Assembly: GCA_003054695.1 (NCBI GenBank)
Contig: QAZA01000005.1
Location: 1-64,000 of the forward strand
Reading direction: 5' to 3'
Length of the DNA: 64,000 nucleotides
Source: Verrucomicrobia bacterium LW23
GTDB lineage: Bacteria > Verrucomicrobiota > Verrucomicrobiia > Methylacidiphilales > UBA1321
In this document: piece after piece, positions 1-64,000 of the stretch
Layout of the letters: every line of letters begins with the position of its first letter
Position numbering within the stretch: the stretch's first letter is position 1
Notes under the pieces: generated by a model
Database searches by the model: none
What the model saw: the letters and a program-made list of their open reading frames with translations, nothing else
Told to the model about the DNA's origin: nothing
Program-made: the position numbers and the translations under genes

Positions 1-59
1 CCCGCTTCGCTTCGTCCGTACTCCAAGCACATTCTACGAAGAATCAATGACACAGGACA

Positions 60-1043
60 CTAGAGCCACTTCTTCCAGCGCAGCCATAGCAACAGGCCAA
101 TGGTGCTGAGAATCGTGGTAACGGCGGCGGCTTCGTAGCCATATTCCCATTTAAGCTCGGGCATCGGCTCAAAGTTCATACCATACCATGTGCCAATAAG
201 CATGGAGGGTGTGGTAATAGCCGTCAGCAATGTAAGGAGCTTGATGACTTCGTTCGTTTCGTTAGCTGCGCGGTTAAGAAAAACGTCGAAGGAGAGGAAC
301 AGCTGATCGTTCAGCGCGTGGCCCGTTTCATCAATGCGGCTCAGCTCATCATAAATATCGCGGTAGTAGGGAATAAGCGGCGGGCGAATGATCTTGAATT
401 CGCCATGCGCTATGCGCGAAATCACCTCGCGCTGGGGCCGGATGATCTGACGCAACTTGTTGACCTGGTTGCGGATAGCCCGAAACTCGTGCATGATCTC
501 ATGCGCTGGCTCCGACGGATGCGTGCTGGAAAAGATGATGTCCTCCAGCTCCGTAACACCTTTCCCCAGCTCCTCAATTACCGGCTGATAGTTATCCATC
601 ATCGTACTGAGAATGCTGTACGCCAGCTTATCCATCGTCTTAAGGCCTGGCAACCCGGTCTTGGTTACGCGCTCGCGAATCGAATCGATACTGCGAAGCG
701 GATGAGTATGATGCGTAACGAGAAAGTCTTTACCTATAAAGAGATCCAGCTCCGTGCTGTTGAACGAATCCTTGCGGTTAAAATCAACCGCATGCATCAC
801 GATAAAGAGGTAGTTGTCATACTCCTCCACCTTCGGCATGTGGCTGACGGCAAGGCAGTCCTCGATCGCGAGTGGATGGAACCCGAATACGCCCTCAAGG
901 ATCTGCCGCGACTCCTCCTCGGTAGGGTCGTCCAGGTCGACCCAAAGGTAAAGCCCCTTGTCGCCACGCACCAGGCGTAGCGCATCGGGGTCAATCTCCT
1001 GGCCCGCCAGTTTGCCCTCTGCAAAGACGTAGGATCGAATCAT
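60..1043 (-). CDS. corA: CorA-family magnesium/cobalt transporter
   Basis: A 327-residue protein matching the CorA family, a pentameric inner-membrane channel that takes up Mg2+ (also Co2+ and Ni2+). The N-terminal two thirds is the cytosolic alpha/beta plus long-helix funnel. The C-terminus carries the signature GMN at about residues 288-290, at the end of the first membrane helix, followed by the MPEL-type periplasmic loop and a second hydrophobic helix, and ends in a basic RWKKWL tail that should sit in the cytoplasm. Length is normal for the family (about 320). The start is the first ATG of the frame. It stands alone, transcribed towards the left edge. A second, unrelated Mg transporter (MgtE) lies 13 kb away, so the genome has two Mg uptake routes. 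Confidence 0.95.
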   Translation of the reverse strand: MIRSYVFAEGKLAGQEIDPDALRLVRGDKGLYLWVDLDDPTEEESRQILEGVFGFHPLAIEDCLAVSHMPKVEEYDNYLFIVMHAVDFNRKDSFNSTELDLFIGKDFLVTHHTHPLRSIDSIRERVTKTGLPGLKTMDKLAYSILSTMMDNYQPVIEELGKGVTELEDIIFSSTHPSEPAHEIMHEFRAIRNQVNKLRQIIRPQREVISRIAHGEFKIIRPPLIPYYRDIYDELSRIDETGHALNDQLFLSFDVFLNRAANETNEVIKLLTLLTAITTPSMLIGTWYGMNFEPMPELKWEYGYEAAAVTTILSTIGLLLWLRWKKWL

Positions 1044-1148
1044 GGACCTCCCTGCATAGCGCGCTTTGCGCCAAAAGACAAACCGAAAGGCTCGCCGACA
1101 CTAAGTTGTTACGTTGGAGGAACTTACTCCAACGCCGGCGGCAGCACC

Positions 1149-1754
1149 TCAGCGCGTCGCATCCGCAACCCGCGTGGTGGCGGGGGCGGTGGAAGCGGTG
1201 GCGGCGGGCTGGGCCAGTGCTTCGCGCACCACGGCAACCAGCGGGCCGTCTTCGGTCAGATTGTCAAAGCGCTTTAGCTCCTTGCCGTCCTTGTAAACCA
1301 CGGCGCGGAATTTGGTGCTTTCGTCCGGCCAGGAGAGCTGCGCGCAGATGTTTCCGTTCCAGTCCGGCACCACCGAGACATCGTTGCGCGGGTTGCCGGT
1401 ATTGCCCTTGGCGGCATAAAACGGCTTGATGCGCACGGCCTCGTTGTCCAAGTCGTTGCGCATACGGCTCTTAACGTAGCCTTTGACGACTTTGGCCAGC
1501 GTGGAACGCAGATCCACCAGCACGATCAGGCGGAAGTTCTTGATGCCCTGAAAAGGGTCAAGCGCCATGCCGGCATCGCGGGTGCGCCACTGGGTTTTCT
1601 CATTGCAGTTCAGCACAACCACCACTTTGCTTGCGGGGTTAAAGGTAACGGTGCGGTCGTCGGCGTCGGTGGCCGTGATTGTGCCGGCGCGCAGGGGCGC
1701 CGCCATCACGATGGAAAGCAGAAGGACGCAGAGCGAGAGCAAGCGGTAATTCAT
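1149..1754 (-). CDS. Secreted protein of unknown function, possibly thioredoxin-fold (YtfJ-like)
   Basis: A 201-residue protein starting at MNYRLLS with a clear signal peptide (hydrophobic run to about residue 24, ending in PLRAG), so it should be periplasmic. The frame is open for 45 more codons upstream, but that part is basic and lacks signal features, so the internal ATG is preferred. A beta strand VVVVLNCNEK near residue 45 followed by a predicted helix and LIVLVDLR recalls thioredoxin-like folds of the YtfJ type. There is no CXXC, only a single Cys at the strand end, so redox activity is unlikely. The C-terminus (about the last 20 residues) is Ala/Thr-rich. No informative neighbours. 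Function not recognised. Confidence 0.7.
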   Translation of the reverse strand: MNYRLLSLCVLLLSIVMAAPLRAGTITATDADDRTVTFNPASKVVVVLNCNEKTQWRTRDAGMALDPFQGIKNFRLIVLVDLRSTLAKVVKGYVKSRMRNDLDNEAVRIKPFYAAKGNTGNPRNDVSVVPDWNGNICAQLSWPDESTKFRAVVYKDGKELKRFDNLTEDGPLVAVVREALAQPAATASTAPATTRVADATR

Positions 1755-2102
1755 AGGAATTGCAGTGTTACGTGGGCTGCGTGCGTGGGGCACGAGGGCG
1801 GCGAGGGTTTCGGGCGGAAAACTTTGCATAGTCGTTACGCCAGCGCAAGCCCCGAAGCGGAGGGAATAGTGGGGACCCGGGGAAAGCAAAGACGCGTAAA
1901 GGACCAGGGCCTTCTTCGGCAGTATGACACCGATCTTCAGAACAAAGTGCTTTGCAGCATTTTAATTCATTTTTTACGCTTTTACACAACCCTTGGATTA
2001 CTCATACGTGTAATGGACAAATCATCGCTTTTAAAACAAATATTTCGCTACCGTTAAGCTAATAGACTTTCTGGCTACACAGGAAGGCGCTTGCAGAGAG
2101 GG
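1755..2102. other. Intergenic region without a supported gene
   Basis: About 350 bases between two minus-strand genes. Roughly 1925-2085 is clearly more AT-rich than its surroundings, which fits a promoter region for the secreted protein downstream, but I cannot pick out a convincing -35/-10 pair. Short frames here show no domain or signal features. Confidence 0.5.
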
Positions 2103-3314
2103 CTATTCCACCTTCTCCAACAGCGTGCCACGCAGGTACTCGGTCTCCGCCACGGTGGTAAGGATGGGGTGGTCGCGCGACTGGGTAAAGCGTTCGCGCA
2201 GGCGCAGGGTGCTGCCGGTCTCGACGGCAGCTTCGTCGAGCATGCCGCGCCATTCGCGGTCGCCGATGTGGTGGCTGCAGCAAAATGTGGCCAGCAATCC
2301 ACCCGGCGGCAGCAGGCGTAAGGCCCTGAGGTGGATGTCTTTATAACCGCGCAATGCGGCATCCACCTTGGCTTTGGTTTTGGTGAAGGAGGGGGGATCA
2401 AGGATGATGAGGTCGAAGCGGCGGCGCTCCTTCTCAAAGGCGCGCAGGGCGTCAAACACGTTGCCGGCGACGAACTCGGCGGCCGGCTCCGCGCCAGGCG
2501 CGGCAGGCACCGCGGCCTTGGGGAAGACGCTGCGCGCCAACGCGTTAGCCTGGGCGATAGCCCCTTCGTCCTGATCGATGCCCAGGACTGATGTGGCACC
2601 TGCTTTCATCGCGGCCAGGCCAAAGGCGCCGCAGTTGCAGAAGCAATCCAGCACGCGGCGGCCGGCGGCGTGCGCGGCGGTGCGGGCGTAGTTGTCCAGC
2701 TGGTCCAGGTAGAAGCCTGTCTTATGGCCCTCCCAGAGATTGAGGGGAAGCGTGAGGCCCGGGTAGAAGGGCAGCGGCGTGGGGGCCGTGTAGGCACCAG
2801 CAAGCGTAACGCGTTCCAGCGGAAGCCCTTCCAGCTGCCGCACAGGGGCGTCGTTGCGGCCCAGGATGGCGCTCGGCTTCAGGTGCTCCTGCAACCAGCG
2901 TGCAATGATGTCCTGTCGCTGCGCGATGGCCAGCGTAAGGCACTGCAGCACAAGGACATCGCCATACTGATCCACAATCAGGCCGGGCAGGTTGTCGGAC
3001 TCGCTCCACACAATGCGCCGCGCGCTGGGGGAGATACCGAGCGCGTCGCGAAACGCCACCGCGGCCTCCAGGCGCGCGGCGATGAGCGCCGCATCCAGCG
3101 CCTCCACCTTGCGGGAGTAGCGGCGCGCGACGATCTGCGAGCGGCTGTTGTAGATGGCACTGCCCAGCCGCTCCCCACGCTGGCCGCGAATCTCCACGGT
3201 CCCGCCATCTTCCGCAACTCCTTCCACGCAATCCACTTCCGTTGCATAGACCCACGGATGGCCATCGAGGATACGATGCCGGACGCCGCGATTGAGATGG
3301 AGCACTGCCTTCAT
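2103..3314 (-). CDS. rlmI: Class I SAM-dependent rRNA methyltransferase (RlmI-like, PUA domain)
   Basis: A 403-residue enzyme of the RlmI/YccW family, which methylates a cytosine C5 in 23S rRNA. The start is the internal ATG giving MKAVLHLNRG, the usual beginning of the N-terminal PUA-like domain; the frame extends 14 codons further without support. Visible features are the HPWVY segment of the PUA domain, the KTGFYLDQ hallmark near the middle, the SAM site DCFCNCGAFG, and the catalytic-region motif ILDPPSFTKTK. The arginine usual in LDQRDNR is Leu here (LDQLDNY). Length is typical (about 395-400). Assignment to the family is firm; whether the target is exactly the RlmI cytosine is inferred. 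Confidence 0.9.
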   Translation of the reverse strand: MKAVLHLNRGVRHRILDGHPWVYATEVDCVEGVAEDGGTVEIRGQRGERLGSAIYNSRSQIVARRYSRKVEALDAALIAARLEAAVAFRDALGISPSARRIVWSESDNLPGLIVDQYGDVLVLQCLTLAIAQRQDIIARWLQEHLKPSAILGRNDAPVRQLEGLPLERVTLAGAYTAPTPLPFYPGLTLPLNLWEGHKTGFYLDQLDNYARTAAHAAGRRVLDCFCNCGAFGLAAMKAGATSVLGIDQDEGAIAQANALARSVFPKAAVPAAPGAEPAAEFVAGNVFDALRAFEKERRRFDLIILDPPSFTKTKAKVDAALRGYKDIHLRALRLLPPGGLLATFCCSHHIGDREWRGMLDEAAVETGSTLRLRERFTQSRDHPILTTVAETEYLRGTLLEKVE

Positions 3315-3462
3315 CCGATAGCTTATAGCGCGGCGCGGCGGGTACTCCAAGCGCAAAGCGGGCGCTGGTACGCATTAGCCCCGCTACTTCCTCACGCGCC
3401 GCGTGCTTCTTTTTGCGAATCTCCATTGATCCCGCGCGCAGGATAGTCGATTATTGCAGTGT

Positions 3463-5034
3463 ATGAAGCAGTACGACATTGCCGTGATTGGCTGCGGGGC
3501 GGGGGGCGCGGCGGCGGCTCTCCTGGCGGCGGATCGCAATGCACGCGTGTTGCTGCTGGACAAGGGCCCGCGCGGCGGCAACTGGCTGCACGAGGGCTGC
3601 GTGCCCGTCAAGACGCTGATGGCGTGCCAGAAAATGTACCGCCACCTGCAGCATGCGCAGGATTACGGGATCCACCTGTCCCACATTCGCCCCAGCATGG
3701 CGGAGTGGCTGAGCCGTCAGCGCGCCGTCATATCCAAGGTGAGCGAGGATCTGACCCGCAAGCTGGAAGCCCGACGCGTGGAAACCGTACGCGCCAGCGC
3801 CAGGCTGCTGGCCAACGGCCGCGTGCTGGTGAGTGAAGAGGGCCGCCAGCCGTGGGAAGCCATCGCCCGCAAGGTGATTTTGGCCACCGGCGCCCGCCCG
3901 GCCACAATGCCCGGCTTTGAGCAGGCCGATGGCACGGTGGTGGGTTACAGCCACCATTTTGTGCACTTAACGCAGGCGCCGGCGGAGCTGACGATTGTGG
4001 GCGGCGGCTATATTGGCTGCGAGCTGGGCGAGATTTTTCACGCGGCCGGCACGCGGGTGACGATTATTGAGTCGCAGCAAGAGCTTCTGCCGCAGATGGA
4101 TCCCGAAGCCGGTGCGTTTTTGCGGGCCAAGTTTGAGAGCGAGAATATGCAGGTGCTCAATAACACCCGCGTTGTGGGGCTGGAGACGGAAGCGGTGCCA
4201 GTGGGCACGGGCGTGCTGGCGGGCGCGGGGGCCGGCGGCGGCACGTTGACGGTATCCGGCGGCGGCGGGCAGGTGCACTTTACGCCGTCGGGCTCGGGCA
4301 CGGGCCTGGCCGGGCAAACCGGCACGGCGTCGGTAGATCCCGCAGGGTGGGCCGCAGGCGGGGGCAATGGTGCGGAAAGCGCGGGCTCCGGCATGCGCGC
4401 GGTGCTGCAGCTTTCCAATGGCAAGGTGTTATACAGCGACCGCGTGTTGCTGGCCGTGGGTCGGCGGCCGAATGTGGATCACCTGGGCCTGGATGAGGCG
4501 GGCATTGAGCTGGATGAGGCGAACGGGGGCGTTCGCGTGAATGACTTTTTGCAGACGAGCAATCCCGACGTGTACGCGGTGGGCGACATTAACGCCCGAG
4601 CCCCCCTGGCGCATTCCGCTTCCGCGCAAGCTGTTGTGGCTGTGGATCATGCGCTAGGTGGCTCGCGACCGATGATGTGGGATAACATCCCCTTTTGCGT
4701 CTACACGGTGCCGGAGATTGCGTCGGTCGGCTTCTCCGAGGCGGCGGCGCGGGCGCGCGGGCATGAGATTGTGACGAGCCGTTGCTCCTTCCGCAGCGTG
4801 GGCAAGGCCGTGGCGCTGGGCGAGCTGGAGGGCTTTGTGAAGCTGATTGCCGATGCGCAGACGAACAAGCTTCTCGGCGGCATGATTGTCGGCCACGAGG
4901 CGTCGGAACTTATTGCGCAAGTGGGCCTTGCGCTGCAATTCCGCGCAACGGCGCGCGATGTTGCGGATACGATCTTCGCGCATCCGTCGCTCAGCGAGGC
5001 GATTCAGGAAGCGGCACGGACGCTGGCTGTTTAA
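3463..5034 (+). CDS. FAD-dependent pyridine nucleotide-disulfide oxidoreductase with altered active site and Gly-rich insertion
   Basis: A 523-residue flavoprotein of the dihydrolipoamide dehydrogenase / mercuric reductase superfamily. Residues 8-14 hold the FAD-binding GCGAGGA. A second dinucleotide fold begins at VGGGYIGCE near 179, and the FAD motif YAVGDI lies near 380. The dimerisation domain ends with HPSLSEA, supplying the His-Glu pair. The redox motif normally has two Cys five apart; here it reads GGNWLHEGC, with Trp41 in place of the first Cys and only Cys46 kept. Residues about 244-310 (bases about 4192-4392) are a Gly/Ala/Ser-rich insertion inside the NAD domain. The ATG at 3463 is preferred over the upstream TTG. 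Substrate unknown; classical disulfide chemistry looks impossible. Confidence 0.85.
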   Translation: MKQYDIAVIGCGAGGAAAALLAADRNARVLLLDKGPRGGNWLHEGCVPVKTLMACQKMYRHLQHAQDYGIHLSHIRPSMAEWLSRQRAVISKVSEDLTRKLEARRVETVRASARLLANGRVLVSEEGRQPWEAIARKVILATGARPATMPGFEQADGTVVGYSHHFVHLTQAPAELTIVGGGYIGCELGEIFHAAGTRVTIIESQQELLPQMDPEAGAFLRAKFESENMQVLNNTRVVGLETEAVPVGTGVLAGAGAGGGTLTVSGGGGQVHFTPSGSGTGLAGQTGTASVDPAGWAAGGGNGAESAGSGMRAVLQLSNGKVLYSDRVLLAVGRRPNVDHLGLDEAGIELDEANGGVRVNDFLQTSNPDVYAVGDINARAPLAHSASAQAVVAVDHALGGSRPMMWDNIPFCVYTVPEIASVGFSEAAARARGHEIVTSRCSFRSVGKAVALGELEGFVKLIADAQTNKLLGGMIVGHEASELIAQVGLALQFRATARDVADTIFAHPSLSEAIQEAARTLAV

Positions 5035-5076
5035 GGAGCGGGGAACGCTTGCCCTGTCCGCTTGCCTTCTCCTCGC

Positions 5077-5787
5077 TTACCCCGACCTTGCCGCGGGCTT
5101 TTCCTCGGTCACGCCTTTTTCTTCGGGTGATTCCGTCAGTGTTTCGCCGGCCATCAGCGTCTCTGCCTCGGACGCCGCGCCCTGCCTGGGCTCGGCAAGG
5201 CCATCCGGCGTGGAAAGGGTGAGCACGGTTGCGGCAGCGACGGCGGGGAGGCCGGCGCGGTGGGACACGTGGACGTGGTCGCGGCGATGCTTGTCGGCCG
5301 GCCAGAAGAGGCGGATGGCGCCATAGCCGATGACGCCCATGAGGATGCCGAGGACGATGGCGCCGAGGTACAGGGGGAGGATGGCCTGCAGGCCTTCGTT
5401 CCACAAAAAGAAGGGGAGCTGGCTCATATCCGCCGGCACGTTGTCCGGCCACAACTTCCTGCCCATCAAAAAGTTACCGACGATGTAGCAGGGCGGCAGG
5501 TGGATCGGCGCGGTAAGCGGCGTGGAGGCAAACTGCAGGGCAAATGCAAACGGCATGTTGCCGCGCACGTACAGGCACAGGGCGCCGGCCACAATCGTTT
5601 GGCCCGGCATGGGGATGGTGGTGACCGGAACGCCCACCAGCCAGGCGCGCGCCAGGCTTTCGCGGCGAAGCGTCCACAGGTTCTTGTCCATCACAATGTC
5701 GCCAAAGCGCTGGTGCAACCAGGAGCCTTTCAGTTTCTTCCTGGAAATACCCCATTTATGAAACAGGCGAGAGTATTTGAGCGACAT
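5077..5787 (-). CDS. DUF2062 domain membrane protein
   Basis: A 236-residue protein with the DUF2062 pattern. A short basic N-terminus (HQRFGD) leads to DKNLWTLRRESLARA, then several hydrophobic helices with the conserved PVTTIPMPGQT and STPLTAPIH segments, and a final membrane helix at about 140-165. The last 60 residues are a hydrophilic, acidic, low-complexity tail. DUF2062 proteins are small integral inner-membrane proteins of unknown role, sometimes fused to or near glycosyltransferases; none is adjacent here. It converges on the flavoprotein gene with a 42-base gap. The start is the first Met of the frame. Confidence 0.8.
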   Translation of the reverse strand: MSLKYSRLFHKWGISRKKLKGSWLHQRFGDIVMDKNLWTLRRESLARAWLVGVPVTTIPMPGQTIVAGALCLYVRGNMPFAFALQFASTPLTAPIHLPPCYIVGNFLMGRKLWPDNVPADMSQLPFFLWNEGLQAILPLYLGAIVLGILMGVIGYGAIRLFWPADKHRRDHVHVSHRAGLPAVAAATVLTLSTPDGLAEPRQGAASEAETLMAGETLTESPEEKGVTEEKPAARSG

Positions 5788-6252
5788 GCGGCAGATGTGT
5801 GGAGACGTGTTGCGTTTCGATCCGGCAGACGCCGCCCGAGAATGGCACAGCGCCGCGGCGGCGTACTGGCGTGCTGCTAAGGCCTGATGCTAAAGGGGTT
5901 TGCGAGATCGTCCAGAGCAAAAAGGCAGAAGCCGGGTGTTTTCCCCTTTAGACGGTCACTCGGGCAAGTCTGTGCGAAAATTGTCCGAAAAAAGACAAGA
6001 TCGGTCTTCATTGTGGCAAAAGAGTCCGAAAGTACGTACCGATACCACAGTTTGATCGGCCGCGCAGATTTTTTTGTTAAGATAAAATCGACAATTGCGC
6101 TTCAGCCAGTCAATTTGAGGACACACGGCAGTGATTTACTCCGGTTGACATTGCGCGCCATAAATGAGCGTACATTTTTTCCGATCCGCCCCATATCCCC
6201 TTATCCCCCAGTCGTCAACCAGAGCGACTGCCGGACCCATTAAGCCCGCGAC
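5788..6252. other. AT-rich intergenic/promoter region
   Basis: About 465 bases between a leftward and a rightward gene, so it should hold two divergent promoters. Bases about 5960-6190 are distinctly AT-rich, with a TTGACA at 6145-6150, but no TATAAT-like hexamer sits at 16-18 bases from it. A 118-codon plus-strand frame at 5887-6243 has no domain features and atypical composition, so I do not call it a gene. Confidence 0.5.
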
Positions 6253-6975
6253 GTGAGCGCTGTACCTCAACTCCAGGCTACATACCAGGCACCGGCCCCC
6301 CGGCTTGTGGGGGACGAGGCGCCGCACCACTATCTTTCGGCGCTGGACGTGTTGCAGGTTGTCTCGCAAAGCAAGGCCAGTGTGTTTATGCAACTGCAGC
6401 TGGGCTGCGATGCGGCGCAGATCTGGATCTGCCGCGGCATTCTGTTCAAGATCGCCACCCTGCGCGATGGCGAAATCTCCGCCTCGGCGCGCGCGGATGT
6501 GCTGATGACGGAGCCCGGCGTCGATCTCTCCATCGCGCCCCTCACCTCCGCCCCCTACCCCGCGGACGAAAACAAGGCGCTGCTCATCTCCATTGAGGAT
6601 CTGGTGCTGCAACTCGCTCAGGCCAAGGATCTTGGCTTCCTCGGCCACGAGCCCGGCATACCGCAGATTGAGCGCGAGCCCTATGAGGGCGGGCTTTTCT
6701 TCGAGTTCATGAACGAGCCGCGGCCGCCCATGCCCATCACCGCCGCCGCCTTCACCATTGGCCGCCACGGCACCTGCGGCATTTTGCTTACGGATAGCAG
6801 CGTCTCCAACTTTCACTGCCACTTGCAGGTACGCAATGACTGCGTGTTTGCGGAAGACCTGGCGGCCACCAACGGCACGTTCATCGACGGCCGGCGCATC
6901 CTCAGCGGCGTTCTTTATGTCAACAGCATGCTGACGGTGGGGAGCACGATGCTGCGCCTGGTGCGGGCCAAATAG
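6253..6975 (+). CDS. PATAN (DUF4388)-FHA domain signalling protein
   Basis: A 240-residue cytoplasmic protein starting at GTG. Residues about 25-140 resemble the DUF4388/PATAN domain found in bacterial two-component and gliding-motility proteins. Residues about 155-238 are an FHA domain, with the canonical phosphothreonine-binding pieces: TIGRHGTCGILL, SNFHC (the Ser-x-x-His pair) and TNGTFIDG. FHA domains read phosphorylated threonines, so it likely works with a Ser/Thr kinase; one such kinase is encoded in this window at 54473-55465, though not adjacent. It is followed by the disulfide reductase gene after 82 bases. Domain calls are firm, partner inferred. Confidence 0.85.
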   Translation: MSAVPQLQATYQAPAPRLVGDEAPHHYLSALDVLQVVSQSKASVFMQLQLGCDAAQIWICRGILFKIATLRDGEISASARADVLMTEPGVDLSIAPLTSAPYPADENKALLISIEDLVLQLAQAKDLGFLGHEPGIPQIEREPYEGGLFFEFMNEPRPPMPITAAAFTIGRHGTCGILLTDSSVSNFHCHLQVRNDCVFAEDLAATNGTFIDGRRILSGVLYVNSMLTVGSTMLRLVRAK

Positions 6976-7057
6976 CTTCGGACGTATCGTCCATGGGACG
7001 GCCGGCCAGCCCCTTAACACAGGATTTTACCACTGGCGCATAGCCGGATTGTAGGCT

Positions 7058-8674
7058 ATGAAGTTAGTGCCTATGAGCACGAACTGCAGCGAGTCTGAAT
7101 TCGATGTCATTATCCTCGGCGGCGGCAGCGCCGGTTACGCGGCGGCGCGCACCGCCGCCAGCCTGGGCGCCCGCGTGGCGGTGGTGGAGGGCGGGCCGGA
7201 CGTGGGCGGCCTGTGCATTTTGCGCGGCTGCATGCCATCCAAAACGTTGCTGGAGAGCAGCTACCGCTGGCACGAGATTATGCGCGCCCGACAGTTTGGC
7301 CTGGATGTAAAACCCGGTGCGCCCATCGTCAAGGAAATCATTGCCCGCAAACGCACGCTTATTGGCGAGTTTGCAGACTACCGCCGCAGCCAGCTGGAGG
7401 CCGGCAAATTCACCTTCTACCGCGCCACCGCCCGCTTTGCGGATGCCCACACGCTGGAGCTCACCCCCGTTGCCCGGGATTCAGGCGCAGGCGCGGTCCC
7501 CGCCACCATCCGCGGCAAAACGTTTGTCATCACCACCGGCTCGGAGATCTCCCCTCCCCGCATCCCCGGCCTTAAGGAGGCCGGCTACCTGACGAGCGAT
7601 ACCGCGCTGGACAACGAAACGCTCCCCGACTCCATTATAGTGCTGGGCGGCGGCGTTATTGCGGTGGAGCTGGGGCAGTACTACTCCCACCTGGGCAGCA
7701 AAGTCACCCTCATTCAGCGCAGCGAGCGCATACTCAAGGAGAACGACGACGACGTCTCCGCCGTGATAGAAAAGGCGTTTCGAGACGAAGGGGTGGCGCT
7801 CTACACCAGCACCTCGCTCATCGACGTCACCACCTGCCCCGAAGGCAAAACGGTGCGCTTTACCCACGAGGGCGTGGAGAAATCGGTTACCGCGCAGGAG
7901 ATCCTTTACGCCCTGGGCCGCGAGCCCCGCGTGCGCGACCTTAACCTGCCCGCCGCCGGCGTGGAGCTCACGGCCAAAGGCAAAGCCATCGCCGTGGATA
8001 ACGGCATGCGCACCTCTGCGCCGCACATCTTCGCCGCCGGCGATGTCGTCGGCCTGTACGAGGTAGTGCACGTCGCCATCTCCCAGGGCGAATGCGCCGC
8101 GTGGAACGCCGTGCAACTGCTGCGCGGCGACGCCGGCAAAACGCCCAACGTAACCCTGCACGCCGGCAGCGGCCCCGTCGGCCTGCCCGGCGTAGGCGCC
8201 GGCGATTTCTCCCCCGGCAGCCACGCGCATGCGGAGCCGGCCGGCGTCCAACCCTGCGACGAAGTCACCGGCAAAGCCCCCTGCGCCGCCCGCACCATGG
8301 ATTACCGGCTCAAAACCACCGTCACCTTCACCCACCCGGAAATCGCCTCCGTGGGCCTTACCGAGAAGGAGGCGATCGCCGCGGGCATCGCCTACAAGGC
8401 GGCCAAATACCCGTTCGACGACCACGGCAAATCGCAAATCATGGGCGCCCTCTACGGCTTCGTCAAAGTGCTGGCCGAGCCGACCCGCGGCGAAATCATC
8501 GGCGCCCACATCGTCGGCCCCCACGCCTCCGATCTCATCCACGAGCTGATCGCCGTCATGTACTTCCGCGGCACCGTCAAGGATTTGGCGCTCATCCCCC
8601 ACTACCACCCCACCCTGGCCGAGATCGTCACCTACCCGGCCGAGGAACTGGCCGAGGAGTTTGGACTGGTGTAG
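7058..8674 (+). CDS. Mercuric reductase-like FAD/NAD(P)-disulfide oxidoreductase
   Basis: A 538-residue flavoprotein with the full disulfide reductase signature. The FAD site GGGSAGYAA is near residue 21, and the redox pair GLCILRGC has both cysteines (C53 and C58) followed by MPSKTL. The NAD fold starts at LGGGVIAVE, the second FAD motif is FAAGDV, and the dimerisation domain has the His-Glu pair in HYHPTLAEI. The C-terminus lacks the Cys pair that mercuric reductases use to bind Hg2+, so true MerA activity is doubtful. Residues about 365-412 are a Gly/Pro-rich insertion at the start of the dimerisation domain. Unlike the relative at 3463-5034 it should be redox competent. Start at the first ATG; a second ATG lies five codons on. 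Confidence 0.88.
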   Translation: MKLVPMSTNCSESEFDVIILGGGSAGYAAARTAASLGARVAVVEGGPDVGGLCILRGCMPSKTLLESSYRWHEIMRARQFGLDVKPGAPIVKEIIARKRTLIGEFADYRRSQLEAGKFTFYRATARFADAHTLELTPVARDSGAGAVPATIRGKTFVITTGSEISPPRIPGLKEAGYLTSDTALDNETLPDSIIVLGGGVIAVELGQYYSHLGSKVTLIQRSERILKENDDDVSAVIEKAFRDEGVALYTSTSLIDVTTCPEGKTVRFTHEGVEKSVTAQEILYALGREPRVRDLNLPAAGVELTAKGKAIAVDNGMRTSAPHIFAAGDVVGLYEVVHVAISQGECAAWNAVQLLRGDAGKTPNVTLHAGSGPVGLPGVGAGDFSPGSHAHAEPAGVQPCDEVTGKAPCAARTMDYRLKTTVTFTHPEIASVGLTEKEAIAAGIAYKAAKYPFDDHGKSQIMGALYGFVKVLAEPTRGEIIGAHIVGPHASDLIHELIAVMYFRGTVKDLALIPHYHPTLAEIVTYPAEELAEEFGLV

Positions 8675-8761
8675 GAGGGGCCGAGTGAATACGCGCCCGT
8701 GCCCACTTTTGCACAAAAGTGCGGATTGCATCCCCACGCCCGGCCTCGCTAATGTGGGGCT

Positions 8762-10207
8762 ATGACTGGTCAGGAGGCCCTTGAATATCTCGGAAAGCTG
8801 CGCATGTTGGGCATGAAGCTCGGGCTCGAGAACATGCGCGAGCTATCCGAGCGGATTGGTGCGCCTCATGAGCGGCTGCGGTTTATCCATGTGGCCGGCA
8901 CCAACGGCAAAGGCTCCACGTCCGCCTTCCTTGCAAGTTGTTTGCGCAAAGCGGGTTACCGCGTGGGGCTGTTTACCAGCCCGCACCTCGTTTCCCTTTG
9001 CGAGCGCATACAGATCAACGGCGTCCCCATCTCCATGGAGGAACTGGCCGAAGGCGTCAGCGAGTTGCAAGTGGTTGCGGCACAAATGGCTGAGGCGCAC
9101 GAGGCCGACGCCGACAATCCCGGCCGCGCCACTTTCTTTGAGTTCATTACCGCCCTGGCCCTGTGGACGTTTGAGCGCAATAAAACCGACTGGGTGGTGT
9201 GGGAAACGGGCCTCGGCGGCCGCTTCGACGCCACCAACATCGTCACGCCGGAGTGCTCCGTCATCACCTCCATCGCGCTGGACCACGCCGCGCACCTGGG
9301 CAATACCACGGCGCTTATCGCCGCGGAAAAAGCCGGCATCATTAAGCCGCAAGTGCCTGTCGTCTCGGGAGTTCTGGATCCCCAGGCGCTCGAGGTCATC
9401 CACCGCCGCGCCGCAGACCTTGATGCGCCACTCGAGCACATCCCCGCCGACGCCGCGCGCAATCTCGGCATCATCCGCGGCCGCCAGCGCGCCCGCATTG
9501 GCGAGAGGGCCTATACCCTCGGCCTCCTGGGCCCCCACCAGGTGCGCAACGCCGCTTGCGCCCGCGCCGCCCTGGAGATATTGCGCGAGCGCGGCCGCTG
9601 CTTTATCACCGACGCGATGATTGCCGACGGCCTGGCCGAAGCCGTGTGGCCCGGCCGCTTTCAGGTGCTGCGCGCCAATCCGCCGCTTGTTGTGGATGGC
9701 GCGCACAATCCGGACGCCATCCACCGCCTTGTGGAGACATGGCAGGCCGCGTACGGCGACCGCCGCTGCACGCTGATCTGCGGCTTTCTCCAGGACAAAA
9801 AGTGGGACAGTATGGCGCAGGTGCTCGGCACCATCGCGGACGATGTCCTCGTCGTCGGTGTCGCCAGCGCGCGAACGTCGGATCCCGCGGAAGTCGCCCA
9901 GCTCTTCGGCCATCGCGCGCGGGCCTTCGAGAATCTCGCCGCCGCCTGGCCGGAAATCCGACGCATTGTACGCGAAGGCCCCGAGCCCGACACCGACGCG
10001 GAAGCCCCTGAACGCGAAGGCATTGCAACCGACGCAAAGCCTGCTGACGAGCAGGAAACCCGCCCCCGCGAAGGCCGCGCCGTCCTCGTCGCCGGCTCAC
10101 TCTTCCTGGTCGGCGAGTTCCTCGCGCGCCGCGATGGCGCGGACTCGCTCTTTGACATGAACGAGCACCTGGAGCCCTCGCCCGCATCGGCCCGGCCCAT
10201 TACGTAA
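8762..10207 (+). CDS. folC: Bifunctional folylpolyglutamate synthase / dihydrofolate synthase
   Basis: A 481-residue Mur-ligase-family enzyme that adds glutamate to dihydropteroate and to folates in the cytoplasm. The P-loop HVAGTNGKGST is near residue 43, with the Mur-ligase segment ETGLGGRFDATN near 155 and the C-terminal domain opening at VVDGAHNPDA near 310. Residues about 405-440 form an acidic, Pro-rich linker that is longer than usual, just before the last strand (VLVAGSLFLVGE). The 3' end nearly abuts the convergent transporter gene (15 bases). Assignment is secure. Confidence 0.95.
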   Translation: MTGQEALEYLGKLRMLGMKLGLENMRELSERIGAPHERLRFIHVAGTNGKGSTSAFLASCLRKAGYRVGLFTSPHLVSLCERIQINGVPISMEELAEGVSELQVVAAQMAEAHEADADNPGRATFFEFITALALWTFERNKTDWVVWETGLGGRFDATNIVTPECSVITSIALDHAAHLGNTTALIAAEKAGIIKPQVPVVSGVLDPQALEVIHRRAADLDAPLEHIPADAARNLGIIRGRQRARIGERAYTLGLLGPHQVRNAACARAALEILRERGRCFITDAMIADGLAEAVWPGRFQVLRANPPLVVDGAHNPDAIHRLVETWQAAYGDRRCTLICGFLQDKKWDSMAQVLGTIADDVLVVGVASARTSDPAEVAQLFGHRARAFENLAAAWPEIRRIVREGPEPDTDAEAPEREGIATDAKPADEQETRPREGRAVLVAGSLFLVGEFLARRDGADSLFDMNEHLEPSPASARPIT

Positions 10208-10222
10208 GTGCCTGGCGGCGTG

Positions 10223-11134
10223 TTAGATAAAGATAAGAATCGTCGAGACCGTCACCAGCGCCGCCCCGGCCAGGCGCGCCAGCACCACGCGCGGGGAGCT
10301 CCCGTCGAGCTCCGTATTGCCAAAGCGCGCGCCAATCATCCACACAAACACAATACCCCACAGACCGCGGCTGCTGTAAATCACGTTGGCGCCCGCCGCA
10401 TCGCCAAAATAGCCGATGGCGCTGATAAGCGCGATGGACTGCACGGCAAACAGGGACGCCCCCACAACAAGATACGGAAGTGCCTGCAGCGGAACGCCAT
10501 ACATGTGCTCGCGCCGCCGTGGAACAAGCACCAGCGAGATGACGGCGCCCAGCACCATCGCCGGCGGCACCAGCCTGCCAAACCCAATAATGGGGCTCCA
10601 GTACTGCGTCATCGAGTCAAACCCCGCAAAGGTGAGCGCGGCGAGGAATGCATAAAGAATCGCCGTAATTTGTTGCCTGGCAACGCCTTTTCGATCGTGC
10701 GCCTGTAACAGCGCGATGCCCGCAACCGAGCACACAGCCGCCACCCACGTCAACGCATCTACCGCGGCTCCAATAACATACGCTGCAATAAAGCCGACAA
10801 ACACCGCCTTGACGCCAAACACCGGTGTAACGCTGGAGACATCCCCCGACGTAAGTGCCAGAATGGTAAAGATTTGCCCCAGTACAAACAGCACGGCAAG
10901 CGCCACCATCGGCCACAACGGCTGCGGGAGGGAAGGAAATGACGTCCACTCGTAAAACAGCAAAAAGCCCACCGCGAGCATAAAATTGCAGAAAAACGTC
11001 GTGCGCCCCCGGTCCGCCCCCCTGTCGCTCGACGCCTTGAGAGCGATCGTCCCCATGGCATACAGCATTGCCGCCACCAGGGGAAAAAGGAGGTAGTACT
11101 TGGTGTGAATAAATGCGTTAAGCGCTTGCATCAA
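10223..11134 (-). CDS. DMT/EamA-like membrane transporter
   Basis: A 303-residue protein with about ten hydrophobic helices arranged as two halves, the pattern of the drug/metabolite transporter superfamily. The second half carries the small-residue helix AGANVIYSSRGLWGIVF typical of EamA domains, followed by a final helix after a polar stretch containing NTELDGSSP. No substrate can be deduced. It is divergent from the AraC-type regulator gene at 11212 with a 77-base gap, so the regulator may control it; this is inference from position only. Confidence 0.75.
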   Translation of the reverse strand: MMQALNAFIHTKYYLLFPLVAAMLYAMGTIALKASSDRGADRGRTTFFCNFMLAVGFLLFYEWTSFPSLPQPLWPMVALAVLFVLGQIFTILALTSGDVSSVTPVFGVKAVFVGFIAAYVIGAAVDALTWVAAVCSVAGIALLQAHDRKGVARQQITAILYAFLAALTFAGFDSMTQYWSPIIGFGRLVPPAMVLGAVISLVLVPRRREHMYGVPLQALPYLVVGASLFAVQSIALISAIGYFGDAAGANVIYSSRGLWGIVFVWMIGARFGNTELDGSSPRVVLARLAGAALVTVSTILIFI

Positions 11135-11172
11135 AGTAACTTCGGCGTCCAGGCGCCCAACATCCGCCCAGC

Positions 11173-11200
11173 TTGCCGGATCGGATTAGCATGCTATCTT
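11173..11200 (+). promoter_or_regulatory. Candidate sigma70-type promoter for the AraC-family gene
   Basis: TTGCCG (11173-11178) and TATCTT (11195-11200) are separated by 16 bases. Transcription would begin only a few bases before the ATG at 11212, giving an almost leaderless message, or would serve a later start such as the ATG at 11269. Pattern match only. Confidence 0.3.
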
Positions 11201-11211
11201 AGCTGCTGGAT

Positions 11212-12153
11212 ATGCCGACTTCATCGCTTTTAGCGCCAAAAACTGTGCGAAATGCGCAAAACGCGCCGATGCTCAGCGTTCCCCCGGCCGGCCCGGGCAT
11301 GATCCACTCGCATATTGCTGTGGATGTGGAGTTTCCGTTGCATTTTCAGCTTAACGGCGAGCGCACCGACCGTCCCATCGACGTTTTCCACACGCACAAC
11401 CTGCTGGAGATTGGCCTGTGCCTCACCGGCGCCGGCATCTTCCACGTCGGCGGCAAAGTCCTCCCCTTTCAGGCGGGCGACGTGAGCGTGCTGACGCCGC
11501 TGGAGTGGCACCGCAGCCAAAGCGCGCGCGGCACCATCTGCACCTGGGCGTGGTTTTTCTTCGATCCCGCGCGCCTGCTCGTCCCCGCCTTTACGCGCAC
11601 GCTCCCCTACGCGCCGGAGGATTTTGCCGGGCCGGGCTTCGCCAACGTCATGCGCGGTGCGGATCATCCCGAGCTTGTGGTGCTGCTGCAAGAGCTTGTG
11701 CGCGAGGGACATGCCAAAGCGGACGGATATCGCGACAACATGCGCGCCCTGCTCCTTATGCTGCTGCAACGCCTGCGCCGTCGCTTTACCGTCAAGCCCG
11801 CAGCCCCGCCGGCCGCCGCCACGCGCGAGACGCCCTCGCGCGTGTTGCCCGCGCTGGACGCCATGGCGCGGCGCTATCACGAGTCGCTGGGCATCAACGA
11901 GTTAGCGCGGCAGTGCGGCATGAGCGTGCGCACCTTTCAGCTCCACTTTCGCCGCGCCATGGGGCAGACGCCGCAATCCTACCTCATCCAGTGCCGCGTG
12001 CAGGCGGCCATCGCTTTGCTGCGCACGTCGGAGCTCTCCGTAACGGATCTCGCGTTCGAGTGCGGATTCGGCTCTCTCTCCAGCTTCAACCGCGCCTTCC
12101 GCACCCACACCGGCCGCAAGCCCAGCGCCTTCCGAAAGGGTGAGGCACCGTGA
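11212..12153 (+). CDS. AraC-family transcriptional regulator
   Basis: A 313-residue regulator. Residues about 40-130 form a cupin-like ligand-binding domain (HTHNLLEIGLCLTGAG, then FQAGDVSVLTPLEWHR). The last 100 residues are the double helix-turn-helix DNA-binding domain, with the first helix pair around LARQCGMSVRTFQLHFR and the family signature VTDLAFECGFGSLSSFNRAFR. Such proteins usually sense small sugars or aromatic compounds. The stop codon overlaps the next gene's GTG start by four bases, so the two are translationally coupled. An alternative start at residue 20 would remove an unstructured leader. Confidence 0.9.
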   Translation: MPTSSLLAPKTVRNAQNAPMLSVPPAGPGMIHSHIAVDVEFPLHFQLNGERTDRPIDVFHTHNLLEIGLCLTGAGIFHVGGKVLPFQAGDVSVLTPLEWHRSQSARGTICTWAWFFFDPARLLVPAFTRTLPYAPEDFAGPGFANVMRGADHPELVVLLQELVREGHAKADGYRDNMRALLLMLLQRLRRRFTVKPAAPPAAATRETPSRVLPALDAMARRYHESLGINELARQCGMSVRTFQLHFRRAMGQTPQSYLIQCRVQAAIALLRTSELSVTDLAFECGFGSLSSFNRAFRTHTGRKPSAFRKGEAP

Positions 12154-13022
12154 GCGACGCGGCGGCGGCACCCACGCCAAAGCCCGCGCGCAACGGCGGC
12201 GAGACGGCGGCGCATCGCTCGCTCAAGACGCTGGCCGCCCATTGGGCGCGGGACAATGGGCTTACCATCGCGGCGGCGGAGGTGAGTTTTCCCTACGCGC
12301 GCTTTCGGGCGGATCTCGCGGCGTATCGCCCTTACTATAAAGTACCTATGCATTTGCGGGGCGGTGTGCCCGCCCTCATTGCGCCGGACGACGACGCCTC
12401 CCCCGGCATCGGCCTTACCGCCGTTTTTGAGTGCAAGCAGGCGCGAAGCGACTTGCTGAAAGACGCCCACGATCATACGCGAACTGCAGATCGCCTGAAG
12501 ACGCTTGTCGAGCGCAAATCCCGCCTGGAGGCCCTGCTTAAGGTGCACTGCCCGCACCTGGCGCACGGCGACAGCCTGTTTCCGGAGTATGACAGCTACC
12601 ACCTGGAAGTACTTGAGCATAAGACCTATGCGATGTTGCTGAGGAAAATCCGCGAAACTCAGAGCGCGCTGAGTTTTAAAACAAAATTCAGCAAAATGAT
12701 GTCCTATCGCCTGGCCCACATGCATTACCTGGTAATGGAGCCAGGCATCATCAAGCCGCATGAGACACCCCTGGGCTGGGGCCTCCTCGTACGCGAGCCC
12801 CGGCAGCAGCCTCCTGGCGATACGCTCAGGCTTGTTGCCCCGCCCGCCCGACAAACCGTAAGCGTTGGCATGCAACTCCTTTTCCTGCAATGCATTGCAA
12901 CTGCGGCCGGGCGCGGCTTGCTTCCCTACGACGGGCCGGGAACGATGCCCGAGACCCCTGTCGCCGACGCGCCGGTACAAAAGGAGGGAGACACGGTAGA
13001 CGGCGATGCCGTACTCGGCTAA
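12150..13022 (+). CDS. Hypothetical protein with PD-(D/E)XK nuclease-like core
   Basis: A 290-residue protein starting at GTG in a 4-base overlap with the AraC gene. Residues about 45-105 have the spacing of a PD-(D/E)XK nuclease core: Glu44, Asp55 in FRADLAAY, then a strand VFECKQARSDLL with Glu94 and Lys96, resembling MmcB-type repair proteins. The remainder is a helical middle region (ERKSRLEALLK; LLRKIRETQSAL) and a C-terminus without recognisable motif. There is no signal peptide. The coupling to a regulator is unusual for a repair enzyme. The nuclease call rests on motif spacing seen by eye. Confidence 0.55.
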   Translation: MSDAAAAPTPKPARNGGETAAHRSLKTLAAHWARDNGLTIAAAEVSFPYARFRADLAAYRPYYKVPMHLRGGVPALIAPDDDASPGIGLTAVFECKQARSDLLKDAHDHTRTADRLKTLVERKSRLEALLKVHCPHLAHGDSLFPEYDSYHLEVLEHKTYAMLLRKIRETQSALSFKTKFSKMMSYRLAHMHYLVMEPGIIKPHETPLGWGLLVREPRQQPPGDTLRLVAPPARQTVSVGMQLLFLQCIATAAGRGLLPYDGPGTMPETPVADAPVQKEGDTVDGDAVLG

Positions 13023-13036
13023 GTTGGTCGCAACCT

Positions 13037-13984
13037 ATGTGTGCCCAATTCCCCGACGAGCAGGCGCCTGACGGCGCGTTCAAGCGGCAGGAAGATGCTT
13101 TCCGCCAACTGGTTACGACAGACGGCTCCACTCCGTTCGCGCCGGTGGCAGGGCGCTACCATCTCTACGTTTGCCTGGCGTGCCCGTGGGCCAGTCGCAC
13201 GCTGATTGTGCGCAATCTCCTTGGGCTGCAAGAGGTTATAAGCGTTAGCGTAGTCGACCCGATCCGCGACGAGAAGGGCTGGGCGTTTCGCGAGGGCGAC
13301 GGCTACGGACTCGATCCGATCAACGGCTTCAACTACCTGAGCGAGGCCTACGCCGCCACCGACCCCGACTTTACGGAGCGCGTCACCGTTCCGGTGTTGT
13401 GGGACAAGGAGTTACATCGCATTGTGAACAACAATGAGGACGACATCTGCCGCATGTTTGCGGACGTTTTTGCCCCCGCGTTCGGCGCGCAAGATGCTCG
13501 GCCTCAGCTCTTTCCGCAGGATATTGCCGAGGAGCAGGCTGAGCTCTCGTCCTTTATTTACGAGAACGTGAATAACGGCGTCTACTCGGCCGGCTTTGCC
13601 AGCTCGCAAGGGGCTTACGACATCGCGTTCACCGCCCTGTTTCGCGCGCTGGAGGTACTGGAGCAACGTCTTGCCACGCAACGCTTTCTGTTTGGCAATC
13701 GCATTGTGGAGACGGACTGGCGTCTGTTCTGCACGCTGGTGCGATTTGATGCCGTCTATCACGGCCACTTTAAATGCAACCTTCGCCGTATCATCGACTT
13801 ACCGAACCTGCACGGGTATCTGCTCGACTTATATCAGCAACCGGGCATCGCCGCGACAGTCAACATGGATCACATCAAGCGGCACTACTACTACACGCAC
13901 GACGACATCAACCCCAGCCGGATTGTGCCGCTGGGCCCTTTGCTTGACCTGACGCAACCACATGGGCGGGAGAAATTTGCGTAA
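13037..13984 (+). CDS. Glutathionyl-hydroquinone reductase (YqjG/Xi-class GST)
   Basis: A 315-residue Xi-class glutathione transferase that reductively removes glutathione from glutathionyl-hydroquinones. The start ATG gives MCAQFPDEQ and follows the previous gene by 14 bases; the frame stays open upstream but those codons overlap that gene. The catalytic motif CPWASR (Cys49) is present after YHLYVCLA, followed by the conserved VVDPIRDEKGW, VPVLWDK and NNNEDDICRM segments. The C-terminal helical domain ends with the family HIKRHYYYTHDDINPS. Length and motifs fit the family well. Confidence 0.92.
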   Translation: MCAQFPDEQAPDGAFKRQEDAFRQLVTTDGSTPFAPVAGRYHLYVCLACPWASRTLIVRNLLGLQEVISVSVVDPIRDEKGWAFREGDGYGLDPINGFNYLSEAYAATDPDFTERVTVPVLWDKELHRIVNNNEDDICRMFADVFAPAFGAQDARPQLFPQDIAEEQAELSSFIYENVNNGVYSAGFASSQGAYDIAFTALFRALEVLEQRLATQRFLFGNRIVETDWRLFCTLVRFDAVYHGHFKCNLRRIIDLPNLHGYLLDLYQQPGIAATVNMDHIKRHYYYTHDDINPSRIVPLGPLLDLTQPHGREKFA

Positions 13985-14151
13985 CCTGCGAGGATGTTGC
14001 CGCCAGGGCCAAGGTTCTTTGCATCCGGGCTGGCAACACGATGCGGACTCCTGTATAAAGCAGGGCTTTTGGAGCAGCGGAAAGGGTGGTCGCACGCCTC
14101 TCCCCGCTGCGGCTCTCCACGCTATCCCCTGCACTGACTCGCGCTTTTGCC

Positions 14152-15504
14152 ATGACTCCTCCCGCAACTCCCGACAGCGATCCGCACAAAAAGCCAGCCC
14201 CCGCCCCTGCCTCCGCATCCGCGTCGCAAGTGATGGATGCCAAGGAGTTTGCGGAAGATGTTGTGCAAACGCTCTCGCCGGAAGACGTGGCGGCGCGCCT
14301 GTGGGACTATACGCCGGCGGTCGCCTCAGACATCCTGGGGCAGCAGGACCCGCTGACCGCGCTGAAAATCCTGGAGGCGCTGACGCCCGAGCGGCGCGGC
14401 GACGTCCTCAAAGCCGCCTCGCCTGAGAACCGGGAGACATGGGACCGCAACGCGACGTATCCGGAGGACACGATCGGCCGGCTGATGTCGACCCCCGTGG
14501 GTGTGTTTCCGCCGCATCTTACTGTGGCTGAGGCGATTGAAGCGCTGCGATCCGTGGTGCAGCAAACCATCGTCACCTACATTTATGTTGTCGAGCCCGT
14601 CGAAACCAATGCGACGCCGGCATCGCTGGCTGCATCGGTGCCGGCCGGCCCCTCGTCGCAAGGCAAGCTCATCGGCGTGGTGGTGATGCGTCACCTCCTG
14701 TTTGCCCGCGAGGACGAAAAGCTGGAGACGCTGATGATCCGCAACCCGTTTTGCCTGGACCCGCGCATGCCGCTGGCCGATGCGATGAAGGAGGTGGTAA
14801 CGCGCCACTACCCGGTGTACCCGGTGGCGGAGGAGGACGGCTCTCTGGTCGGCCTGGTGCGCGGCGAGACGCTGTTTCAACTGCAGGTGCTGGAGAGCAC
14901 GGCGCAGATGGGTACCACGGTCGGCGTTGAGAAGGAGGAGCGTCTTTCCTCCCCCATGGCGCGCAGCCTGGGCTTTCGGCATCCGTGGCTGCAGATTAAC
15001 TTGCTGACGGCCTTTCTAGCCGCGGGCGTGGTGGCTTATTTTGAGGATACGATCAGTAAAATTTTGCTTTTAGCAACCTTTTTACCCGTCCTATCCGGCG
15101 TTACCGGCAACACGGGTTGCCAGACGCTTGCCGTTGTGCTGCGCGGCATGGCCCTGGGCGAGGTAGAGGAGGGCAATGAGCGGCGCCTGGTGGGAAAGGA
15201 GACGATGCTGGGCTTTTGCAACGGCTTCCTCGTCGGCCTGGTGGCGGCCCTGGCGGTGCTGCTGCTGGCGTGGTTCAAGGGCGATCCCAACGGGCAGCTG
15301 CTGGCCGTGGCTATTTTTGGTGCGATGACGATCAGCTGCTCTATCAGCGGCTTTGTCGGGGCGGTGCTCCCTCTGATTCTGCGCCGCTTTGGCGCGGACC
15401 CGGCGACGGCGGCCAGCATCTTTATCTCCACGGCGTCGGACGTGTGCAGCATGGGCATCTTTCTCGGGCTGGCCAAGCTGATGCTGTACATGGGCGGAAG
15501 CTGA
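14152..15504 (+). CDS. mgtE: MgtE-type magnesium transporter
   Basis: A 450-residue inner-membrane Mg2+ channel. After a Pro/Ala-rich leader come a short helical N domain (EDVAARLWDYTP; ILEALTPERRGDVL), two CBS domains (from about residue 105, beginning GRLMSTPVGVFP, to about 260) and a five-helix membrane domain. The membrane part contains PVLSGVTGNTGCQTL and the last helices around FISTASDVCSMGIF. CBS and N domains sense intracellular Mg2+ and close the pore. The ATG at 14152 was chosen over an upstream GTG at 14086; a third option is 14218 or later. The N domain is shorter than in the best-known members. Confidence 0.92.
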   Translation: MTPPATPDSDPHKKPAPAPASASASQVMDAKEFAEDVVQTLSPEDVAARLWDYTPAVASDILGQQDPLTALKILEALTPERRGDVLKAASPENRETWDRNATYPEDTIGRLMSTPVGVFPPHLTVAEAIEALRSVVQQTIVTYIYVVEPVETNATPASLAASVPAGPSSQGKLIGVVVMRHLLFAREDEKLETLMIRNPFCLDPRMPLADAMKEVVTRHYPVYPVAEEDGSLVGLVRGETLFQLQVLESTAQMGTTVGVEKEERLSSPMARSLGFRHPWLQINLLTAFLAAGVVAYFEDTISKILLLATFLPVLSGVTGNTGCQTLAVVLRGMALGEVEEGNERRLVGKETMLGFCNGFLVGLVAALAVLLLAWFKGDPNGQLLAVAIFGAMTISCSISGFVGAVLPLILRRFGADPATAASIFISTASDVCSMGIFLGLAKLMLYMGGS

Positions 15505-15704
15505 CGGGAGCGGGGGGCGCCTGAAGGCGTGCGGGCGTGCGGCCGTCTCGCCAGAATCTTCGCAATTATACATGCGCAGTCACTTGCGTTTCGCGCAAAG
15601 TGTCGGCAGTTTAGATGCGGCTTCGCCATTCGCTACAGGCCGGTGCTGATCGTCCAGAGCCGGCGCACGTGCGGGCGGGCCGTGCGCACGCTTCTCACTA
15701 TCTC

Positions 15705-17918
15705 ATGCTTAACTCTCTTTTGCGCAACTTGTTACGGGCTAACGCGCTGCGCCGGCTTCGGTGCTCCGCGGCCGCCCCGGTGGAGATTGCCGTGGCGCTC
15801 TTTGGCGGCTGCCTCGTCACCATCTTGCTGCTGGCAGTCCTTAAGATGACGGGCCCCAACGGCAGCACGGCGGCAACCGGCACACCTCCCCCAACGCGGT
15901 CCGGAACGACAGCCACGCCCAGCGCCACCGACGCCCTCTATATCGACCTGGGCCAGCCGGTGCTGCGCCTGCCGCCGCCGCGCGAGATGCCGCCCGCGCC
16001 GCCGGAAAAGACCGAGTATTTCCCCATCCAGGACCTGCGCCCCGGCATGCGCGGCGTCACCTACACCGTGCTGCAGGGCACCACCATTGTGCCCGTGGAT
16101 ACGGAGGTCCTCGGTGTCATCAAAAACGGCCTTGGCCCGCGGCTGGACCTCATCATAGGCAAGCTGGTGGACCCCAAAACCGCGCTTACCGAGGCGGTGC
16201 ATGGCATGAGCGGCAGCCCGCTTTACATCGATGGCAAGCTTGTCGGCGCTCTCTCGCGACGCATCGCCAGCTTTGAAAAGGACGGCCACTGCGGCTTCAC
16301 CCCCATCGCCGATATGCTCACCGTTGACGAGAAGCTGCGCAACCCGCCCGCGCCCGGCAAAGCGCGCGATGCCGCCACCGACGACGCCCCCGCTCCCCCG
16401 CCCGACCCCGGCCGCGGCGGCGATCCCATCGAGATCCTCGCGCGGGCACGGCAGATCCTTGGCCTGCCGGCTGTGGAAAACCCTTTCCTCCATACACTTA
16501 CGCCGCCGCAACAGCCGCAGGGCGCCGCCTCCCCTGGCGCCGCCGCCGGCCCCGGTGCGGAGACGCCTGTCAGCGGCGCAGGCGCGGGCTTTGGCCCTAA
16601 GTTCCTCACCATCAACGGCTCGCGCGTGGCGATGGAGCCGCTGGCCGTACCGCTTTGCATCAGCGGCGCGCCTCACAAAGTCGCGCAAACCATGCAGCAG
16701 CTGATGGAATCGGCCGGGCTGCGCCTGCCGGAGGGTTTTGTCGCCACGCCCGGGGGTTCGCCCAGTACATCCTCGCAAGCACTTGGACCGGAGAGCCTTA
16801 CGCCGGGGGCTCCGCTCAGCGGCTTCTACATGACGGGCTCGATCACCATGAACGCCGTGGGCACGCTGACGTGGCGCGACGGTGACCGGTTGCTCGGCTT
16901 CGGCCACCCGATGGCCAGCTTTGGCCACACCGCCGTTCCCATCGGCACCGCGGAGATCGTCACCACAATCCCCAGCTACGAGCGCCCGTTTAAAATGGCC
17001 ACGCCGGGGCGGGTGGTCGGCACGCTTACGGAGGACCGCTTCTCGGCGGTCGGCTGCATCATCGGGCCCACGCCCGCCATGGGGCGCTACCGCATCCGGC
17101 GCTTTCACAAGGGCGTGGAGCGGCCCGCCCTGGAGGGCGAGTTTATCTCGCACCAGGTGATTACGCCGATGCTGCTGGGCGCCGCCATCCTCGCCGCGGC
17201 CACCGACACGGACGACGTAGCGCGCTCGCTTTCCGTGCGGATCAACGGCGAATTCCGGGCCGAAGGGCTGCCGCCGGTCACCATCAGCAACGCGTTTGCG
17301 GGGGAGGAAACGGCGCTGACGCTGGGCGTATTGCGCTCGGCGCTGCCGTTTATGGTGCTGTATAACTCGCGCTTTGGCAACATCCAGGCGCAGTCGCTGG
17401 ACCTGACGATTGAGACAGACGAAGACCCGCGAGTCTTTGTGTTTGAATCACTTACAGCGGATACCGCCGACGCCGAGCCCGGCGATACCATACGCGTCAC
17501 TACCACCTTCCGCGAGCGCATGGGCGACAAGATCGAGCGCAGCTTCAGCGTCCGGCTGCCGCCACAGCTCAAGTCCGGCCCGGTAACGCTGCGCGTGGGT
17601 TCCGGCGCGCTGTTTGACGAGCTGGACTGGACCCGCGCGGCCTCCACGGCCCGCACGTTGCCGGAGGCAGTGCAGGCGCTGAGCGCGCGCCGACTGGCCA
17701 CGCGGCTGGTGCTGCAGGTGGTGACATCCGCAACGCCTGGGGAGATGGTGAAAGCGCAGGAACTTCCCGCGCTGCCGTCCAGCGTGGCGGAGGTAATGCG
17801 CAGCGGCAACACCAACGCCACCCGCTCTATCCTGCCCGATACCGTGTGGCAGGAGCAGTCGATCGACATGCCCGGCGTGCTGGAGGGCGGCAAGGAGCTT
17901 CAGATCAACATCAGGTAA
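15705..17918 (+). CDS. SpoIVB-type (S55) peptidase domain protein, membrane anchored
   Basis: A 737-residue protein with one N-terminal membrane helix (about residues 26-46) and the rest outside. Residues about 105-205 match the S55/SpoIVB peptidase region, with PGMRGVTYTV and the nucleophile motif GMSGSPLYIDGKLVGA at 167-182. A long Pro/Ala/Gly-rich segment (about 230-310) is followed by a second conserved block including GDRLLGFGHPM and SFGHTAVPIGTAEI. The C-terminal third looks like beta-rich repeats. In sporulating Firmicutes SpoIVB activates a sigma factor; members in non-sporeformers have no established role. The start at 15705 places the signal anchor correctly. Confidence 0.82.
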   Translation: MLNSLLRNLLRANALRRLRCSAAAPVEIAVALFGGCLVTILLLAVLKMTGPNGSTAATGTPPPTRSGTTATPSATDALYIDLGQPVLRLPPPREMPPAPPEKTEYFPIQDLRPGMRGVTYTVLQGTTIVPVDTEVLGVIKNGLGPRLDLIIGKLVDPKTALTEAVHGMSGSPLYIDGKLVGALSRRIASFEKDGHCGFTPIADMLTVDEKLRNPPAPGKARDAATDDAPAPPPDPGRGGDPIEILARARQILGLPAVENPFLHTLTPPQQPQGAASPGAAAGPGAETPVSGAGAGFGPKFLTINGSRVAMEPLAVPLCISGAPHKVAQTMQQLMESAGLRLPEGFVATPGGSPSTSSQALGPESLTPGAPLSGFYMTGSITMNAVGTLTWRDGDRLLGFGHPMASFGHTAVPIGTAEIVTTIPSYERPFKMATPGRVVGTLTEDRFSAVGCIIGPTPAMGRYRIRRFHKGVERPALEGEFISHQVITPMLLGAAILAAATDTDDVARSLSVRINGEFRAEGLPPVTISNAFAGEETALTLGVLRSALPFMVLYNSRFGNIQAQSLDLTIETDEDPRVFVFESLTADTADAEPGDTIRVTTTFRERMGDKIERSFSVRLPPQLKSGPVTLRVGSGALFDELDWTRAASTARTLPEAVQALSARRLATRLVLQVVTSATPGEMVKAQELPALPSSVAEVMRSGNTNATRSILPDTVWQEQSIDMPGVLEGGKELQINIR

Positions 17919-17944
17919 GCGGCGGCAGTCGGAAACCAAAAGAA

Positions 17945-17986
17945 AAGCGCCGAAACTGTAAGTGATACATATACAGTCCGGCGCTT
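17945..17986. terminator. Bidirectional hairpin terminator between convergent genes
   Basis: Arms AAGCGCCG (17945-17952) and CGGCGCTT (17979-17986), extended by an inner ACTGT/ACAGT pairing, flanked by A-rich sequence on the left and T's on the right. It lies between the S55 gene and the convergent YceI gene and can serve both. Confidence 0.75.
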
Positions 17987-18028
17987 TGCTGTTAGTGAAA
18001 GCGATGCAAATAGCAGTAAGCAGTACGC

Positions 18029-18607
18029 CTACTTCTTGATCGCTTCGATGCTTACAATAATAGTGACTTCTTCACCCACGCCGCCCGGCACGCCTTTTAT
18101 GCCAAACTCGCTGCGCTTGAAGGTAAAAGTGCCTTCGCCGCCGATGATTTCCTTGCCACCCATGTTCTTGCCTTTACCGGTAATCTGACCCTTCAGCGTA
18201 ACGGGTTTGGTGGTACCAAGTGCGGTAAGATCGCCCGTAATTTCAAACGCTTCGCCTTCTACCTTAACGGCCGTGCTTTTGAATTTGATTTCGGGGAACT
18301 CCTTGGCGTTAAAGAAGTCCGGGCTGACAATGTGAGCATCGCGCTTCTTGTTGTTGGAGTCTACAGACTCCGCCTTGATTGAGATTTCCACTTTGGATTC
18401 GGCCGGCTTGGCTTCATCATACACAATGGTGCCGCTGCCTTCATTAAAGCGGCCGTAAAAGTTGCTGGTGTTAAGATGCTTTACCTTAAAGATAAAGCTG
18501 CTGTGGCTGTTATCAATCGTATACTCCGCCGCACGGGCGGGGCAAAGGGCGGCCGTAGCCAGTACAGCGGCTGCGGAAAGGGAAAAAGCGAAGCGAAGGA
18601 ATTGCAT
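18029..18607 (-). CDS. YceI-family periplasmic protein
   Basis: A 192-residue protein with a signal peptide (MQFLRFAFSL... to the AARAA region near residue 28), then the YceI lipocalin-like beta barrel. Recognisable parts are YTIDNSHSSFIFKVKHL at the N-terminus, the FNAKEFPEIKF segment and the final TFKRSEFGIKG strand. YceI proteins bind polyisoprenoid-type lipids and are often linked to stress or quinone metabolism. Several in-frame Mets lie upstream; the one chosen puts the signal peptide at the start. It is divergent from the FKBP gene (250-base gap). Confidence 0.9.
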   Translation of the reverse strand: MQFLRFAFSLSAAAVLATAALCPARAAEYTIDNSHSSFIFKVKHLNTSNFYGRFNEGSGTIVYDEAKPAESKVEISIKAESVDSNNKKRDAHIVSPDFFNAKEFPEIKFKSTAVKVEGEAFEITGDLTALGTTKPVTLKGQITGKGKNMGGKEIIGGEGTFTFKRSEFGIKGVPGGVGEEVTIIVSIEAIKK

Positions 18608-18857
18608 AGCGTTCAATATCATTATCGACATCATTGTTATGAAGTGGCGAACTGACGGCGAGGGCAAGCGCCTGCCGGCCGGCGGCCAGCCCGGCGTCTA
18701 TACAACAACTCAACCCCCGAAATTGCATTTCGCAAGCCCGTTTTTGTATCCACTTGGTAACAATTTGTAACGATCTTCAGCTCCCCCGATGTTTTTTGCG
18801 TAGTTTTTGCAATGTTCACTTGTCAAACATGCCTTCCCCATGCATGTTTTCCGCTGA

Positions 18858-19634
18858 ATGCAATCTTCCCGCTTTTATCTTCCGAATCGTCGGACAGCAC
18901 TCGCTGTTATGCTGTCCGCATGCTGCGTAGCCGCATCATTTCTCTATGCCCAGGAACCGGGCGACCCCATGCAAGGCATGCAAGCCCCTCCCGCCAAGCC
19001 GTTTAACGAAGACATGAAGAAAAAAGCCAGCTACAGCGTCGGCTTTAACATCGGCAGCGACATCGCCCGTAACCTCAGCGGCGCTCCCCTCAAGCTCAGC
19101 ATGGAAGATTTCCGCAAGGGCCTGGGCGACGCGCTGGAAGCCAAAGCGGCCACCATTACCCCCGAGGAGATGAAGGAAGCCCTCGCCTCCCTGCAGGGCG
19201 AAATGGTTCGCCTGCAAGAGGTTGCGCAAAAGGAAGCCGCAGGCAAAAACAAAGAGTTTCTGGACAAGAACGAGAAGGAAGCCGGCATCAAAAAGTCGCC
19301 TAAAGGCGTGCAGTACAAGGTGTTGAAGGAAGGCACCGGCGCTCAGCCCAAACTCACCGACACCGTCGTCGTTCACTACACCGGCACCCTGCTGGACGGC
19401 AAGGAGTTCGACAGCTCCCACAAACGCGGCCAGCCCGCCACGTTCCCCATCAATCAGGTCATCGTAGGCTGGCAGGACATCGTGCCCCTGATGAAGGAAG
19501 GCAGCAAGTGGAAGATCTGGATCCCCTCCGATCTCGCCTACGGTGAGGCCGGCAGCCCCCCCACGATTCCGCCAAACTCGATCCTCGTGTTCGAGCTGGA
19601 GCTCATTTCCGTGCCCAAGGAGGAGAAGAAGTAA
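18858..19634 (+). CDS. FKBP-type peptidyl-prolyl cis-trans isomerase, exported
   Basis: A 258-residue FkpA/Mip-like foldase. It has a signal peptide ending near ASFLYAQ, a helical dimerisation domain (about 45-135: KKKASYSVGFNIGSDIA, EDFRKGLGDAL) and a C-terminal FKBP domain (about 155-253). The FKBP domain has VHYTGTLLDGKEFDSS, INQVIVGWQD and the closing IPPNSILVFELELI. It should speed proline isomerisation of secreted proteins in the periplasm. A strong terminator follows 42 bases after the stop. Confidence 0.95.
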   Translation: MQSSRFYLPNRRTALAVMLSACCVAASFLYAQEPGDPMQGMQAPPAKPFNEDMKKKASYSVGFNIGSDIARNLSGAPLKLSMEDFRKGLGDALEAKAATITPEEMKEALASLQGEMVRLQEVAQKEAAGKNKEFLDKNEKEAGIKKSPKGVQYKVLKEGTGAQPKLTDTVVVHYTGTLLDGKEFDSSHKRGQPATFPINQVIVGWQDIVPLMKEGSKWKIWIPSDLAYGEAGSPPTIPPNSILVFELELISVPKEEKK

Positions 19635-19676
19635 GCTCCGCGCTTTCTTTCCTACTCAACCGCAGATACTTATACA

Positions 19677-19708
19677 AACCTGCATGGTTAGCGCCATGCA
19701 GGTTTTTT
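19677..19708 (+). terminator. Rho-independent terminator of the FKBP gene
   Basis: A perfect 11-bp stem AACCTGCATGG / CCATGCAGGTT with a 6-base loop, followed by a run of T's (19703-19708). Classical intrinsic terminator. Confidence 0.9.
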
Positions 19709-19878
19709 GTTGGGCGCTGGTCGGCACAATGCTTTACGGACCTGATCGAATTATGGTGTGCACCATTGCTGCGCGATTGCTGACAACAGCGCTTGACAAT
19801 GTGGGGCGGAAGCCAAAAACTGCTCTGCGCTAAATCCGCGCAAGGAGTTCTCCCCGCCACGTTTGCAAGGTAAGGATC

Positions 19879-21129
19879 ATGAACATTCCCCCCGTACCAT
19901 CGCCCCGCCCCGCGAGCGCCTATGCCGGCGCCGGCGGTCCTCCGCGCATGCCCATCAAGCTAAACTCGCCGGGCAACACGCTTCTCATCCAGATCTTCGC
20001 CTACACCACGGCGTTCATGGTGATGATGGGCATGGGCCTTGTTTTCCTGCTCATCATCGGCATCAACATGGGCCCCGTAAATATGTTTGTGGGCATGTTC
20101 CTGGCCACCATCCCCGTGCCGGCCTACATTACCGTCCTGCTGTTGCTGGACCGCCTGGAGCCGGAGCCGCCGGTGATGATGGCAATGGCATTTATCTGGG
20201 GCGCAACGGGTTCTGTGCTTTTCTCGGTACTCTCCAACGATACGATGGGCGCGATTGCGCACGCTGTTTTCGGCGCCGGCCACGTCCATAACGTGCTGGG
20301 GCTCTCCGTTTTTGCGCCGATTAACGAGGAGCTCTCCAAGGCGTTTATCCTTCTCGTCTTCTTTATCTGGCGTCGTCGCGAGTTTGACGGCCTGCTGGAC
20401 GGCATCATCTACGGCTCGCTGGCCGGTCTCGGCTTTGCGATGTCGGAGAACTTCCTCTACTACGGCCGCGCGTTTCATCAGGGCGGCGCGGGCGGTGCGC
20501 TGTTCCTTCTCTTTCTGCGCGGCGTGTTCTGCGCGTTCTCGCACCCCCTGTTTACCAGCATGACGGGCATTGGCTTTGCGATTGCCGCTAACAGCCGTTA
20601 TATGGCGGTGCGCATCATCTGTCCGATTGTCGGCCTGATCCTGGCGATGGGACTGCACGGCTTGTGGAACTTCTTCGGCACCAACATCATGGCCGAGGTG
20701 GCGCAGACGCCCTGGATCGGCCTGACGTCGATCGTTGTCATCATGTTCCCCGGCGCGTTCCTCATGCTTTCCATCGCGGCTTACTCGCTCTGGTCGGAGC
20801 TTAAGGTCATTAAAAAGCAGCTGGCGCCTTACCACCACAACGGCCTGCTTAGCGACGAGGAATACAAGGCGGCCTGCTCCCTTTTCAGCCGCCTGTTCTT
20901 CCGCTTTGGCGCCATGAAGAAGGCCGGGCCGGCCGGCTTTTACCACGCCGGCAACCTGCTGGCCTACGCCACCGAGCTCGCCTTCCACCGCAAACGCGTG
21001 GAGGACGGCACCGCCTCCGGCAACATGGAGCTCGATCGCCAGCTCGAAGACGGCTTTCTCGGCGGCGTGATGGAAGCCAAGAACGCCCTGGCGGCAGGCG
21101 CGCGAGGGGTTACGCCACGGTCGGCGTAA
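19879..21129 (+). CDS. PrsW-family intramembrane metalloprotease
   Basis: A 416-residue multi-pass membrane protein. It has a Pro-rich cytosolic N-terminus of about 30 residues, then eight or so hydrophobic helices carrying the PrsW motifs: NEELSKAF (Glu150-Glu151), DGIIYGSLAGLGFAMSEN near 174-191 and SHPLFT near 221. A soluble C-terminal extension of about 130 residues follows (LKVIKKQLAPYHHNG onward). PrsW proteases cleave anti-sigma factors or membrane substrates in some bacteria; the target here is unknown. All motif residues are kept, so it is probably active. A plausible AAGGA ribosome site lies just before the ATG. Confidence 0.87.
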   Translation: MNIPPVPSPRPASAYAGAGGPPRMPIKLNSPGNTLLIQIFAYTTAFMVMMGMGLVFLLIIGINMGPVNMFVGMFLATIPVPAYITVLLLLDRLEPEPPVMMAMAFIWGATGSVLFSVLSNDTMGAIAHAVFGAGHVHNVLGLSVFAPINEELSKAFILLVFFIWRRREFDGLLDGIIYGSLAGLGFAMSENFLYYGRAFHQGGAGGALFLLFLRGVFCAFSHPLFTSMTGIGFAIAANSRYMAVRIICPIVGLILAMGLHGLWNFFGTNIMAEVAQTPWIGLTSIVVIMFPGAFLMLSIAAYSLWSELKVIKKQLAPYHHNGLLSDEEYKAACSLFSRLFFRFGAMKKAGPAGFYHAGNLLAYATELAFHRKRVEDGTASGNMELDRQLEDGFLGGVMEAKNALAAGARGVTPRSA

Positions 21130-21293
21130 AGTGGCAGAGAGTTTCGTAAACAGGTGACCTCTCGCCCATACGTACGAAACTATCCCCTGTGAATCTGAGG
21201 GGCGAGTATTTCGCACGAAGGGGGACGAAGCCGCTAAGTGGGGATAAGGGGGGCTAGGAAGTATATTAACCCCCTTGCCACCAATAACTTAGG

Positions 21294-22370
21294 TTACTTG
21301 CGGGGCATGGGCACCAGGTGAGGGTGCACAATGCGCGCCGGCTGCGGGCCGGAGCCGTCAATTTGTGCCTCCAGGATGGCGAACATCGCTTCGGCAATGT
21401 CCGCACCATCGTACTCCATCAGCGTCAGCGAGGGCTGCCATTGCTCCAGAATAAGTGAGCCGCGGTTGGCGTGCGACGCGATCTGGATATCGGCGCCGAT
21501 GCGCAGGCCGGCCGCCTCCAGGGTTTGCAGCACGCCGCGGGCCATTACGTCGTTAGTGACGAGCAGGCCGTCCGGGCGGGGGCCTTTGGCCTCCAGCAGG
21601 GCGCGGGTCATCTCCATGGCAATCGTGTCATAGGGTGAGTCGGTCTCCGGTTTAACCTGCAGCCAGGGTTCGCGGACGGTCACGCCCAGCTCTGCGGCGG
21701 AGCGCCGGAAGCGGGGAATATCGGCCGGGACGACGCCGATCAGCGCGATCTCCTTGCAGCCATGCCTCTGCAACTCCTTCATGCCCAGGGAGATAACCGA
21801 TCCGCCCTCCAGATGTACTGTGTTCGCCTTGTCGGGATCGCCCAGGCGCACGACCGGCACGCCCTGCGCCATAATCCAGCGGTCCTGCTCAACCCGCGAG
21901 GAGGTGATGATGAGGCCGTCCAGCTTGCCGGCTTCCAGCGCATCGGCAAGATCCTGATGCACAATGCTTTCCGACGAGCTTCGATTGAGCGCCGGGGCGT
22001 TGAGGAAGAAGGAAAAGCGCTCGCTATTCAGCTCCGCCCTCTTGGCGCATTGCTCCAGCAAAATGGTAAAAAAGGCGGCGTCCTTGTTGGCAAAGATGTC
22101 GAAGCCCACGACCAGGCCAATGGCGCGCTGCATAATGCGTGGCGAGACAAAAATGCCGGAGCGAGGGCGGCGGTCGATCAGGCCGCGCTCCTCCAGCTGC
22201 CGCAGTGCCTGATCCAGCGTAACTACCGTAACTTTCAAAGACTTGGAGAGCTCGCGCACGCGGGGCAGGCGGGCGTTGGGCCCCAGATGTCGCGCCAGCT
22301 GGATGAGAGCTTTGACGACTTCCGGCTGTTTGTGGCGGCCGGTGATGGGGCGTAGAAGGGATTGCGACAT
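21294..22370 (-). CDS. GntR-HTH / LacI-type hybrid transcriptional regulator
   Basis: A 358-residue repressor-type protein. Residues about 15-75 are a GntR winged helix (RLPRVRELSKSLKVTVVTLDQALRQLEERGLI). The rest, from about 85, is a periplasmic-binding-protein-like LacI effector domain (AIGLVVGFDIFA; KLDGLIITSSRVEQD; PDGLLVTNDVMARG). This AraR/XylR-like layout usually responds to sugars. It is divergent from purD (151 bases), a housekeeping gene, so its targets are probably elsewhere. Family assignment firm, ligand unknown. Confidence 0.88.
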   Translation of the reverse strand: MSQSLLRPITGRHKQPEVVKALIQLARHLGPNARLPRVRELSKSLKVTVVTLDQALRQLEERGLIDRRPRSGIFVSPRIMQRAIGLVVGFDIFANKDAAFFTILLEQCAKRAELNSERFSFFLNAPALNRSSSESIVHQDLADALEAGKLDGLIITSSRVEQDRWIMAQGVPVVRLGDPDKANTVHLEGGSVISLGMKELQRHGCKEIALIGVVPADIPRFRRSAAELGVTVREPWLQVKPETDSPYDTIAMEMTRALLEAKGPRPDGLLVTNDVMARGVLQTLEAAGLRIGADIQIASHANRGSLILEQWQPSLTLMEYDGADIAEAMFAILEAQIDGSGPQPARIVHPHLVPMPRK

Positions 22371-22521
22371 TGATCTAGAACAGAGGAAACTTTATTTAAC
22401 CCCCATTCCGCACCCCGCGTCAATATCAAAAGCTTCGCCCCCAAAACTTTGCGCTCGCCTCCGCCGCCGCCCTTGCCTAGAAAGATTTTTTCCCCACTAC
22501 ACCCTCCTTTTCACGTCCTAC

Positions 22522-23787
22522 ATGAAGATTCTGATCGTTGGCGGCGGTGGCCGCGAGCACGCGCTGGCCTGGAAGTTCAAGTCCGATGATGCTGCGGCTG
22601 AGCTGTTTATCGCGCCCGGCAACGCCGGCACCGCCGCGCTGGGCACCAACCTCCCCATCAGCGCCACCAACATTCCGCAGCTGCTGGAGTGGGCCAAAGC
22701 CAACCGGCCTGACCTTACCTTTGTGGGCCCCGAGGCACCTCTGTGCGCGGGCATTGTGGATGTGTTTGCGGTGGAAGGCTTTGCGATTTTTGGCCCCAAT
22801 AAGGCTGGAGCTCAGCTGGAGGGCAGCAAGATCTTTACCAAAAATATTCTCGACAAATACGGCATCCCCACAGCCAAAAGCGCCACATTTACCGTGGCGG
22901 CGGAGGCGTATGCGTACAGCCAGCAGCAGCCTTACCCGCAAGTGATTAAGGCGGATGGACTTGCATCCGGCAAAGGCGTGACCGTGGCGCTAAACCCCTG
23001 GATGGCCACGCGCGCCATTTACGACGCGATGGAGAAGAAGATTTTTGGCGAAGCGGGCGCACAGGTCCTGATCGAAGAGTTTTTGCCCGGCCGCGAGGCG
23101 AGCGTGCATGCGGTGAGCGATGGAACGACGCTGCGCGTTTTTCCTGCCGCGCAGGATCACAAGCGCATTGGCGACAACGACACCGGCCCCAACACCGGCG
23201 GCATGGGCGCCTACGCCCCGGCGCCGATCGTCACGCCGGAGCTGTCGCAGGTGGTGATGGACACGATTCTCGTGCCCGTCCTTAACGGCTTGCGCAGCGA
23301 GGGCATCGATTTTCGCGGCATCCTGTACGCGGGGCTGATGATCTCCCCCGCCGGGCCTAAAGTGTTGGAGTTCAACGTCCGCTTTGGCGATCCGGAGACG
23401 CAGGTTATCTTGCCGCTGCTGGAAACTCCCCTGGCGGAGGTGGCACTGGCGGCGATTCAGGGCCGCCTGGGCGGGCTGGAGCTGAAGTTCCGCGACGGCG
23501 CCGCCGTGTCGGTCGTCGCCGCCGCGGAGAATTACCCGGGCGATCCCCGCACGGGCGACGAAATTACCGGCATTGCTGCGGCCGAGAAGACGGGCGCGGT
23601 GGTCTTTCAGGCCGGCACGGTGCCGGGCAAGAAGAAGGGCGAAGTGCTGACTGCCGGCGGGCGCGTGCTTGCGGTCACGGGGGTCGCATCGCAGCTTGCA
23701 GAAGCGCGAAAACTTGCCTATGATGGCCTGACGCACATCCGCTTTTCCGGCGCGCAGTACCGGCGAGATATCGCCGCGCGCACGTAA
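22522..23787 (+). CDS. purD: Phosphoribosylamine-glycine ligase (GAR synthetase)
   Basis: A 421-residue ATP-grasp enzyme for the second step of purine synthesis. The start gives MKILIVGGGGREHALAW, the family's fixed N-terminus; upstream codons in the same frame are spurious. Other hallmarks are FVGPEAPLCAGIVD, KADGLASGKGV at the ATP-grasp start, and NTGGMGAYAP, with NVRFGDPETQ near the catalytic end. No other purine gene is next to it. Assignment is secure. Confidence 0.97.
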   Translation: MKILIVGGGGREHALAWKFKSDDAAAELFIAPGNAGTAALGTNLPISATNIPQLLEWAKANRPDLTFVGPEAPLCAGIVDVFAVEGFAIFGPNKAGAQLEGSKIFTKNILDKYGIPTAKSATFTVAAEAYAYSQQQPYPQVIKADGLASGKGVTVALNPWMATRAIYDAMEKKIFGEAGAQVLIEEFLPGREASVHAVSDGTTLRVFPAAQDHKRIGDNDTGPNTGGMGAYAPAPIVTPELSQVVMDTILVPVLNGLRSEGIDFRGILYAGLMISPAGPKVLEFNVRFGDPETQVILPLLETPLAEVALAAIQGRLGGLELKFRDGAAVSVVAAAENYPGDPRTGDEITGIAAAEKTGAVVFQAGTVPGKKKGEVLTAGGRVLAVTGVASQLAEARKLAYDGLTHIRFSGAQYRRDIAART

Positions 23788-23829
23788 GCGCCGGATCGCA
23801 CAACCGAGCCGCGCGGCTCCCCCGCCTGC

Positions 23830-25029
23830 ATGATTTCCCCTCGCTTATTGTCGTTGCAACAGCTTGGCATTGTTGCCTTTAGCCTTGTTTGTGCGGGGAT
23901 GTTCGGGGCATGCGGCGTGCTCGGCTTCGTCTCGGCCCAGGCGCAGCAACCCATGGCGCCTGCGCAGGTTATCGCCAGCCAGCAAAGTCCGACTACCGTG
24001 CCGGCCTCCGCGGGGGATCCCGCCACGCCCCTCCCCCCGGCTCCGCAGCCCAGCGATGCCGAGGTTGCCGAGACTGTAAAGTTGCTGAAGGAGTTTTACA
24101 CCGACCCTGCGGCCGTTAAGGACGCAAAGGAAGACAAGGCGGCGTTAACCGCTCTTATGCAGCAACTTGGGGGCGGCGTTGCGATTCTCTCCACCAGCGT
24201 GGCGCCCGCCGGACAAATGCCGCGCCCGATCTACACGGAGCTCCTGCCGCAGAACGTGGGCTACGTGCGCGTGCCCAGCTTCGCGTTCCCCAAGGACCGC
24301 CTGGCGTTTGAGCTGCTGCTGAACGACTGGAACCGCGCGGGCATCCTGGGCCTGGTGCTGGATCTGCGCGACTTTGAGGCGACGAGTGATTTTGGCGGCG
24401 CGGCGCAGATGCTGAGCTTTTTTACGCGCGGCGGGCTGGACCTGTTTACCGTGCAAGGGCTTCAGATTCAACAACGTGTGTATACCAACGAGCGCCGCGC
24501 CTCCACATTCAGCCGCCCCATTGTGGTGCTGATTAACGGCCGCACGATCGGCGCCGGCGAGGTCTTCGCCGCCGTGATGCGTGTCTCGGGCAAGGCCATC
24601 ATCATGGGTCGCTCCACAGCGGGGCTGGCCGCCGTGTTTGTGGAGAAGCCGCTGCCGACGGGCCGCAGCCTGCGACTGGCCACCGGTCAGGCCACGCTGG
24701 CGGATGGCACGCGCCTTTTCGGCGTCCCGGTTTCGCCGGATATACCTGTGGTTACGGATGATACGAAGGAGCGCGAGCAGCTGCTCACCGTCGCGCAATC
24801 CACCGCCGCGCGCCTGATTCAGGAGCTGCCCCCTCGCCTGCGCCTGTCCGAGGCGGCGCTGGTTCGAGAGGAGAACCCGGAGTATGATGCCGCGTTGTCC
24901 GAGCGCAGCCGCACACGGGCGCCCGCCAAGAGCGAGACGCTGGTGCAGGACGTGACGCTGATCCGCGCGCTGGACGTGCTGCGCGCGATTCACCTGACCG
25001 CGCCGGCGTATAGCGGCGGGGCGGGTTGA
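23830..25029 (+). CDS. Exported S41-peptidase-like protein, catalytically degenerate
   Basis: A 399-residue protein with an N-terminal membrane or signal segment (about 11-38). The middle (about 140-310) follows the C-terminal processing protease (S41) fold: VGYVRVPSFAF, LVLDLRDFE, PIVVLINGRTIGAGEVFAA, then GRSTAGLAAVF. In active members the LINxxSASASE segment carries the catalytic Ser and the GxxTxGKG segment the Lys. Here these positions are Gly241 and Leu266, so both catalytic residues appear lost. No PDZ domain is evident. It begins 42 bases after purD and ends 93 bases before a secreted TPR gene. Probably a binding or scaffold protein in the periplasm; function unknown. Confidence 0.75.
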   Translation: MISPRLLSLQQLGIVAFSLVCAGMFGACGVLGFVSAQAQQPMAPAQVIASQQSPTTVPASAGDPATPLPPAPQPSDAEVAETVKLLKEFYTDPAAVKDAKEDKAALTALMQQLGGGVAILSTSVAPAGQMPRPIYTELLPQNVGYVRVPSFAFPKDRLAFELLLNDWNRAGILGLVLDLRDFEATSDFGGAAQMLSFFTRGGLDLFTVQGLQIQQRVYTNERRASTFSRPIVVLINGRTIGAGEVFAAVMRVSGKAIIMGRSTAGLAAVFVEKPLPTGRSLRLATGQATLADGTRLFGVPVSPDIPVVTDDTKEREQLLTVAQSTAARLIQELPPRLRLSEAALVREENPEYDAALSERSRTRAPAKSETLVQDVTLIRALDVLRAIHLTAPAYSGGAG

Positions 25030-25122
25030 TGGTCTGGACTTTTTTTGCACACAACAAGACATCCGAGATAAACGTTGTCGTGTCGCTGGACTTGTCACGT
25101 ATATGCGTGTACACTCAGGCTC

Positions 25123-26361
25123 ATGCTGAATCGCCAAGGTGCTCGCGCTTTCCGACTGCTTTTCCGTTCCGTCGCTGTAACGTTTGCATGCGCGGCAGCC
25201 GCAATGCCCGGCGTGGTTTCCGCGGGCCCGGGCGATGGCGCGGCCGTTGGCCCCTCCCCCGCCCTTGTGCAGGATACGCCGGGCACCATCCCCAACGGCC
25301 CTTACATTCCGCTACCCAAACCCGGCGCGCAGGATAAGGAGCCGACGGCCGACGGCCAGGTGATTCTGAAGGAAGCCCTGAACCACATGGCCCGGGAGGA
25401 TTACACCGCGGCCATCCCCGCTCTGGACAAGCTGGTGAGCGCCGAGCCCGTTTACATTGCGTACTTTTTACGCGCCGTGTGCAAGGCCGCGACGGCGGAC
25501 GATGACGGAGCCATGGATGACGTGACAAAAGCGCTGGAGATTCGCACCACGCCCAATGCCTTGATATTGCGCGGCCAGGTGCTGGTGCAGCAGGGCAAGT
25601 ACGAGGAAGGCGCGCAAATCTTCAGCATTACCCTTAACGGCCTGCGCCGCAATAACTCGCCGGAGAAGCTGCGGAGCAACCCGGAGTCCCTGCGCATGCT
25701 GGGCCACTGCACGCGCGGCCTCGGCGTGGCGCTTAGCTGCATGGGCGGGCACGACGAGGTGGCGGCCAACTATTACAAGGCGGCCGGCATGGTGCTTACG
25801 GAACCGGAGCCGCACCTGTACGTTAGCATGTTTGCCTGGTGCCTGCAGGCGCGCACGCGCAACGGGGCCTCCATGACTGAGGAGGTGCGCAAGGGAATTG
25901 CCGCGGATAAGGAGGGCATCCAGAAGGAGTGGGACGAAAAGAAAAAGGGCGGTGAGAATCCGACGGGTGGCGCCGAGAGGGCGTGGCCGCTTTACGTTGC
26001 GGAGTATCTCATCAGCGACACGGCTGACCACGACAAACTGCTGGCCCAGGCCAGTGTGGCGCGCGACAAGAAAACCGCCGTCGATCAGCTGTGCGAAGCG
26101 CACTACTATATTGCCATGCGCCTTCGCAACGATGGCAAGGACGACCAGGCCGAGCAACACCTCCTCGCGGCGATCAACACCGGCGCCCGCACGATGACCG
26201 AGCACGTGATGGCGCGCGCCGAGCTTCAGCTGCTGAAAAATCCGCCTGAACCCGCCGCCCCCGCACCGCGCCGCCCAGCGCCCGCACCAGCTCCCTCCCC
26301 TGCCCCTGCACCGCGAGAGCCGCTGCCGGACACGGACATGCCGACGAGCGTGGGGATTTAG
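25123..26361 (+). CDS. Secreted TPR-repeat protein (one module copy)
   Basis: A 412-residue protein. The ATG at 25123 starts a signal peptide that ends near AMPGVVSAG. Residues about 75-390 form a helical TPR-like module: ALNHMAREDYTAAIPALDKLV and ALILRGQVLVQQGKYEEGAQIF, closing with LCEAHYYIAMRLRND and an AEQHLLAAINTG helix. The last 45 residues are Pro/Ala-rich. The same module occurs twice in the next gene. TPR modules mediate protein-protein contacts, so an envelope scaffold role is likely but unproven. It follows the degenerate S41 gene in the same direction. Confidence 0.75.
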   Translation: MLNRQGARAFRLLFRSVAVTFACAAAAMPGVVSAGPGDGAAVGPSPALVQDTPGTIPNGPYIPLPKPGAQDKEPTADGQVILKEALNHMAREDYTAAIPALDKLVSAEPVYIAYFLRAVCKAATADDDGAMDDVTKALEIRTTPNALILRGQVLVQQGKYEEGAQIFSITLNGLRRNNSPEKLRSNPESLRMLGHCTRGLGVALSCMGGHDEVAANYYKAAGMVLTEPEPHLYVSMFAWCLQARTRNGASMTEEVRKGIAADKEGIQKEWDEKKKGGENPTGGAERAWPLYVAEYLISDTADHDKLLAQASVARDKKTAVDQLCEAHYYIAMRLRNDGKDDQAEQHLLAAINTGARTMTEHVMARAELQLLKNPPEPAAPAPRRPAPAPAPSPAPAPREPLPDTDMPTSVGI

Positions 26362-26437
26362 AGACTTTGGGATGCAGAGGCTGTCGACATTCGCACTCGA
26401 ATCGCACGGCAGGATCTCTCCATCCCTTCCGTGTGTT

Positions 26438-26498
26438 CCGTGTGATCCGTGGTTAAGTTTCCGTTGAAAGGGGAGTTTATTGAGCACGGATCACACGG
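26438..26498. repeat. Intergenic inverted repeat of the periodic repeat family (copy 1a)
   Basis: Perfect 14-bp arms CCGTGTGATCCGTG (26438-26451) and CACGGATCACACGG (26485-26498). The left arm is followed by GTTAA and the right arm by GGGG. Part of a dispersed family seen at seven intergenic loci in this window. The 403-base gap 26362-26764 holds no gene, only this and the next hairpin. Confidence 0.85.
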
Positions 26499-26553
26499 AG
26501 GGGATAAAGGGGATTGTTCTGTTCTTACCTCTCCGTTCCCCCTGCCGGGCTCA

Positions 26554-26641
26554 CCCCTTCGTGTCTTTGTGGTGAAAAATCCCCCTTATGCTGCTTTGCG
26601 AAAATGGGGAGGGGATTTTTCACCACAAAGGCACGAAGGGG
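26554..26641. repeat. Long stem-loop of the periodic repeat family (copy 1b)
   Basis: Arms of 31 bases at 26554-26584 and 26611-26641 pair with a single mismatch around a 26-base loop. The right arm reads GGGGATTTTTCACCACAAAG, then GCACGAAGGGG. In RNA this would be a very stable hairpin. It lies between two paralogous TPR genes. Confidence 0.9.
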
Positions 26642-26764
26642 AGGGGCGGAAGGCAGAGTTGGACCGGGTGCGGTTGTTGTGTGTTTACATGCTGGCTTGT
26701 TCCGCATTAGTCTTCGGTCGTTGCTTTCCAGGTCCGCTCCCCACTCTATCAAGTCCTTTGCCAG

Positions 26765-28720
26765 ATGCTTCTCCGCTTTCTTACTTTCCCCTGCCTTGCC
26801 GCCGTGATGGCCGCTGCGTGGATCGCCGCCGCCCGGGGACAGACGGCTACGAATGCGCCGGCCGCGCCTTCTACCAACGCGCCCATTACTGCGCCGGGCG
26901 CCGGCAAGCAGGAGAAGCAGCCCTCGGCCGAGGGGGTTGCCGCGCTTAAGAAGGCGGCCGATGTTGCCGGTAAGGGCGATGTGAAGGGGGCCGTTCAGAT
27001 TCTGGACGCCGCGCTGGCGAAGGAGGAGCTCTTTACGGGTTACTACCTGCGCGGGCGTTTCAAGCACTTGCTGGGCGACTTTACCGGTGCGCTGGCGGAT
27101 GCCGACAAGGCGATCGCCATGCGCCGCACGTTGCGCGCGCTGGATCTTCGCGGCCATATCCTTTTGGATCTCAAGCGCTTCCGCGAGAGTCAGCAGTGTT
27201 TTGAGCTGGCGCTTGCCCTGCAGGAGCGCTCCGGCAACAAGATGCTCGATCCGTCGTGCCTGCAGGGGCTCGGCATTGCCGTGTACTGCCAGGGCGGCAA
27301 CGATCAGCTGGCGCTGGAGTACTTTCAGCAGGCCATGGAGATTGAGAGCGTGCCTAAGGAGCGTCTCTACAACGCTTTGTATTCGTGGAGCGTGTGCGCC
27401 CGCGCCTCCAGCGTTTCTCGGGCAAAGGAGATGCTGACGGAAGCCGTTGCGAAAGCGCGCTCCACGCAGTCTGAGGAAGCATCCGCCCCTTCCGACACCG
27501 CATCCACCGCGTGGCCCGTCATCATTGGCGAGTTTCTGCTCTCCGAGAAGGAACTGCCGGCGCGGCTTCTGGAGAAAGCGCAGGCCGCCAAGGATGAGAA
27601 AACCCGCAAGGATCAGCTCTGTGAGGCAAACTACTACATTGCCATGAAGTACCTGGACTTTGGCGTGGAGGACCTGGCGAAAAAGCACCTGCAGGCGGCG
27701 GTGGACACGCAGGCGCTGGACCTGGTGGAGCATAAGCTTGCGACGGCCGAGCTGGAGATGCTTTTCTCCCCCGTGGCGCCGCTGAGGGAGCCCGCGCACC
27801 TTCACATGGGCCAGCGACCCAATGACGACGCCGCGCCGCTGACGGAGGAGGTGAAGGCGGAACTGAGCAAAGCCGCAGAAGCGTCGGGAGCGCATCGGCA
27901 CGCCGAGGCGATCAAGATTCTGGATGCGGTGCTTGCCAGGGGCGACAACTACTTTGCCGTCTACTCCCGCGCGTGGACCCGATGGCACCAGGAGGACGTG
28001 GACGGTGCGCTTAAGGATGCGGATAAGGCCGTGGCCATGCGCCAGAGCGTGCGCGCGCTGTGCATGCAGGGCCGGTTTCTGCTGGCCAAAGGCCGGTACA
28101 AGGAGGGCCTGGAAAGCTATTCGCGCGCCATGGCGATTCAGGAGCTGGCCAAGGCCTCGCTGCCCGATCAGCGCTCCCTGCTGGGCGCGGCCGAAGCCTT
28201 GTACTGCGCCGGCGACGTGGAGAGCGCTAACCGGGCCATCCATTATCTGAATCTCGCCAAACGGTACGCGATTGCGGAGGATCGCCTGCACGCGACCCAC
28301 GTGATTTGGTGCCTCTATGCCCGCAACCGCCTGGGCAACCGGGCAAAATCCTTGCTGGAGGCCACGCTTGCTCACGCCGGTCCGACGCTGCGCACGGACG
28401 AAGCCATGCAGGGTAAACAGTTCCGCAATCCCTGGCTGATTGTGGTCGCCGAGTTTATCCTGAACCCGGAGATGAAGCCGGAGCGCCTTACCGATGCCGC
28501 GAAGGAGGAGACCGACCTCAGGCTGCGGAAGCATCTTTTGTGCAAGATGTACTATTACATTGCGATGAGGTATCGAAACGAGCTGAAGGACGAGATGGCG
28601 GAGAAAAACCTGCGCCTGGCCATCGATACCCAGGCGCTCACCGCCACCGAGTACACGTTAGCCCAGGCCGAGCTGGCCGTGATCGCGAAGGAGCGGGACG
28701 AGAGCGCAAAGGCGAAGTAG
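26765..28720 (+). CDS. Secreted TPR-repeat protein (two module copies)
   Basis: A 651-residue protein with a signal peptide (MLLRFLTFPCLAAVMAAAW, cleavage near ARGQ). Two copies of a module of about 290 residues follow. Each begins with a TPR-like pair (GDVKGAVQILDAALAK and HRHAEAIKILDAVLAR), continues through GALxDADKAxAMR, and ends with the YYIAM helix (LCEANYYIAMKY and LCKMYYYIAMRY) and an AVDTQAL/AIDTQAL helix. The upstream gene has a third, more diverged copy, so these are tandem paralogues with an internal duplication. Expected location is the periplasm. No enzymatic motif seen. Confidence 0.78.
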   Translation: MLLRFLTFPCLAAVMAAAWIAAARGQTATNAPAAPSTNAPITAPGAGKQEKQPSAEGVAALKKAADVAGKGDVKGAVQILDAALAKEELFTGYYLRGRFKHLLGDFTGALADADKAIAMRRTLRALDLRGHILLDLKRFRESQQCFELALALQERSGNKMLDPSCLQGLGIAVYCQGGNDQLALEYFQQAMEIESVPKERLYNALYSWSVCARASSVSRAKEMLTEAVAKARSTQSEEASAPSDTASTAWPVIIGEFLLSEKELPARLLEKAQAAKDEKTRKDQLCEANYYIAMKYLDFGVEDLAKKHLQAAVDTQALDLVEHKLATAELEMLFSPVAPLREPAHLHMGQRPNDDAAPLTEEVKAELSKAAEASGAHRHAEAIKILDAVLARGDNYFAVYSRAWTRWHQEDVDGALKDADKAVAMRQSVRALCMQGRFLLAKGRYKEGLESYSRAMAIQELAKASLPDQRSLLGAAEALYCAGDVESANRAIHYLNLAKRYAIAEDRLHATHVIWCLYARNRLGNRAKSLLEATLAHAGPTLRTDEAMQGKQFRNPWLIVVAEFILNPEMKPERLTDAAKEETDLRLRKHLLCKMYYYIAMRYRNELKDEMAEKNLRLAIDTQALTATEYTLAQAELAVIAKERDESAKAK

Positions 28721-28768
28721 AATTTCCCCTTGGATGCCGCGGCGTTTTGCGATACGGTACGGGTTGCT

Positions 28769-29326
28769 ATGGCTTCCATCATCTCCGGGCCCGTGTACGT
28801 GGTCCAAAACAACATCGATACCGACCAGATTATCCCCGCGCAGTACCTGCAGCTGATTCCTACGATTCCCGAGGAGTACAACAAGCTGGGCAGCTACGCG
28901 ATGGTGGGGCTTCCGGAAAGCCTTTATCCCACGCGGTTTATCGACCTGGAGAAGGGCGAATCGAAGACGCCGTACAAGATTATGGTGGCCGCTCGCAATT
29001 TCGGCTGCGGATCCAGCCGCGAGCACGCCCCGATTGCGCTGGGCGCCAGCGGTTGCGAAGTAATTGTTGCCGAGAGCTATGCGCGCATTTTCTTCCGCAA
29101 CTGCATTGCCACGGGCGAGGTGTTTCCCTACGAGCTCTCCGCCCCCGGCCTATCGCAGGTGCTGAAGACGGGCGACTACGTGGAGGTGGACTTTGACAAG
29201 GATGAGATCCGCACGCCGCACGGCACCTTCAAGCTCAACCCGTTGGGCGAGGTTAAGCCGGTGATCGACGCGGGCGGCATCTTCAACTTTGCGCGGCAGA
29301 ATGGGCTGATTCCGGCCTCTTCGTGA
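28769..29326 (+). CDS. leuD: 3-isopropylmalate dehydratase small subunit
   Basis: A 185-residue LeuD/aconitase swivel-domain protein. With LeuC it isomerises 2- to 3-isopropylmalate in leucine synthesis. The ATG at 28769 gives MASIISGPVYVVQNNIDTDQIIP; the frame is open 13 codons further back. The conserved NFGCGSSREHAP and YARIFFRNC segments are present. leuC is not adjacent: the upstream gene is the TPR protein, so the large subunit must be encoded elsewhere. Its stop overlaps the next gene's GTG by four bases. Confidence 0.95.
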   Translation: MASIISGPVYVVQNNIDTDQIIPAQYLQLIPTIPEEYNKLGSYAMVGLPESLYPTRFIDLEKGESKTPYKIMVAARNFGCGSSREHAPIALGASGCEVIVAESYARIFFRNCIATGEVFPYELSAPGLSQVLKTGDYVEVDFDKDEIRTPHGTFKLNPLGEVKPVIDAGGIFNFARQNGLIPASS

Positions 29327-30033
29327 TCGCATCCCCAACCATGAGCGCCGCGTCCGCGACCTCCGCGCCGGTGATTGAAGCCGTGTTCTTTGATCTGGGC
29401 AAAGTGCTGGTGCACTTTGACTGGACGCGCTCGCTTGCGGAGATCAGCCGGCGCTCGCCCCACACGCCGGCCCAGGCGCTGCACATCATCAACAGCGACG
29501 GCGTGCACCGCGAGTACGAGCACGGGCGCATTACCTGCGAGGCGTTTTTCCAGACACAGGCCGAGCGCCTGCAGTACCAGGGCACACCGGACGAGCTGCG
29601 CCGCCTGTGGTGCGACATCTTTACGCCGCTGCATGGCCATATTGCTTTGGCGCAACAACTTGCGCGCACGCACATTGTCGGCATCATCAGCAACACCAAC
29701 GCCGCGCACATCGAGTTTCTGGAGCCTATCTACCCGCTGTTCCAGATATTTGAGCCGCGGCGCCGCATCTACTCGCACCACGTCAACGCGATGAAGCCGG
29801 ACCGCGAGATCTACGACATTGCGATCGCCACCGCCGGCACCCGCCCGGAGCGCACGCTGTTTATCGATGACCTCGAGCCGAACGTCGCGGGCGCCCGCGC
29901 TATCGGCTGGCACGCCATCCACCTGCGCCCGGATACCGACCTGGCCGCGGAGCTGGAGCGCTTTGGCCTGGGGCCTTTTGAGCGGGCCGAAAGCGGCGCA
30001 GCGCACGAGGCGGCAGAAGGCGCGGCGAAGTAG
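29323..30033 (+). CDS. HAD-superfamily hydrolase (YihX / sEH-phosphatase-like)
   Basis: A 236-residue phosphatase-like protein. Motif I is FFDLGKVLVHFDW, whose DLG form is typical of the YihX/soluble-epoxide-hydrolase phosphatase branch. Motif II is GIISNTN, the Lys is in MKPDREIYD, and motif IV is LFIDDLEPNVAGA. YihX dephosphorylates sugar phosphates; the substrate here is not known. The GTG start overlaps the leuD stop; an ATG six codons on (29341) is equally possible. Coupling with leuD suggests co-expression. Confidence 0.87.
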   Translation: MIASPTMSAASATSAPVIEAVFFDLGKVLVHFDWTRSLAEISRRSPHTPAQALHIINSDGVHREYEHGRITCEAFFQTQAERLQYQGTPDELRRLWCDIFTPLHGHIALAQQLARTHIVGIISNTNAAHIEFLEPIYPLFQIFEPRRRIYSHHVNAMKPDREIYDIAIATAGTRPERTLFIDDLEPNVAGARAIGWHAIHLRPDTDLAAELERFGLGPFERAESGAAHEAAEGAAK

Positions 30034-30154
30034 GGATGGACTGGCATTTTTGGTGAAGGAAACGGGAGGCGATACGTCTGAAATCTCAGCCCCAATGAGT
30101 CTCAGGCCCATTCTCTATTTCCTGTTCTCCAACCCCAAAGTCCTCATCCCTCCC

Positions 30155-30454
30155 ATGACAACCACGCTTCGCCTCCTTCGCATCGCTTGTCTGCTGCTCC
30201 TGCTGCTTCTGCCCATGGCGCTGGCCGCCAGTGCGGGCAAGGTGGATCCCAAAAAAGTGTATGGCAAGATCCAGTTTGTCAGCAGCTTTCCGGACTACAA
30301 GGTAAAGGCAGTGAGCAGTTTCCCCGACCTGAAGGTAAAAGTGGTAACCAGCTTTGCAGACAGCCCCGGGGAGTGGCAGATCGTCACGAGTTTCCCCGAC
30401 TACAAGATCCAGATGGTCGATTCCTTCCCGGACTTTACGATTCAGTTTGAGTAG
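30155..30454 (+). CDS. Small secreted protein with SSFPD-type tandem repeats
   Basis: A 99-residue protein with a strong signal peptide (RIACLLLLLLLPMALAA). After AGKVDPKKVYGK, nearly all the mature chain is about five 9-12-residue repeats: VSSFPDYKVK, VSSFPDLKVK, VTSFADSPGEWQ, VTSFPDYKIQ, VDSFPDFTIQ. The regular strand-turn pattern suggests a small beta solenoid or sheet with exposed aromatic ladder. Similar short proteins occur in other environmental Gram-negatives as far as I recall, but no function is known to me. It lies 121 bases after the HAD gene. Confidence 0.75.
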   Translation: MTTTLRLLRIACLLLLLLLPMALAASAGKVDPKKVYGKIQFVSSFPDYKVKAVSSFPDLKVKVVTSFADSPGEWQIVTSFPDYKIQMVDSFPDFTIQFE

Positions 30455-30507
30455 GGCCCCGGCAGCGACGGGCGGCAGATTAAGGGCGAAGGGCGAACGC
30501 GTTCGGC

Positions 30508-31587
30508 TCAAAACGGCTTGTTGTCCTTTGCTTTCTGGATGACCGACTGAAGGTGCTCGACGTCCTTCTCGTCGAACGTGATGTTCGACTTCGCTCCTTC
30601 GTCCTTGTCCTGCAGAATCCTCATCGCAAGAATTGCATTGGCCGGGCCGAGCACGTTGAAGTGATCGGCGCCGGCCACTTCGATGAAGTGGAGGTTGTCG
30701 AACTTACCGGCGGTGGCGACGGAGCGGAGGGTGCGCAGGGGGGCGGTGTTGCCCTCTTCGCCCTCAATGACGAACGTGGGGGAGCGGATGCCGCGCAGCC
30801 AGTAGAGCGGCGTGCGTACGGCGGCCTCTTTGGTGATGCTTGTGTCGTAGTAGCGGTAATCCGGGCCGTAGTCGGTGGCGACGGGGCCGAAGGCGAAGAC
30901 GGCGCGGAAGTCCGGAGTGCTGGCGGCCACCAGCAGGGCCAGGGTGCCGCCGGTGCTGTGGCCGCCCAGGTAAATGCGCGCAGGGTCCACGTAGTCCAAG
31001 CTTTGCACGTAGCGGAGCGCGGCCAGCACGTCGTCCACTTCGCCGCACATAATCTCCTTGTGCCCGGGGTTGCCCAGGCCGCCGCGAAAGGACGGGTACA
31101 TGGTGAGGATCCCCTTCTCGCGATACACGGCGGCGGTCTGGTCGTTTTCGGCCGGCGCCTTTTCCCACACGGGATCCAGGCTGTTGGAGAAGCCGCCGGT
31201 GATCCAGATGATGCACGGATGCTTTTTGCCGTCGCCGGGGCGTTTGCTCAGGTAGGCGTGCATGCGCCCGGCGGGCGAGATGTAGAACACGCGCCGCAGC
31301 CGCGATTCATCGGGCGGGAGCGGCGGGTCCAGGTCCTCCTCGCGCACTTTTTTGACAAGGGTTGTCTCGAAGCCCTGCTTCGCCTCCGGCAACGTCAGCT
31401 TGGCCATCTCCGGCGGCGGCGAGTCGTGGTAGGGAATGTTGAAGCTGTCGAAATTGCGGTAGAGCCAGTAGCCGGCCAGCCCCATCGCCATCAGCATCAG
31501 AAACAGCGACATCAGCGCATAGATGCAGCAGCGGAAAAACGAGCCGTTGCGGTCAGCTTCTGCCTGGGTTTGCGACGTATATGCCAT
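30508..31587 (-). CDS. Membrane-anchored alpha/beta hydrolase (prolyl oligopeptidase-like)
   Basis: A 359-residue protein starting at MAYTSQTQAEA. A single membrane helix (about 22-42: ALMSLFLMLMAMGLAGYWLY) anchors it, and the hydrolase domain should lie outside the cytoplasm. The domain shows strand CIIWITGG, nucleophile elbow GGHSTGG near 225, a later strand TFVIEGEEG and the catalytic His in GADHFNV. Family members are esterases or peptidases; the substrate is unknown. It converges with the SSFPD-repeat gene (53-base gap) and is divergent from nadB. Confidence 0.83.
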   Translation of the reverse strand: MAYTSQTQAEADRNGSFFRCCIYALMSLFLMLMAMGLAGYWLYRNFDSFNIPYHDSPPPEMAKLTLPEAKQGFETTLVKKVREEDLDPPLPPDESRLRRVFYISPAGRMHAYLSKRPGDGKKHPCIIWITGGFSNSLDPVWEKAPAENDQTAAVYREKGILTMYPSFRGGLGNPGHKEIMCGEVDDVLAALRYVQSLDYVDPARIYLGGHSTGGTLALLVAASTPDFRAVFAFGPVATDYGPDYRYYDTSITKEAAVRTPLYWLRGIRSPTFVIEGEEGNTAPLRTLRSVATAGKFDNLHFIEVAGADHFNVLGPANAILAMRILQDKDEGAKSNITFDEKDVEHLQSVIQKAKDNKPF

Positions 31588-31665
31588 GGGTAGCGTCGAT
31601 GCTACGCCATGGTGTGCCACCCGCAACAAAATACGTCTTTGTCTATCTTGGGCCTCCTCTTTTTT

Positions 31666-31812
31666 TCGCGCAAAGGGCGCGAAGGACGCAAAGAACGCGA
31701 AGGGGGGATTTTAGAAAAGGGGACCCGACAATTGTTCAGCAATTTCCCCCTTTTCGTCCCCTCTGAAAATTTCGTGTGCTACGTGTGTTTCGGCGTTAAA
31801 AATCCCCTTCCC
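31666..31812. repeat. Periodic intergenic repeat locus (copy 2)
   Basis: Left half: TTCGCGCAAAGGGCGCGAAGG and further CGCAAAG/CGCGAAGG units ending GGGGGGATTTT (31666-31712). Right half (31743-31812), in the opposite sense: TTTCCCCCTTTTCGTCCCC, then TTTCGTGTGCTACGTGTG, ending TTAAAAATCCCCTTCC. The right half matches the locus at 47466-47545 closely. No gene is seen in the 386-base gap 31588-31973 apart from a promoter candidate. Confidence 0.8.
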
Positions 31813-31842
31813 CCACCATCGTAAATGTTTACATGACGGCGC

Positions 31843-31871
31843 TTGGCTTGGCGGGCGTTGCGCGTTATAGT
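31843..31871 (+). promoter_or_regulatory. Candidate sigma70-type promoter for nadB
   Basis: TTGGCT (31843-31848) and TATAGT (31866-31871) with an ideal 17-base spacer, placed about 100 bases before the nadB start and just after the repeat locus. By-eye match, no experimental support. Confidence 0.45.
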
Positions 31872-31973
31872 GCCTGTTTTACACGCATCTCCACGCGAAA
31901 AGGGCCGCGTTTTTGACGAGAACGTAACGCGCTGCGCAAGGAGATGCGGGGGACAGTACAGCACATCCTACCC

Positions 31974-33587
31974 ATGAGTCCGTCGACTACGGTCCATCGC
32001 TTTGATTTCCTTGTCATCGGCAGCGGCATCGCAGGCCTGAGCTTTGCGCTCAAGGCCGCCGACATCGGCACGGTCGCCATCCTCACTAAAAAGAAGAGCG
32101 CCGATAGCAATACCAACCACGCGCAGGGCGGCATCGCCTGCGTAACCTCCAGCGAGGACTCGTACGACTACCACATCCGCGACACCCTGGAAGCCGGCGC
32201 AGGCCTGTGCAACGAGGCGGCCGTGCGCCGCATTGTGGAGGAAGGCCCGCCCCGCATTCGCGAGCTGATCGAGCTGGGCATGACGTTTGCCGAGCGCGAA
32301 AACGGGCATCGCGGCGAGCTGGACCTGGGCAAGGAAGGCGGCCACTCCAAGCGCCGCATCCTGCACGCCAAGGACGTCACCGGGCGCGAAATCGAGAAAG
32401 CGCTGCTGGGCGCCGTGGCCGCGTCCCCCAACATCCGCGTGTTTGAGAACCACGTGTGCGTGGATCTCATCACCAAACACCGCGTTGGCTACAGCACCGC
32501 CAACCGCTGCCTGGGCGTGTACGTGCTGGATACCAGCACCGGCATGGTGGAGACCTTTGCGGCGCCCGTTACCCTGCTGGCCAGCGGCGGCTGCGGCAAG
32601 GTGTACCTCTATACCACCAACCCCGACATTGCCACCGGCGATGGAGTGGCGATGGCCTGGCGCGCGGGCGTGCCCGTGGCCAACATGGAGTTCATTCAGT
32701 TTCACCCCACCGCCCTGTTCCACAAGGACGCCAAGTCCTTTCTGGTAAGCGAGGCCGTGCGCGGCGAGGGCGGCGTGCTGCGCAATCGCAAAGGCGAGCC
32801 CTTTATGGACAAGGTGCATCCCCTCAAGTCGCTGGCGCCCAGAGACATCGTGGCGCGTGCCATTGACGCGGAGATGAAGCGCACCGGCGCGCCGTGCGTC
32901 TACCTGGACATCACCCACAAATCCGCCGACTGGCTGCGCGAACGCTTCCCGTCCATCTACGAGAAGTGCCTGTCGCACGGCATCGACATGGCCAAAGCCC
33001 AGATCCCCGTCGTGCCCGCGGCCCACTACCAGTGCGGCGGCGTCGTTACGGATATCGACGGCCGCACCAGCCTGCCCGGCCTGTGGGCCGTGGGCGAGGT
33101 GGCGCACACCGGCCTGCACGGCGCCAATCGCCTGGCCAGTAACTCGCTGCTGGAGGCGCTGGTCGTCGCGCACCGCGCCTTCGTGGCGATCCAGAAAGGC
33201 GAACCCACGCCGCCGTGGACCAATATGCTGCCCGGGTGGGAAGTGGGCAGCGCGAGCGACCCCGATGAACTGGTCGTTATCTACCACAACTGGAGGGAGA
33301 TACGCCAGCTGATGTGGGACTATGTGGGCATCGTGCGCACCACCAAACGCCTCCGCCGCGCCGCCACCCGCCTGCGCAATCTGGAGGCCGAAGTGCAGGA
33401 TTTTTACTGGAACCACAAGCTCACGGCCGACCTCATCGAGCTGCGCAACCTCGTCCTCATCGCCTCCCTCATCGTCGATTCCGCCCTCAGCCGCCGCGAA
33501 AGCCGCGGCCTGCACTACACGCTGGATTTCCCCAAGCCGGACACAGACGTGCCGCCCGTGGATACCGTGTTGCATCCGTCTCTGTAA
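31974..33587 (+). CDS. nadB: L-aspartate oxidase
   Basis: A 537-residue FAD enzyme that oxidises aspartate to iminoaspartate, the first step of de novo NAD synthesis. It has the FAD site VIGSGIAGLSFAL near 17, the family motif NTNHAQGGIA, the active-site region FIQFHPTAL and EAVRGEGG, CGGVVTDIDGRTSLPGLWAVGE near the end of the FAD domain, and the succinate dehydrogenase-like helical C-terminus. Length is typical (about 530). An ATG ten codons upstream (31944) is possible, but an AAGGAG touches it directly, too close for normal use. nadA and nadC are not adjacent. Confidence 0.95.
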   Translation: MSPSTTVHRFDFLVIGSGIAGLSFALKAADIGTVAILTKKKSADSNTNHAQGGIACVTSSEDSYDYHIRDTLEAGAGLCNEAAVRRIVEEGPPRIRELIELGMTFAERENGHRGELDLGKEGGHSKRRILHAKDVTGREIEKALLGAVAASPNIRVFENHVCVDLITKHRVGYSTANRCLGVYVLDTSTGMVETFAAPVTLLASGGCGKVYLYTTNPDIATGDGVAMAWRAGVPVANMEFIQFHPTALFHKDAKSFLVSEAVRGEGGVLRNRKGEPFMDKVHPLKSLAPRDIVARAIDAEMKRTGAPCVYLDITHKSADWLRERFPSIYEKCLSHGIDMAKAQIPVVPAAHYQCGGVVTDIDGRTSLPGLWAVGEVAHTGLHGANRLASNSLLEALVVAHRAFVAIQKGEPTPPWTNMLPGWEVGSASDPDELVVIYHNWREIRQLMWDYVGIVRTTKRLRRAATRLRNLEAEVQDFYWNHKLTADLIELRNLVLIASLIVDSALSRRESRGLHYTLDFPKPDTDVPPVDTVLHPSL

Positions 33588-33617
33588 TGTGACGAGCGGT
33601 TTAAGACCAATTCGCAC

Positions 33618-33678
33618 AGGTGTACACATTCCCGTCTGAGAACCTCTTCGAGGTTCTCGGATTTGCCTGTGTACACCT
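33618..33678. repeat. Nested inverted repeat with two GTGTACAC palindromes
   Basis: Outer arms AGGTGTACACA (33618-33628) and TGTGTACACCT (33668-33678); inner arms GAGAACCTC (33638-33646) and GAGGTTCTC (33650-33658). The whole can fold as one hairpin. It starts 30 bases after the nadB stop and may be its terminator. Each outer arm also contains the palindrome GTGTACAC, so an operator role is possible. Confidence 0.7.
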
Positions 33679-33716
33679 TTGCTTAATCCGTGCTCGATAC
33701 TGCGGGATCGGCAGCA

Positions 33717-33938
33717 CTAAAAGATATGCAGCAGGGTGCGCGGCGTGTGGGCCAAAGGCGCGCGCATGGCGGAGGAGACGATGTCGCGGGCAAATTTGGC
33801 GTCGTGCGGCTTGATGATGCCCTGTTTAAGCTTGTGGTTGGCGCAGGCGACGGCCTCGGGCAGGCGGCCTTGCTCGATCAGCATGGCGATTTCGTAGCGG
33901 GCGTCGTAGCGGAGCTGGATTTTAGCGAGGGGAGTCAT
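33717..33938 (-). CDS. Small hypothetical protein
   Basis: A 73-residue frame, MTPLAKIQLRYDARYEIAML onward, with a balanced, helical and soluble composition (EQGRLPEAVACANHKLKQG), Leu/Ala-rich and without signal or membrane features. It fills the gap between nadB and the PepSY gene. No family recognised and no strong ribosome site seen, so it could be spurious. Confidence 0.4.
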   Translation of the reverse strand: MTPLAKIQLRYDARYEIAMLIEQGRLPEAVACANHKLKQGIIKPHDAKFARDIVSSAMRAPLAHTPRTLLHIF

Positions 33939-34310
33939 GGCCGTGGCGTATTGTTATCGTTTCGGTTGCAATGGGGGACATTGTAGTACGGCGCAGACAA
34001 AAAACGTCCCGGCGTACTGCGGGCTGGGTCGTTCTTGCCTGTGTGAGGCGGCAATAATGTACTGCTCAGTTTAGGCGCCAGGTTTCGCAGATTCGTGCGC
34101 TTTCGGAGAGATAAAGCGCCGATTCGCTACCCTGCGGCATGGGCAATCTTTACCTGTCGCCTTTACTGAATGTGAAGCTAGCCGCTTTGCGCACGGGATT
34201 GAATAGTGCACTCGAACCAAAAACTCCCAAATGTATCGGAGTCGGATTTAGCCATAGTGCAAGCCCAAAGCACCGCGCATTGTCTGTATACGCGCAGCCC
34301 CCTGCTCTTA
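33939..34310. other. Intergenic region without a supported gene
   Basis: About 370 bases containing only short frames without recognisable features on either strand. No repeat of the periodic family, tRNA or clear terminator was seen. Confidence 0.5.
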
Positions 34311-35141
34311 TTACCGCCTTTTGACAAAAAAAAGGGCGAATCCCGCGAGGGTGGCCAGCGCCATGCCTCCAGTAAGGGCCACCAGTATCCCATCGCGCCA
34401 CCCTTTGTGCGGGATAAAGGCCAGCTTGTGGGCGTAGGAAAAGATATTGGCCTCCAGCTGCCGCGCATTGTCGGTGTGGCGCGCCACGCTCTCGGTGGCG
34501 GTGGAGACGTAGACGCGGGTGCCGCGGCCGTCGTCCAGCGTAAACTTGTAGACGGGGAGGATGCGGAAGATGACGATATACTCGGAGTCGAACGCGGTGA
34601 GAAATCCGCCCAGCTTCAGCTTCGCGTCGTCCGCGGGGGCGACGTTAAGGAAACGGGCCGCAATTTCGCGCGCAAACGCGGCGTCCTCCGTGGTGCTTAC
34701 CGTGCCGTCCGTAGCGTTGACGTAGCTGGGCGGTTGGGGCGCGCCGGGCATCGCGGGCAGCACCACGTACCACGGCTTGCCGCCCACCATGCGCAGGTTA
34801 ATGCCCCGCACCGGGATGTCCTTCTCCTGCATGCCTTTGTGCGCGGCGGCGGCACGCACGGCCTCGGCCGGGCTAAGCACCACGCGCGCCACATCCAGCG
34901 ACGGGGAGCCGGCGCCCTGGCGGGGCGGCGGGGACTGCGTCCAGGTCATCACCACGTGCAGCACGCCGCTGGTGGCGGAGAGAAGCAGGGAGAGCCCGAA
35001 GATCAGCCCCAGCCACCGGTGCGCAAGGCGCACGCGGTGGCTGAAGCTGCCGCCCTGGCGCCCCTCTGGCAACGGAGTTTCTGGTGCGGATGGGCGATGC
35101 GCCGCTTGATCCGCGGAGGATGCTCCCTTTAGAACTTCCAT
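34311..35141 (-). CDS. PepSY-associated membrane protein
   Basis: A 276-residue protein: N-terminal cytosolic segment, a membrane helix at about 42-66 (WLGLIFGLSLLLSATSGVLH) preceded by the VRLAHRWLG motif typical of PepSY_TM proteins, and an external PepSY-like domain with the IPVRGINLRMV region. A second helix near the C-terminus (ILVALTGGMALATLAGFALFF) ends in basic VKRR. PepSY_TM proteins often act with TonB receptors as inner-membrane ferric or haem reductase-like partners. It overlaps the 3' end of the TonB receptor gene by 13 bases, so the two form an operon. Confidence 0.8.
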   Translation of the reverse strand: MEVLKGASSADQAAHRPSAPETPLPEGRQGGSFSHRVRLAHRWLGLIFGLSLLLSATSGVLHVVMTWTQSPPPRQGAGSPSLDVARVVLSPAEAVRAAAAHKGMQEKDIPVRGINLRMVGGKPWYVVLPAMPGAPQPPSYVNATDGTVSTTEDAAFAREIAARFLNVAPADDAKLKLGGFLTAFDSEYIVIFRILPVYKFTLDDGRGTRVYVSTATESVARHTDNARQLEANIFSYAHKLAFIPHKGWRDGILVALTGGMALATLAGFALFFVKRR

Positions 35142-37387
35142 TCGATGCCTCCGTAAAACGCGCGGCCGTCACCGGGCGAGAAGACGGCGTTGTCGGCGCC
35201 GTTGGCGTTGACGAGCAGGCTGGTGGTGGCCGCGTAGGTCTCGTCGGTCAGGTTCTTCGCCTCAAAAAAGAGGTTGAGGGTCTGGCCGTTGGCGCGCTCC
35301 CACTTGAAGCCGGCCTTGAGGCCGAGCAGGGCGTAGGGGTCGGTGGAGAGGGTGTTGCGGTAGTCAACAAAATACGAGGAGGGCGACCACTCGACGTTGG
35401 GGCCGATGTAGAAGCCGCACGGGTGGGTGTACATCAGCTCCGCGCGGTAGTAGTGCTCGGCAAAGCCGGGCAGTTGGTTGGAGCCGTAGACCGGGTCGCT
35501 GTCGAAGTAGAAGTCGCTCCAGTTATACACCTGGCGAAGCACCAGCTTGTCGGTGGGGACAACTCGCATGTCCTTCGCCTCCTTTACAGCCGTCGCGTCC
35601 TTCGGATCGTGCGCGCTACCTTCCCCCTCCACCGTCTCGTGGCCCTCCCACAGGGTTACGTCCAGGCCCACTTCCACGCCCTGGTGGTGGGTGGCGGTGC
35701 CGTTGACGGTGCGGTCCAGGCCAGGCGCAATCTGGTAGGCCAGCAGTTCATGGTCGATCCACGAGTGGTAGTAGGCCAGATCCCAGCGAAAACGGCCTGC
35801 CTCGCCGCGCGTGCCGATTTCAAACGTGGTGGCGGTTTGCGCATCCACAGGCGTAAAGGCGTCGAAGGGCGCGGCGAATTCGGGGAACGCGGGGATGTTG
35901 CCAGTCAACTCGCTGAAGGTAGGCGGCTCGAAGCTGCGGCTTACGTTGGTAAAGAGGTGCGCCGTGGGGGTAACGTCGTACCGCGCGCCCAGGCTGGGGT
36001 TAAAGCCCCAGTAGTCTTCGTCGTGCGTGCGGTTCAGGGGGATTTTCTCCTCAAACGCCCGGTGCGCCCAGATAAACTGCGTGCCGGCGATAAGCGCCAG
36101 CTTGTCCGTCACGCTCAGCTCATCCTGCGCGTACAGCACGGCCTGGCCGCCGGAGAGTGATGCGTCGTAAAACCTGCGCCCGCGATTGCCCGCGTTGTTG
36201 AGGTAGTAGTTGGCCTCCACCGTGCCAAACGTGGGGGCCAGGCCAACCACGAGCTTGTTCCGCAGCCCAAAAAGCTCGCACGTGTTGGTGTAGTGGATGT
36301 CGCCGGACCAGTCGTTGGTGAGCTGGTCGATGACGTAGAGGATGGGGTGATCCAGCGACTTCCAGGTCCAGCCTGCGCTCATGTCCAGCCGCTGCTCGGC
36401 ATCAATGCGAAGGCTTGTAGCGTTGGCAATGCGCACCAGGTCGTAATTGCGCAGCCAGTTGGAGCGCACGCGGTCGAACCGGCTGACGGGGCCGGGCAGC
36501 GGACCGGCCGCCTGCTCCGGATTGGCCTCCAGTTGCGCCTTGGTGAGATCGCCCGGGAGCTCCGAGTAGGAGCTGATGTAGTTGAGGAAAAACCGCGTCT
36601 CGAAATCCTGGCTGGCGCGGTAGCCGGCGTTGGAGAAGAACCGCTGCGCGTTTTGCTGCGAGTGCTCTCGGAAGCCGTCCGTGCTGTAGTGGCTGAGCGA
36701 TGCATAGTAATCGACCGGCCCGAGCACCTGCCCGCTGGAGACCTGACCGCGCAGATACCCAAAGCTGCCCGCCTCAAACCGCGCCTGCAGCGGCGAGGCC
36801 GTGTAGCCCGTGGGCGAGACAACGTCGATAGTGCCGCCGAAAGTGGTGCCGCCCAGGCCGATGGCGTTGGCGCCGCGGTAAACTTCCATGTAATCCACCG
36901 CAAGGCCGTCGAAGGACTGCATGTCGAAGCCGCCGTCCGCCTGATTCAGTGGCACGCCATCCTGCATCAGCAACAGGCCGCGGCCGTGAAAGGTGCGGGC
37001 AAGGCCGGAGCCGCGGATGGAAACGCGCGCCTCGTCTGAGCCAAAGCGCGGCTGTACGATAACGCCGGGCTGGAAGTCGAGGGCGTCCTTAAGGTTGGCT
37101 ACGCGGCCCTTCTTGTATTCGTCCGCATTAATGTAGTTGGTGCCGCCGGCCACCTGGTCCAGCGTACGCCGCGCCTCCTCTCTGGAGGGCACGGTGAGGG
37201 AGGCCGAGGCTTTATCCTCGCGACGGGCCGTCACGACGACTTCGTCGGAGGAGGCAGCGGATGAGCCGGAGGATGCGGGTTGCGCCTGTGCGCCCAGAGG
37301 CAACAGCGCCACGGTGGCAAAAGCCGCTGCGGCAAGGAACGCGGAAATAGCTCGCGGATGGAAACCGCACTTGTACGAGGAAATCAT
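35129..37387 (-). CDS. TonB-dependent outer-membrane receptor (FecA/FhuA-like)
   Basis: A 752-residue receptor for energised uptake across the outer membrane. Starting at MISSYKCG it has a signal peptide ending at GAQAQ, a TonB-box-like DEVVVTARRED, a plug domain (about 75-190: LKDALDFQPGVIVQ, VSIRGSGL, LLLMQDGVPLNQADG, MEVYRGANA) and a 22-strand barrel ending in the aromatic EWKF. There is no N-terminal signalling domain. The frame extends upstream by 38 codons without support. Neighbours (CXXCH membrane protein upstream, PepSY protein downstream) suggest iron, haem or copper chelates as substrate. It is clearly paralogous to the receptor at 59340-61550. Confidence 0.92.
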   Translation of the reverse strand: MISSYKCGFHPRAISAFLAAAAFATVALLPLGAQAQPASSGSSAASSDEVVVTARREDKASASLTVPSREEARRTLDQVAGGTNYINADEYKKGRVANLKDALDFQPGVIVQPRFGSDEARVSIRGSGLARTFHGRGLLLMQDGVPLNQADGGFDMQSFDGLAVDYMEVYRGANAIGLGGTTFGGTIDVVSPTGYTASPLQARFEAGSFGYLRGQVSSGQVLGPVDYYASLSHYSTDGFREHSQQNAQRFFSNAGYRASQDFETRFFLNYISSYSELPGDLTKAQLEANPEQAAGPLPGPVSRFDRVRSNWLRNYDLVRIANATSLRIDAEQRLDMSAGWTWKSLDHPILYVIDQLTNDWSGDIHYTNTCELFGLRNKLVVGLAPTFGTVEANYYLNNAGNRGRRFYDASLSGGQAVLYAQDELSVTDKLALIAGTQFIWAHRAFEEKIPLNRTHDEDYWGFNPSLGARYDVTPTAHLFTNVSRSFEPPTFSELTGNIPAFPEFAAPFDAFTPVDAQTATTFEIGTRGEAGRFRWDLAYYHSWIDHELLAYQIAPGLDRTVNGTATHHQGVEVGLDVTLWEGHETVEGEGSAHDPKDATAVKEAKDMRVVPTDKLVLRQVYNWSDFYFDSDPVYGSNQLPGFAEHYYRAELMYTHPCGFYIGPNVEWSPSSYFVDYRNTLSTDPYALLGLKAGFKWERANGQTLNLFFEAKNLTDETYAATTSLLVNANGADNAVFSPGDGRAFYGGIEWKF

Positions 37388-37736
37388 GGGAATGAAGGTG
37401 AAGCGGAAATGGAAAATCAGCGAAGGACCTGCCGCAATAGGCAGGAGTAAGCCGCAGCGGCACGGCCTGGAAGCGTGGAAGGGAACCGCTGGATTCCACA
37501 CGACGGATCAGCCACGCACATGCAAGACGTGCGCGCGACTGCGTCCGAAGGGGACGGGGAATTGGCGAGGAGCGAGGCAAGGCAAGGCGTGCGTCATCGC
37601 GATACTTTTAGCGATCGCAACGCGCCGGCGTGGCAGGAGCTGAGGATCTGCACGGCAATGCGCGAGTCCCTCGGCAACGGCACCTGCCCCACCTGCCCAG
37701 GCTTGGAGGCTGTCTACATCCAGTATTTCCCCTCCG
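37388..37736. other. Leader region of the TonB receptor gene
   Basis: About 350 bases upstream (on the minus strand) of the receptor start. A 6-bp hairpin CCTGCC/GGCAGG (37428-37445) lies 41 bases before the start codon. I compared the region with the cobalamin riboswitch core and did not find it. No gene seen. Confidence 0.45.
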
Positions 37737-37826
37737 CCTTGGCGAACTTTCCGTCCCTGGCGTTAAAAATCCGTTCCGTGGATGGAAAGGGGATTTATAA
37801 CGCCCAGCACGGAAAGATCGCCAAGG
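37737..37826. repeat. Long imperfect stem-loop of the periodic repeat family (copy 3)
   Basis: Arms of about 36 bases (37737-37772 and 37791-37826) pair with roughly six mismatches. Left arm: CCTTGGCGAACTTTCCGT, then GGCGTTAAAAATCC. Right arm: GGATTTATAACGCC, then CACGGAAAGATCGCCAAGG. It sits between the CXXCH gene and the TonB receptor, inside the presumed operon. Confidence 0.85.
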
Positions 37827-37927
37827 AGGAGCGGCAGAATGTGGACAGACCTCCCGAGAGCAGGGTAAGTCAGAATGTACGCACCACGAGGCGTTCCGAG
37901 TACACCTGAACTTGAATTGCGATGCCC

Positions 37928-38326
37928 TCAGACAACGCCCGATCGAGGCGGCGGACGCGGCGGGACGTCGGCGCGCGTGGAAACAGACGCGCGATGCGGC
38001 GCAAACGAGCTTGGGCGCTCCACCAGGCGGGGCATCGCAATCAGGTGGCGCGCGGCCAGCAGGAACTCCAGCTTGACGGTGCTTTTCAGCGCGGCGTCTT
38101 TCTGCGCGTCCTGCTCCTTCGCCTTACCAATCTTGACGGTGTGACACAGGGAGCACGGGTGCTCGCCGTCAAACGTTTTGCCCAGCGCTGCCACAATCGT
38201 CTCTCCGCGCCGGGAGTGATCCACCAGCATGCCCGCCCAGGCAACCATCTGCAGCGCGGCCCAGTGGCCGCCCATCAGCTGGACACAGGCCAGGATCGTC
38301 AGGAAGTTGCCCAGGGTGCGAAGCAT
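37928..38326 (-). CDS. Small membrane protein with CXXCH motif
   Basis: A 132-residue protein, MLRTLGNFLTILACVQLMGG onward. It has one N-terminal hydrophobic helix or signal, then HPCSLCHTVK (Cys58, Cys61, His62), a CXXCH that could bind haem c or a metal, then a Lys-rich stretch, a second hydrophobic patch (LEFLLAARHLIAMP) and a Pro/Arg-rich tail. It resembles small DUF2946-like proteins found with metal-chelate TonB receptors. It lies upstream of and in line with the TonB receptor and PepSY genes. A long plus-strand frame covers the same bases, but its coding features start only at 38492, so this minus-strand gene is the better call. Confidence 0.65.
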   Translation of the reverse strand: MLRTLGNFLTILACVQLMGGHWAALQMVAWAGMLVDHSRRGETIVAALGKTFDGEHPCSLCHTVKIGKAKEQDAQKDAALKSTVKLEFLLAARHLIAMPRLVERPSSFAPHRASVSTRADVPPRPPPRSGVV

Positions 38327-38491
38327 GCGAACCACAGTAACGCAAATCGCCCGGCGCCATGTCAAGCGCGGGCGAGTCGCAGATCGCAGAGCCCCGCGAA
38401 ACCGGCCCGCACGACGGGGCTTAGACTTGACGGAAAGGAGCGCCCGTGGACAATCTCGCCACGGCTCTGCGCCGAATCCACGCACGCATGC

Positions 38492-40309
38492 ATGAATGAG
38501 GTTCCCCCAAACGCACCGGCGCCCGCGACGCCTCCGGCTTCGACGCCAGGTCCGGCCCAGCCGTCCCCGACGGCAACAGATCCGCGCTTTTTCGACAGCT
38601 TTGTCCGCCTGCACCTCGTGCTGGGGACGTGTCTGGTAACGATTTGCGTGCTGTGCAACTACCTCACCAACTCGCGGGGCTCGTACCCCAACATGTTCTG
38701 GTACCTGGTGGAGCGCGATTTTCCGATTTTTGTGACGCAGCTTATCGCCCTCCAGGCCGCCTACATCCTCCTGTTTTTTCCGTGGAGATGGCCGTCGCCG
38801 GAGCGCATTTTCAGTAAATCGCGCCCCAAAGTACTGTGGCTGGCAGTTGCCACGCTCATCTTCAGCTTTGCGGGCACGTGGCTCGTTTGCCTCAACTACC
38901 CGCTGTCGCTGGACGAATACATGGCGGACATTCAGGCGCACTTTTACCTTGCCGGCAAAACCAGGGCGCCCGTGCCGGACGAATGGCTGCCGTGGGTCTA
39001 CTCCATCACCCCCGGCTTTGTCATCTATTTGCCGACGGAAAAAGTGTGGGTGGGGCCCTACCTGCCCTTTGCCTCCATGCTGCGCGCTCCGTTTCTGGCC
39101 ATTGGCGCGGAGACACTGTGCTCCCCCCTGATGCTGGCCGCCGGCGTACTGTTTGCCGCGGCCCTGGCACGGCGCCTGTGGCCGGAAAAAGCGGACGAAG
39201 CCGGGCTGATGGCCGCCATCATGCTCGTCTTCTCCGCCCAGGCGCAGATTACCGCCATGACGCCCTACTCCATGACGGCGCAGCTCCTCTTTGCGCTGGC
39301 ATGGCTGTACTGCTTTACGCTGCCCGGCTGGCGGCAATGGATCCTGCCCCCGGTCATCGGCGGCCTGGCCATCGGGCTCAATCAGCCCACCGTTCACGCC
39401 TGCTTTGTCCTGCCCTTTCTCGTGCGCCTGGTACTGTGCCGCCGCTGGGGCATGACGCTCGTCTACGGCGCCATTTACCTTGCGGCATGCCTGGTGTGGA
39501 AGGACTGGTACTACCTGAGCCGCCCCGCCGAGGTGAGCGACGCCGGCAAAACGGTGGCCAGCATCTTCGAGGTCCCCGACATCCTCAACGTCCTGCTCAT
39601 GTGGATGTCCCTGGGCCGCTTTGCCGCATGGCACCTCATCGCCTTGATTCCCCTGGCCCTGCTGGGCGGCTACGCTGCATGGCGTCGCGGCTATTTTCAC
39701 CTCGACCGGCCCGCCTCCGCCCCTGCGGGGGCAACCTTTACCACACCGCAAATTTTGCAGGATCTCACGGCGGGAATCCTCGTCACCATCCTGCTTTACC
39801 TCACCTTCAAGTACTCCCAGGGCCACGGCTGGGGCTACCGCTACCTGCACGGGGTGTTGGCCAACTTTGTACTGCTGGCCGCCGCCGGCTGGCTGATGCT
39901 GCGCGAGAAGCTGGAGTGGAACGCGGCCGCCAGCTGGTTCTCCGTCTCCCTGGTGGCGATGGCCGGCATTATGCCTTTCTACTGCTGGCTTACCTACAGC
40001 GTCACCGCCCCGTTTGCCCGCGCGCAGGCGCTGATCAACAGTCAGCAGGCCGACATGGTGGTTGTGCCCGACGACGTGATATGGTACGGCGGCGATCTCA
40101 TCCGCAACAACCCCGTTGCCCTGCAAAAACCCGTGCTCGTCTCCCGCTTTCGCCTGCCCCAGGCCGCCGAAGACCAGCTGCGCGGCAAGCCCGGCGTCGT
40201 GTTTATGGACGAGAAAACGATGGCAGCCCAGGGCCTCCTCATGCGCCCCACCCAGCGCAAAAAGCTTACGCCCGTGCCGGCCACCAACGCGCCTCCCGCC
40301 ACGAATTAG
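38492..40309 (+). CDS. Multi-pass membrane protein, GT-C glycosyltransferase-like
   Basis: A 605-residue protein with about 11-12 membrane helices. After a Pro-rich cytosolic leader and the first helix pair, an external loop (about 140-160) carries LSLDEYMADIQAH. An acidic pair in the first large loop is the hallmark of GT-C enzymes such as ArnT or PMT. Hydrophobic segments continue to about 505; the last 100 residues are soluble. GT-C enzymes transfer sugars from polyprenyl-phosphate donors. Start at the ATG giving MNEVPPNAP, since the open frame upstream overlaps the minus-strand CXXCH gene. The family call is from topology and loop motif only. Confidence 0.6.
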   Translation: MNEVPPNAPAPATPPASTPGPAQPSPTATDPRFFDSFVRLHLVLGTCLVTICVLCNYLTNSRGSYPNMFWYLVERDFPIFVTQLIALQAAYILLFFPWRWPSPERIFSKSRPKVLWLAVATLIFSFAGTWLVCLNYPLSLDEYMADIQAHFYLAGKTRAPVPDEWLPWVYSITPGFVIYLPTEKVWVGPYLPFASMLRAPFLAIGAETLCSPLMLAAGVLFAAALARRLWPEKADEAGLMAAIMLVFSAQAQITAMTPYSMTAQLLFALAWLYCFTLPGWRQWILPPVIGGLAIGLNQPTVHACFVLPFLVRLVLCRRWGMTLVYGAIYLAACLVWKDWYYLSRPAEVSDAGKTVASIFEVPDILNVLLMWMSLGRFAAWHLIALIPLALLGGYAAWRRGYFHLDRPASAPAGATFTTPQILQDLTAGILVTILLYLTFKYSQGHGWGYRYLHGVLANFVLLAAAGWLMLREKLEWNAAASWFSVSLVAMAGIMPFYCWLTYSVTAPFARAQALINSQQADMVVVPDDVIWYGGDLIRNNPVALQKPVLVSRFRLPQAAEDQLRGKPGVVFMDEKTMAAQGLLMRPTQRKKLTPVPATNAPPATN

Positions 40310-40358
40310 GCAGGAGCGCGGTACGAGAGGACTGTACTCGCTGTATCCACTGTATCCA

Positions 40359-40477
40359 CCCCCTTTGCGTCCTTCGCGGCCTTTGCGTGAACGCGACGCG
40401 ATGCGTGGATGTTGGGCAAAAACCTGTGCCAGATTTCGCGCAAAGGGCGCTGAGGACGCGAAGGCCGCAAAGGGGGG
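40359..40477. repeat. Periodic intergenic repeat pair (copy 4)
   Basis: Left half 40359-40391: CCCCCTTTGCGTCCTTCGCG, then GCCTTTGCGTGAA. Right half 40435-40477, in the opposite sense: TTCGCGCAAAGGGCGC, then GACGCGAAGGCCGCAAAGGGGGG. The halves share the CGCAAAGG/CGCGAAGG units but in different order, so they pair only partly. Confidence 0.8.
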
Positions 40478-40554
40478 ATGCTGAGGAGGGAATGCCGCGG
40501 TAGAAGTATGTCCGCCGCTTCCATTCCGCCCCTCGATGCTATTCGCTAGACCGT

Positions 40555-41268
40555 CTACGCACCCGGGCTGTTGATTTTCATCTGACCCGTGAGGTTGCAG
40601 ATGCGAATCTGTCGCCAGTCCGCAAACTGGCGGACCTCCAGGGCGCGGGCGGAGAGATCGCCGCTGCCGGCGGGCTCCGGGACGGTCGGGGCGAGCAGGA
40701 TGTAGCTGTAGGCCTGGCCGGGGCGCGGCAGCCGCACGCCGCCACTTGGCGAGAATTCGACGACGAGCGTATCCACCGTGCGGCGGTAGTACGGCACCCC
40801 CGCCAGCAGGTTGGCCGGCGTGGCGCCGCCGCCGAACACGTTGTCGCCCTTAAGGTTATCGTTGCCCGCGGCAGGAAACCACGCGGCATCCTCCTGCACG
40901 GAAACGGAGTCGGGCAGCCGCTCCCAGGGCGTAATCTGTTCGTACTCGCTCATCGCCCCCTTTTTGCGCGCCCAGAGGCTGAAACTGCGCCCCGCACTCG
41001 CCGCGTCGGTTCCATCCCGCGACACCAGCCGGAGCTGCACCCCGGTGTTGCGCGAGATCGCCTCGCTGCGCGCCTGATTGAGCGCGTTGATCACCCGAAT
41101 CACCCCGATATTCATGGACGCTCCCTTACGCGACCCGGCCAGCGCCGAAACCGACAGCGCCCCCAGCGTAAGCACAATGGAGACAACCGCCAGTAACTCC
41201 GTAAGGCTAAAGGCCTTACGAGATGTACGGCCCGGCAAGAACCTAAGGTTGAAACGCATCAATTTCAT
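40555..41268 (-). CDS. Prepilin-type pseudopilin (GspH-like)
   Basis: A 237-residue protein. A basic leader ends in RKAFSLTELLAVVSIVL, the type IV prepilin cleavage and methylation motif followed by the hydrophobic helix. The residue before the cut is Ala rather than the usual Gly. The remainder is a globular domain (VINALNQARSEAISR with the GspH-like NTGVQLRLVS). Verrucomicrobia carry many such proteins, often in cassettes; here it is single with no secretion genes nearby. It may be an orphan minor pilin. Confidence 0.82.
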   Translation of the reverse strand: MKLMRFNLRFLPGRTSRKAFSLTELLAVVSIVLTLGALSVSALAGSRKGASMNIGVIRVINALNQARSEAISRNTGVQLRLVSRDGTDAASAGRSFSLWARKKGAMSEYEQITPWERLPDSVSVQEDAAWFPAAGNDNLKGDNVFGGGATPANLLAGVPYYRRTVDTLVVEFSPSGGVRLPRPGQAYSYILLAPTVPEPAGSGDLSARALEVRQFADWRQIRICNLTGQMKINSPGA

Positions 41269-41411
41269 AGCGGTGTGGTGAGGATGTAAGAATCATAGAT
41301 GGCAATGGCACCGAGCGCAAGCTTAAAGTATATTCTTATACCAATAAACTTCTCTCTACCGAAATCTACTCAGAATGCATTGAATCCGAATGCAGACTCG
41401 ACATCCTCTGA

Positions 41412-41452
41412 AGCGCCGACGGCGCTCCAGAGCTCGCGTCCTGTAGGGACGC
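41412..41452. repeat. REP-like double palindrome
   Basis: AGCGCCG-A-CGGCGCT (41412-41426) followed after nine bases by GCGTCC-TGTAG-GGACGC (41436-41452). The second unit, a GTAGGGACGC hairpin, resembles bacterial REP-type intergenic palindromes. It is the only copy seen in the window and lies between the pseudopilin and ankyrin genes. Confidence 0.6.
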
Positions 41453-41521
41453 AATGGCGGTACGAACGAGCGAATGCGCTACGGGCTATTGCGTTGCTGC
41501 AGGTGTGGACAGGAGGACATG

Positions 41522-43429
41522 CTAAGGCGTCCTAAGCCATTGCGCGACAGCATCTTGCTTGCAGTGCTCCGCCCAGCCCAGGGGGGTGCCGTTATACTGG
41601 CGGTCGCGGGCGTCGAGCGGGGCGCCTTGCGCTACCAGCCAGCGGGCGATTTCCAGCTGGCCGAACGAGGCGGCGTGGTGGAGGGGGGTGCCGGCATGCA
41701 TGATCTCCTTCGAGACGGGGACGGCCGAGCCGTGCCAGCGCTCGCCGTCCATAAGGCATTGCACCACAGCCAGTTGCCCGGCGCGAATCGCGGCGTGCAG
41801 GGGCTCTTCCAGCTCCTGGGGCGCCGCTTCGCCGGCTTTCGCCATCGCGCGCTCCACATCCTCCACTCGACCCAGCGCGGCGGCGGTGACGATATCCGCC
41901 ACGGCGCCGAGCTCCAGCAGCACCTGCACGGCGGCAAATTCCCCGTGAGAGGCGGCCGCGCGCACCGCGCAGGAGGGCTCGGCACCCGCGCTTACAAGGT
42001 ATTGCAGCAGAGCCGCTTGCGCACCGCTTTCCCTCGCCACCCGGCCGCTGGCCACCAGGCCGAGCGTCTTGTCCATCGCCTCGCGGGGAGCGCCGGCCTC
42101 GACGATGGCGCGCGCCAGGTCCACGATGTTGCCCGGGAGGCTCCCCTTACGCACGGGATTCTCCGCAACAAACTCCAGCAGAAAGGGTTGCCTGAAGTAC
42201 TGCCCGGCGTACCAGCCCGGCTCCTCAGCCCGCGCGGTTGACAGGCCGGGATGCGCGCGCAGCAGGCGCCGAAGCTCCGTCTCATCGCCCGCATCCAGCG
42301 CGGTTACCGCGGCGCTAAATGCCGGATCGAGAATACGAGGCGCCTCCAACAAGGCCAGCATCGGCGCCTTTTCGGCGGGGGCCAGCACAGGGCTGTGGCG
42401 CGCGTAGTAGACGGGGCGGTGCCCGCTGTCGTCCATGGCCCCGTTTTGCGCACCGGCCGACAGGAGCAGCTCCGCGACGGCGACCGGGCCGCGCCAGGCG
42501 GCGTAGTGCAGCGCGGTGGAGTTCTCCTCGCACGCGCGGTTTACCTGAGCGCCGGCGCGTAGCAGCATCTCCATCACGCGCAGGCGCCGCTTAGGATCAG
42601 CGCCGCTTTGGCAGACGAACCACAGCGCGGTGTTTTCGCCCGCGTTCACATCGGCGCCGTTATCAATAAGATATTGCACCAGAACAACATCTGCCATCCG
42701 CGCCGCCACGTGCAGCGGCAGGAAACCCAGATCCGGCGAGGCCGCGTGGATCAGCTCCGGATCACCGCGCAGGATCGCCAGCGCCCGCTCCGTTTCAGCC
42801 AGGCGTATCCACGTCCAGAGATTCGGCTGCGCCCCGGCGGCAAGGAGCAACGCCACGTTTTCGCGGTCTGCTGCGTCGGTCGGGCCGTAGCCTCCGGCAA
42901 GGCCGGCGTAGAGATCCAGCGGCGTAAAGCCTTCGCCATCTGTGACATCCGGCTTGGCGCCGTGCCTAAGCAGCGCCGCCGTAATGTCGGGCCGCTTGCG
43001 GTCGACCGCAAAATGCAGCGACTTGCGCGGGGCGGAGCACTGGTTGGGATCCAGCCCGCGCGCCAGCAGCAACTCCGTCATCTCCAGCGATTTAGCCTGA
43101 AAGATGGCGGCGGGCCACAGAGAGGGCCTGAGCAGCTCGGGCCGGGCGTCGAGCGTCCGGACAACATGCGGTATGTCGTTGCAGGCCACGGCCTCGCGCA
43201 AAACCGAGGCAACTTGTGCGCCGACGATGGTGCGGCCCAGTTCCGCCCAGTTTGCAACACCATATTCGCGCGCTATCTCGTGCTGCACGCGGGCGAGTGT
43301 AGTGGGCCGGCCTTCGGCCGCGGCGAGGCGAACGAGGCGCTTGGCCTCTTTTCGCAGATACTCCCGGCTGGGATTATCGGGAAGCTGACGACGCGGGGAT
43401 AGCCCTCCGGAATATTCGGCAGTAGACAT
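41522..43429 (-). CDS. Ankyrin-repeat protein
   Basis: A 635-residue soluble protein without signal peptide. The start ATG follows an AAGGAAGG ribosome site at good distance. The N-terminal segment (about 15-60: YLRKEAKRLVRLAAAEG, EIAREYGVANWAELGR) is the usual cap found on such proteins. The rest consists of about a dozen ankyrin repeats with TPLDLYA, GFLPLHVAARM, TALHYAAWRG, TPLHHAASFGQLEIARWL and a final GTPLGWAEHC. Ankyrin repeats bind other proteins; no partner can be named. It may be cytoplasmic. Confidence 0.9.
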   Translation of the reverse strand: MSTAEYSGGLSPRRQLPDNPSREYLRKEAKRLVRLAAAEGRPTTLARVQHEIAREYGVANWAELGRTIVGAQVASVLREAVACNDIPHVVRTLDARPELLRPSLWPAAIFQAKSLEMTELLLARGLDPNQCSAPRKSLHFAVDRKRPDITAALLRHGAKPDVTDGEGFTPLDLYAGLAGGYGPTDAADRENVALLLAAGAQPNLWTWIRLAETERALAILRGDPELIHAASPDLGFLPLHVAARMADVVLVQYLIDNGADVNAGENTALWFVCQSGADPKRRLRVMEMLLRAGAQVNRACEENSTALHYAAWRGPVAVAELLLSAGAQNGAMDDSGHRPVYYARHSPVLAPAEKAPMLALLEAPRILDPAFSAAVTALDAGDETELRRLLRAHPGLSTARAEEPGWYAGQYFRQPFLLEFVAENPVRKGSLPGNIVDLARAIVEAGAPREAMDKTLGLVASGRVARESGAQAALLQYLVSAGAEPSCAVRAAASHGEFAAVQVLLELGAVADIVTAAALGRVEDVERAMAKAGEAAPQELEEPLHAAIRAGQLAVVQCLMDGERWHGSAVPVSKEIMHAGTPLHHAASFGQLEIARWLVAQGAPLDARDRQYNGTPLGWAEHCKQDAVAQWLRTP

Positions 43430-43579
43430 GGGGAACCCTTCCTTGTATGCCCGCCGGTCCGCAATGCCGGGCAGGGAATGGTTCGATGTGCTGCAGTTAA
43501 AAGGTGGGTTGAACCCTTTCCGCGGACCCGGATGCGCCCTTGTGCGCAGGGACATTGGAGCAAAGGGTGGCCGCGCGTG

Positions 43580-44545
43580 TCAAGTCAGCAACGCGTGCCA
43601 CTGGCGCAGTGGTTCGTCCAGGTCGCACAGCAGGGCCAGTTCCAGCTCGGCGGCCATCTCGCCGGCAAAGCCGCTGGATACGATGCGCCGCCCGGCCGCG
43701 CGGCTGTTCCATAGCTTGGAGGGAAAGACGGCGCCGCGAATCTCCGGGTGCGCGGCAACCAGGTGCACCTCCGCCCGCAGGTAGCAGGCGCGCAGTTGCG
43801 GGCCGGGCACGGGCGGGCGGCGCTCGATCCAATCGGGCATTCGCCTGAGGCCGGGGCCGTCGCCCTGCACGGCCACGGTGTAGCCGTCGCGCCGCAGGGC
43901 CTCGCAGGTGGCGACAAGCGCGTCGACATCGTGCGCGTAGCCGATGTTGCCAAAGTAAACGGCGGTGCGCGGTTCGGGCTCGGCGGCCTCAAAGTGGCGT
44001 ACGGAGGGCCAATTGCGAATGAGCACGGCGTTCGTCCCGTCGTAGCCCAGGTTACCGGCCACGCGCACCACGGTATCCCAGCGGGCCAGCCGCGTATCAA
44101 AGTAGGCGCGCACGGCCCGGCGGATGGGCGACGGGTAGTCCCACACGCCGCGCAGCAGCTCCGGGTAGTAATCCTGCAGCCAGTACACGCTGCGCGCCCC
44201 GCGCTGGCGAATTAGCGCATGCAGCGGGATGGTGGTGGGCGGCGCGCTGGTGACGACGACGGTATCCCCCGCCCGCACCTGCGCGGCAATGTAGCCGGCA
44301 AACGCGCGCCGGCACGCCCAGTAGCCGGCCAGGGTGGAGGCAAAGGAGTAGCGGCGACCGGTACCTGCCTCCAGTCGCACCACGCGGCACGCCGGGGCGG
44401 GGCGGTCGTCAGGCCGGTAGGATCCACTGCAGCCGACAAGCACGGTGTCCGCCCCGGCGGCCGTCATGTGCTCCGCCAGTTGCTCCGCAAGCACGCCGGT
44501 GGGTGCGGCGTCGGGCCAGATAAATTGGTTGAGGATGTGGATCAT
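43580..44545 (-). CDS. Glycosyltransferase family 4 (WcaI-like)
   Basis: A 321-residue GT-B glycosyltransferase. The N-terminal domain starts MIHILNQFIWPDAAPTGVLAEQLAEHM, as in WcaI-type enzymes. The C-terminal domain holds AVYFGNIGYAHDVDALV and QGDGPGLRRM; the E-x7-E donor motif is weak. It is shorter than typical WcaI (about 400). No membrane segment. It probably acts in polysaccharide or glycolipid synthesis and is divergent from a GT2 gene (350-base gap). Confidence 0.83.
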   Translation of the reverse strand: MIHILNQFIWPDAAPTGVLAEQLAEHMTAAGADTVLVGCSGSYRPDDRPAPACRVVRLEAGTGRRYSFASTLAGYWACRRAFAGYIAAQVRAGDTVVVTSAPPTTIPLHALIRQRGARSVYWLQDYYPELLRGVWDYPSPIRRAVRAYFDTRLARWDTVVRVAGNLGYDGTNAVLIRNWPSVRHFEAAEPEPRTAVYFGNIGYAHDVDALVATCEALRRDGYTVAVQGDGPGLRRMPDWIERRPPVPGPQLRACYLRAEVHLVAAHPEIRGAVFPSKLWNSRAAGRRIVSSGFAGEMAAELELALLCDLDEPLRQWHALLT

Positions 44546-44735
44546 GCCTTGCCTGCCTGCAGCAATACGATGCCCGGTTGCGCAGAGGGCAAACCGACGT
44601 CCGGCAGGCCGGGGTTAAGCACCATGTGCCGCTCTTGACACGCGGCAATGCTAAGGTTTGGCCCTGCGCATGACAACAGGAAATCTGTCGCCCCCCCGGC
44701 AGGGTGCGATTGAAATTGATGTATGCAGGATCATT

Positions 44736-44784
44736 TAACCACGGAACACACGGAGCACACGGAATCTACGGAGCTCCGTGGTTA
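44736..44784. repeat. Intergenic inverted repeat of the periodic family (copy 5)
   Basis: Arms TAACCACGGA (44736-44745) and TCCGTGGTTA (44775-44784). The loop between is itself built of ACACACGGAGCACACGGAATC units. It lies in the 350-base divergent gap 44546-44895, where no gene is seen. Confidence 0.85.
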
Positions 44785-44895
44785 GCTCATCCCCTTTCTG
44801 CACCAGGCAAGCGGGGTCGCTATGAGAAAATCGACACGGCCGCGCCGTTTGATGTATACAGGGCGCGGCCCGCTCCGGTCCCCCCATCCCCGCAC

Positions 44896-45885
44896 ATGAC
44901 ATTATTGCCCCTCAGCATTTCGGTCTTCCTGCCCTGCCATAACGAGGAATCGGCCATTGGCAGGTTGGTGCGCGACCTGCGCGAGCTGCTGCCGGGCGTG
45001 GAGCTGCTGGTTGTCGACAACGCCTCCACAGACAACACGTACAGCGAGGCGCTGGCGGCAGGCGCCACGGTGCTTCGCGAGCCCCGACTGGGCAAAGCCA
45101 ACGCCTACCTTACCGCCGTGGAGTGGTGCCAGTCCGACGTTATGGTGATGGTGGACGGCGACGGCAGCTACCCGGCCGTGGCGGTGCGCGATGCCCTGCG
45201 CGACTACCTGCGCGAGCCCGTGGATCTGCTGACCGGCGTGCGCACAGCCGCCGCCGCCACGGAGGCGTTCCGCCCCATGCATCAGGCGGGCAACACCGGG
45301 TTTGGCTACGCGTTCTCCCTGGTAATGGGGGTGCGGCCGCTCGATCTGTTCTCCGGCCTGCGAGTTATGTCGCGTCGCTTTTACAAGAACGTGCCCGTTC
45401 TCTCCAACGGCTTTGAGCTGGAGCTGGAGCTGACGCTGCAGGCCATCGACAAAGCCTACCATATGCGCGAGGTGCCGATCGCCTTTGGCCAGCGCTCGCA
45501 CGGCACCGCCTCCAAGCTGCGCACGTTTCGCGACGGCTTTCGCATCCTGTGGTGCCTGCTCAAGTTGTTTCGCGATTACAAACCGCACCGCTTTTTCCTG
45601 ATTATTGCATCGGTACTCGGCGCTCTCGGTCTGCTGGCCGGTTCGCTGCCCATCTACGAGTACATCCAGACGAGCATGGTGGGCCGCTTTCCGCTGGCGG
45701 GCCTGGCTGCCGCGCTGGAGATTCTGGCCGCGCTGGTTTACCTTAACGGCGTAAGCCTGGAGACGCACCGGCGCGGTGGCCGCGAAGACTTTCAGCTGCG
45801 CGTGCGGGCGAGCTCCCCCAGCACGGCGGATATGCGCCTGCGCGCCCCCGCAACGTCGGAGGCGCTTGGCCTGGGTCCGGCATAG
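44896..45885 (+). CDS. Glycosyltransferase family 2 with C-terminal membrane helices
   Basis: A 329-residue GT2 enzyme of the polyprenyl-phosphate glycosyltransferase type. The start ATG gives MTLLPLSISVFLPCHNEESAIG. It has VVDNASTDNT, the metal-binding DGDGSY (a DXD) and the later NGFELELELTLQA with an RSHGTASK region. Two membrane helices follow at about 237-260 and 275-295. Such proteins charge lipid carriers with sugars. Together with the divergent GT4 and the GT-C-like membrane protein 4.6 kb upstream it suggests local envelope glycan work. Confidence 0.88.
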   Translation: MTLLPLSISVFLPCHNEESAIGRLVRDLRELLPGVELLVVDNASTDNTYSEALAAGATVLREPRLGKANAYLTAVEWCQSDVMVMVDGDGSYPAVAVRDALRDYLREPVDLLTGVRTAAAATEAFRPMHQAGNTGFGYAFSLVMGVRPLDLFSGLRVMSRRFYKNVPVLSNGFELELELTLQAIDKAYHMREVPIAFGQRSHGTASKLRTFRDGFRILWCLLKLFRDYKPHRFFLIIASVLGALGLLAGSLPIYEYIQTSMVGRFPLAGLAAALEILAALVYLNGVSLETHRRGGREDFQLRVRASSPSTADMRLRAPATSEALGLGPA

Positions 45886-46070
45886 CCCCTCCATGCAATG
45901 CGGCGGGCGGCGCCGATGGCAGTCGCGATTTCTGTTTGATATCGCAGGCGCGGCGCCGCACAATAGGCGGGATAGCCCCGGCACTGGCACAGGCACTTAC
46001 CACTGGGCTGGAATCCCCGCGCCGTTGGGCGGCAGCGATTTCCCACCCCATCCGCGCACTTTTCTCTGGC

Positions 46071-47390
46071 ATGTATCCCTTCCCCAAGCTCCTGGCCGTG
46101 GCGGCGCTTATGATTGCGACTGGCCTGGCGGCGTGGCCCGGCGCCGCGGTTACCGCAGCGCACGGGCAGGCGCCGCCGCCGCGCAATGTGCCGTCGGTGC
46201 GTCCGCTGGAGCCGTATCAGCCGCGCACACCACAGGCCCAGCCCCATCCATCGCCCAGCCCGTACGATCAGCTGCAATCTCAGGTGCAGCCCGGGGCGCC
46301 GGCAGCAACGCCGGTCGCTCCGGTGCCTCATCCCGCCCCGGCCCCGGCCCCGCCCCCGCCGCCGCAACGGCCGCCCGGCTTTGTGGCGGTGGTGGAGAGG
46401 CCGCTCTCGGTCACCCGCTTTGCGCTGGATAACGCCGAGGGACAGGACATGCTGAACAAGGCGCTGCTGGCCTACACCCAGCGCGCCACCCCGGCGGAGG
46501 CCTGGCAATCGCTGGGCATTACCCCGGCCGATGTGGTGGGGATCAAGATCACCTCCGGCGGCCCCGGCGGCGCGCGGGATATCGCCACCAAACAGCCGCT
46601 GGTGGCGGCCATCATCCGCGGACTGATGTCCGCCGGCGTACCGCCGCGCCATATTATTGTGTGGGACCGCTGGGCCGCTGACATGCGAGGCGCCGGCTAC
46701 CCGCCCGGCCCCGGCATGGGCGGGGTAACCTACAGCGCCATTACCGCGCGCGACTACGACAAGGAGGCGCTCTTTATCTACGAGGTGCCCGGCGCCCTGA
46801 TGTGGGGCGACGCCGACTTCAAGGCGGGCTCCGGCACGGATATGTACGAGATGGCCAAAGAGTACGGCACGCCCGGCGGCGGTGCGTCCGGCAGCGGCTC
46901 GCAGGTCAGCACGCGCTCGTACTTTGCCAACATTGTCTCGAAGAAGTGCACCAAAATCATCAACGTGCCCGCCTTTGTCGATAACCCCGGCACCGGGCTC
47001 AATGGCTGCATGGCCTCCCTTGCCCTGGGCAGCGTGGACAACAACCGGCGCATGATTGGCGACGGGCAGTGGGGAGACCCGGCCATCGCGGACATCCTGA
47101 GCAAGGACGTGCTGGCCAAAAAGGTGGTGCTGCATATTCTGGACGCCACCGTGGCCCAATACGCCGGCGGCCCCAAGTTCAACCCCCGCAACACCGAGAG
47201 CTTCGGCGCTATCCTGCTCAGCCGCGACCCCGTGGCGATCGACACCCTGGCGCTGGAGCGCGCGGAAAAGTTGCGCAAAGACCACAAAGTAGTGCCCATG
47301 GGCAAAACCGCCGCGCATATCAAGACCGGCGAGAGCTATGGCCTGGGGGTTGCCAAGCGTGATAAGATCCAGGTGCTGAAGGTGCCGTAG
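46071..47390 (+). CDS. Secreted DUF362-domain protein
   Basis: A 439-residue protein with a signal peptide (MYPFPKLLAVAALMIATG, cleavage near AAHGQ), then a Pro/Gln-rich linker to about residue 105, then a DUF362-like domain: VVGIKITSGGPG, IIVWDRWAADMRG, KKCTKIINVPAF, DPVAIDTLALE. DUF362 proteins bind Fe-S or are linked to thiol and tRNA chemistry in some species, but this form has no ferredoxin Cys cluster. Function unknown. It precedes nuoA by 176 bases, a gap that holds a periodic repeat. Confidence 0.75.
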   Translation: MYPFPKLLAVAALMIATGLAAWPGAAVTAAHGQAPPPRNVPSVRPLEPYQPRTPQAQPHPSPSPYDQLQSQVQPGAPAATPVAPVPHPAPAPAPPPPPQRPPGFVAVVERPLSVTRFALDNAEGQDMLNKALLAYTQRATPAEAWQSLGITPADVVGIKITSGGPGGARDIATKQPLVAAIIRGLMSAGVPPRHIIVWDRWAADMRGAGYPPGPGMGGVTYSAITARDYDKEALFIYEVPGALMWGDADFKAGSGTDMYEMAKEYGTPGGGASGSGSQVSTRSYFANIVSKKCTKIINVPAFVDNPGTGLNGCMASLALGSVDNNRRMIGDGQWGDPAIADILSKDVLAKKVVLHILDATVAQYAGGPKFNPRNTESFGAILLSRDPVAIDTLALERAEKLRKDHKVVPMGKTAAHIKTGESYGLGVAKRDKIQVLKVP

Positions 47391-47465
47391 ACGGAGAAAG
47401 CGGCAGTAAACGGGAGAAACCGAGCATAGCAAGCAACTTCCCCACGTTCGTTACATCCTCTCCAT

Positions 47466-47545
47466 TCCCCCCTTTCCCCCTTTCGTCCCCTCCACATTTT
47501 CGTGTGCTTCGTGTGACTCGTGGTTAAAACCTCCCCTTCCTCTCC
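47466..47545. repeat. Periodic intergenic repeat (copy 6)
   Basis: One-sided copy reading TTTCCCCCTTTCGTCCCC, then TTTTCGTGTGCTTCGTGTGACTC, then GTGGTTAAAACC and CCCCTTCC. It aligns over about 75 bases with 31743-31812. It ends about 20 bases before the nuoA start codon, so it would be in that message's leader. Confidence 0.85.
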
Positions 47546-47566
47546 CTCCCTCGCCTCACCCTCGCC

Positions 47567-47938
47567 ATGGAAACCGATGCCTACATCGCCAACTACGGCA
47601 CCATCGCCCTGTTCATCGGCGTCGCGGTCCTGTTCGCCGTCATCCCGCTGATGATCGCCGCGATCATTGCCCCCCGCAAGCCGGGTCGCGTTAAAGGCGA
47701 TACCTACGAGTGCGGCCTGGAGAGCAAGGGCGACGCGTGGGTGCAGTTTCACGCGCAGTACTACCACTACGCCCTGGCCTTCGTCATTTTCGACGTTGAA
47801 GCGCTGTTCCTCTTCCCCTGGGCGGTCGCCTTCACCAACCTCGGGCCTGGGCCGTTCCTGGCCATCTGCGCCTTTGTGCTGATTCTCGCAGAAAGCCTTG
47901 TCTACCTGTGGCTTAAGGGCGTGCTGGATATCAAGTAG
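47567..47938 (+). CDS. nuoA: NADH-quinone oxidoreductase subunit A
   Basis: A 123-residue complex I membrane subunit with three hydrophobic helices. It has the loop YECGLESKGDAWVQFHAQYYHYALAFVIFDVE in pieces typical of NuoA (the ECG and FDVE segments) and a final helix ending LKGVLDIK. In most bacteria nuoA opens a long nuo operon starting with nuoB. Here the next gene is DUF2760-like, so this is an orphan copy or a split operon. All normal features are kept, so it looks functional. Confidence 0.95.
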   Translation: METDAYIANYGTIALFIGVAVLFAVIPLMIAAIIAPRKPGRVKGDTYECGLESKGDAWVQFHAQYYHYALAFVIFDVEALFLFPWAVAFTNLGPGPFLAICAFVLILAESLVYLWLKGVLDIK

Positions 47939-48005
47939 GGCCATGCGACGCGCCCCAGGAGGCCGCCCCGTTCAATTCGGGTTGAACTTCGGCGCAAGTC
48001 CCGTC

Positions 48006-48668
48006 ATGCTGCGGGTTGGCATGAAAGTTCAATTGCTGATTCTTTTACCCGTGATAGCGGTGCTTAATCTGCTGGCGCTGACACCTGTCTCCGCGCAGCT
48101 GGCCCACTTTGTCCCGCTCACCACCATTTTTCTCGGCGGCTACGCGCTGATGCTTGTCGCCACCTCCGTTCCCACCCGCGCCCTTCCTGCCTCCGCGCCT
48201 GCAACGGCTCCGGAACCCAGGAAGGAGCCGATTGCGGAACCCATCAAGCCGGAAGCGCTTCCCGCCAAAACGGCAAGCACGGAGGCTGCGGCGATCACCT
48301 TCCTGGGCCTGCTGCAGGAAAAAGGTCGCTTCGTGGACTTTTTGATGGAGGACGTGACCGAGGCCGAGGACGCGCAGCTCGGCTCCGTAGCGCGCATTGT
48401 GCACGAGGGCTGCCGCGGCGTTCTTGACGACTGCTTTGACGTCAAGCCCGTCTCGACGGAGCCCGAAGGCAACGACATTACCGTACCCGCCGGCTACAAG
48501 GCGGACGAGTACCAGCTGATCGGCAAAGTCACCGGCGAGGCGCCGTTTAAAGGTTCGCTTGTCCACAAAGGCTGGCGCGCCACAAAGGTAAGCCTGCCCC
48601 GCGCGATTGAGGCGGAGGGGGAAGAGCGCCGTGTGATTGTGCCGGCGCAGGTGGAGGTAAAGGGGTAG
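48006..48668 (+). CDS. DUF2760 family membrane protein, Hsp70 partner
   Basis: A 220-residue protein with two N-terminal membrane helices (MKVQLLILLPVIAVLNLLAL; TTIFLGGYALMLVAT), a Pro/Ala-rich linker and a C-terminal DUF2760 domain (about 95-220: ALTFLGLLQEKGRFVDFL-like, VHEGCRGVLDD, FKGSLVHKGWRATKVSLP). DUF2760 genes are commonly found beside DnaK-like genes; the next gene, 27 bases on, is exactly that. The start is uncertain: 48006, 48021 or 47943 are all in frame. Confidence 0.82.
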   Translation: MLRVGMKVQLLILLPVIAVLNLLALTPVSAQLAHFVPLTTIFLGGYALMLVATSVPTRALPASAPATAPEPRKEPIAEPIKPEALPAKTASTEAAAITFLGLLQEKGRFVDFLMEDVTEAEDAQLGSVARIVHEGCRGVLDDCFDVKPVSTEPEGNDITVPAGYKADEYQLIGKVTGEAPFKGSLVHKGWRATKVSLPRAIEAEGEERRVIVPAQVEVKG

Positions 48669-48695
48669 TCTCCGAAGTCGCATATTTATATCCGA

Positions 48696-50657
48696 ATGAG
48701 CACAACAAAGAAGTGGAGCATTGGCATTGACCTGGGCACGAGCAACAGCGCGATTGCCGTGGCCGGGCTCCAAAGCAAATCTGTCGCGGCAAACGCGGAA
48801 GCCGCCTCCTTGGAGTCCCCAGAGTCCTCAGCCCCCGCCACGGTCGCCGCGCCGGAGATCGTCGAGATTACCCAGCGCCTGACGGCCCGCGCGCTGGGCG
48901 AGGCGCCGACCATGGCGTCCGCGCTTTACATCCCGCACGCCTCGGAGTTCCCCGCGGAGCGGATGCGCATGCCGTGGGATTCCGCCGAGACGGAAGATGG
49001 CAAGCCCGCGCCGGCGCCCACCGCCATTGTCGGCAACTTTGCGCGCGAGCACGGAGCGCTGACGCCGGACCGGCTGGTGCTCTCCGCCAAATCCTGGCTG
49101 TGCAACCCTAACGTGGACCACCGCGCAAAGATTCTGCCGTGGGACTCCGACCTTGCCGCGGCGGAAAAGACTTCCCCTCTGGAGGCCTCGCGCCTTTACC
49201 TGGCCCACCTGCGCCACGCCCTGGCCGCCGCCGCCGAGCGCTCGGGCTCCGGCTGGACCTCCGCCGCCGCCGAGGCCGAAGTTATCCTGACCGTGCCCGC
49301 CAGCTTTGACGAAGCGGCGCGCAACCTCACGCTGGAGGCCGCGGCCGCCGCCGGCCTGGGCCACGCCGTACTGCTGGAGGAGCCGCAGGCCGCGTTCTAC
49401 GCATGGATGGCGAAAGCCGCCGCGGACTGGCGCAAGCAAATCACGCCCGGCGATATCATCCTGGTCTGCGACGTGGGCGGCGGCACGGCCGACTTCTCGC
49501 TGATGGTGATTACCGAGGCGGCCGGCAACCTGCAGGTGGAGCGCATCGCCGTGGGCGAGCACATCCTGCTGGGCGGCGACAACATGGACCTGGCCGTTGC
49601 CTTTAACCTGGGCACGCAGTTTGAGGAAGAAGGTAAGTCCCTGGACGCGTGGCAGTTCCAGGCCCTGGTACACGGCGCACGCTCCGCCAAGGAGAAGCTT
49701 TTTGGCGATCCCGCGCTGGAGGAAGTCGCCGTCGCCGTCCCCTCGCGCGGCTCCGGCCTGCTTGCCAAAACCAGCTCCACCCGGCTTACCCGCGCCAAAC
49801 TGCAAGAGATTGTGCTGGAGGGCTTTCTGCCCAAAACCAGGGCCGACGAGATGCCCGCGCAACGCCGCTCCACCGGCCTGCGCGAGCTGGGCCTGCCCTA
49901 CGCCGACGACACAGCCCTCACCAAACACCTGGCACGCTTCCTCACCCGCGCCCTGCAAAACGTCAAGGCCAGCGAGGCGCTCAGCGCCCTGGCCACGGCG
50001 GGCGGCAAATCCCCCTCGGTGCTGGAGGGCGCGTTCCTCAAGCCCAACGCCATCCTGTTTAACGGCGGCGTGTTCCGCGCGGAAATCATCCGCAGGCGCG
50101 TGCTGGACGTGCTGGCCGACTGGTGCGGCGCGCCCATCACGGAGCTGACGGGCTCCGAGCCCGACCTGGCCGTGGCAAAAGGCGCCGCGTACTACGGCGG
50201 CGTACGCGCCACGGGACAGGGCATTCGCATCAAAGCCGGCACGGCCCGCAGCTACTACATTGGCCTGGAGAGCAGCATGATGGCCGTACCCGGCTTCAAA
50301 CCGCCCATCAAAGCGCTGTGCGTAGTGCCGCAAGGCATGGAGGAGGGCAGCGACCTGGTGCTGTCCGCCCGCGAGTTCGGCCTCGTTACCGGCGAGGAAG
50401 CCGACTTCCGCTTCTTCTCCAGCGAAGTGCGCAGCGGCGACACGCAAGGCCAGGTCCTCCCCGACGCCCGGAAAGTCCTGGAGGAGACCTCCACCCTCGC
50501 CGTCACCCTCCCTCCCCTCCCCGGCCGCGCCGCGGGAGATGTCGTGCCCGTGCAACTGGAGGCGCGCGTGACGGAGCTAGGCAACCTGGAGCTCTACATG
50601 AAGCACACCACCAGCGACATGCGATGGAAACTGGAGTTTAAAGTGCGGCTGGAATAG
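48696..50657 (+). CDS. Hsp70-family (DnaK-like) protein
   Basis: A 653-residue Hsp70 ATPase homologue. Phosphate 1 is GIDLGTSNSAIAV at residue 9, phosphate 2 is VCDVGGGTADFSL near 260, and an adenosine region ILFNGGVFRAE lies near 455. Insertions occur after the first motif (Ala/Ser-rich, about 30-50). The C-terminal part (about 520-653) is shorter than the DnaK peptide-binding domain and lacks its helical lid, so client binding must differ. With DUF2760 upstream it probably forms a membrane-linked chaperone unit; this pairing is known but its role is not. Confidence 0.88.
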   Translation: MSTTKKWSIGIDLGTSNSAIAVAGLQSKSVAANAEAASLESPESSAPATVAAPEIVEITQRLTARALGEAPTMASALYIPHASEFPAERMRMPWDSAETEDGKPAPAPTAIVGNFAREHGALTPDRLVLSAKSWLCNPNVDHRAKILPWDSDLAAAEKTSPLEASRLYLAHLRHALAAAAERSGSGWTSAAAEAEVILTVPASFDEAARNLTLEAAAAAGLGHAVLLEEPQAAFYAWMAKAAADWRKQITPGDIILVCDVGGGTADFSLMVITEAAGNLQVERIAVGEHILLGGDNMDLAVAFNLGTQFEEEGKSLDAWQFQALVHGARSAKEKLFGDPALEEVAVAVPSRGSGLLAKTSSTRLTRAKLQEIVLEGFLPKTRADEMPAQRRSTGLRELGLPYADDTALTKHLARFLTRALQNVKASEALSALATAGGKSPSVLEGAFLKPNAILFNGGVFRAEIIRRRVLDVLADWCGAPITELTGSEPDLAVAKGAAYYGGVRATGQGIRIKAGTARSYYIGLESSMMAVPGFKPPIKALCVVPQGMEEGSDLVLSAREFGLVTGEEADFRFFSSEVRSGDTQGQVLPDARKVLEETSTLAVTLPPLPGRAAGDVVPVQLEARVTELGNLELYMKHTTSDMRWKLEFKVRLE

Positions 50658-50700
50658 CAGCACGAAGTTTCAGCCCCTCGTTCCCCCTTCAACCTGGGGT

Positions 50701-50792
50701 CGTGGTGACTTGGTGGTTAGAATTCCTTCACATAAATCCTGGCAGAGGAGTTGAACGCAGGGAATCTACCACCAGGACACGAAGACACCAAG
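50701..50792. repeat. Intergenic inverted repeat of the periodic family (copy 7)
   Basis: Left arm CGTGGTGACTTGGTGG, then TTAGAATTCC (50701-50726). Right arm GGAATCTACCACCAGGACACG, then AAGACACCAAG (50761-50792). The arms pair imperfectly. It lies between the convergent Hsp70 and parB genes and could double as a transcription stop. Confidence 0.75.
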
Positions 50793-50848
50793 TTTCGGAT
50801 TGTGGAAAGTCCCGCGTATTCCCCGTTGCGAGCTTTACTTGACCCGCT

Positions 50849-51817
50849 CTAAAAATCCGTAACGCCAAGCACGCCGAGGACACGGTTGAGATCGTCGGGA
50901 CTGAAGTATTCGATCTCGATCTTCCCCTTCCTGGCCCCGCCGACGAAGCGGACGCGGGTGCCAAGGTGTTGGCGCAGACGGCTTTCCATGGACGTAAAGA
51001 TAGGATCGGCAGGCCTGGCTGCCTTCTTTGATCCGTTCTGCGCCTCGGCGCCTGCGCCGGCCTGGGCGGCGCCTTGTTGCAGCTCGGCCACCACCTTTTC
51101 CGTCTGCCGCACGGTAAGGTTATCGCGCACCACTTTCTCCGCCACGGCGGTGCGCTCCTGCTCGGTCGTCAGCGCCAGGATGGCCTTGGCGTGGCCGACG
51201 GAGAGCTGGCCGTATACAATGTAGCCTTGAATCACCGCCGGCAACTGCAACAGCCGCAACGCGTTGGATACAGCGACGCGGCCTTTGCCCACTCGCTCGG
51301 CAATCTGTTCGTGCGTGAGGCTAAACTCCTGGCTGAGGCGGGCGTAGGCTTCGGCCTCTTCCATCGGGTTAAGGTTGCTGCGCTGGATGTTCTCGACAAG
51401 CGCCAGCTCCAGCACCTGCTCGTTGGTTGCCTCGCGGACGATGACCGGCACCGTCGCCAGGCCCGCCTCGCGCGAGGCCCTCAGGCGGCGCTCGCCGGCA
51501 ATAAGCTCGAATTTTACGCTTGTGCCCGAGCCGGCTCCGCCCTCCGTGCGCCGCACAATCAGCGGCTGCAGGATGCCGTGGGCGCGAATCGACTCCACCA
51601 ACTCCGCAATCGCCTCGGGCGCAAACACTTTGCGCGGCTGCCAGGGGCACGGCAGTATGTCGCCGACCGGCACGGGCATCACGCGCTCGCCTTTCTCCTC
51701 CACGGGCACGGGGCTGGCAAGGGCCGGCACAGGCGTGGCGGCGGGGGATGCGACGGCGGGTTTGCTGGCGGCAATCAGGGCTCCAAGGCCTTTGCCCAGA
51801 GCGGGTGGTTTCGGCAT
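50849..51817 (-). CDS. parB: ParB/Spo0J chromosome-partitioning protein
   Basis: A 322-residue ParB. The start gives MPKPPALGKGLGALI, the classic ParB N-terminus; codons further upstream overlap the divergent nfeD-like gene. The CTPase/ParB domain contains LPCPWQPRK, LIVRR and the GERRLRASREAG box. The HTH domain has SLTHEQIAERVGKGRVAVSNALRLLQLP, and the C-terminal dimerisation domain ends at LGVTDF. parA/soj, usually adjacent, is not upstream here. No parS palindrome was found in the window. Confidence 0.95.
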   Translation of the reverse strand: MPKPPALGKGLGALIAASKPAVASPAATPVPALASPVPVEEKGERVMPVPVGDILPCPWQPRKVFAPEAIAELVESIRAHGILQPLIVRRTEGGAGSGTSVKFELIAGERRLRASREAGLATVPVIVREATNEQVLELALVENIQRSNLNPMEEAEAYARLSQEFSLTHEQIAERVGKGRVAVSNALRLLQLPAVIQGYIVYGQLSVGHAKAILALTTEQERTAVAEKVVRDNLTVRQTEKVVAELQQGAAQAGAGAEAQNGSKKAARPADPIFTSMESRLRQHLGTRVRFVGGARKGKIEIEYFSPDDLNRVLGVLGVTDF

Positions 51818-51941
51818 CGCGCCACAATAGAGCGTCCGCGCGCGCCGGTCAATGCAATGCAACGCCACAGCACCGCGCCACTGCAACGCGCGCGCGGCGC
51901 CCCTTGCCAGTGTGTCCGCCGTATGGCATGATGAGTGGCAG

Positions 51942-52427
51942 ATGGACTGGAACATCATCATCGGCCTCATTATCGCCGGCTTTGTACTGCTGGGCCTGGA
52001 GACTGTGCTGCCCGGCATGGTAGCCGGCCTGCTGGGCTGCTTTTGCCTGGTGCTGGGCGTCGGCCTCAGTTTTGCCGGCGGGCCGGTGGCGGGCGGCGCC
52101 ACGTTTATGGCCGTGTTTGCCCTGCTTATGGTGGTGATGTACGCATATTTCACCTACTTCCCCAAAAGCGCCGTGGGCCGCAGCGTTATGCTTAACGAGG
52201 TGAACGAAGGCGCCTCCGCACCCGCCGCACCCTCCACGCTCGTCGGCCGCCAGGGCGTCATGGCCTCCCCCGCCTACCCCACGGGCATGGCCTCGCTGGA
52301 TGGCCGCCGCGTGGAAGTGGTTGCGGAATCAGGATTTCTGGAGAGCGGCGATGCCGTGGAGGTTGTCTCCGTTAGCGGCACACGGGTGGTGGTGCGGCCG
52401 GCGTCTGCGGCTAACCGCGCCCTGTAA
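51942..52427 (+). CDS. NfeD-like membrane protein
   Basis: A 161-residue short NfeD protein. It has a hydrophobic pair of helices (MDWNIIIGLIIAGFVLLGLETVLPGMVAG and the next to about residue 66), the VLPGMVAGLLG loop, and a C-terminal OB-fold domain (GRQGVMASPAYPTGMASLDGRRVEVVAESG, in the usual order). Short NfeD partners flotillin-like proteins in membrane microdomains, and floA follows 292 bases downstream. The ATG at 51942 starts cleanly before the first helix. Confidence 0.87.
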   Translation: MDWNIIIGLIIAGFVLLGLETVLPGMVAGLLGCFCLVLGVGLSFAGGPVAGGATFMAVFALLMVVMYAYFTYFPKSAVGRSVMLNEVNEGASAPAAPSTLVGRQGVMASPAYPTGMASLDGRRVEVVAESGFLESGDAVEVVSVSGTRVVVRPASAANRAL

Positions 52428-52719
52428 TGGACGTGGAGGCAGTGCATCACCCGCTGGCGCGGACGCGTTACAACAGCGTAACTTCAGTATAACTTGAATT
52501 TTCGCGTCCAGTTTTACTTGACTAACACGGCTTCCCGGAGGACTTTCAGCACACTCCCACCGTTGCGATGCGCGCTATGCACACGCAACAGCAGCGGTGG
52601 CGGGTAGCAAGGCATAAAGTCTTATCGTTACAATCCGCTCGCATCCGCCCGGCGCATACCGCCGGCCGGAATACGGCGGGTTCGCATCGTCGGCCATCCC
52701 CCTCCATCCTCCCCCTTCT

Positions 52720-53736
52720 ATGCCAGAAACCTTTTGGTACTACGGAATCGGCGCCATCCTCCTGGTGCTGCTGGTTGTCGTCCTGTTCTTCATCAACTTC
52801 TTCTCCCTCTGGATACGCGCGATGGTGTCCGGCACGCCGATCAGCCCCGGGGAGCTCATCTTCATGCGCCTGCGACAGATCCCGATGAACCTGATCGTCA
52901 ACACCCGCATTACCGCCGTGCGATCGGGCATCGACATCAGCACCGCGCAACTGGAGACCCACTACCTGGCCGGCGGCAATGTAGAGAACGTGGTGCGCGC
53001 GCTGATTGCCGCCGCCAAGGCCGACATCCCCCTGAATTTTAACCGCGCCTGCGCCATCGATCTGGCGACGATCGGCACCGGCAAAAGCGTGTTTGAGGCC
53101 GTGCGCACCAGCGTCAACCCCAAGGTCATCGACTGCCCCAACCCCGCCACCGGCAAAAGCACCATTGATGCCGTGGCCAAGGACGGCATTATGCTCAAAG
53201 CGCGCGCCCGCGTAACGGTACGCACCAACCTGAGCCGCTTTGTCGGCGGCGCAACGGAGGAGACCATTATTGCGCGCGTGGGCGAAGGTATCGTCACGAC
53301 GATCGGCTCCGCATCCACCTACAAGGAGGTACTGGAGAACCCCGACATGATCTCCAAACGCGTGCTGGAGAAGAGCCTGGACGCCGCCACCGCGTTCGAA
53401 ATCCTCTCCATTGATATTGCCGACGTGGACGTGGGCGAAAACGTGGGCGCCAAACTGCAGGCCGAGCAGGCCGAAGCCGACAAACGGGTGGCCCAGGCCA
53501 AAGCCGAAGTGCGCCGCGCCGCCGCCGTTGCCAGCGAGCAGGAAATGATTGCCCGTGTGCAGGAAATGCGCGCCAAACTGGTGGAAAGCGAGGCGCAGGT
53601 GCCCATGGCCATTGCGGAATCGTTCCGCAGCGGTAACCTTGGTATTATGGACTACTACCGCATGCGCAACATCCAGGCCGATACGTCCATGCGATCCACC
53701 ATTGCCGGCGAAACGAAGAGCGACGGCAACAAGTAG
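52720..53736 (+). CDS. floA: Flotillin-like protein FloA
   Basis: A 338-residue FloA homologue. An N-terminal membrane hairpin (about 8-35) leads into the PHB domain with [38 protein letters not shown] and [21 protein letters not shown] coiled-coil region follows ([22 protein letters not shown], an EA-rich repeat area) and the tail has [15 protein letters not shown]. Length is typical (about 330). FloA organises membrane microdomains. It sits in line with the upstream NfeD gene and a downstream Pro-rich gene. Confidence 0.95.
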
Positions 53737-53784
53737 GCGCGGGCCCGCCCGCGTTCCCTCGCCCCGCCCCTCCCACTCCCCGCC

Positions 53785-54519
53785 ATGACTGCATACGCCA
53801 CGCTTCTTGTGCCGCCCGCGCTTGCCGCCAGCGACATGCCCTGGTGGATCACCGTTCCCGTGACGATCCTGATGGTGGCCAGCTGGCTGTTCAGCTCGTG
53901 GCAGGAGTACCAGGCCAAACAGCGCGAGGCGGAGGAAGCCGAGCAACTGCGCCGCGAGCGCGAACGCAATCCCCCCGCCCCGCCGGCCCACGGCGGGCAG
54001 GGCGCGACGGACTCGCCCTGGCAACCCGTGGTGGTGAATCGCGACCTGGCCGACGCGCTGGGCCGCAAGGACGAAGGCGACGTGGTGCACCTGCCCGCTC
54101 CCCCGCCCCGGCGCCGCATCGAGCCCTCGCCCCATCTCCCGCCCCCGCCGCAACGGCGCTACGTCTCCACACCACCGCCCACGCCGCCCGCGCGGCCGCC
54201 CATAACGCCGTTTCCCCAGGCCGAAGAGGCGCCGGCCCTGCCATTGCAACCCACCGGCAGCGAGCCTTCGCTCATTTTAACGCAACTGGACCGCCTGCGA
54301 GCGCAAAACGCGGCCGCGGCTGCGCCGCCCCCCATGATGGCAGCCTCGGCCGGGCGAGGCGCCTCGACTGCGCATGGCACGCCGTCGCTTCAAACCGCGG
54401 GAGCCCGGGCTACGGGCGCCGGGCTTGCCGCTTTACTGCGCGACAAAAACGCCGCGCGCCAGGCTTTTCTCCTCAAAGAGATTTTGGGAACCCCCCGCGG
54501 CCTGTCCTCAGAGCTGTAG
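53785..54519 (+). CDS. Membrane-anchored proline-rich protein of unknown function
   Basis: A 244-residue protein. After a short leader, one hydrophobic helix (about 19-38: WWITVPVTILMVASWLFSS) is followed by a charged coil (EEAEQLRRERERN) and a long Pro/Ala-rich region (about 60-200). The short conserved-looking C-terminus reads QAFLLKEILGTPRGLSS. It is 48 bases after floA, so probably the third gene of the nfeD-floA operon. Its last 47 bases overlap the 3' end of the convergent kinase gene. No family recognised. Confidence 0.65.
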   Translation: MTAYATLLVPPALAASDMPWWITVPVTILMVASWLFSSWQEYQAKQREAEEAEQLRRERERNPPAPPAHGGQGATDSPWQPVVVNRDLADALGRKDEGDVVHLPAPPPRRRIEPSPHLPPPPQRRYVSTPPPTPPARPPITPFPQAEEAPALPLQPTGSEPSLILTQLDRLRAQNAAAAAPPPMMAASAGRGASTAHGTPSLQTAGARATGAGLAALLRDKNAARQAFLLKEILGTPRGLSSEL

Positions 54520-55465
54520 AGGCGGCCGGCGGAGTGGCGGCAGCCGCGCGCGCATGGTCGTCCATCGCGGCGCGAATCAGCTTAAGGTCGTCCAGGGCAT
54601 CGAGAGCGGACTGGTAGCGATCAGTGCTCTCCTTCTGCAAAAAGTGCTGCACCCACTGATCCAGCTCCGGCGTCACGTCGGGGCGCAGCTCCAGCACGCT
54701 GGGCGGCAACACATTCACGTGCAGATCTATCAGCGCCGCAATGGTTTCCGCATCAAACGCGATGGATCCGGTCAGCGCCTCGTGAAAGATACAGCCCAGC
54801 GAGTACAAGTCCGCACGATGGTCGATCGGTAGCCGCAAAAACTGCTCCGGCGCCATGTAATGCAGCGATCCCATCAACGCATTGTACTGGTCAACCGTTT
54901 GCGGCGTAGGCACTTGCACATACTTCGCCAGGCCAAAGTCCAGAATCTTGACGTGGAAAGGCGCGGTGATGGACCCCTGCAGCATAAAGTTACCCGGCTT
55001 GATGTCGCGGTGAATCAGCCCCGTGGCATGAGCCGCCGCCAGGCCTTCCAGGGATTCCTGGGCAAAGCGCAAAAAGTCGTCGAGGTGGAGCGGGCCGCGA
55101 TCCAGACACTGCTCAAAGTTCTCGCCATCAACGTATTCCATCACCACGTACGCACCCAGCTCGTCCAGGCCGTAATCAAAAATCGTGACGATATTGGGGT
55201 GCTGCAGGCAGGATGTCGTCATCGCCTCGCGCCACGCCTGCTCCACCATCGCCCTGCCGTCGTCGGAAAAGCGCCGCATGCGCTTGACGGCCACGGGCCG
55301 CTCCAGCCGGTGGTCCATCGCCTTGTAAACTTCGCCCAGGCCACCACAACCTACAAGCTCCTGCAGCTCAAAGCGTTGCGCAATCCAGGGCATGGTTGCC
55401 ACATCCGCGGCAAGCGGCGACGGCGAGGCCAGATTATCATGGGAAGCGTGAAGCATGCTCGTCAT
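54473..55465 (-). CDS. Serine/threonine protein kinase
   Basis: A 330-residue Hanks-type kinase without membrane anchor. It has the Gly loop LVGCGGLGEVYKA near 38, VAVKRM with the ATP Lys, the catalytic loop HRDIKPGNF near 152, DFGLAKY, the APEQ segment MGSLHYMAPEQFL and DLYSLGCIFHEALTG. All catalytic residues are kept. The C-terminal 25 residues are Ala/Pro-rich and coded by bases that also code for the opposite-strand protein. Phosphothreonine readers such as the FHA protein at 6253-6975 are possible partners. Confidence 0.93.
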   Translation of the reverse strand: MTSMLHASHDNLASPSPLAADVATMPWIAQRFELQELVGCGGLGEVYKAMDHRLERPVAVKRMRRFSDDGRAMVEQAWREAMTTSCLQHPNIVTIFDYGLDELGAYVVMEYVDGENFEQCLDRGPLHLDDFLRFAQESLEGLAAAHATGLIHRDIKPGNFMLQGSITAPFHVKILDFGLAKYVQVPTPQTVDQYNALMGSLHYMAPEQFLRLPIDHRADLYSLGCIFHEALTGSIAFDAETIAALIDLHVNVLPPSVLELRPDVTPELDQWVQHFLQKESTDRYQSALDALDDLKLIRAAMDDHARAAAATPPAASTALRTGRGGFPKSL

Positions 55466-55564
55466 GTGTCCCGCCCGGCGTAGCTCGGTGCTGTTGCGCG
55501 GATGTCGGCAAAAGGCGGTTGCGTCTCAAAGTTCGGCTTATCTCTCCCAAACACAAACAAAAAA

Positions 55565-55762
55565 TCAACCCGAGCCTCCCTCGCGTCGGCACATAGGCGG
55601 GGGCGCAGGCGTAGGCACAGCAGGGCGAAACGGCGACGGCAAGGCGCCCTCGTCCGCTTCGCGTTCCCTCTCCCATACATCAGGCGAAAGTCGTTCCGCC
55701 GCAGCGTCTTGTGCAACATCTGCAGCCTTACGGAACCGTTGGACCCGATCGCCTGGAGTCAT
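55565..55762 (-). CDS. Small hypothetical protein downstream of the FtsB-like gene
   Basis: A 65-residue frame starting MTPGDRVQRFRKAADVAQDA. It is helical and charged in the first half (AERLSPDVWEREREADE) and Pro-rich afterwards. It begins 23 bases after the FtsB-like stop, in the same direction, so it may be the third gene of the eno operon. No family recognised. The amphipathic N-terminal helix looks like real coding sequence. Confidence 0.45.
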   Translation of the reverse strand: MTPGDRVQRFRKAADVAQDAAAERLSPDVWEREREADEGALPSPFRPAVPTPAPPPMCRREGGSG

Positions 55763-55785
55763 AGGTATGAGGTGCCTCGCCAAGG

Positions 55786-56244
55786 TTAGGGGGAGCGGAG
55801 TGTCGGCCCGCGAATGGCGCCGCCCGGTTGCGACGGTGCGCCCGCCTCCGGTGGTGGCGCCGCGGTTGCCGCCGGCGGAGAGCCCGCGGAGTCAGGTAAG
55901 CCCGTGCCGGCCCGCCCCGTCACCGCAGGGGCGTTGCTCGCCGTCTTGTATGGCTCAAAAAAATAGATAACCTCGCCCGGCTTACCCATGTTCAGCTTCT
56001 GGCGCGCCAGGTGCTCCACGTAGGCGGGGTTGGATTTGATCAGCTCAATCTCACGCGCCAGGCGCCGCTCTTCCTCGCGGGCCTCGGCCAGCTTCTGCTC
56101 GCTGGCCAGCAGCGTGTTCTTGCGGTCCTGCATCTCCTGAATCACCGGGAGAAATGCCATCACCACAATAGCGGTAAGCAACGCCATGGCAATCAGGCTG
56201 GCAATCACGCCCAGCGCGGACCAGATACCCCCGCGCGACACCAT
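55786..56244 (-). CDS. FtsB/DivIC-like septum formation initiator
   Basis: A 152-residue protein starting at MVSRGGIW. One membrane helix (about 10-32) is followed by a coiled coil (LLASEQKLAEAREEERRLAREIELIKS) and the family motif YVEHLARQKLNMGKPGEVIYFF at about 85-106. FtsB joins FtsL and FtsQ in the divisome. The last 45 residues are a Pro/Ala-rich tail. It lies downstream of eno, the same order as in many Gram-negatives. Confidence 0.87.
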   Translation of the reverse strand: MVSRGGIWSALGVIASLIAMALLTAIVVMAFLPVIQEMQDRKNTLLASEQKLAEAREEERRLAREIELIKSNPAYVEHLARQKLNMGKPGEVIYFFEPYKTASNAPAVTGRAGTGLPDSAGSPPAATAAPPPEAGAPSQPGGAIRGPTLRSP

Positions 56245-56416
56245 GGTTTCGCGATGTGTTATGGCTGTTGAAATGGCTGTTACCCGGTAAATGTTGTTAG
56301 TGATGCCCCGCCCGTCCCGGCAGAGGCCACCCGCGCAGCAGAGGCGCGTCAGCTTCTGCAAAAGCATCGGCACACGCGCCCCGCCACTTTAGCAAAGTTT
56401 CTCTCACCATGCGCCC

Positions 56417-56437
56417 GGCCAGGCATCAGGCCCGGCC
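56417..56437 (-). terminator. Possible eno terminator hairpin
   Basis: An 8-bp stem with one G-U pair, formed on the minus strand by GGCCGGGC and GCCTGGCC around a 5-base loop, 30 bases after the eno stop. There is no T-run after it, so it may only slow or partly stop transcription into ftsB. Confidence 0.35.
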
Positions 56438-56467
56438 GCAACCCTTGGAGTGAGAACTCTTTATGAA

Positions 56468-58024
<1,557 letters not shown>

Positions 58025-58032
58025 CTACTTCA

Positions 58033-58992
58033 ATGGAATCCCACTTCTCGATCGGCCACGGCGACGACATCGCCCACGTCTCCCCCCTCGCCTACGGCTG
58101 CATGCGCCTCGCCCCCTGGGACCGCGAAGACGCCACTCCCGACACCGAGCGCCAGGGCATCGCCACCCTGGAGGCCGCCTATGACGCCGGCTACACGCTC
58201 TTTGACCACGCCGATATTTACGGCGATACCGTGTGCGAAACCATTTTCGGCAAAGCACTTGCGCACCATCCGGAGTGGCGCGACAACATCTTCATCGCCA
58301 CCAAATGCGGCATCCGCTGGGCCCACGAGCCCGAAGCCCGCGCCCCCTTTCGCTACGAGCTCAGTTACGGCCACATCAAACGCAGCGTGGAGGAATCCCT
58401 CAAACGCCTCAATATCGGCCGCATCGACCTGCTGCAACTCCATCGGCCCGACCCACTTATGCAACCCGATTGCGTCGCCCGGGCCTTTACGGAGCTGCGC
58501 CAGGAAGGCAAAGTGCGCTTCTTCGGAGTCAGCAACTTCCTCGCCACCCGCGTGGCCGCCCTGCAAAAGGCGCTGCCCGACAATATGCCGTTGATGGTCA
58601 ACCAGATAGAGTTCCACATCAACCACCTGGACCCGATTGAAAACGGCCAGCTGGACCACGCCCTGGAGCACAACTACTCCATCCTGGCCTGGAGCCCCCT
58701 GGACCGCGGTAAACTGGCCGACGGTTACCTGCCGCCCACCGAGGACGCCGCCCCCTTCAGCCGCGCCATGCGCGTGCTCAACGCCCTGGACGCCGAAGCC
58801 AAAGAACTGGGCGTGACCCGCACCGAGGTTGCCCTGGCATGGCTGATGCGTCACCCCTCACGCGTCGTCCCCATCGTCGGCTCCACCAACCCCGCCAACA
58901 TCCGCACCGCCACCCGAGCCACAGCGCTCAAGCTAAGCCGCGAGGCGTGGTACCGAATCTACGAAGCCTCTCGAGGCCAACGAGTTCCGTAA
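58033..58992 (+). CDS. Aldo/keto reductase (YdhF-like)
   Basis: A 319-residue NAD(P)H-dependent oxidoreductase with the AKR barrel. The tetrad is visible: Asp in LFDHADIYG, Tyr in the same segment, Lys in IATKCGI and His in LLQLHRPDPLM. The cofactor end has VPIVGSTNPANIRTAT. The ATG at 58033 gives MESHFSIGHGDD; codons before it show no AKR features. Substrate not deducible. It is divergent from eno with a 281-base gap. Confidence 0.9.
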   Translation: MESHFSIGHGDDIAHVSPLAYGCMRLAPWDREDATPDTERQGIATLEAAYDAGYTLFDHADIYGDTVCETIFGKALAHHPEWRDNIFIATKCGIRWAHEPEARAPFRYELSYGHIKRSVEESLKRLNIGRIDLLQLHRPDPLMQPDCVARAFTELRQEGKVRFFGVSNFLATRVAALQKALPDNMPLMVNQIEFHINHLDPIENGQLDHALEHNYSILAWSPLDRGKLADGYLPPTEDAAPFSRAMRVLNALDAEAKELGVTRTEVALAWLMRHPSRVVPIVGSTNPANIRTATRATALKLSREAWYRIYEASRGQRVP

Positions 58993-59137
58993 ACCAGGCA
59001 AGCTGAAGGTTTGTGGTAGAAATGCCGCAAACCAGGCAAAAAAAAGCCGATGCGTCCAGACGGCATCGGCTTTGATCGTGCTATGAAAGGAAGGCAAGGC
59101 GGCTGACGTAACGCCTTTTGCCGCAAAAACTTGCAGG

Positions 59138-59214
59138 TGGTGGGCCCTAAAGGATTCGAACCTTTGGCCTATTGATCCGTAGTCAATCGCTCTAATCCAC
59201 TGAGCTAAGGGCCC
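59138..59214 (-). tRNA. tRNA-Arg (anticodon ACG)
   Basis: A full cloverleaf on the minus strand. Acceptor GGGCCCT/AGGGCCC (7 bp), D arm GCTC/GAGC, anticodon stem ATTGA/TCAAT around loop CTACGGA (anticodon ACG, A34 read as inosine for CGN codons). The T arm is AAAGG-TTCGAAT-CCTTT, and the 3' CCA is encoded (59138-59140). 77 bases in total. Confidence 0.96.
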
Positions 59215-59339
59215 GTTCACTTGCAGGACGAGTAGAATGCTACAAACCCGTACATACCGCAAGAACTATTTTCAAAAAAATTGCGCAAAGCTCGCTTTTC
59301 CCTCTGGAAATCGCCCCCCAATCACGCCACGCTAGGCCT

Positions 59340-61550
59340 GTGATTTTGCCCTTCACACCACTCTTTTTGCATCACATCTCCTCAGGCGCACACCTCGCCG
59401 CCGCCTCCGCAACTGCCATCCTTTGCCTAACAGCCACAATAACTTACGCGCAGCCAGAGACATCAACGCAACGCGGCCGCGAGGTCGTCGTCACTGCAAC
59501 CAAACCCGGCAACGAGAAGCGCCCCGCTTCCCTTGCCATCCCCACCGCCGAATCCGCCGCTCGCACACTGGATAAGGTCGCCGGTGGAACCAATTTTATC
59601 CTGGCCGACGACTACAAGAACGGTCGTACGTCCACCCTCAAGGACGCGCTCGACTACCAGCCTGGCGTCATCGCCCAGTCCCGCAGCGGCGGCGAGGATT
59701 CGCGCGTCACCATCCGCGGCTCCGCCATCCAGCGCACGTTTAACGGACGTGGCATTTTGTTGCTTCAGGACGGCTTTCCCGTCAATCAGGCCGATGGCAG
59801 CCTCGACTACCGCTCTGTCGATTCCCTGAGCGCCGCCTACATCGAGATTTATCGCGGCGCTAACGCTCTGGAATACGGCGGCAGCACACTCGGTGGCTCC
59901 GTTAACTACGTGGGCCCAACAGGTTACAATAGCAGCCCGATCCAGCTTCGCTTCGAGGCGGGCAGTTTCGATTACTACCGGGCTCAGGCCTCCAGCGGCA
60001 TGGTGGTTGGCAACTTCGACTACTATGCCGGCTTCACCCATTTCAGTCAGGATGGCTTCCGCGAGCACTCTCGACAAAACAATCAGAGAGCAAATGTCAA
60101 CATCGGCTGGCGCATGAATGATTCGGTTGAAATGCGCTTCTACGCCATGTACGCTACCACCTATTCCGAAATCCCGGGTGAGCTCACCAAAGCACAGCTG
60201 GAAGCCGATCCGACACAAGCTGTCGGCCCCTTCCCCGGCCCCGTAAGTCGCTTTGACTTAGTGCGATCCAACTGGATGCGCAATTTCGAAACCCTTCGCT
60301 TCGGCACCCGCACCGCAATCGTGCTAGACCCCGATCAGCGCCTTGATGTCACCGCTAGCTGGACTGGCAAGGACATGGATCATCCTCTTGTCTGGTATAC
60401 CGACCAGCTTTCCAACGACGGCTTCGCTGACATAAAGTACACCAGCAGCTGCGACTTTCTTGGAAAAAGCAACACGTTAACACTTGGTGTTAACTCCAGC
60501 CTGGGGTACATTGAGGAAAGCCGCTTTCAAAATAACGCCGGCAATCAGGGCCGCAAGTTCTTCGATACATCCTTAAGCGCCGCAAACGTAACGCTTTACG
60601 CACAAAACGAATGGAACATTGCGCCGGATTGGACGCTGGTTACCGGCATGCAGGCCATCTGGGCCAATCGCGAAAGCGAACAGACACAGCCACTTACAGC
60701 ACAAAGCGATCAGGATTACTGGGGCTTTAATCCCAAGCTCGGCGCCATCTGGAACCTCCGCCCCAACGCCCAGGTCTTTGCCAACGTCAGCCGCAGCTTC
60801 GAGCCGCCCACCTTCGGCGAGCTCCTCGGCAACGTCCCCGCCTTCCCCGAGCTCACCCCGCGCTTTGATGCATGGACGCCCCTGGATGCACAAACCGCTA
60901 CCACTGTGGAACTTGGAACGCGCGGCACCCACGAGCGCTTCCGTTGGGACGCCTCCTTTTACTCCGCCTGGGTCGACGACGAGCTCCTGGCCTACCAGAC
61001 CGCCCCCGGCGTCGAACGCACCATCAACGCCACCGCCACCCACCACATCGGCATCGAGGCCGGCTTCCATACCGTGCTTTGGGAGCGCGAAGCCGGCTTT
61101 ACCGGCTGCTACAAGCCTGCCCAGGACCAGGAGCAACTCCTTCTGCGCCAAAGCTATACGTGGAGCAGCTTTTTCTTCGACAGCGACCCGGTCTACGGCT
61201 CCAACACCCTCCCCGGAATCCCCGAGCACTACTACCGCGCCGAGCTCATGTACGCCCACCCCTGCGGCTTCTACGCTGGCCCCAACGTCGAGTGGTCCGC
61301 CCAAAAATACCCGATAGACTTTGCCAACACCACGTTTGCGGATCCCTATGCGCTGCTGGGACTTAAGCTCGGCTGGAAAGCCGAAACCTCCCACGGCGAT
61401 TTCCACGTTTTCTTCGAGGCCCGCAACCTGACCGACCAGCGCTACGCCGCCACCACCAGCCTCGTTACCGACGCCCGCGGCCAGGACGCGCAGGTCTACT
61501 GGCCCGGCGACGGCCGCGCGTTCTACGGCGGGCTGGAGTGGAAGTGGTAG
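59340..61550 (+). CDS. TonB-dependent outer-membrane receptor, second paralogue
   Basis: A 736-residue receptor starting at GTG, with a signal peptide ending near TITYAQ and a TonB-box-like REVVVTATK. Plug hallmarks are LKDALDYQPGVIAQ, VTIRGSAI, LLLQDGFPVNQADG and IEIYRGANA. The barrel ends in aromatic EWKW. Many long segments are nearly the same as in the receptor at 35129-37387 (for example ELTKAQLEA, PGPVSRFD, NNAGNRGR/NNAGNQGR and YWGFNP), so the two arose by duplication. It stands alone, without CXXCH or PepSY partner. The substrate may differ from its paralogue's. Confidence 0.92.
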   Translation: MILPFTPLFLHHISSGAHLAAASATAILCLTATITYAQPETSTQRGREVVVTATKPGNEKRPASLAIPTAESAARTLDKVAGGTNFILADDYKNGRTSTLKDALDYQPGVIAQSRSGGEDSRVTIRGSAIQRTFNGRGILLLQDGFPVNQADGSLDYRSVDSLSAAYIEIYRGANALEYGGSTLGGSVNYVGPTGYNSSPIQLRFEAGSFDYYRAQASSGMVVGNFDYYAGFTHFSQDGFREHSRQNNQRANVNIGWRMNDSVEMRFYAMYATTYSEIPGELTKAQLEADPTQAVGPFPGPVSRFDLVRSNWMRNFETLRFGTRTAIVLDPDQRLDVTASWTGKDMDHPLVWYTDQLSNDGFADIKYTSSCDFLGKSNTLTLGVNSSLGYIEESRFQNNAGNQGRKFFDTSLSAANVTLYAQNEWNIAPDWTLVTGMQAIWANRESEQTQPLTAQSDQDYWGFNPKLGAIWNLRPNAQVFANVSRSFEPPTFGELLGNVPAFPELTPRFDAWTPLDAQTATTVELGTRGTHERFRWDASFYSAWVDDELLAYQTAPGVERTINATATHHIGIEAGFHTVLWEREAGFTGCYKPAQDQEQLLLRQSYTWSSFFFDSDPVYGSNTLPGIPEHYYRAELMYAHPCGFYAGPNVEWSAQKYPIDFANTTFADPYALLGLKLGWKAETSHGDFHVFFEARNLTDQRYAATTSLVTDARGQDAQVYWPGDGRAFYGGLEWKW

Positions 61551-61557
61551 CAACCTT

Positions 61558-61600
61558 TTGTTTACTGAAAGTGCACACATTGCACACTTTCAGTAAACAA
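61558..61600. terminator. Bidirectional terminator between TonB receptor and alaS
   Basis: Perfect 16-bp arms TTGTTTACTGAAAGTG (61558-61573) and CACTTTCAGTAAACAA (61585-61600) around an 11-base loop. It lies 8 bases after the receptor stop and 14 bases from the alaS stop. Well placed to end both convergent transcripts. Confidence 0.8.
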
Positions 61601-61614
61601 CCCGCGCCTGAGCA

Positions 61615-64000
61615 CTAAACCAGGCTCTCCGCCTTGGCCAGCGCCTCGGCAATCCCTTCCGGCTTCGTTCCACCGCCCTGCGCAAGCTCAGGACGCCCGC
61701 CGCCCTTGCCGCCAACAAGCGGGGCAATCGCCTGTATGATCTTGCCTGCCTGCAACTTAGGCGAGTAAGGCGCCGAAACGGAAGCGAGGAGTGAAACTTT
61801 CCCATCCTCCGAAGTTGCCAGCACCGCCACGCCTTTCCATTGCGCCGCCTTCAGAGAATCCGCAATGGCCTGCAGGTAGGCCGCACCTGCGCCCGGCTCC
61901 TCTATCCTGCTGGATATGAAGGGGATAGCATTGGCGCCAGCCGTTTTTGCCGCCACCACAAGGGTCGCCGCCGCCTGTGCGGCCTTGCGCTGAAGCTCCG
62001 CTCCCTGTTCCTTGGCAGCCTGCTTTTCCCACTCGCGAAGCTCCGCCTCTGCCCGAGCCAGAGCGGCACCACGCTGCTCCAGCAACTGCCAGGCGCCGGA
62101 CGCGGACATCATTTCGCCGGCGGAAGCGGCCCAGGCTTCGGTGATTGCTGTGTTCTTGTAGTCAACACCGCGTTTCCTTTTGAGAACGGCCAGACGCTCG
62201 TCCTGCTTCGCAAATTCAAGCTTCACGTAATCAATAACCGCTGGGCCGGAAAGCGCTTCGACGCGGCGCACACCCGCCTGGATAGCGCCCTCGCTCACCA
62301 GCTTGAACCAGCCGATGCGGCCGGTTGTCTGCACGTGGGTTCCACCGCATAGCTCTTTGGAATAATCGCCAATGCTGACGACGCGAACGAACTCACCGTA
62401 TTTATCGCCAAAGAACTGCAGGATGGAAGCATCGCCCTTCACTTCCGCGTAAGGGCGCTCTTCCCACGTCACCAGCATGTTATCCTTAATACGTTGGTTG
62501 ACAAGAGCTTCCACCTCAGCAATCTGCTCAGGCTTCATGCCTTCCGGGTGCGAAAAGTCGAAGCGCAGGCGATCGGGGCCGACATAGGATCCCTTTTGAG
62601 ATACGTGGTTCCCCAAAATCTTACGCAGCGCCCAGTGCATGATGTGAGTCGCCGAGTGGTGCCCTTCGATCCGCGAGCGCCGAGCCTTGTCCACACTCAG
62701 CGAAACTTCCGCGCCTACAGTTAAGTTGCTGTTATCCGCCAGCTTATGGAGCCAGATGCCTTGCGGAGACTTGCGCGTGTCGGAAATCGCAATTGTAGTG
62801 TTGTGATACGTCACCTTGCCGGTATCGCCCACCTGACCGCCCATTTCCGCGTAAAAGGGAGTCTTGTCGACGACGAGAAAGCCATCCTGCACGGCCACCA
62901 CTTTGGCCGTTACCGGCGAATCCGTATCCTCAAAGCCCACAAACTCCGTCGCCGCCTCGCCAGGCGCAACTGCTTCCACGGTAATAACTTCCTTCACCTG
63001 AGACTCGCGTGAAAGGCGCTTGGCCTCCTCCATGCGCGCCTTAAAGCCGGCCTCGGAGACCGCCAGTCCACGCTCTTTTGCCATCAAAGCAGTAAGATCG
63101 AACGGAAACCCGTAAGTATCATAGAGCTTGAACGCCTCGTCCGACGAGAATTCTCCATTCGAGACAGCCTGGCCGCTGCTCAGCGCCTTTTCAAAAAGCG
63201 AGATACCACGATCGAGATTGACCCTGAAATCATCCTCCTCGCGACGAACGATCACTGTCACATCTGCTTGCCGCGCAACAATTTCCGGGAACACGTGGCC
63301 CATCGTCGACGCGAGAATGCCTACCAGCTTATAGAGAAAGGGTTCCGTAAGCCCAACGTTGCGACCGTATCGCGCGGCGCGACGCAGGATGCGACGCAGC
63401 ACATAGCCGCGGTCCGTATTGCTGGGGATAATTCCGTCTGCTATCGCGAAGCTAAGTGTGCGAATGTGATCTGCGATAACACGAAAGGCAACATCCGTTG
63501 TTTCCTGCGCCGTAAGCGATGTTGCGCCAGGCGCCGGTAAAGTAGAGCCATATTTCTTGCCGGTCAGCTTCTCGATTTCGTCGAAGATCGGATAGAAAAT
63601 ATCGGTCTCGTAGTTGGAAATACGTGCGTTGACAAAATCGCTGAACCCCTTGGTGCCCTGCATCATAGAGGCCACACGCTCGAAGCCCATACCGGTATCC
63701 ACATGCTTGGCGGGAAGCGGCGTGTAGGAGCCGTCGGCGCCTGCGTTAAACTGGATGAACACGTTGTTCCAGATCTCGATACAACGCGCATCGCCTTTGT
63801 TAACTAAAGAGCCCATGGTGTTGCCTTCAGGCGTCAGGTCGATGTGCAACTCCGAGCACGGGCCGCAGGGGCCCGTTTCGCCCATCATCCAAAAGTTGTC
63901 CTTTTTGTTTCCGTAAACAATATGGATTTTCGGGTCCAGCCCGGCTTTGGTAAAGATCTCGGCCCATACATCGTAAGCCTCCTGATCAAACGACGCGGGG
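61615..64000 (-). CDS. alaS: Alanyl-tRNA synthetase, N-terminal part beyond window edge
   Basis: The C-terminal 795 residues of AlaRS; the reading frame stays open to the right edge, so the true start lies outside. It shows the class II catalytic end (NFWMMGETGPCGPCSE, HVDTGMGFERVA), the helical tRNA-recognition domain, and the editing domain with the zinc ligands HHSATH and CGGTH. The C-terminal DHHA1 oligomerisation domain has GGGRPELAQGGG. All sites needed for aminoacylation and for clearing mis-charged Ser/Gly are present in the visible part. Confidence 0.97.
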   Translation of the reverse strand, partial: PASFDQEAYDVWAEIFTKAGLDPKIHIVYGNKKDNFWMMGETGPCGPCSELHIDLTPEGNTMGSLVNKGDARCIEIWNNVFIQFNAGADGSYTPLPAKHVDTGMGFERVASMMQGTKGFSDFVNARISNYETDIFYPIFDEIEKLTGKKYGSTLPAPGATSLTAQETTDVAFRVIADHIRTLSFAIADGIIPSNTDRGYVLRRILRRAARYGRNVGLTEPFLYKLVGILASTMGHVFPEIVARQADVTVIVRREEDDFRVNLDRGISLFEKALSSGQAVSNGEFSSDEAFKLYDTYGFPFDLTALMAKERGLAVSEAGFKARMEEAKRLSRESQVKEVITVEAVAPGEAATEFVGFEDTDSPVTAKVVAVQDGFLVVDKTPFYAEMGGQVGDTGKVTYHNTTIAISDTRKSPQGIWLHKLADNSNLTVGAEVSLSVDKARRSRIEGHHSATHIMHWALRKILGNHVSQKGSYVGPDRLRFDFSHPEGMKPEQIAEVEALVNQRIKDNMLVTWEERPYAEVKGDASILQFFGDKYGEFVRVVSIGDYSKELCGGTHVQTTGRIGWFKLVSEGAIQAGVRRVEALSGPAVIDYVKLEFAKQDERLAVLKRKRGVDYKNTAITEAWAASAGEMMSASGAWQLLEQRGAALARAEAELREWEKQAAKEQGAELQRKAAQAAATLVVAAKTAGANAIPFISSRIEEPGAGAAYLQAIADSLKAAQWKGVAVLATSEDGKVSLLASVSAPYSPKLQAGKIIQAIAPLVGGKGGGRPELAQGGGTKPEGIAEALAKAESLV

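Follow-up and report, generated by a model that had tools for sequence, protein, structure and literature searches.

A non-catalytic family of exported S41 peptidase homologues in Verrucomicrobiota and its possible partnership with CtpA

Introduction

What does an exported peptidase homologue do once its catalytic dyad has been lost? The question is raised by a single gene, here called pS41, in a 64,000-nucleotide stretch of DNA (the window). A first-pass annotation, made from the sequence alone, had described its product as an exported relative of the C-terminal processing proteases that has every segment of the fold but neither Ser nor Lys at the active site, and had proposed an adaptor role on the strength of secreted TPR proteins encoded next to it.

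Published work on CtpA of P. aeruginosa (PaCtpA) and H. pylori (HpCtpA) gives a frame for this question. In these hexamers no more than one protomer per N-terminal dimer is active, and a loop of a neighbouring protomer (the motile or trans-interacting loop) is inserted at the active unit and closes it (PMC11021448, PMC12749690, PMC8764530); an inactive protomer and a trans loop are described for PaCtpA (PMC11021448). In HpCtpA (PMC12749690), Glu382 of the loop is bonded to His85 of the DPHS motif of the active protomer, activity is largely reduced by E382A and abolished by E382R, and the Glu382-His85 pair is conserved among CtpAs. NlpI and LbcA are envelope TPR partners that control the S41 proteases Prc and CtpA (PMC8764530). 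Searches of open-licence PMC papers directed at this question or at pseudoenzymes listed no description of the pS41 family.

Results

Gene product and predicted fold

The features of the gene and its surroundings are collected in Table 1. A Pfam scan of the window protein detected Peptidase_S41 (PF03572) with an E value of 1.7e-21 and a score of 76.9 bits, where the cut-off is 24, and nothing else that was credible; there was one S41 stretch, with no tandem modules, and no PDZ domain matched at E up to 1. PHROGs gave no match. A hydrophobic 13-mer near the N-terminus is present in 93 of the 97 family members, and cleavage of the signal was placed by eye at AQA/QQ.

Table 1. Features of the pS41 gene and its neighbours in the window
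Feature	Position	Strand	Basis
purD (GARS), conserved upstream neighbour	22492..23787	+	Pfam, locus survey
pS41 (exported S41 pseudoprotease), 399 aa	23830..25029	+	ORF, Pfam, model, fold match
N-terminal hydrophobic export signal, residues 1-38	23830..23943	+	sequence; family hydrophobic 13-mer
N-terminal helices, residues 76-116	24055..24177	+	model, fold match, alignment
S41 core, residues 142-307	24253..24750	+	Pfam
DLR and remodelled oxyanion loop DLRDFEATSDFGG, residues 178-190	24361..24399	+	family alignment
Gly241 codon, position of the nucleophile Ser	24550..24552	+	alignment
Leu266 codon, position of the general-base Lys	24625..24627	+	alignment
Motile-loop motif RLSEAALVREENPE, residues 338-351	24841..24882	+	alignment, profile-profile alignment
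C-terminal helix, residues 374-390	24949..24999	+	model, alignment, profile-profile alignment
TPR protein, neighbour not conserved	25075..26361	+	Pfam, locus survey
Second TPR protein, related to that at 25075..26361, neighbour not conserved	26765..28720	+	Pfam, locus survey

The AlphaFold2 model, built from 65 family members, covers residues 67-399 with a pLDDT of 89.8 and a pTM of 0.87. In the comparison with CtpA that the first-pass annotation had suggested, the best PDB matches of this model were indeed CtpA of H. pylori (9jr1/9ku0) and P. aeruginosa (7rpq), at Z about 23; the top nine rows of the VIA-align search have Z of 22.5-23.3 over 218-235 residues with an rmsd of 4.3-5.3 A, and IRBP and other S41 proteins come after the CtpA rows. 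The N-terminal helices stand where CtpA has its N-terminal dimerisation region, with the DPHS motif lost, and the last of them is separated from the core strand at residue 135 by about 20 residues in the model. The C-terminal helix is the equivalent of the CtpA C-terminal dimerisation helix. The statement that all fold segments are present nevertheless proved wrong, because no PDZ domain was detected and the NPGG oxyanion loop has gone, the DLRNNPGG of active enzymes having its counterpart in DLRDFEATSDFGG. The window genome has three S41 genes, namely an active-looking CtpA (contig C39), a long Prc (C21) and pS41.

Loss of the catalytic site across the family

In the window protein, Gly241 and Leu266 lie 25 residues apart within NGRTIGAGEVFAAVMRVSGKAIIMGRSTAGLAAVF. 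The placing of the two sites, which had been argued from this spacing, is upheld by alignments to PDB chains and by profile-profile alignment. The reading of the protein as an exported S41 homologue without the Ser-Lys dyad is supported. For the family as a whole, we collected 134 unique S41 ORFs from the fetched loci. The pS41 lineage comprises the 97 that score at least 150 bits and do not have both Ser and Lys; 35 have both residues, and two were dropped (L170, a fragment without the site, and one row with G/R at less than 150 bits). This criterion is partly circular for the lowest-scoring members, and the tree presented below therefore serves as an independent test.

Homologues with another Ser or Lys at the site were looked for, and the claim of catalytic loss stands, as no member of the lineage has Ser at site 241 (G 71, N 20, E 2, P 2, A 1, D 1) and 5 of the 97 have Lys at 266, while all 35 Ser-bearing ORFs also have Lys. 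Whether the Gly/Leu pair is fixed in the clade had been posed as a check; the exclusion of Ser is fixed and Leu266 is not, being found in 13 of the 97, with Q (22) and E (19) commoner. Members of family f34 and Verrucomicrobiaceae-like members (L113, L115-L119, L151-L168) have Asn or Pro at the Ser position.

The losses extend beyond the dyad. The DPHS His (Pa84/Hp85) occurs in none of the 97 pS41 sequences versus all 35 of the Ser/Lys-bearing S41 proteins, and the oxyanion-loop residues N183, P184 and G186 are retained in 0, 17 and 8 of the 97 versus 33, 32 and 35 of the 35. Gln at +29 is likewise absent from the lineage (0/97). Positions kept as in active enzymes are Y145, R147, D178, R180, E244, G260, T/S263, G265, P303, D304, D374 and D382. 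New with respect to the active proteins of the set are an acid at 272 (Glu/Asp in 86 of the 97, I/V/L in active enzymes) and Glu341 in the context (N/S/R)EAxLV. pS41 is an old non-catalytic S41 family, and the first-pass annotation had understated the observation.

Distribution, clade and selection

pS41 is present in 78 of the 142 related genomes, profile A1 scoring 198 bits or more in 77 of them and 163 bits in the remaining one; with the window protein alone as query, 75 of the 142 were found at 1e-15. Of 288 genomes drawn from the phylum as a sample, 13 have it, 12 of them in the same class and one outside it. A scan of named genomes with the window protein alone found no relative, and the 20 named loci were obtained with a narrow alignment of four f34 members. 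Sixteen of these are among the 97 unique sequences, L169 is a Ser/Lys-bearing S41 protein, L170 is the fragment mentioned above, and L152 and L154 were presumably removed by the identical-sequence filter. Named members come from Brevifollis gellanilyticus and Verrucomicrobium sp. BvORR106 as well as from MAGs that carry the label Verrucomicrobiia.

pS41 forms one clade under purifying selection. In a tree of 75 rows, thinned at 72% identity and with columns 241 and 266 taken out, 62 pS41 rows stand on one side of a branch (SH-aLRT 100) and 13 active rows on the other, and 63 close pairs, which are not independent of one another, give a median dN/dS of 0.15 with a highest value of 0.50. That pS41 is a decaying gene product or an artefact of alignment is extremely improbable: the loss of the catalytic residues, and nothing beyond it, speaks for this explanation, against which stand reading frames kept open across a whole class, residues conserved specifically in the family, a confident fold and the median dN/dS, which rules out decay.

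Motile loop and C-terminal helix

When residues are counted from the catalytic Ser, the loop residue Glu382 of HpCtpA falls on the E of KEADL, where PaCtpA has E385. Glu341 of pS41 aligns with both and is conserved in 96 of the 97 members. When the family profile was aligned with four CtpAs by hhalign, LSEAALV of the window protein was paired with FKEADLQ of PaCtpA; HMMER pairs the loop likewise for PaCtpA and differently for HpCtpA. Of the 94 pS41 proteins whose loop segment could be cut (three of the 97 could not), 83 have the EAxL motif there, versus 2 of 34 Ser/Lys-bearing S41 proteins; a further 20 CtpA ORFs of the host class all lack it. Two alphaproteobacterial CtpAs have SEADLRG and SENDLRG in the loop. 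In CtpA of the host class, PDI is followed by a different acidic stretch, of the SEEDERKL type, which might take over the function of the loop. Thus the loop Glu motif and the DPHS His of the host class appear to belong to different proteins, the former to pS41 and the latter to CtpA.

The C-terminal helix is conserved in pS41 and CtpA, with zipper positions that are mostly hydrophobic; in the pS41 sequence D374, L377, A380 and D382 are conserved, and hhalign aligns the helix with its CtpA counterpart. The sequence match of the N-terminal region to CtpA is weak (4.2 bits).

Two features of the CtpA loci were seen in passing: the C-terminal loop of host-class CtpA (L121-L150, L195-L214) is short and lacks the EADL of other CtpAs, and in CtpA of family f20 the last helix is preceded instead by a motif of the FKERFGF type.

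Co-occurrence with CtpA

A CtpA profile found CtpA in 76 of the 78 genomes with pS41 versus 28 of the 64 without. Counted by family, CtpA is present in 27 of 27 with pS41 and 4 of 10 without (Fisher 9e-5, with phylogeny handled by the family counts alone); both descent and the presence of reduced genomes confound this association. The two pS41 genomes without a CtpA match, G008 and G088, may reflect assembly gaps. Families f5, f15, f20 and f25 have CtpA without pS41, and the 14 CtpAs taken from them (including L150) all lack EAxL; CtpA can thus work without either. In distance matrices, the partial correlation of pS41 with CtpA is 0.58-0.71 given purD or Prc, and that of pS41 with these controls given CtpA is 0.22-0.34, a comparison of small weight because CtpA and purD given Prc correlate as highly (0.62). 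The pS41 and ctpA genes are unlinked, and pS41 adjoins purD and glyA.

Genomic neighbourhood

In the window, purD ends 42 bases before the start of pS41. Of the 90 pS41 loci that extend 800 bases or more upstream, 53 have purD immediately before the gene on the same strand; of the 90 that extend 800 bases or more downstream, 43 have a LMW-PTP/RpiB/SHMT fusion (or a GlyA match) on that side. Both neighbours also accompany pS41 in L120, from outside the class, and in the very divergent L171, which indicates that the gene order is old; the f34 loci and the named Verrucomicrobiaceae-like loci are without this linkage. The fusion itself joins a low-molecular-weight phosphatase, RpiB and serine hydroxymethyltransferase in one protein (e.g. 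L082:8691-10856 and L091:8914-11073), in the order of the separate B. subtilis genes.

The two TPR proteins of the window score 28.4 and 61.4 bits with the NlpI model, far short of its curated cut-off (250). Of 32 pS41 loci that extend 1.5 kb or more downstream, one, the window's own, has a homologue of either protein within 3.5 kb, and the TPR neighbourhood is therefore ruled out as evidence for an adaptor. Also recorded were a gene for a PrsW-family intramembrane protease (PF13367, E 6.8e-45) at 19879-21129 of the window, a little upstream of pS41, and, in genome G104, a Prc gene (6227-8263) within 5 kb of pS41 (735-1793), both on one strand of contig C21.

Possible roles of pS41

The kinship of pS41 with CtpA lies in the core fold, the N-terminal helices, the C-terminal helix and the EAxL of the motile loop, and its difference in the absence of Ser, PDZ domain, NPGG loop and DPHS His, and of Lys in all but the five members noted above. 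From these sequence features we tentatively favour, at somewhat less than even confidence, the reading that pS41, a dead CtpA-type S41 protein, acts as a resting, loop-donating partner of CtpA, a hypothesis prompted by the occurrence of the Glu motif and the His in different proteins of the host class. Under it, pS41 would act through binding and would be the protomer that is always at rest when it forms a hetero-oligomer with active CtpA; the halves of the His-Glu pair would be divided, with pS41 having the Glu without the His and host-class CtpA the His without the Glu motif, and the loop, donated in trans by pS41, would determine access to, or the activity of, CtpA. The near-invariant loop Glu, the retained C-terminal helix, the single clade under purifying selection and the co-occurrence with CtpA speak for it. 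Against it count the four families that have CtpA but neither pS41 nor EAxL, the two pS41 genomes without a CtpA match, the SEEDERKL-type stretch of host-class CtpA, the missing linkage of the two genes, the confounding of the co-occurrence, the different HMMER alignment of the HpCtpA loop and the weak N-terminal match. A non-catalytic partner role, akin to the adaptor proposed in the first-pass annotation, leads on other grounds, while the argument from the TPR neighbours does not hold. A stronger version, by analogy, is unlikely: CtpA of Verrucomicrobiota would be split over two genes, one with the active site and the His of DPHS and the other, pS41, with the Glu of the trans loop as the resting protomer. 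The His-Glu pair, which elsewhere joins identical subunits, would here operate between two distinct proteins, in a division of labour like that of ClpP and ClpR but in an envelope protease. ClpR of chloroplast Clp cores is a non-catalytic paralogue within a protease oligomer (PMC6508832); the analogy is one of working, as ClpR belongs to another family and compartment, and its hetero-oligomer is established whereas that of pS41 is inferred. The window's TPR neighbours, with their weak NlpI matches, recall the control of Prc and CtpA by NlpI and LbcA; those are TPR proteins, however, whereas pS41 is an S41 protein whose linkage to TPR genes is not conserved.

Other roles have to be set against the loop-donating partner. 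IRBP (retinol-binding protein 3) is a non-catalytic protein of the S41 fold, and pS41 could resemble it as a stand-alone envelope binder, with a cleft that, without PDZ domain or catalysis, holds a peptide, lipid or small ligand much as IRBP holds retinoids, and with C-terminal elements that serve its own homo-oligomer. We consider this somewhat unlikely. It is favoured by the close match of profile A1 to IRBP (9frx, E 4.9e-68 over four modules), by the fold match (1j7x, Z 20.7, 253 aligned), by family-specific residues such as the acid at 272 and by the metabolic nature of the neighbouring genes, but it leaves unexplained why the loop Glu and the CtpA-type C-terminal helix rank among the best kept parts, and the co-occurrence with CtpA; IRBP is moreover an animal protein of four tandem modules, unlike the bacterial, single-module pS41 with its C-terminal elements of the CtpA type.

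A competitor or decoy that binds the substrates of CtpA or Prc, or TPR adaptors, and protects them uncut is improbable. Its setting is provided by the S41 domain protein above the Pfam cut-off that all 142 relatives have (at least one each) and by the two TPR genes adjoining pS41 in the window genome, yet the TPR linkage is confined to one of the 32 loci and pS41 is without a PDZ domain, the usual binder of substrate C-termini. Still less probable is an enzyme of changed chemistry with Thr263, Glu244, Asp178 or Glu/Asp272 as its new site. The crotonase-like fold hosts other reactions, the model matches MenB and enoyl-CoA hydratase folds at Z about 9, and, besides the acid at 272, Thr/Ser263 and Glu244 are each conserved in 96 of the 97 members; but Thr263, Glu244 and Asp178 are equally conserved in active enzymes and so are hallmarks of the fold, neither Cys nor His is conserved to 85% at any column of the family (n=97) as a replacement, and the hydroxyl columns above 85%, T/S239 and T/S263 alone, are both matched in active enzymes.

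If the loop-donating reading is true, the reason why half of the CtpA protomers rest and the function of the trans loop become directly testable in a two-gene system. Even otherwise, many genomes of the host class carry an exported S41 protein that is no Ser-Lys peptidase and is prone to misannotation.

A second exported pseudoenzyme

An exported protein of the MBL fold (PF13483) is often encoded upstream of purD in the relatives (L082:5188-6123, L084, L091, L078, L079, L081, L085), and in 21 of the 36 genomes where both occur the distance from its end to the pS41 match is 1.4-2.1 kb. The site is covered by 29 of the 31 MBL ORFs, the other two being fragments; the HxHxDH metal motif is absent from 25 of the 29 and present in 4, none of which has purD beside it in the stretches read. 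Co-dependence of pS41 and this pseudoenzyme was considered and is unsupported (36/42/17/47 genomes, Fisher 0.02; by families 0.14), and the MBL pseudoenzyme is also found in family f9, which is without pS41. The copy of the window genome (L176:4642-5886, G000:C11) lies on another contig and also lacks HxHxDH; its model has a pLDDT of 94.7, and its best PDB match is TM0207 (1vjn).
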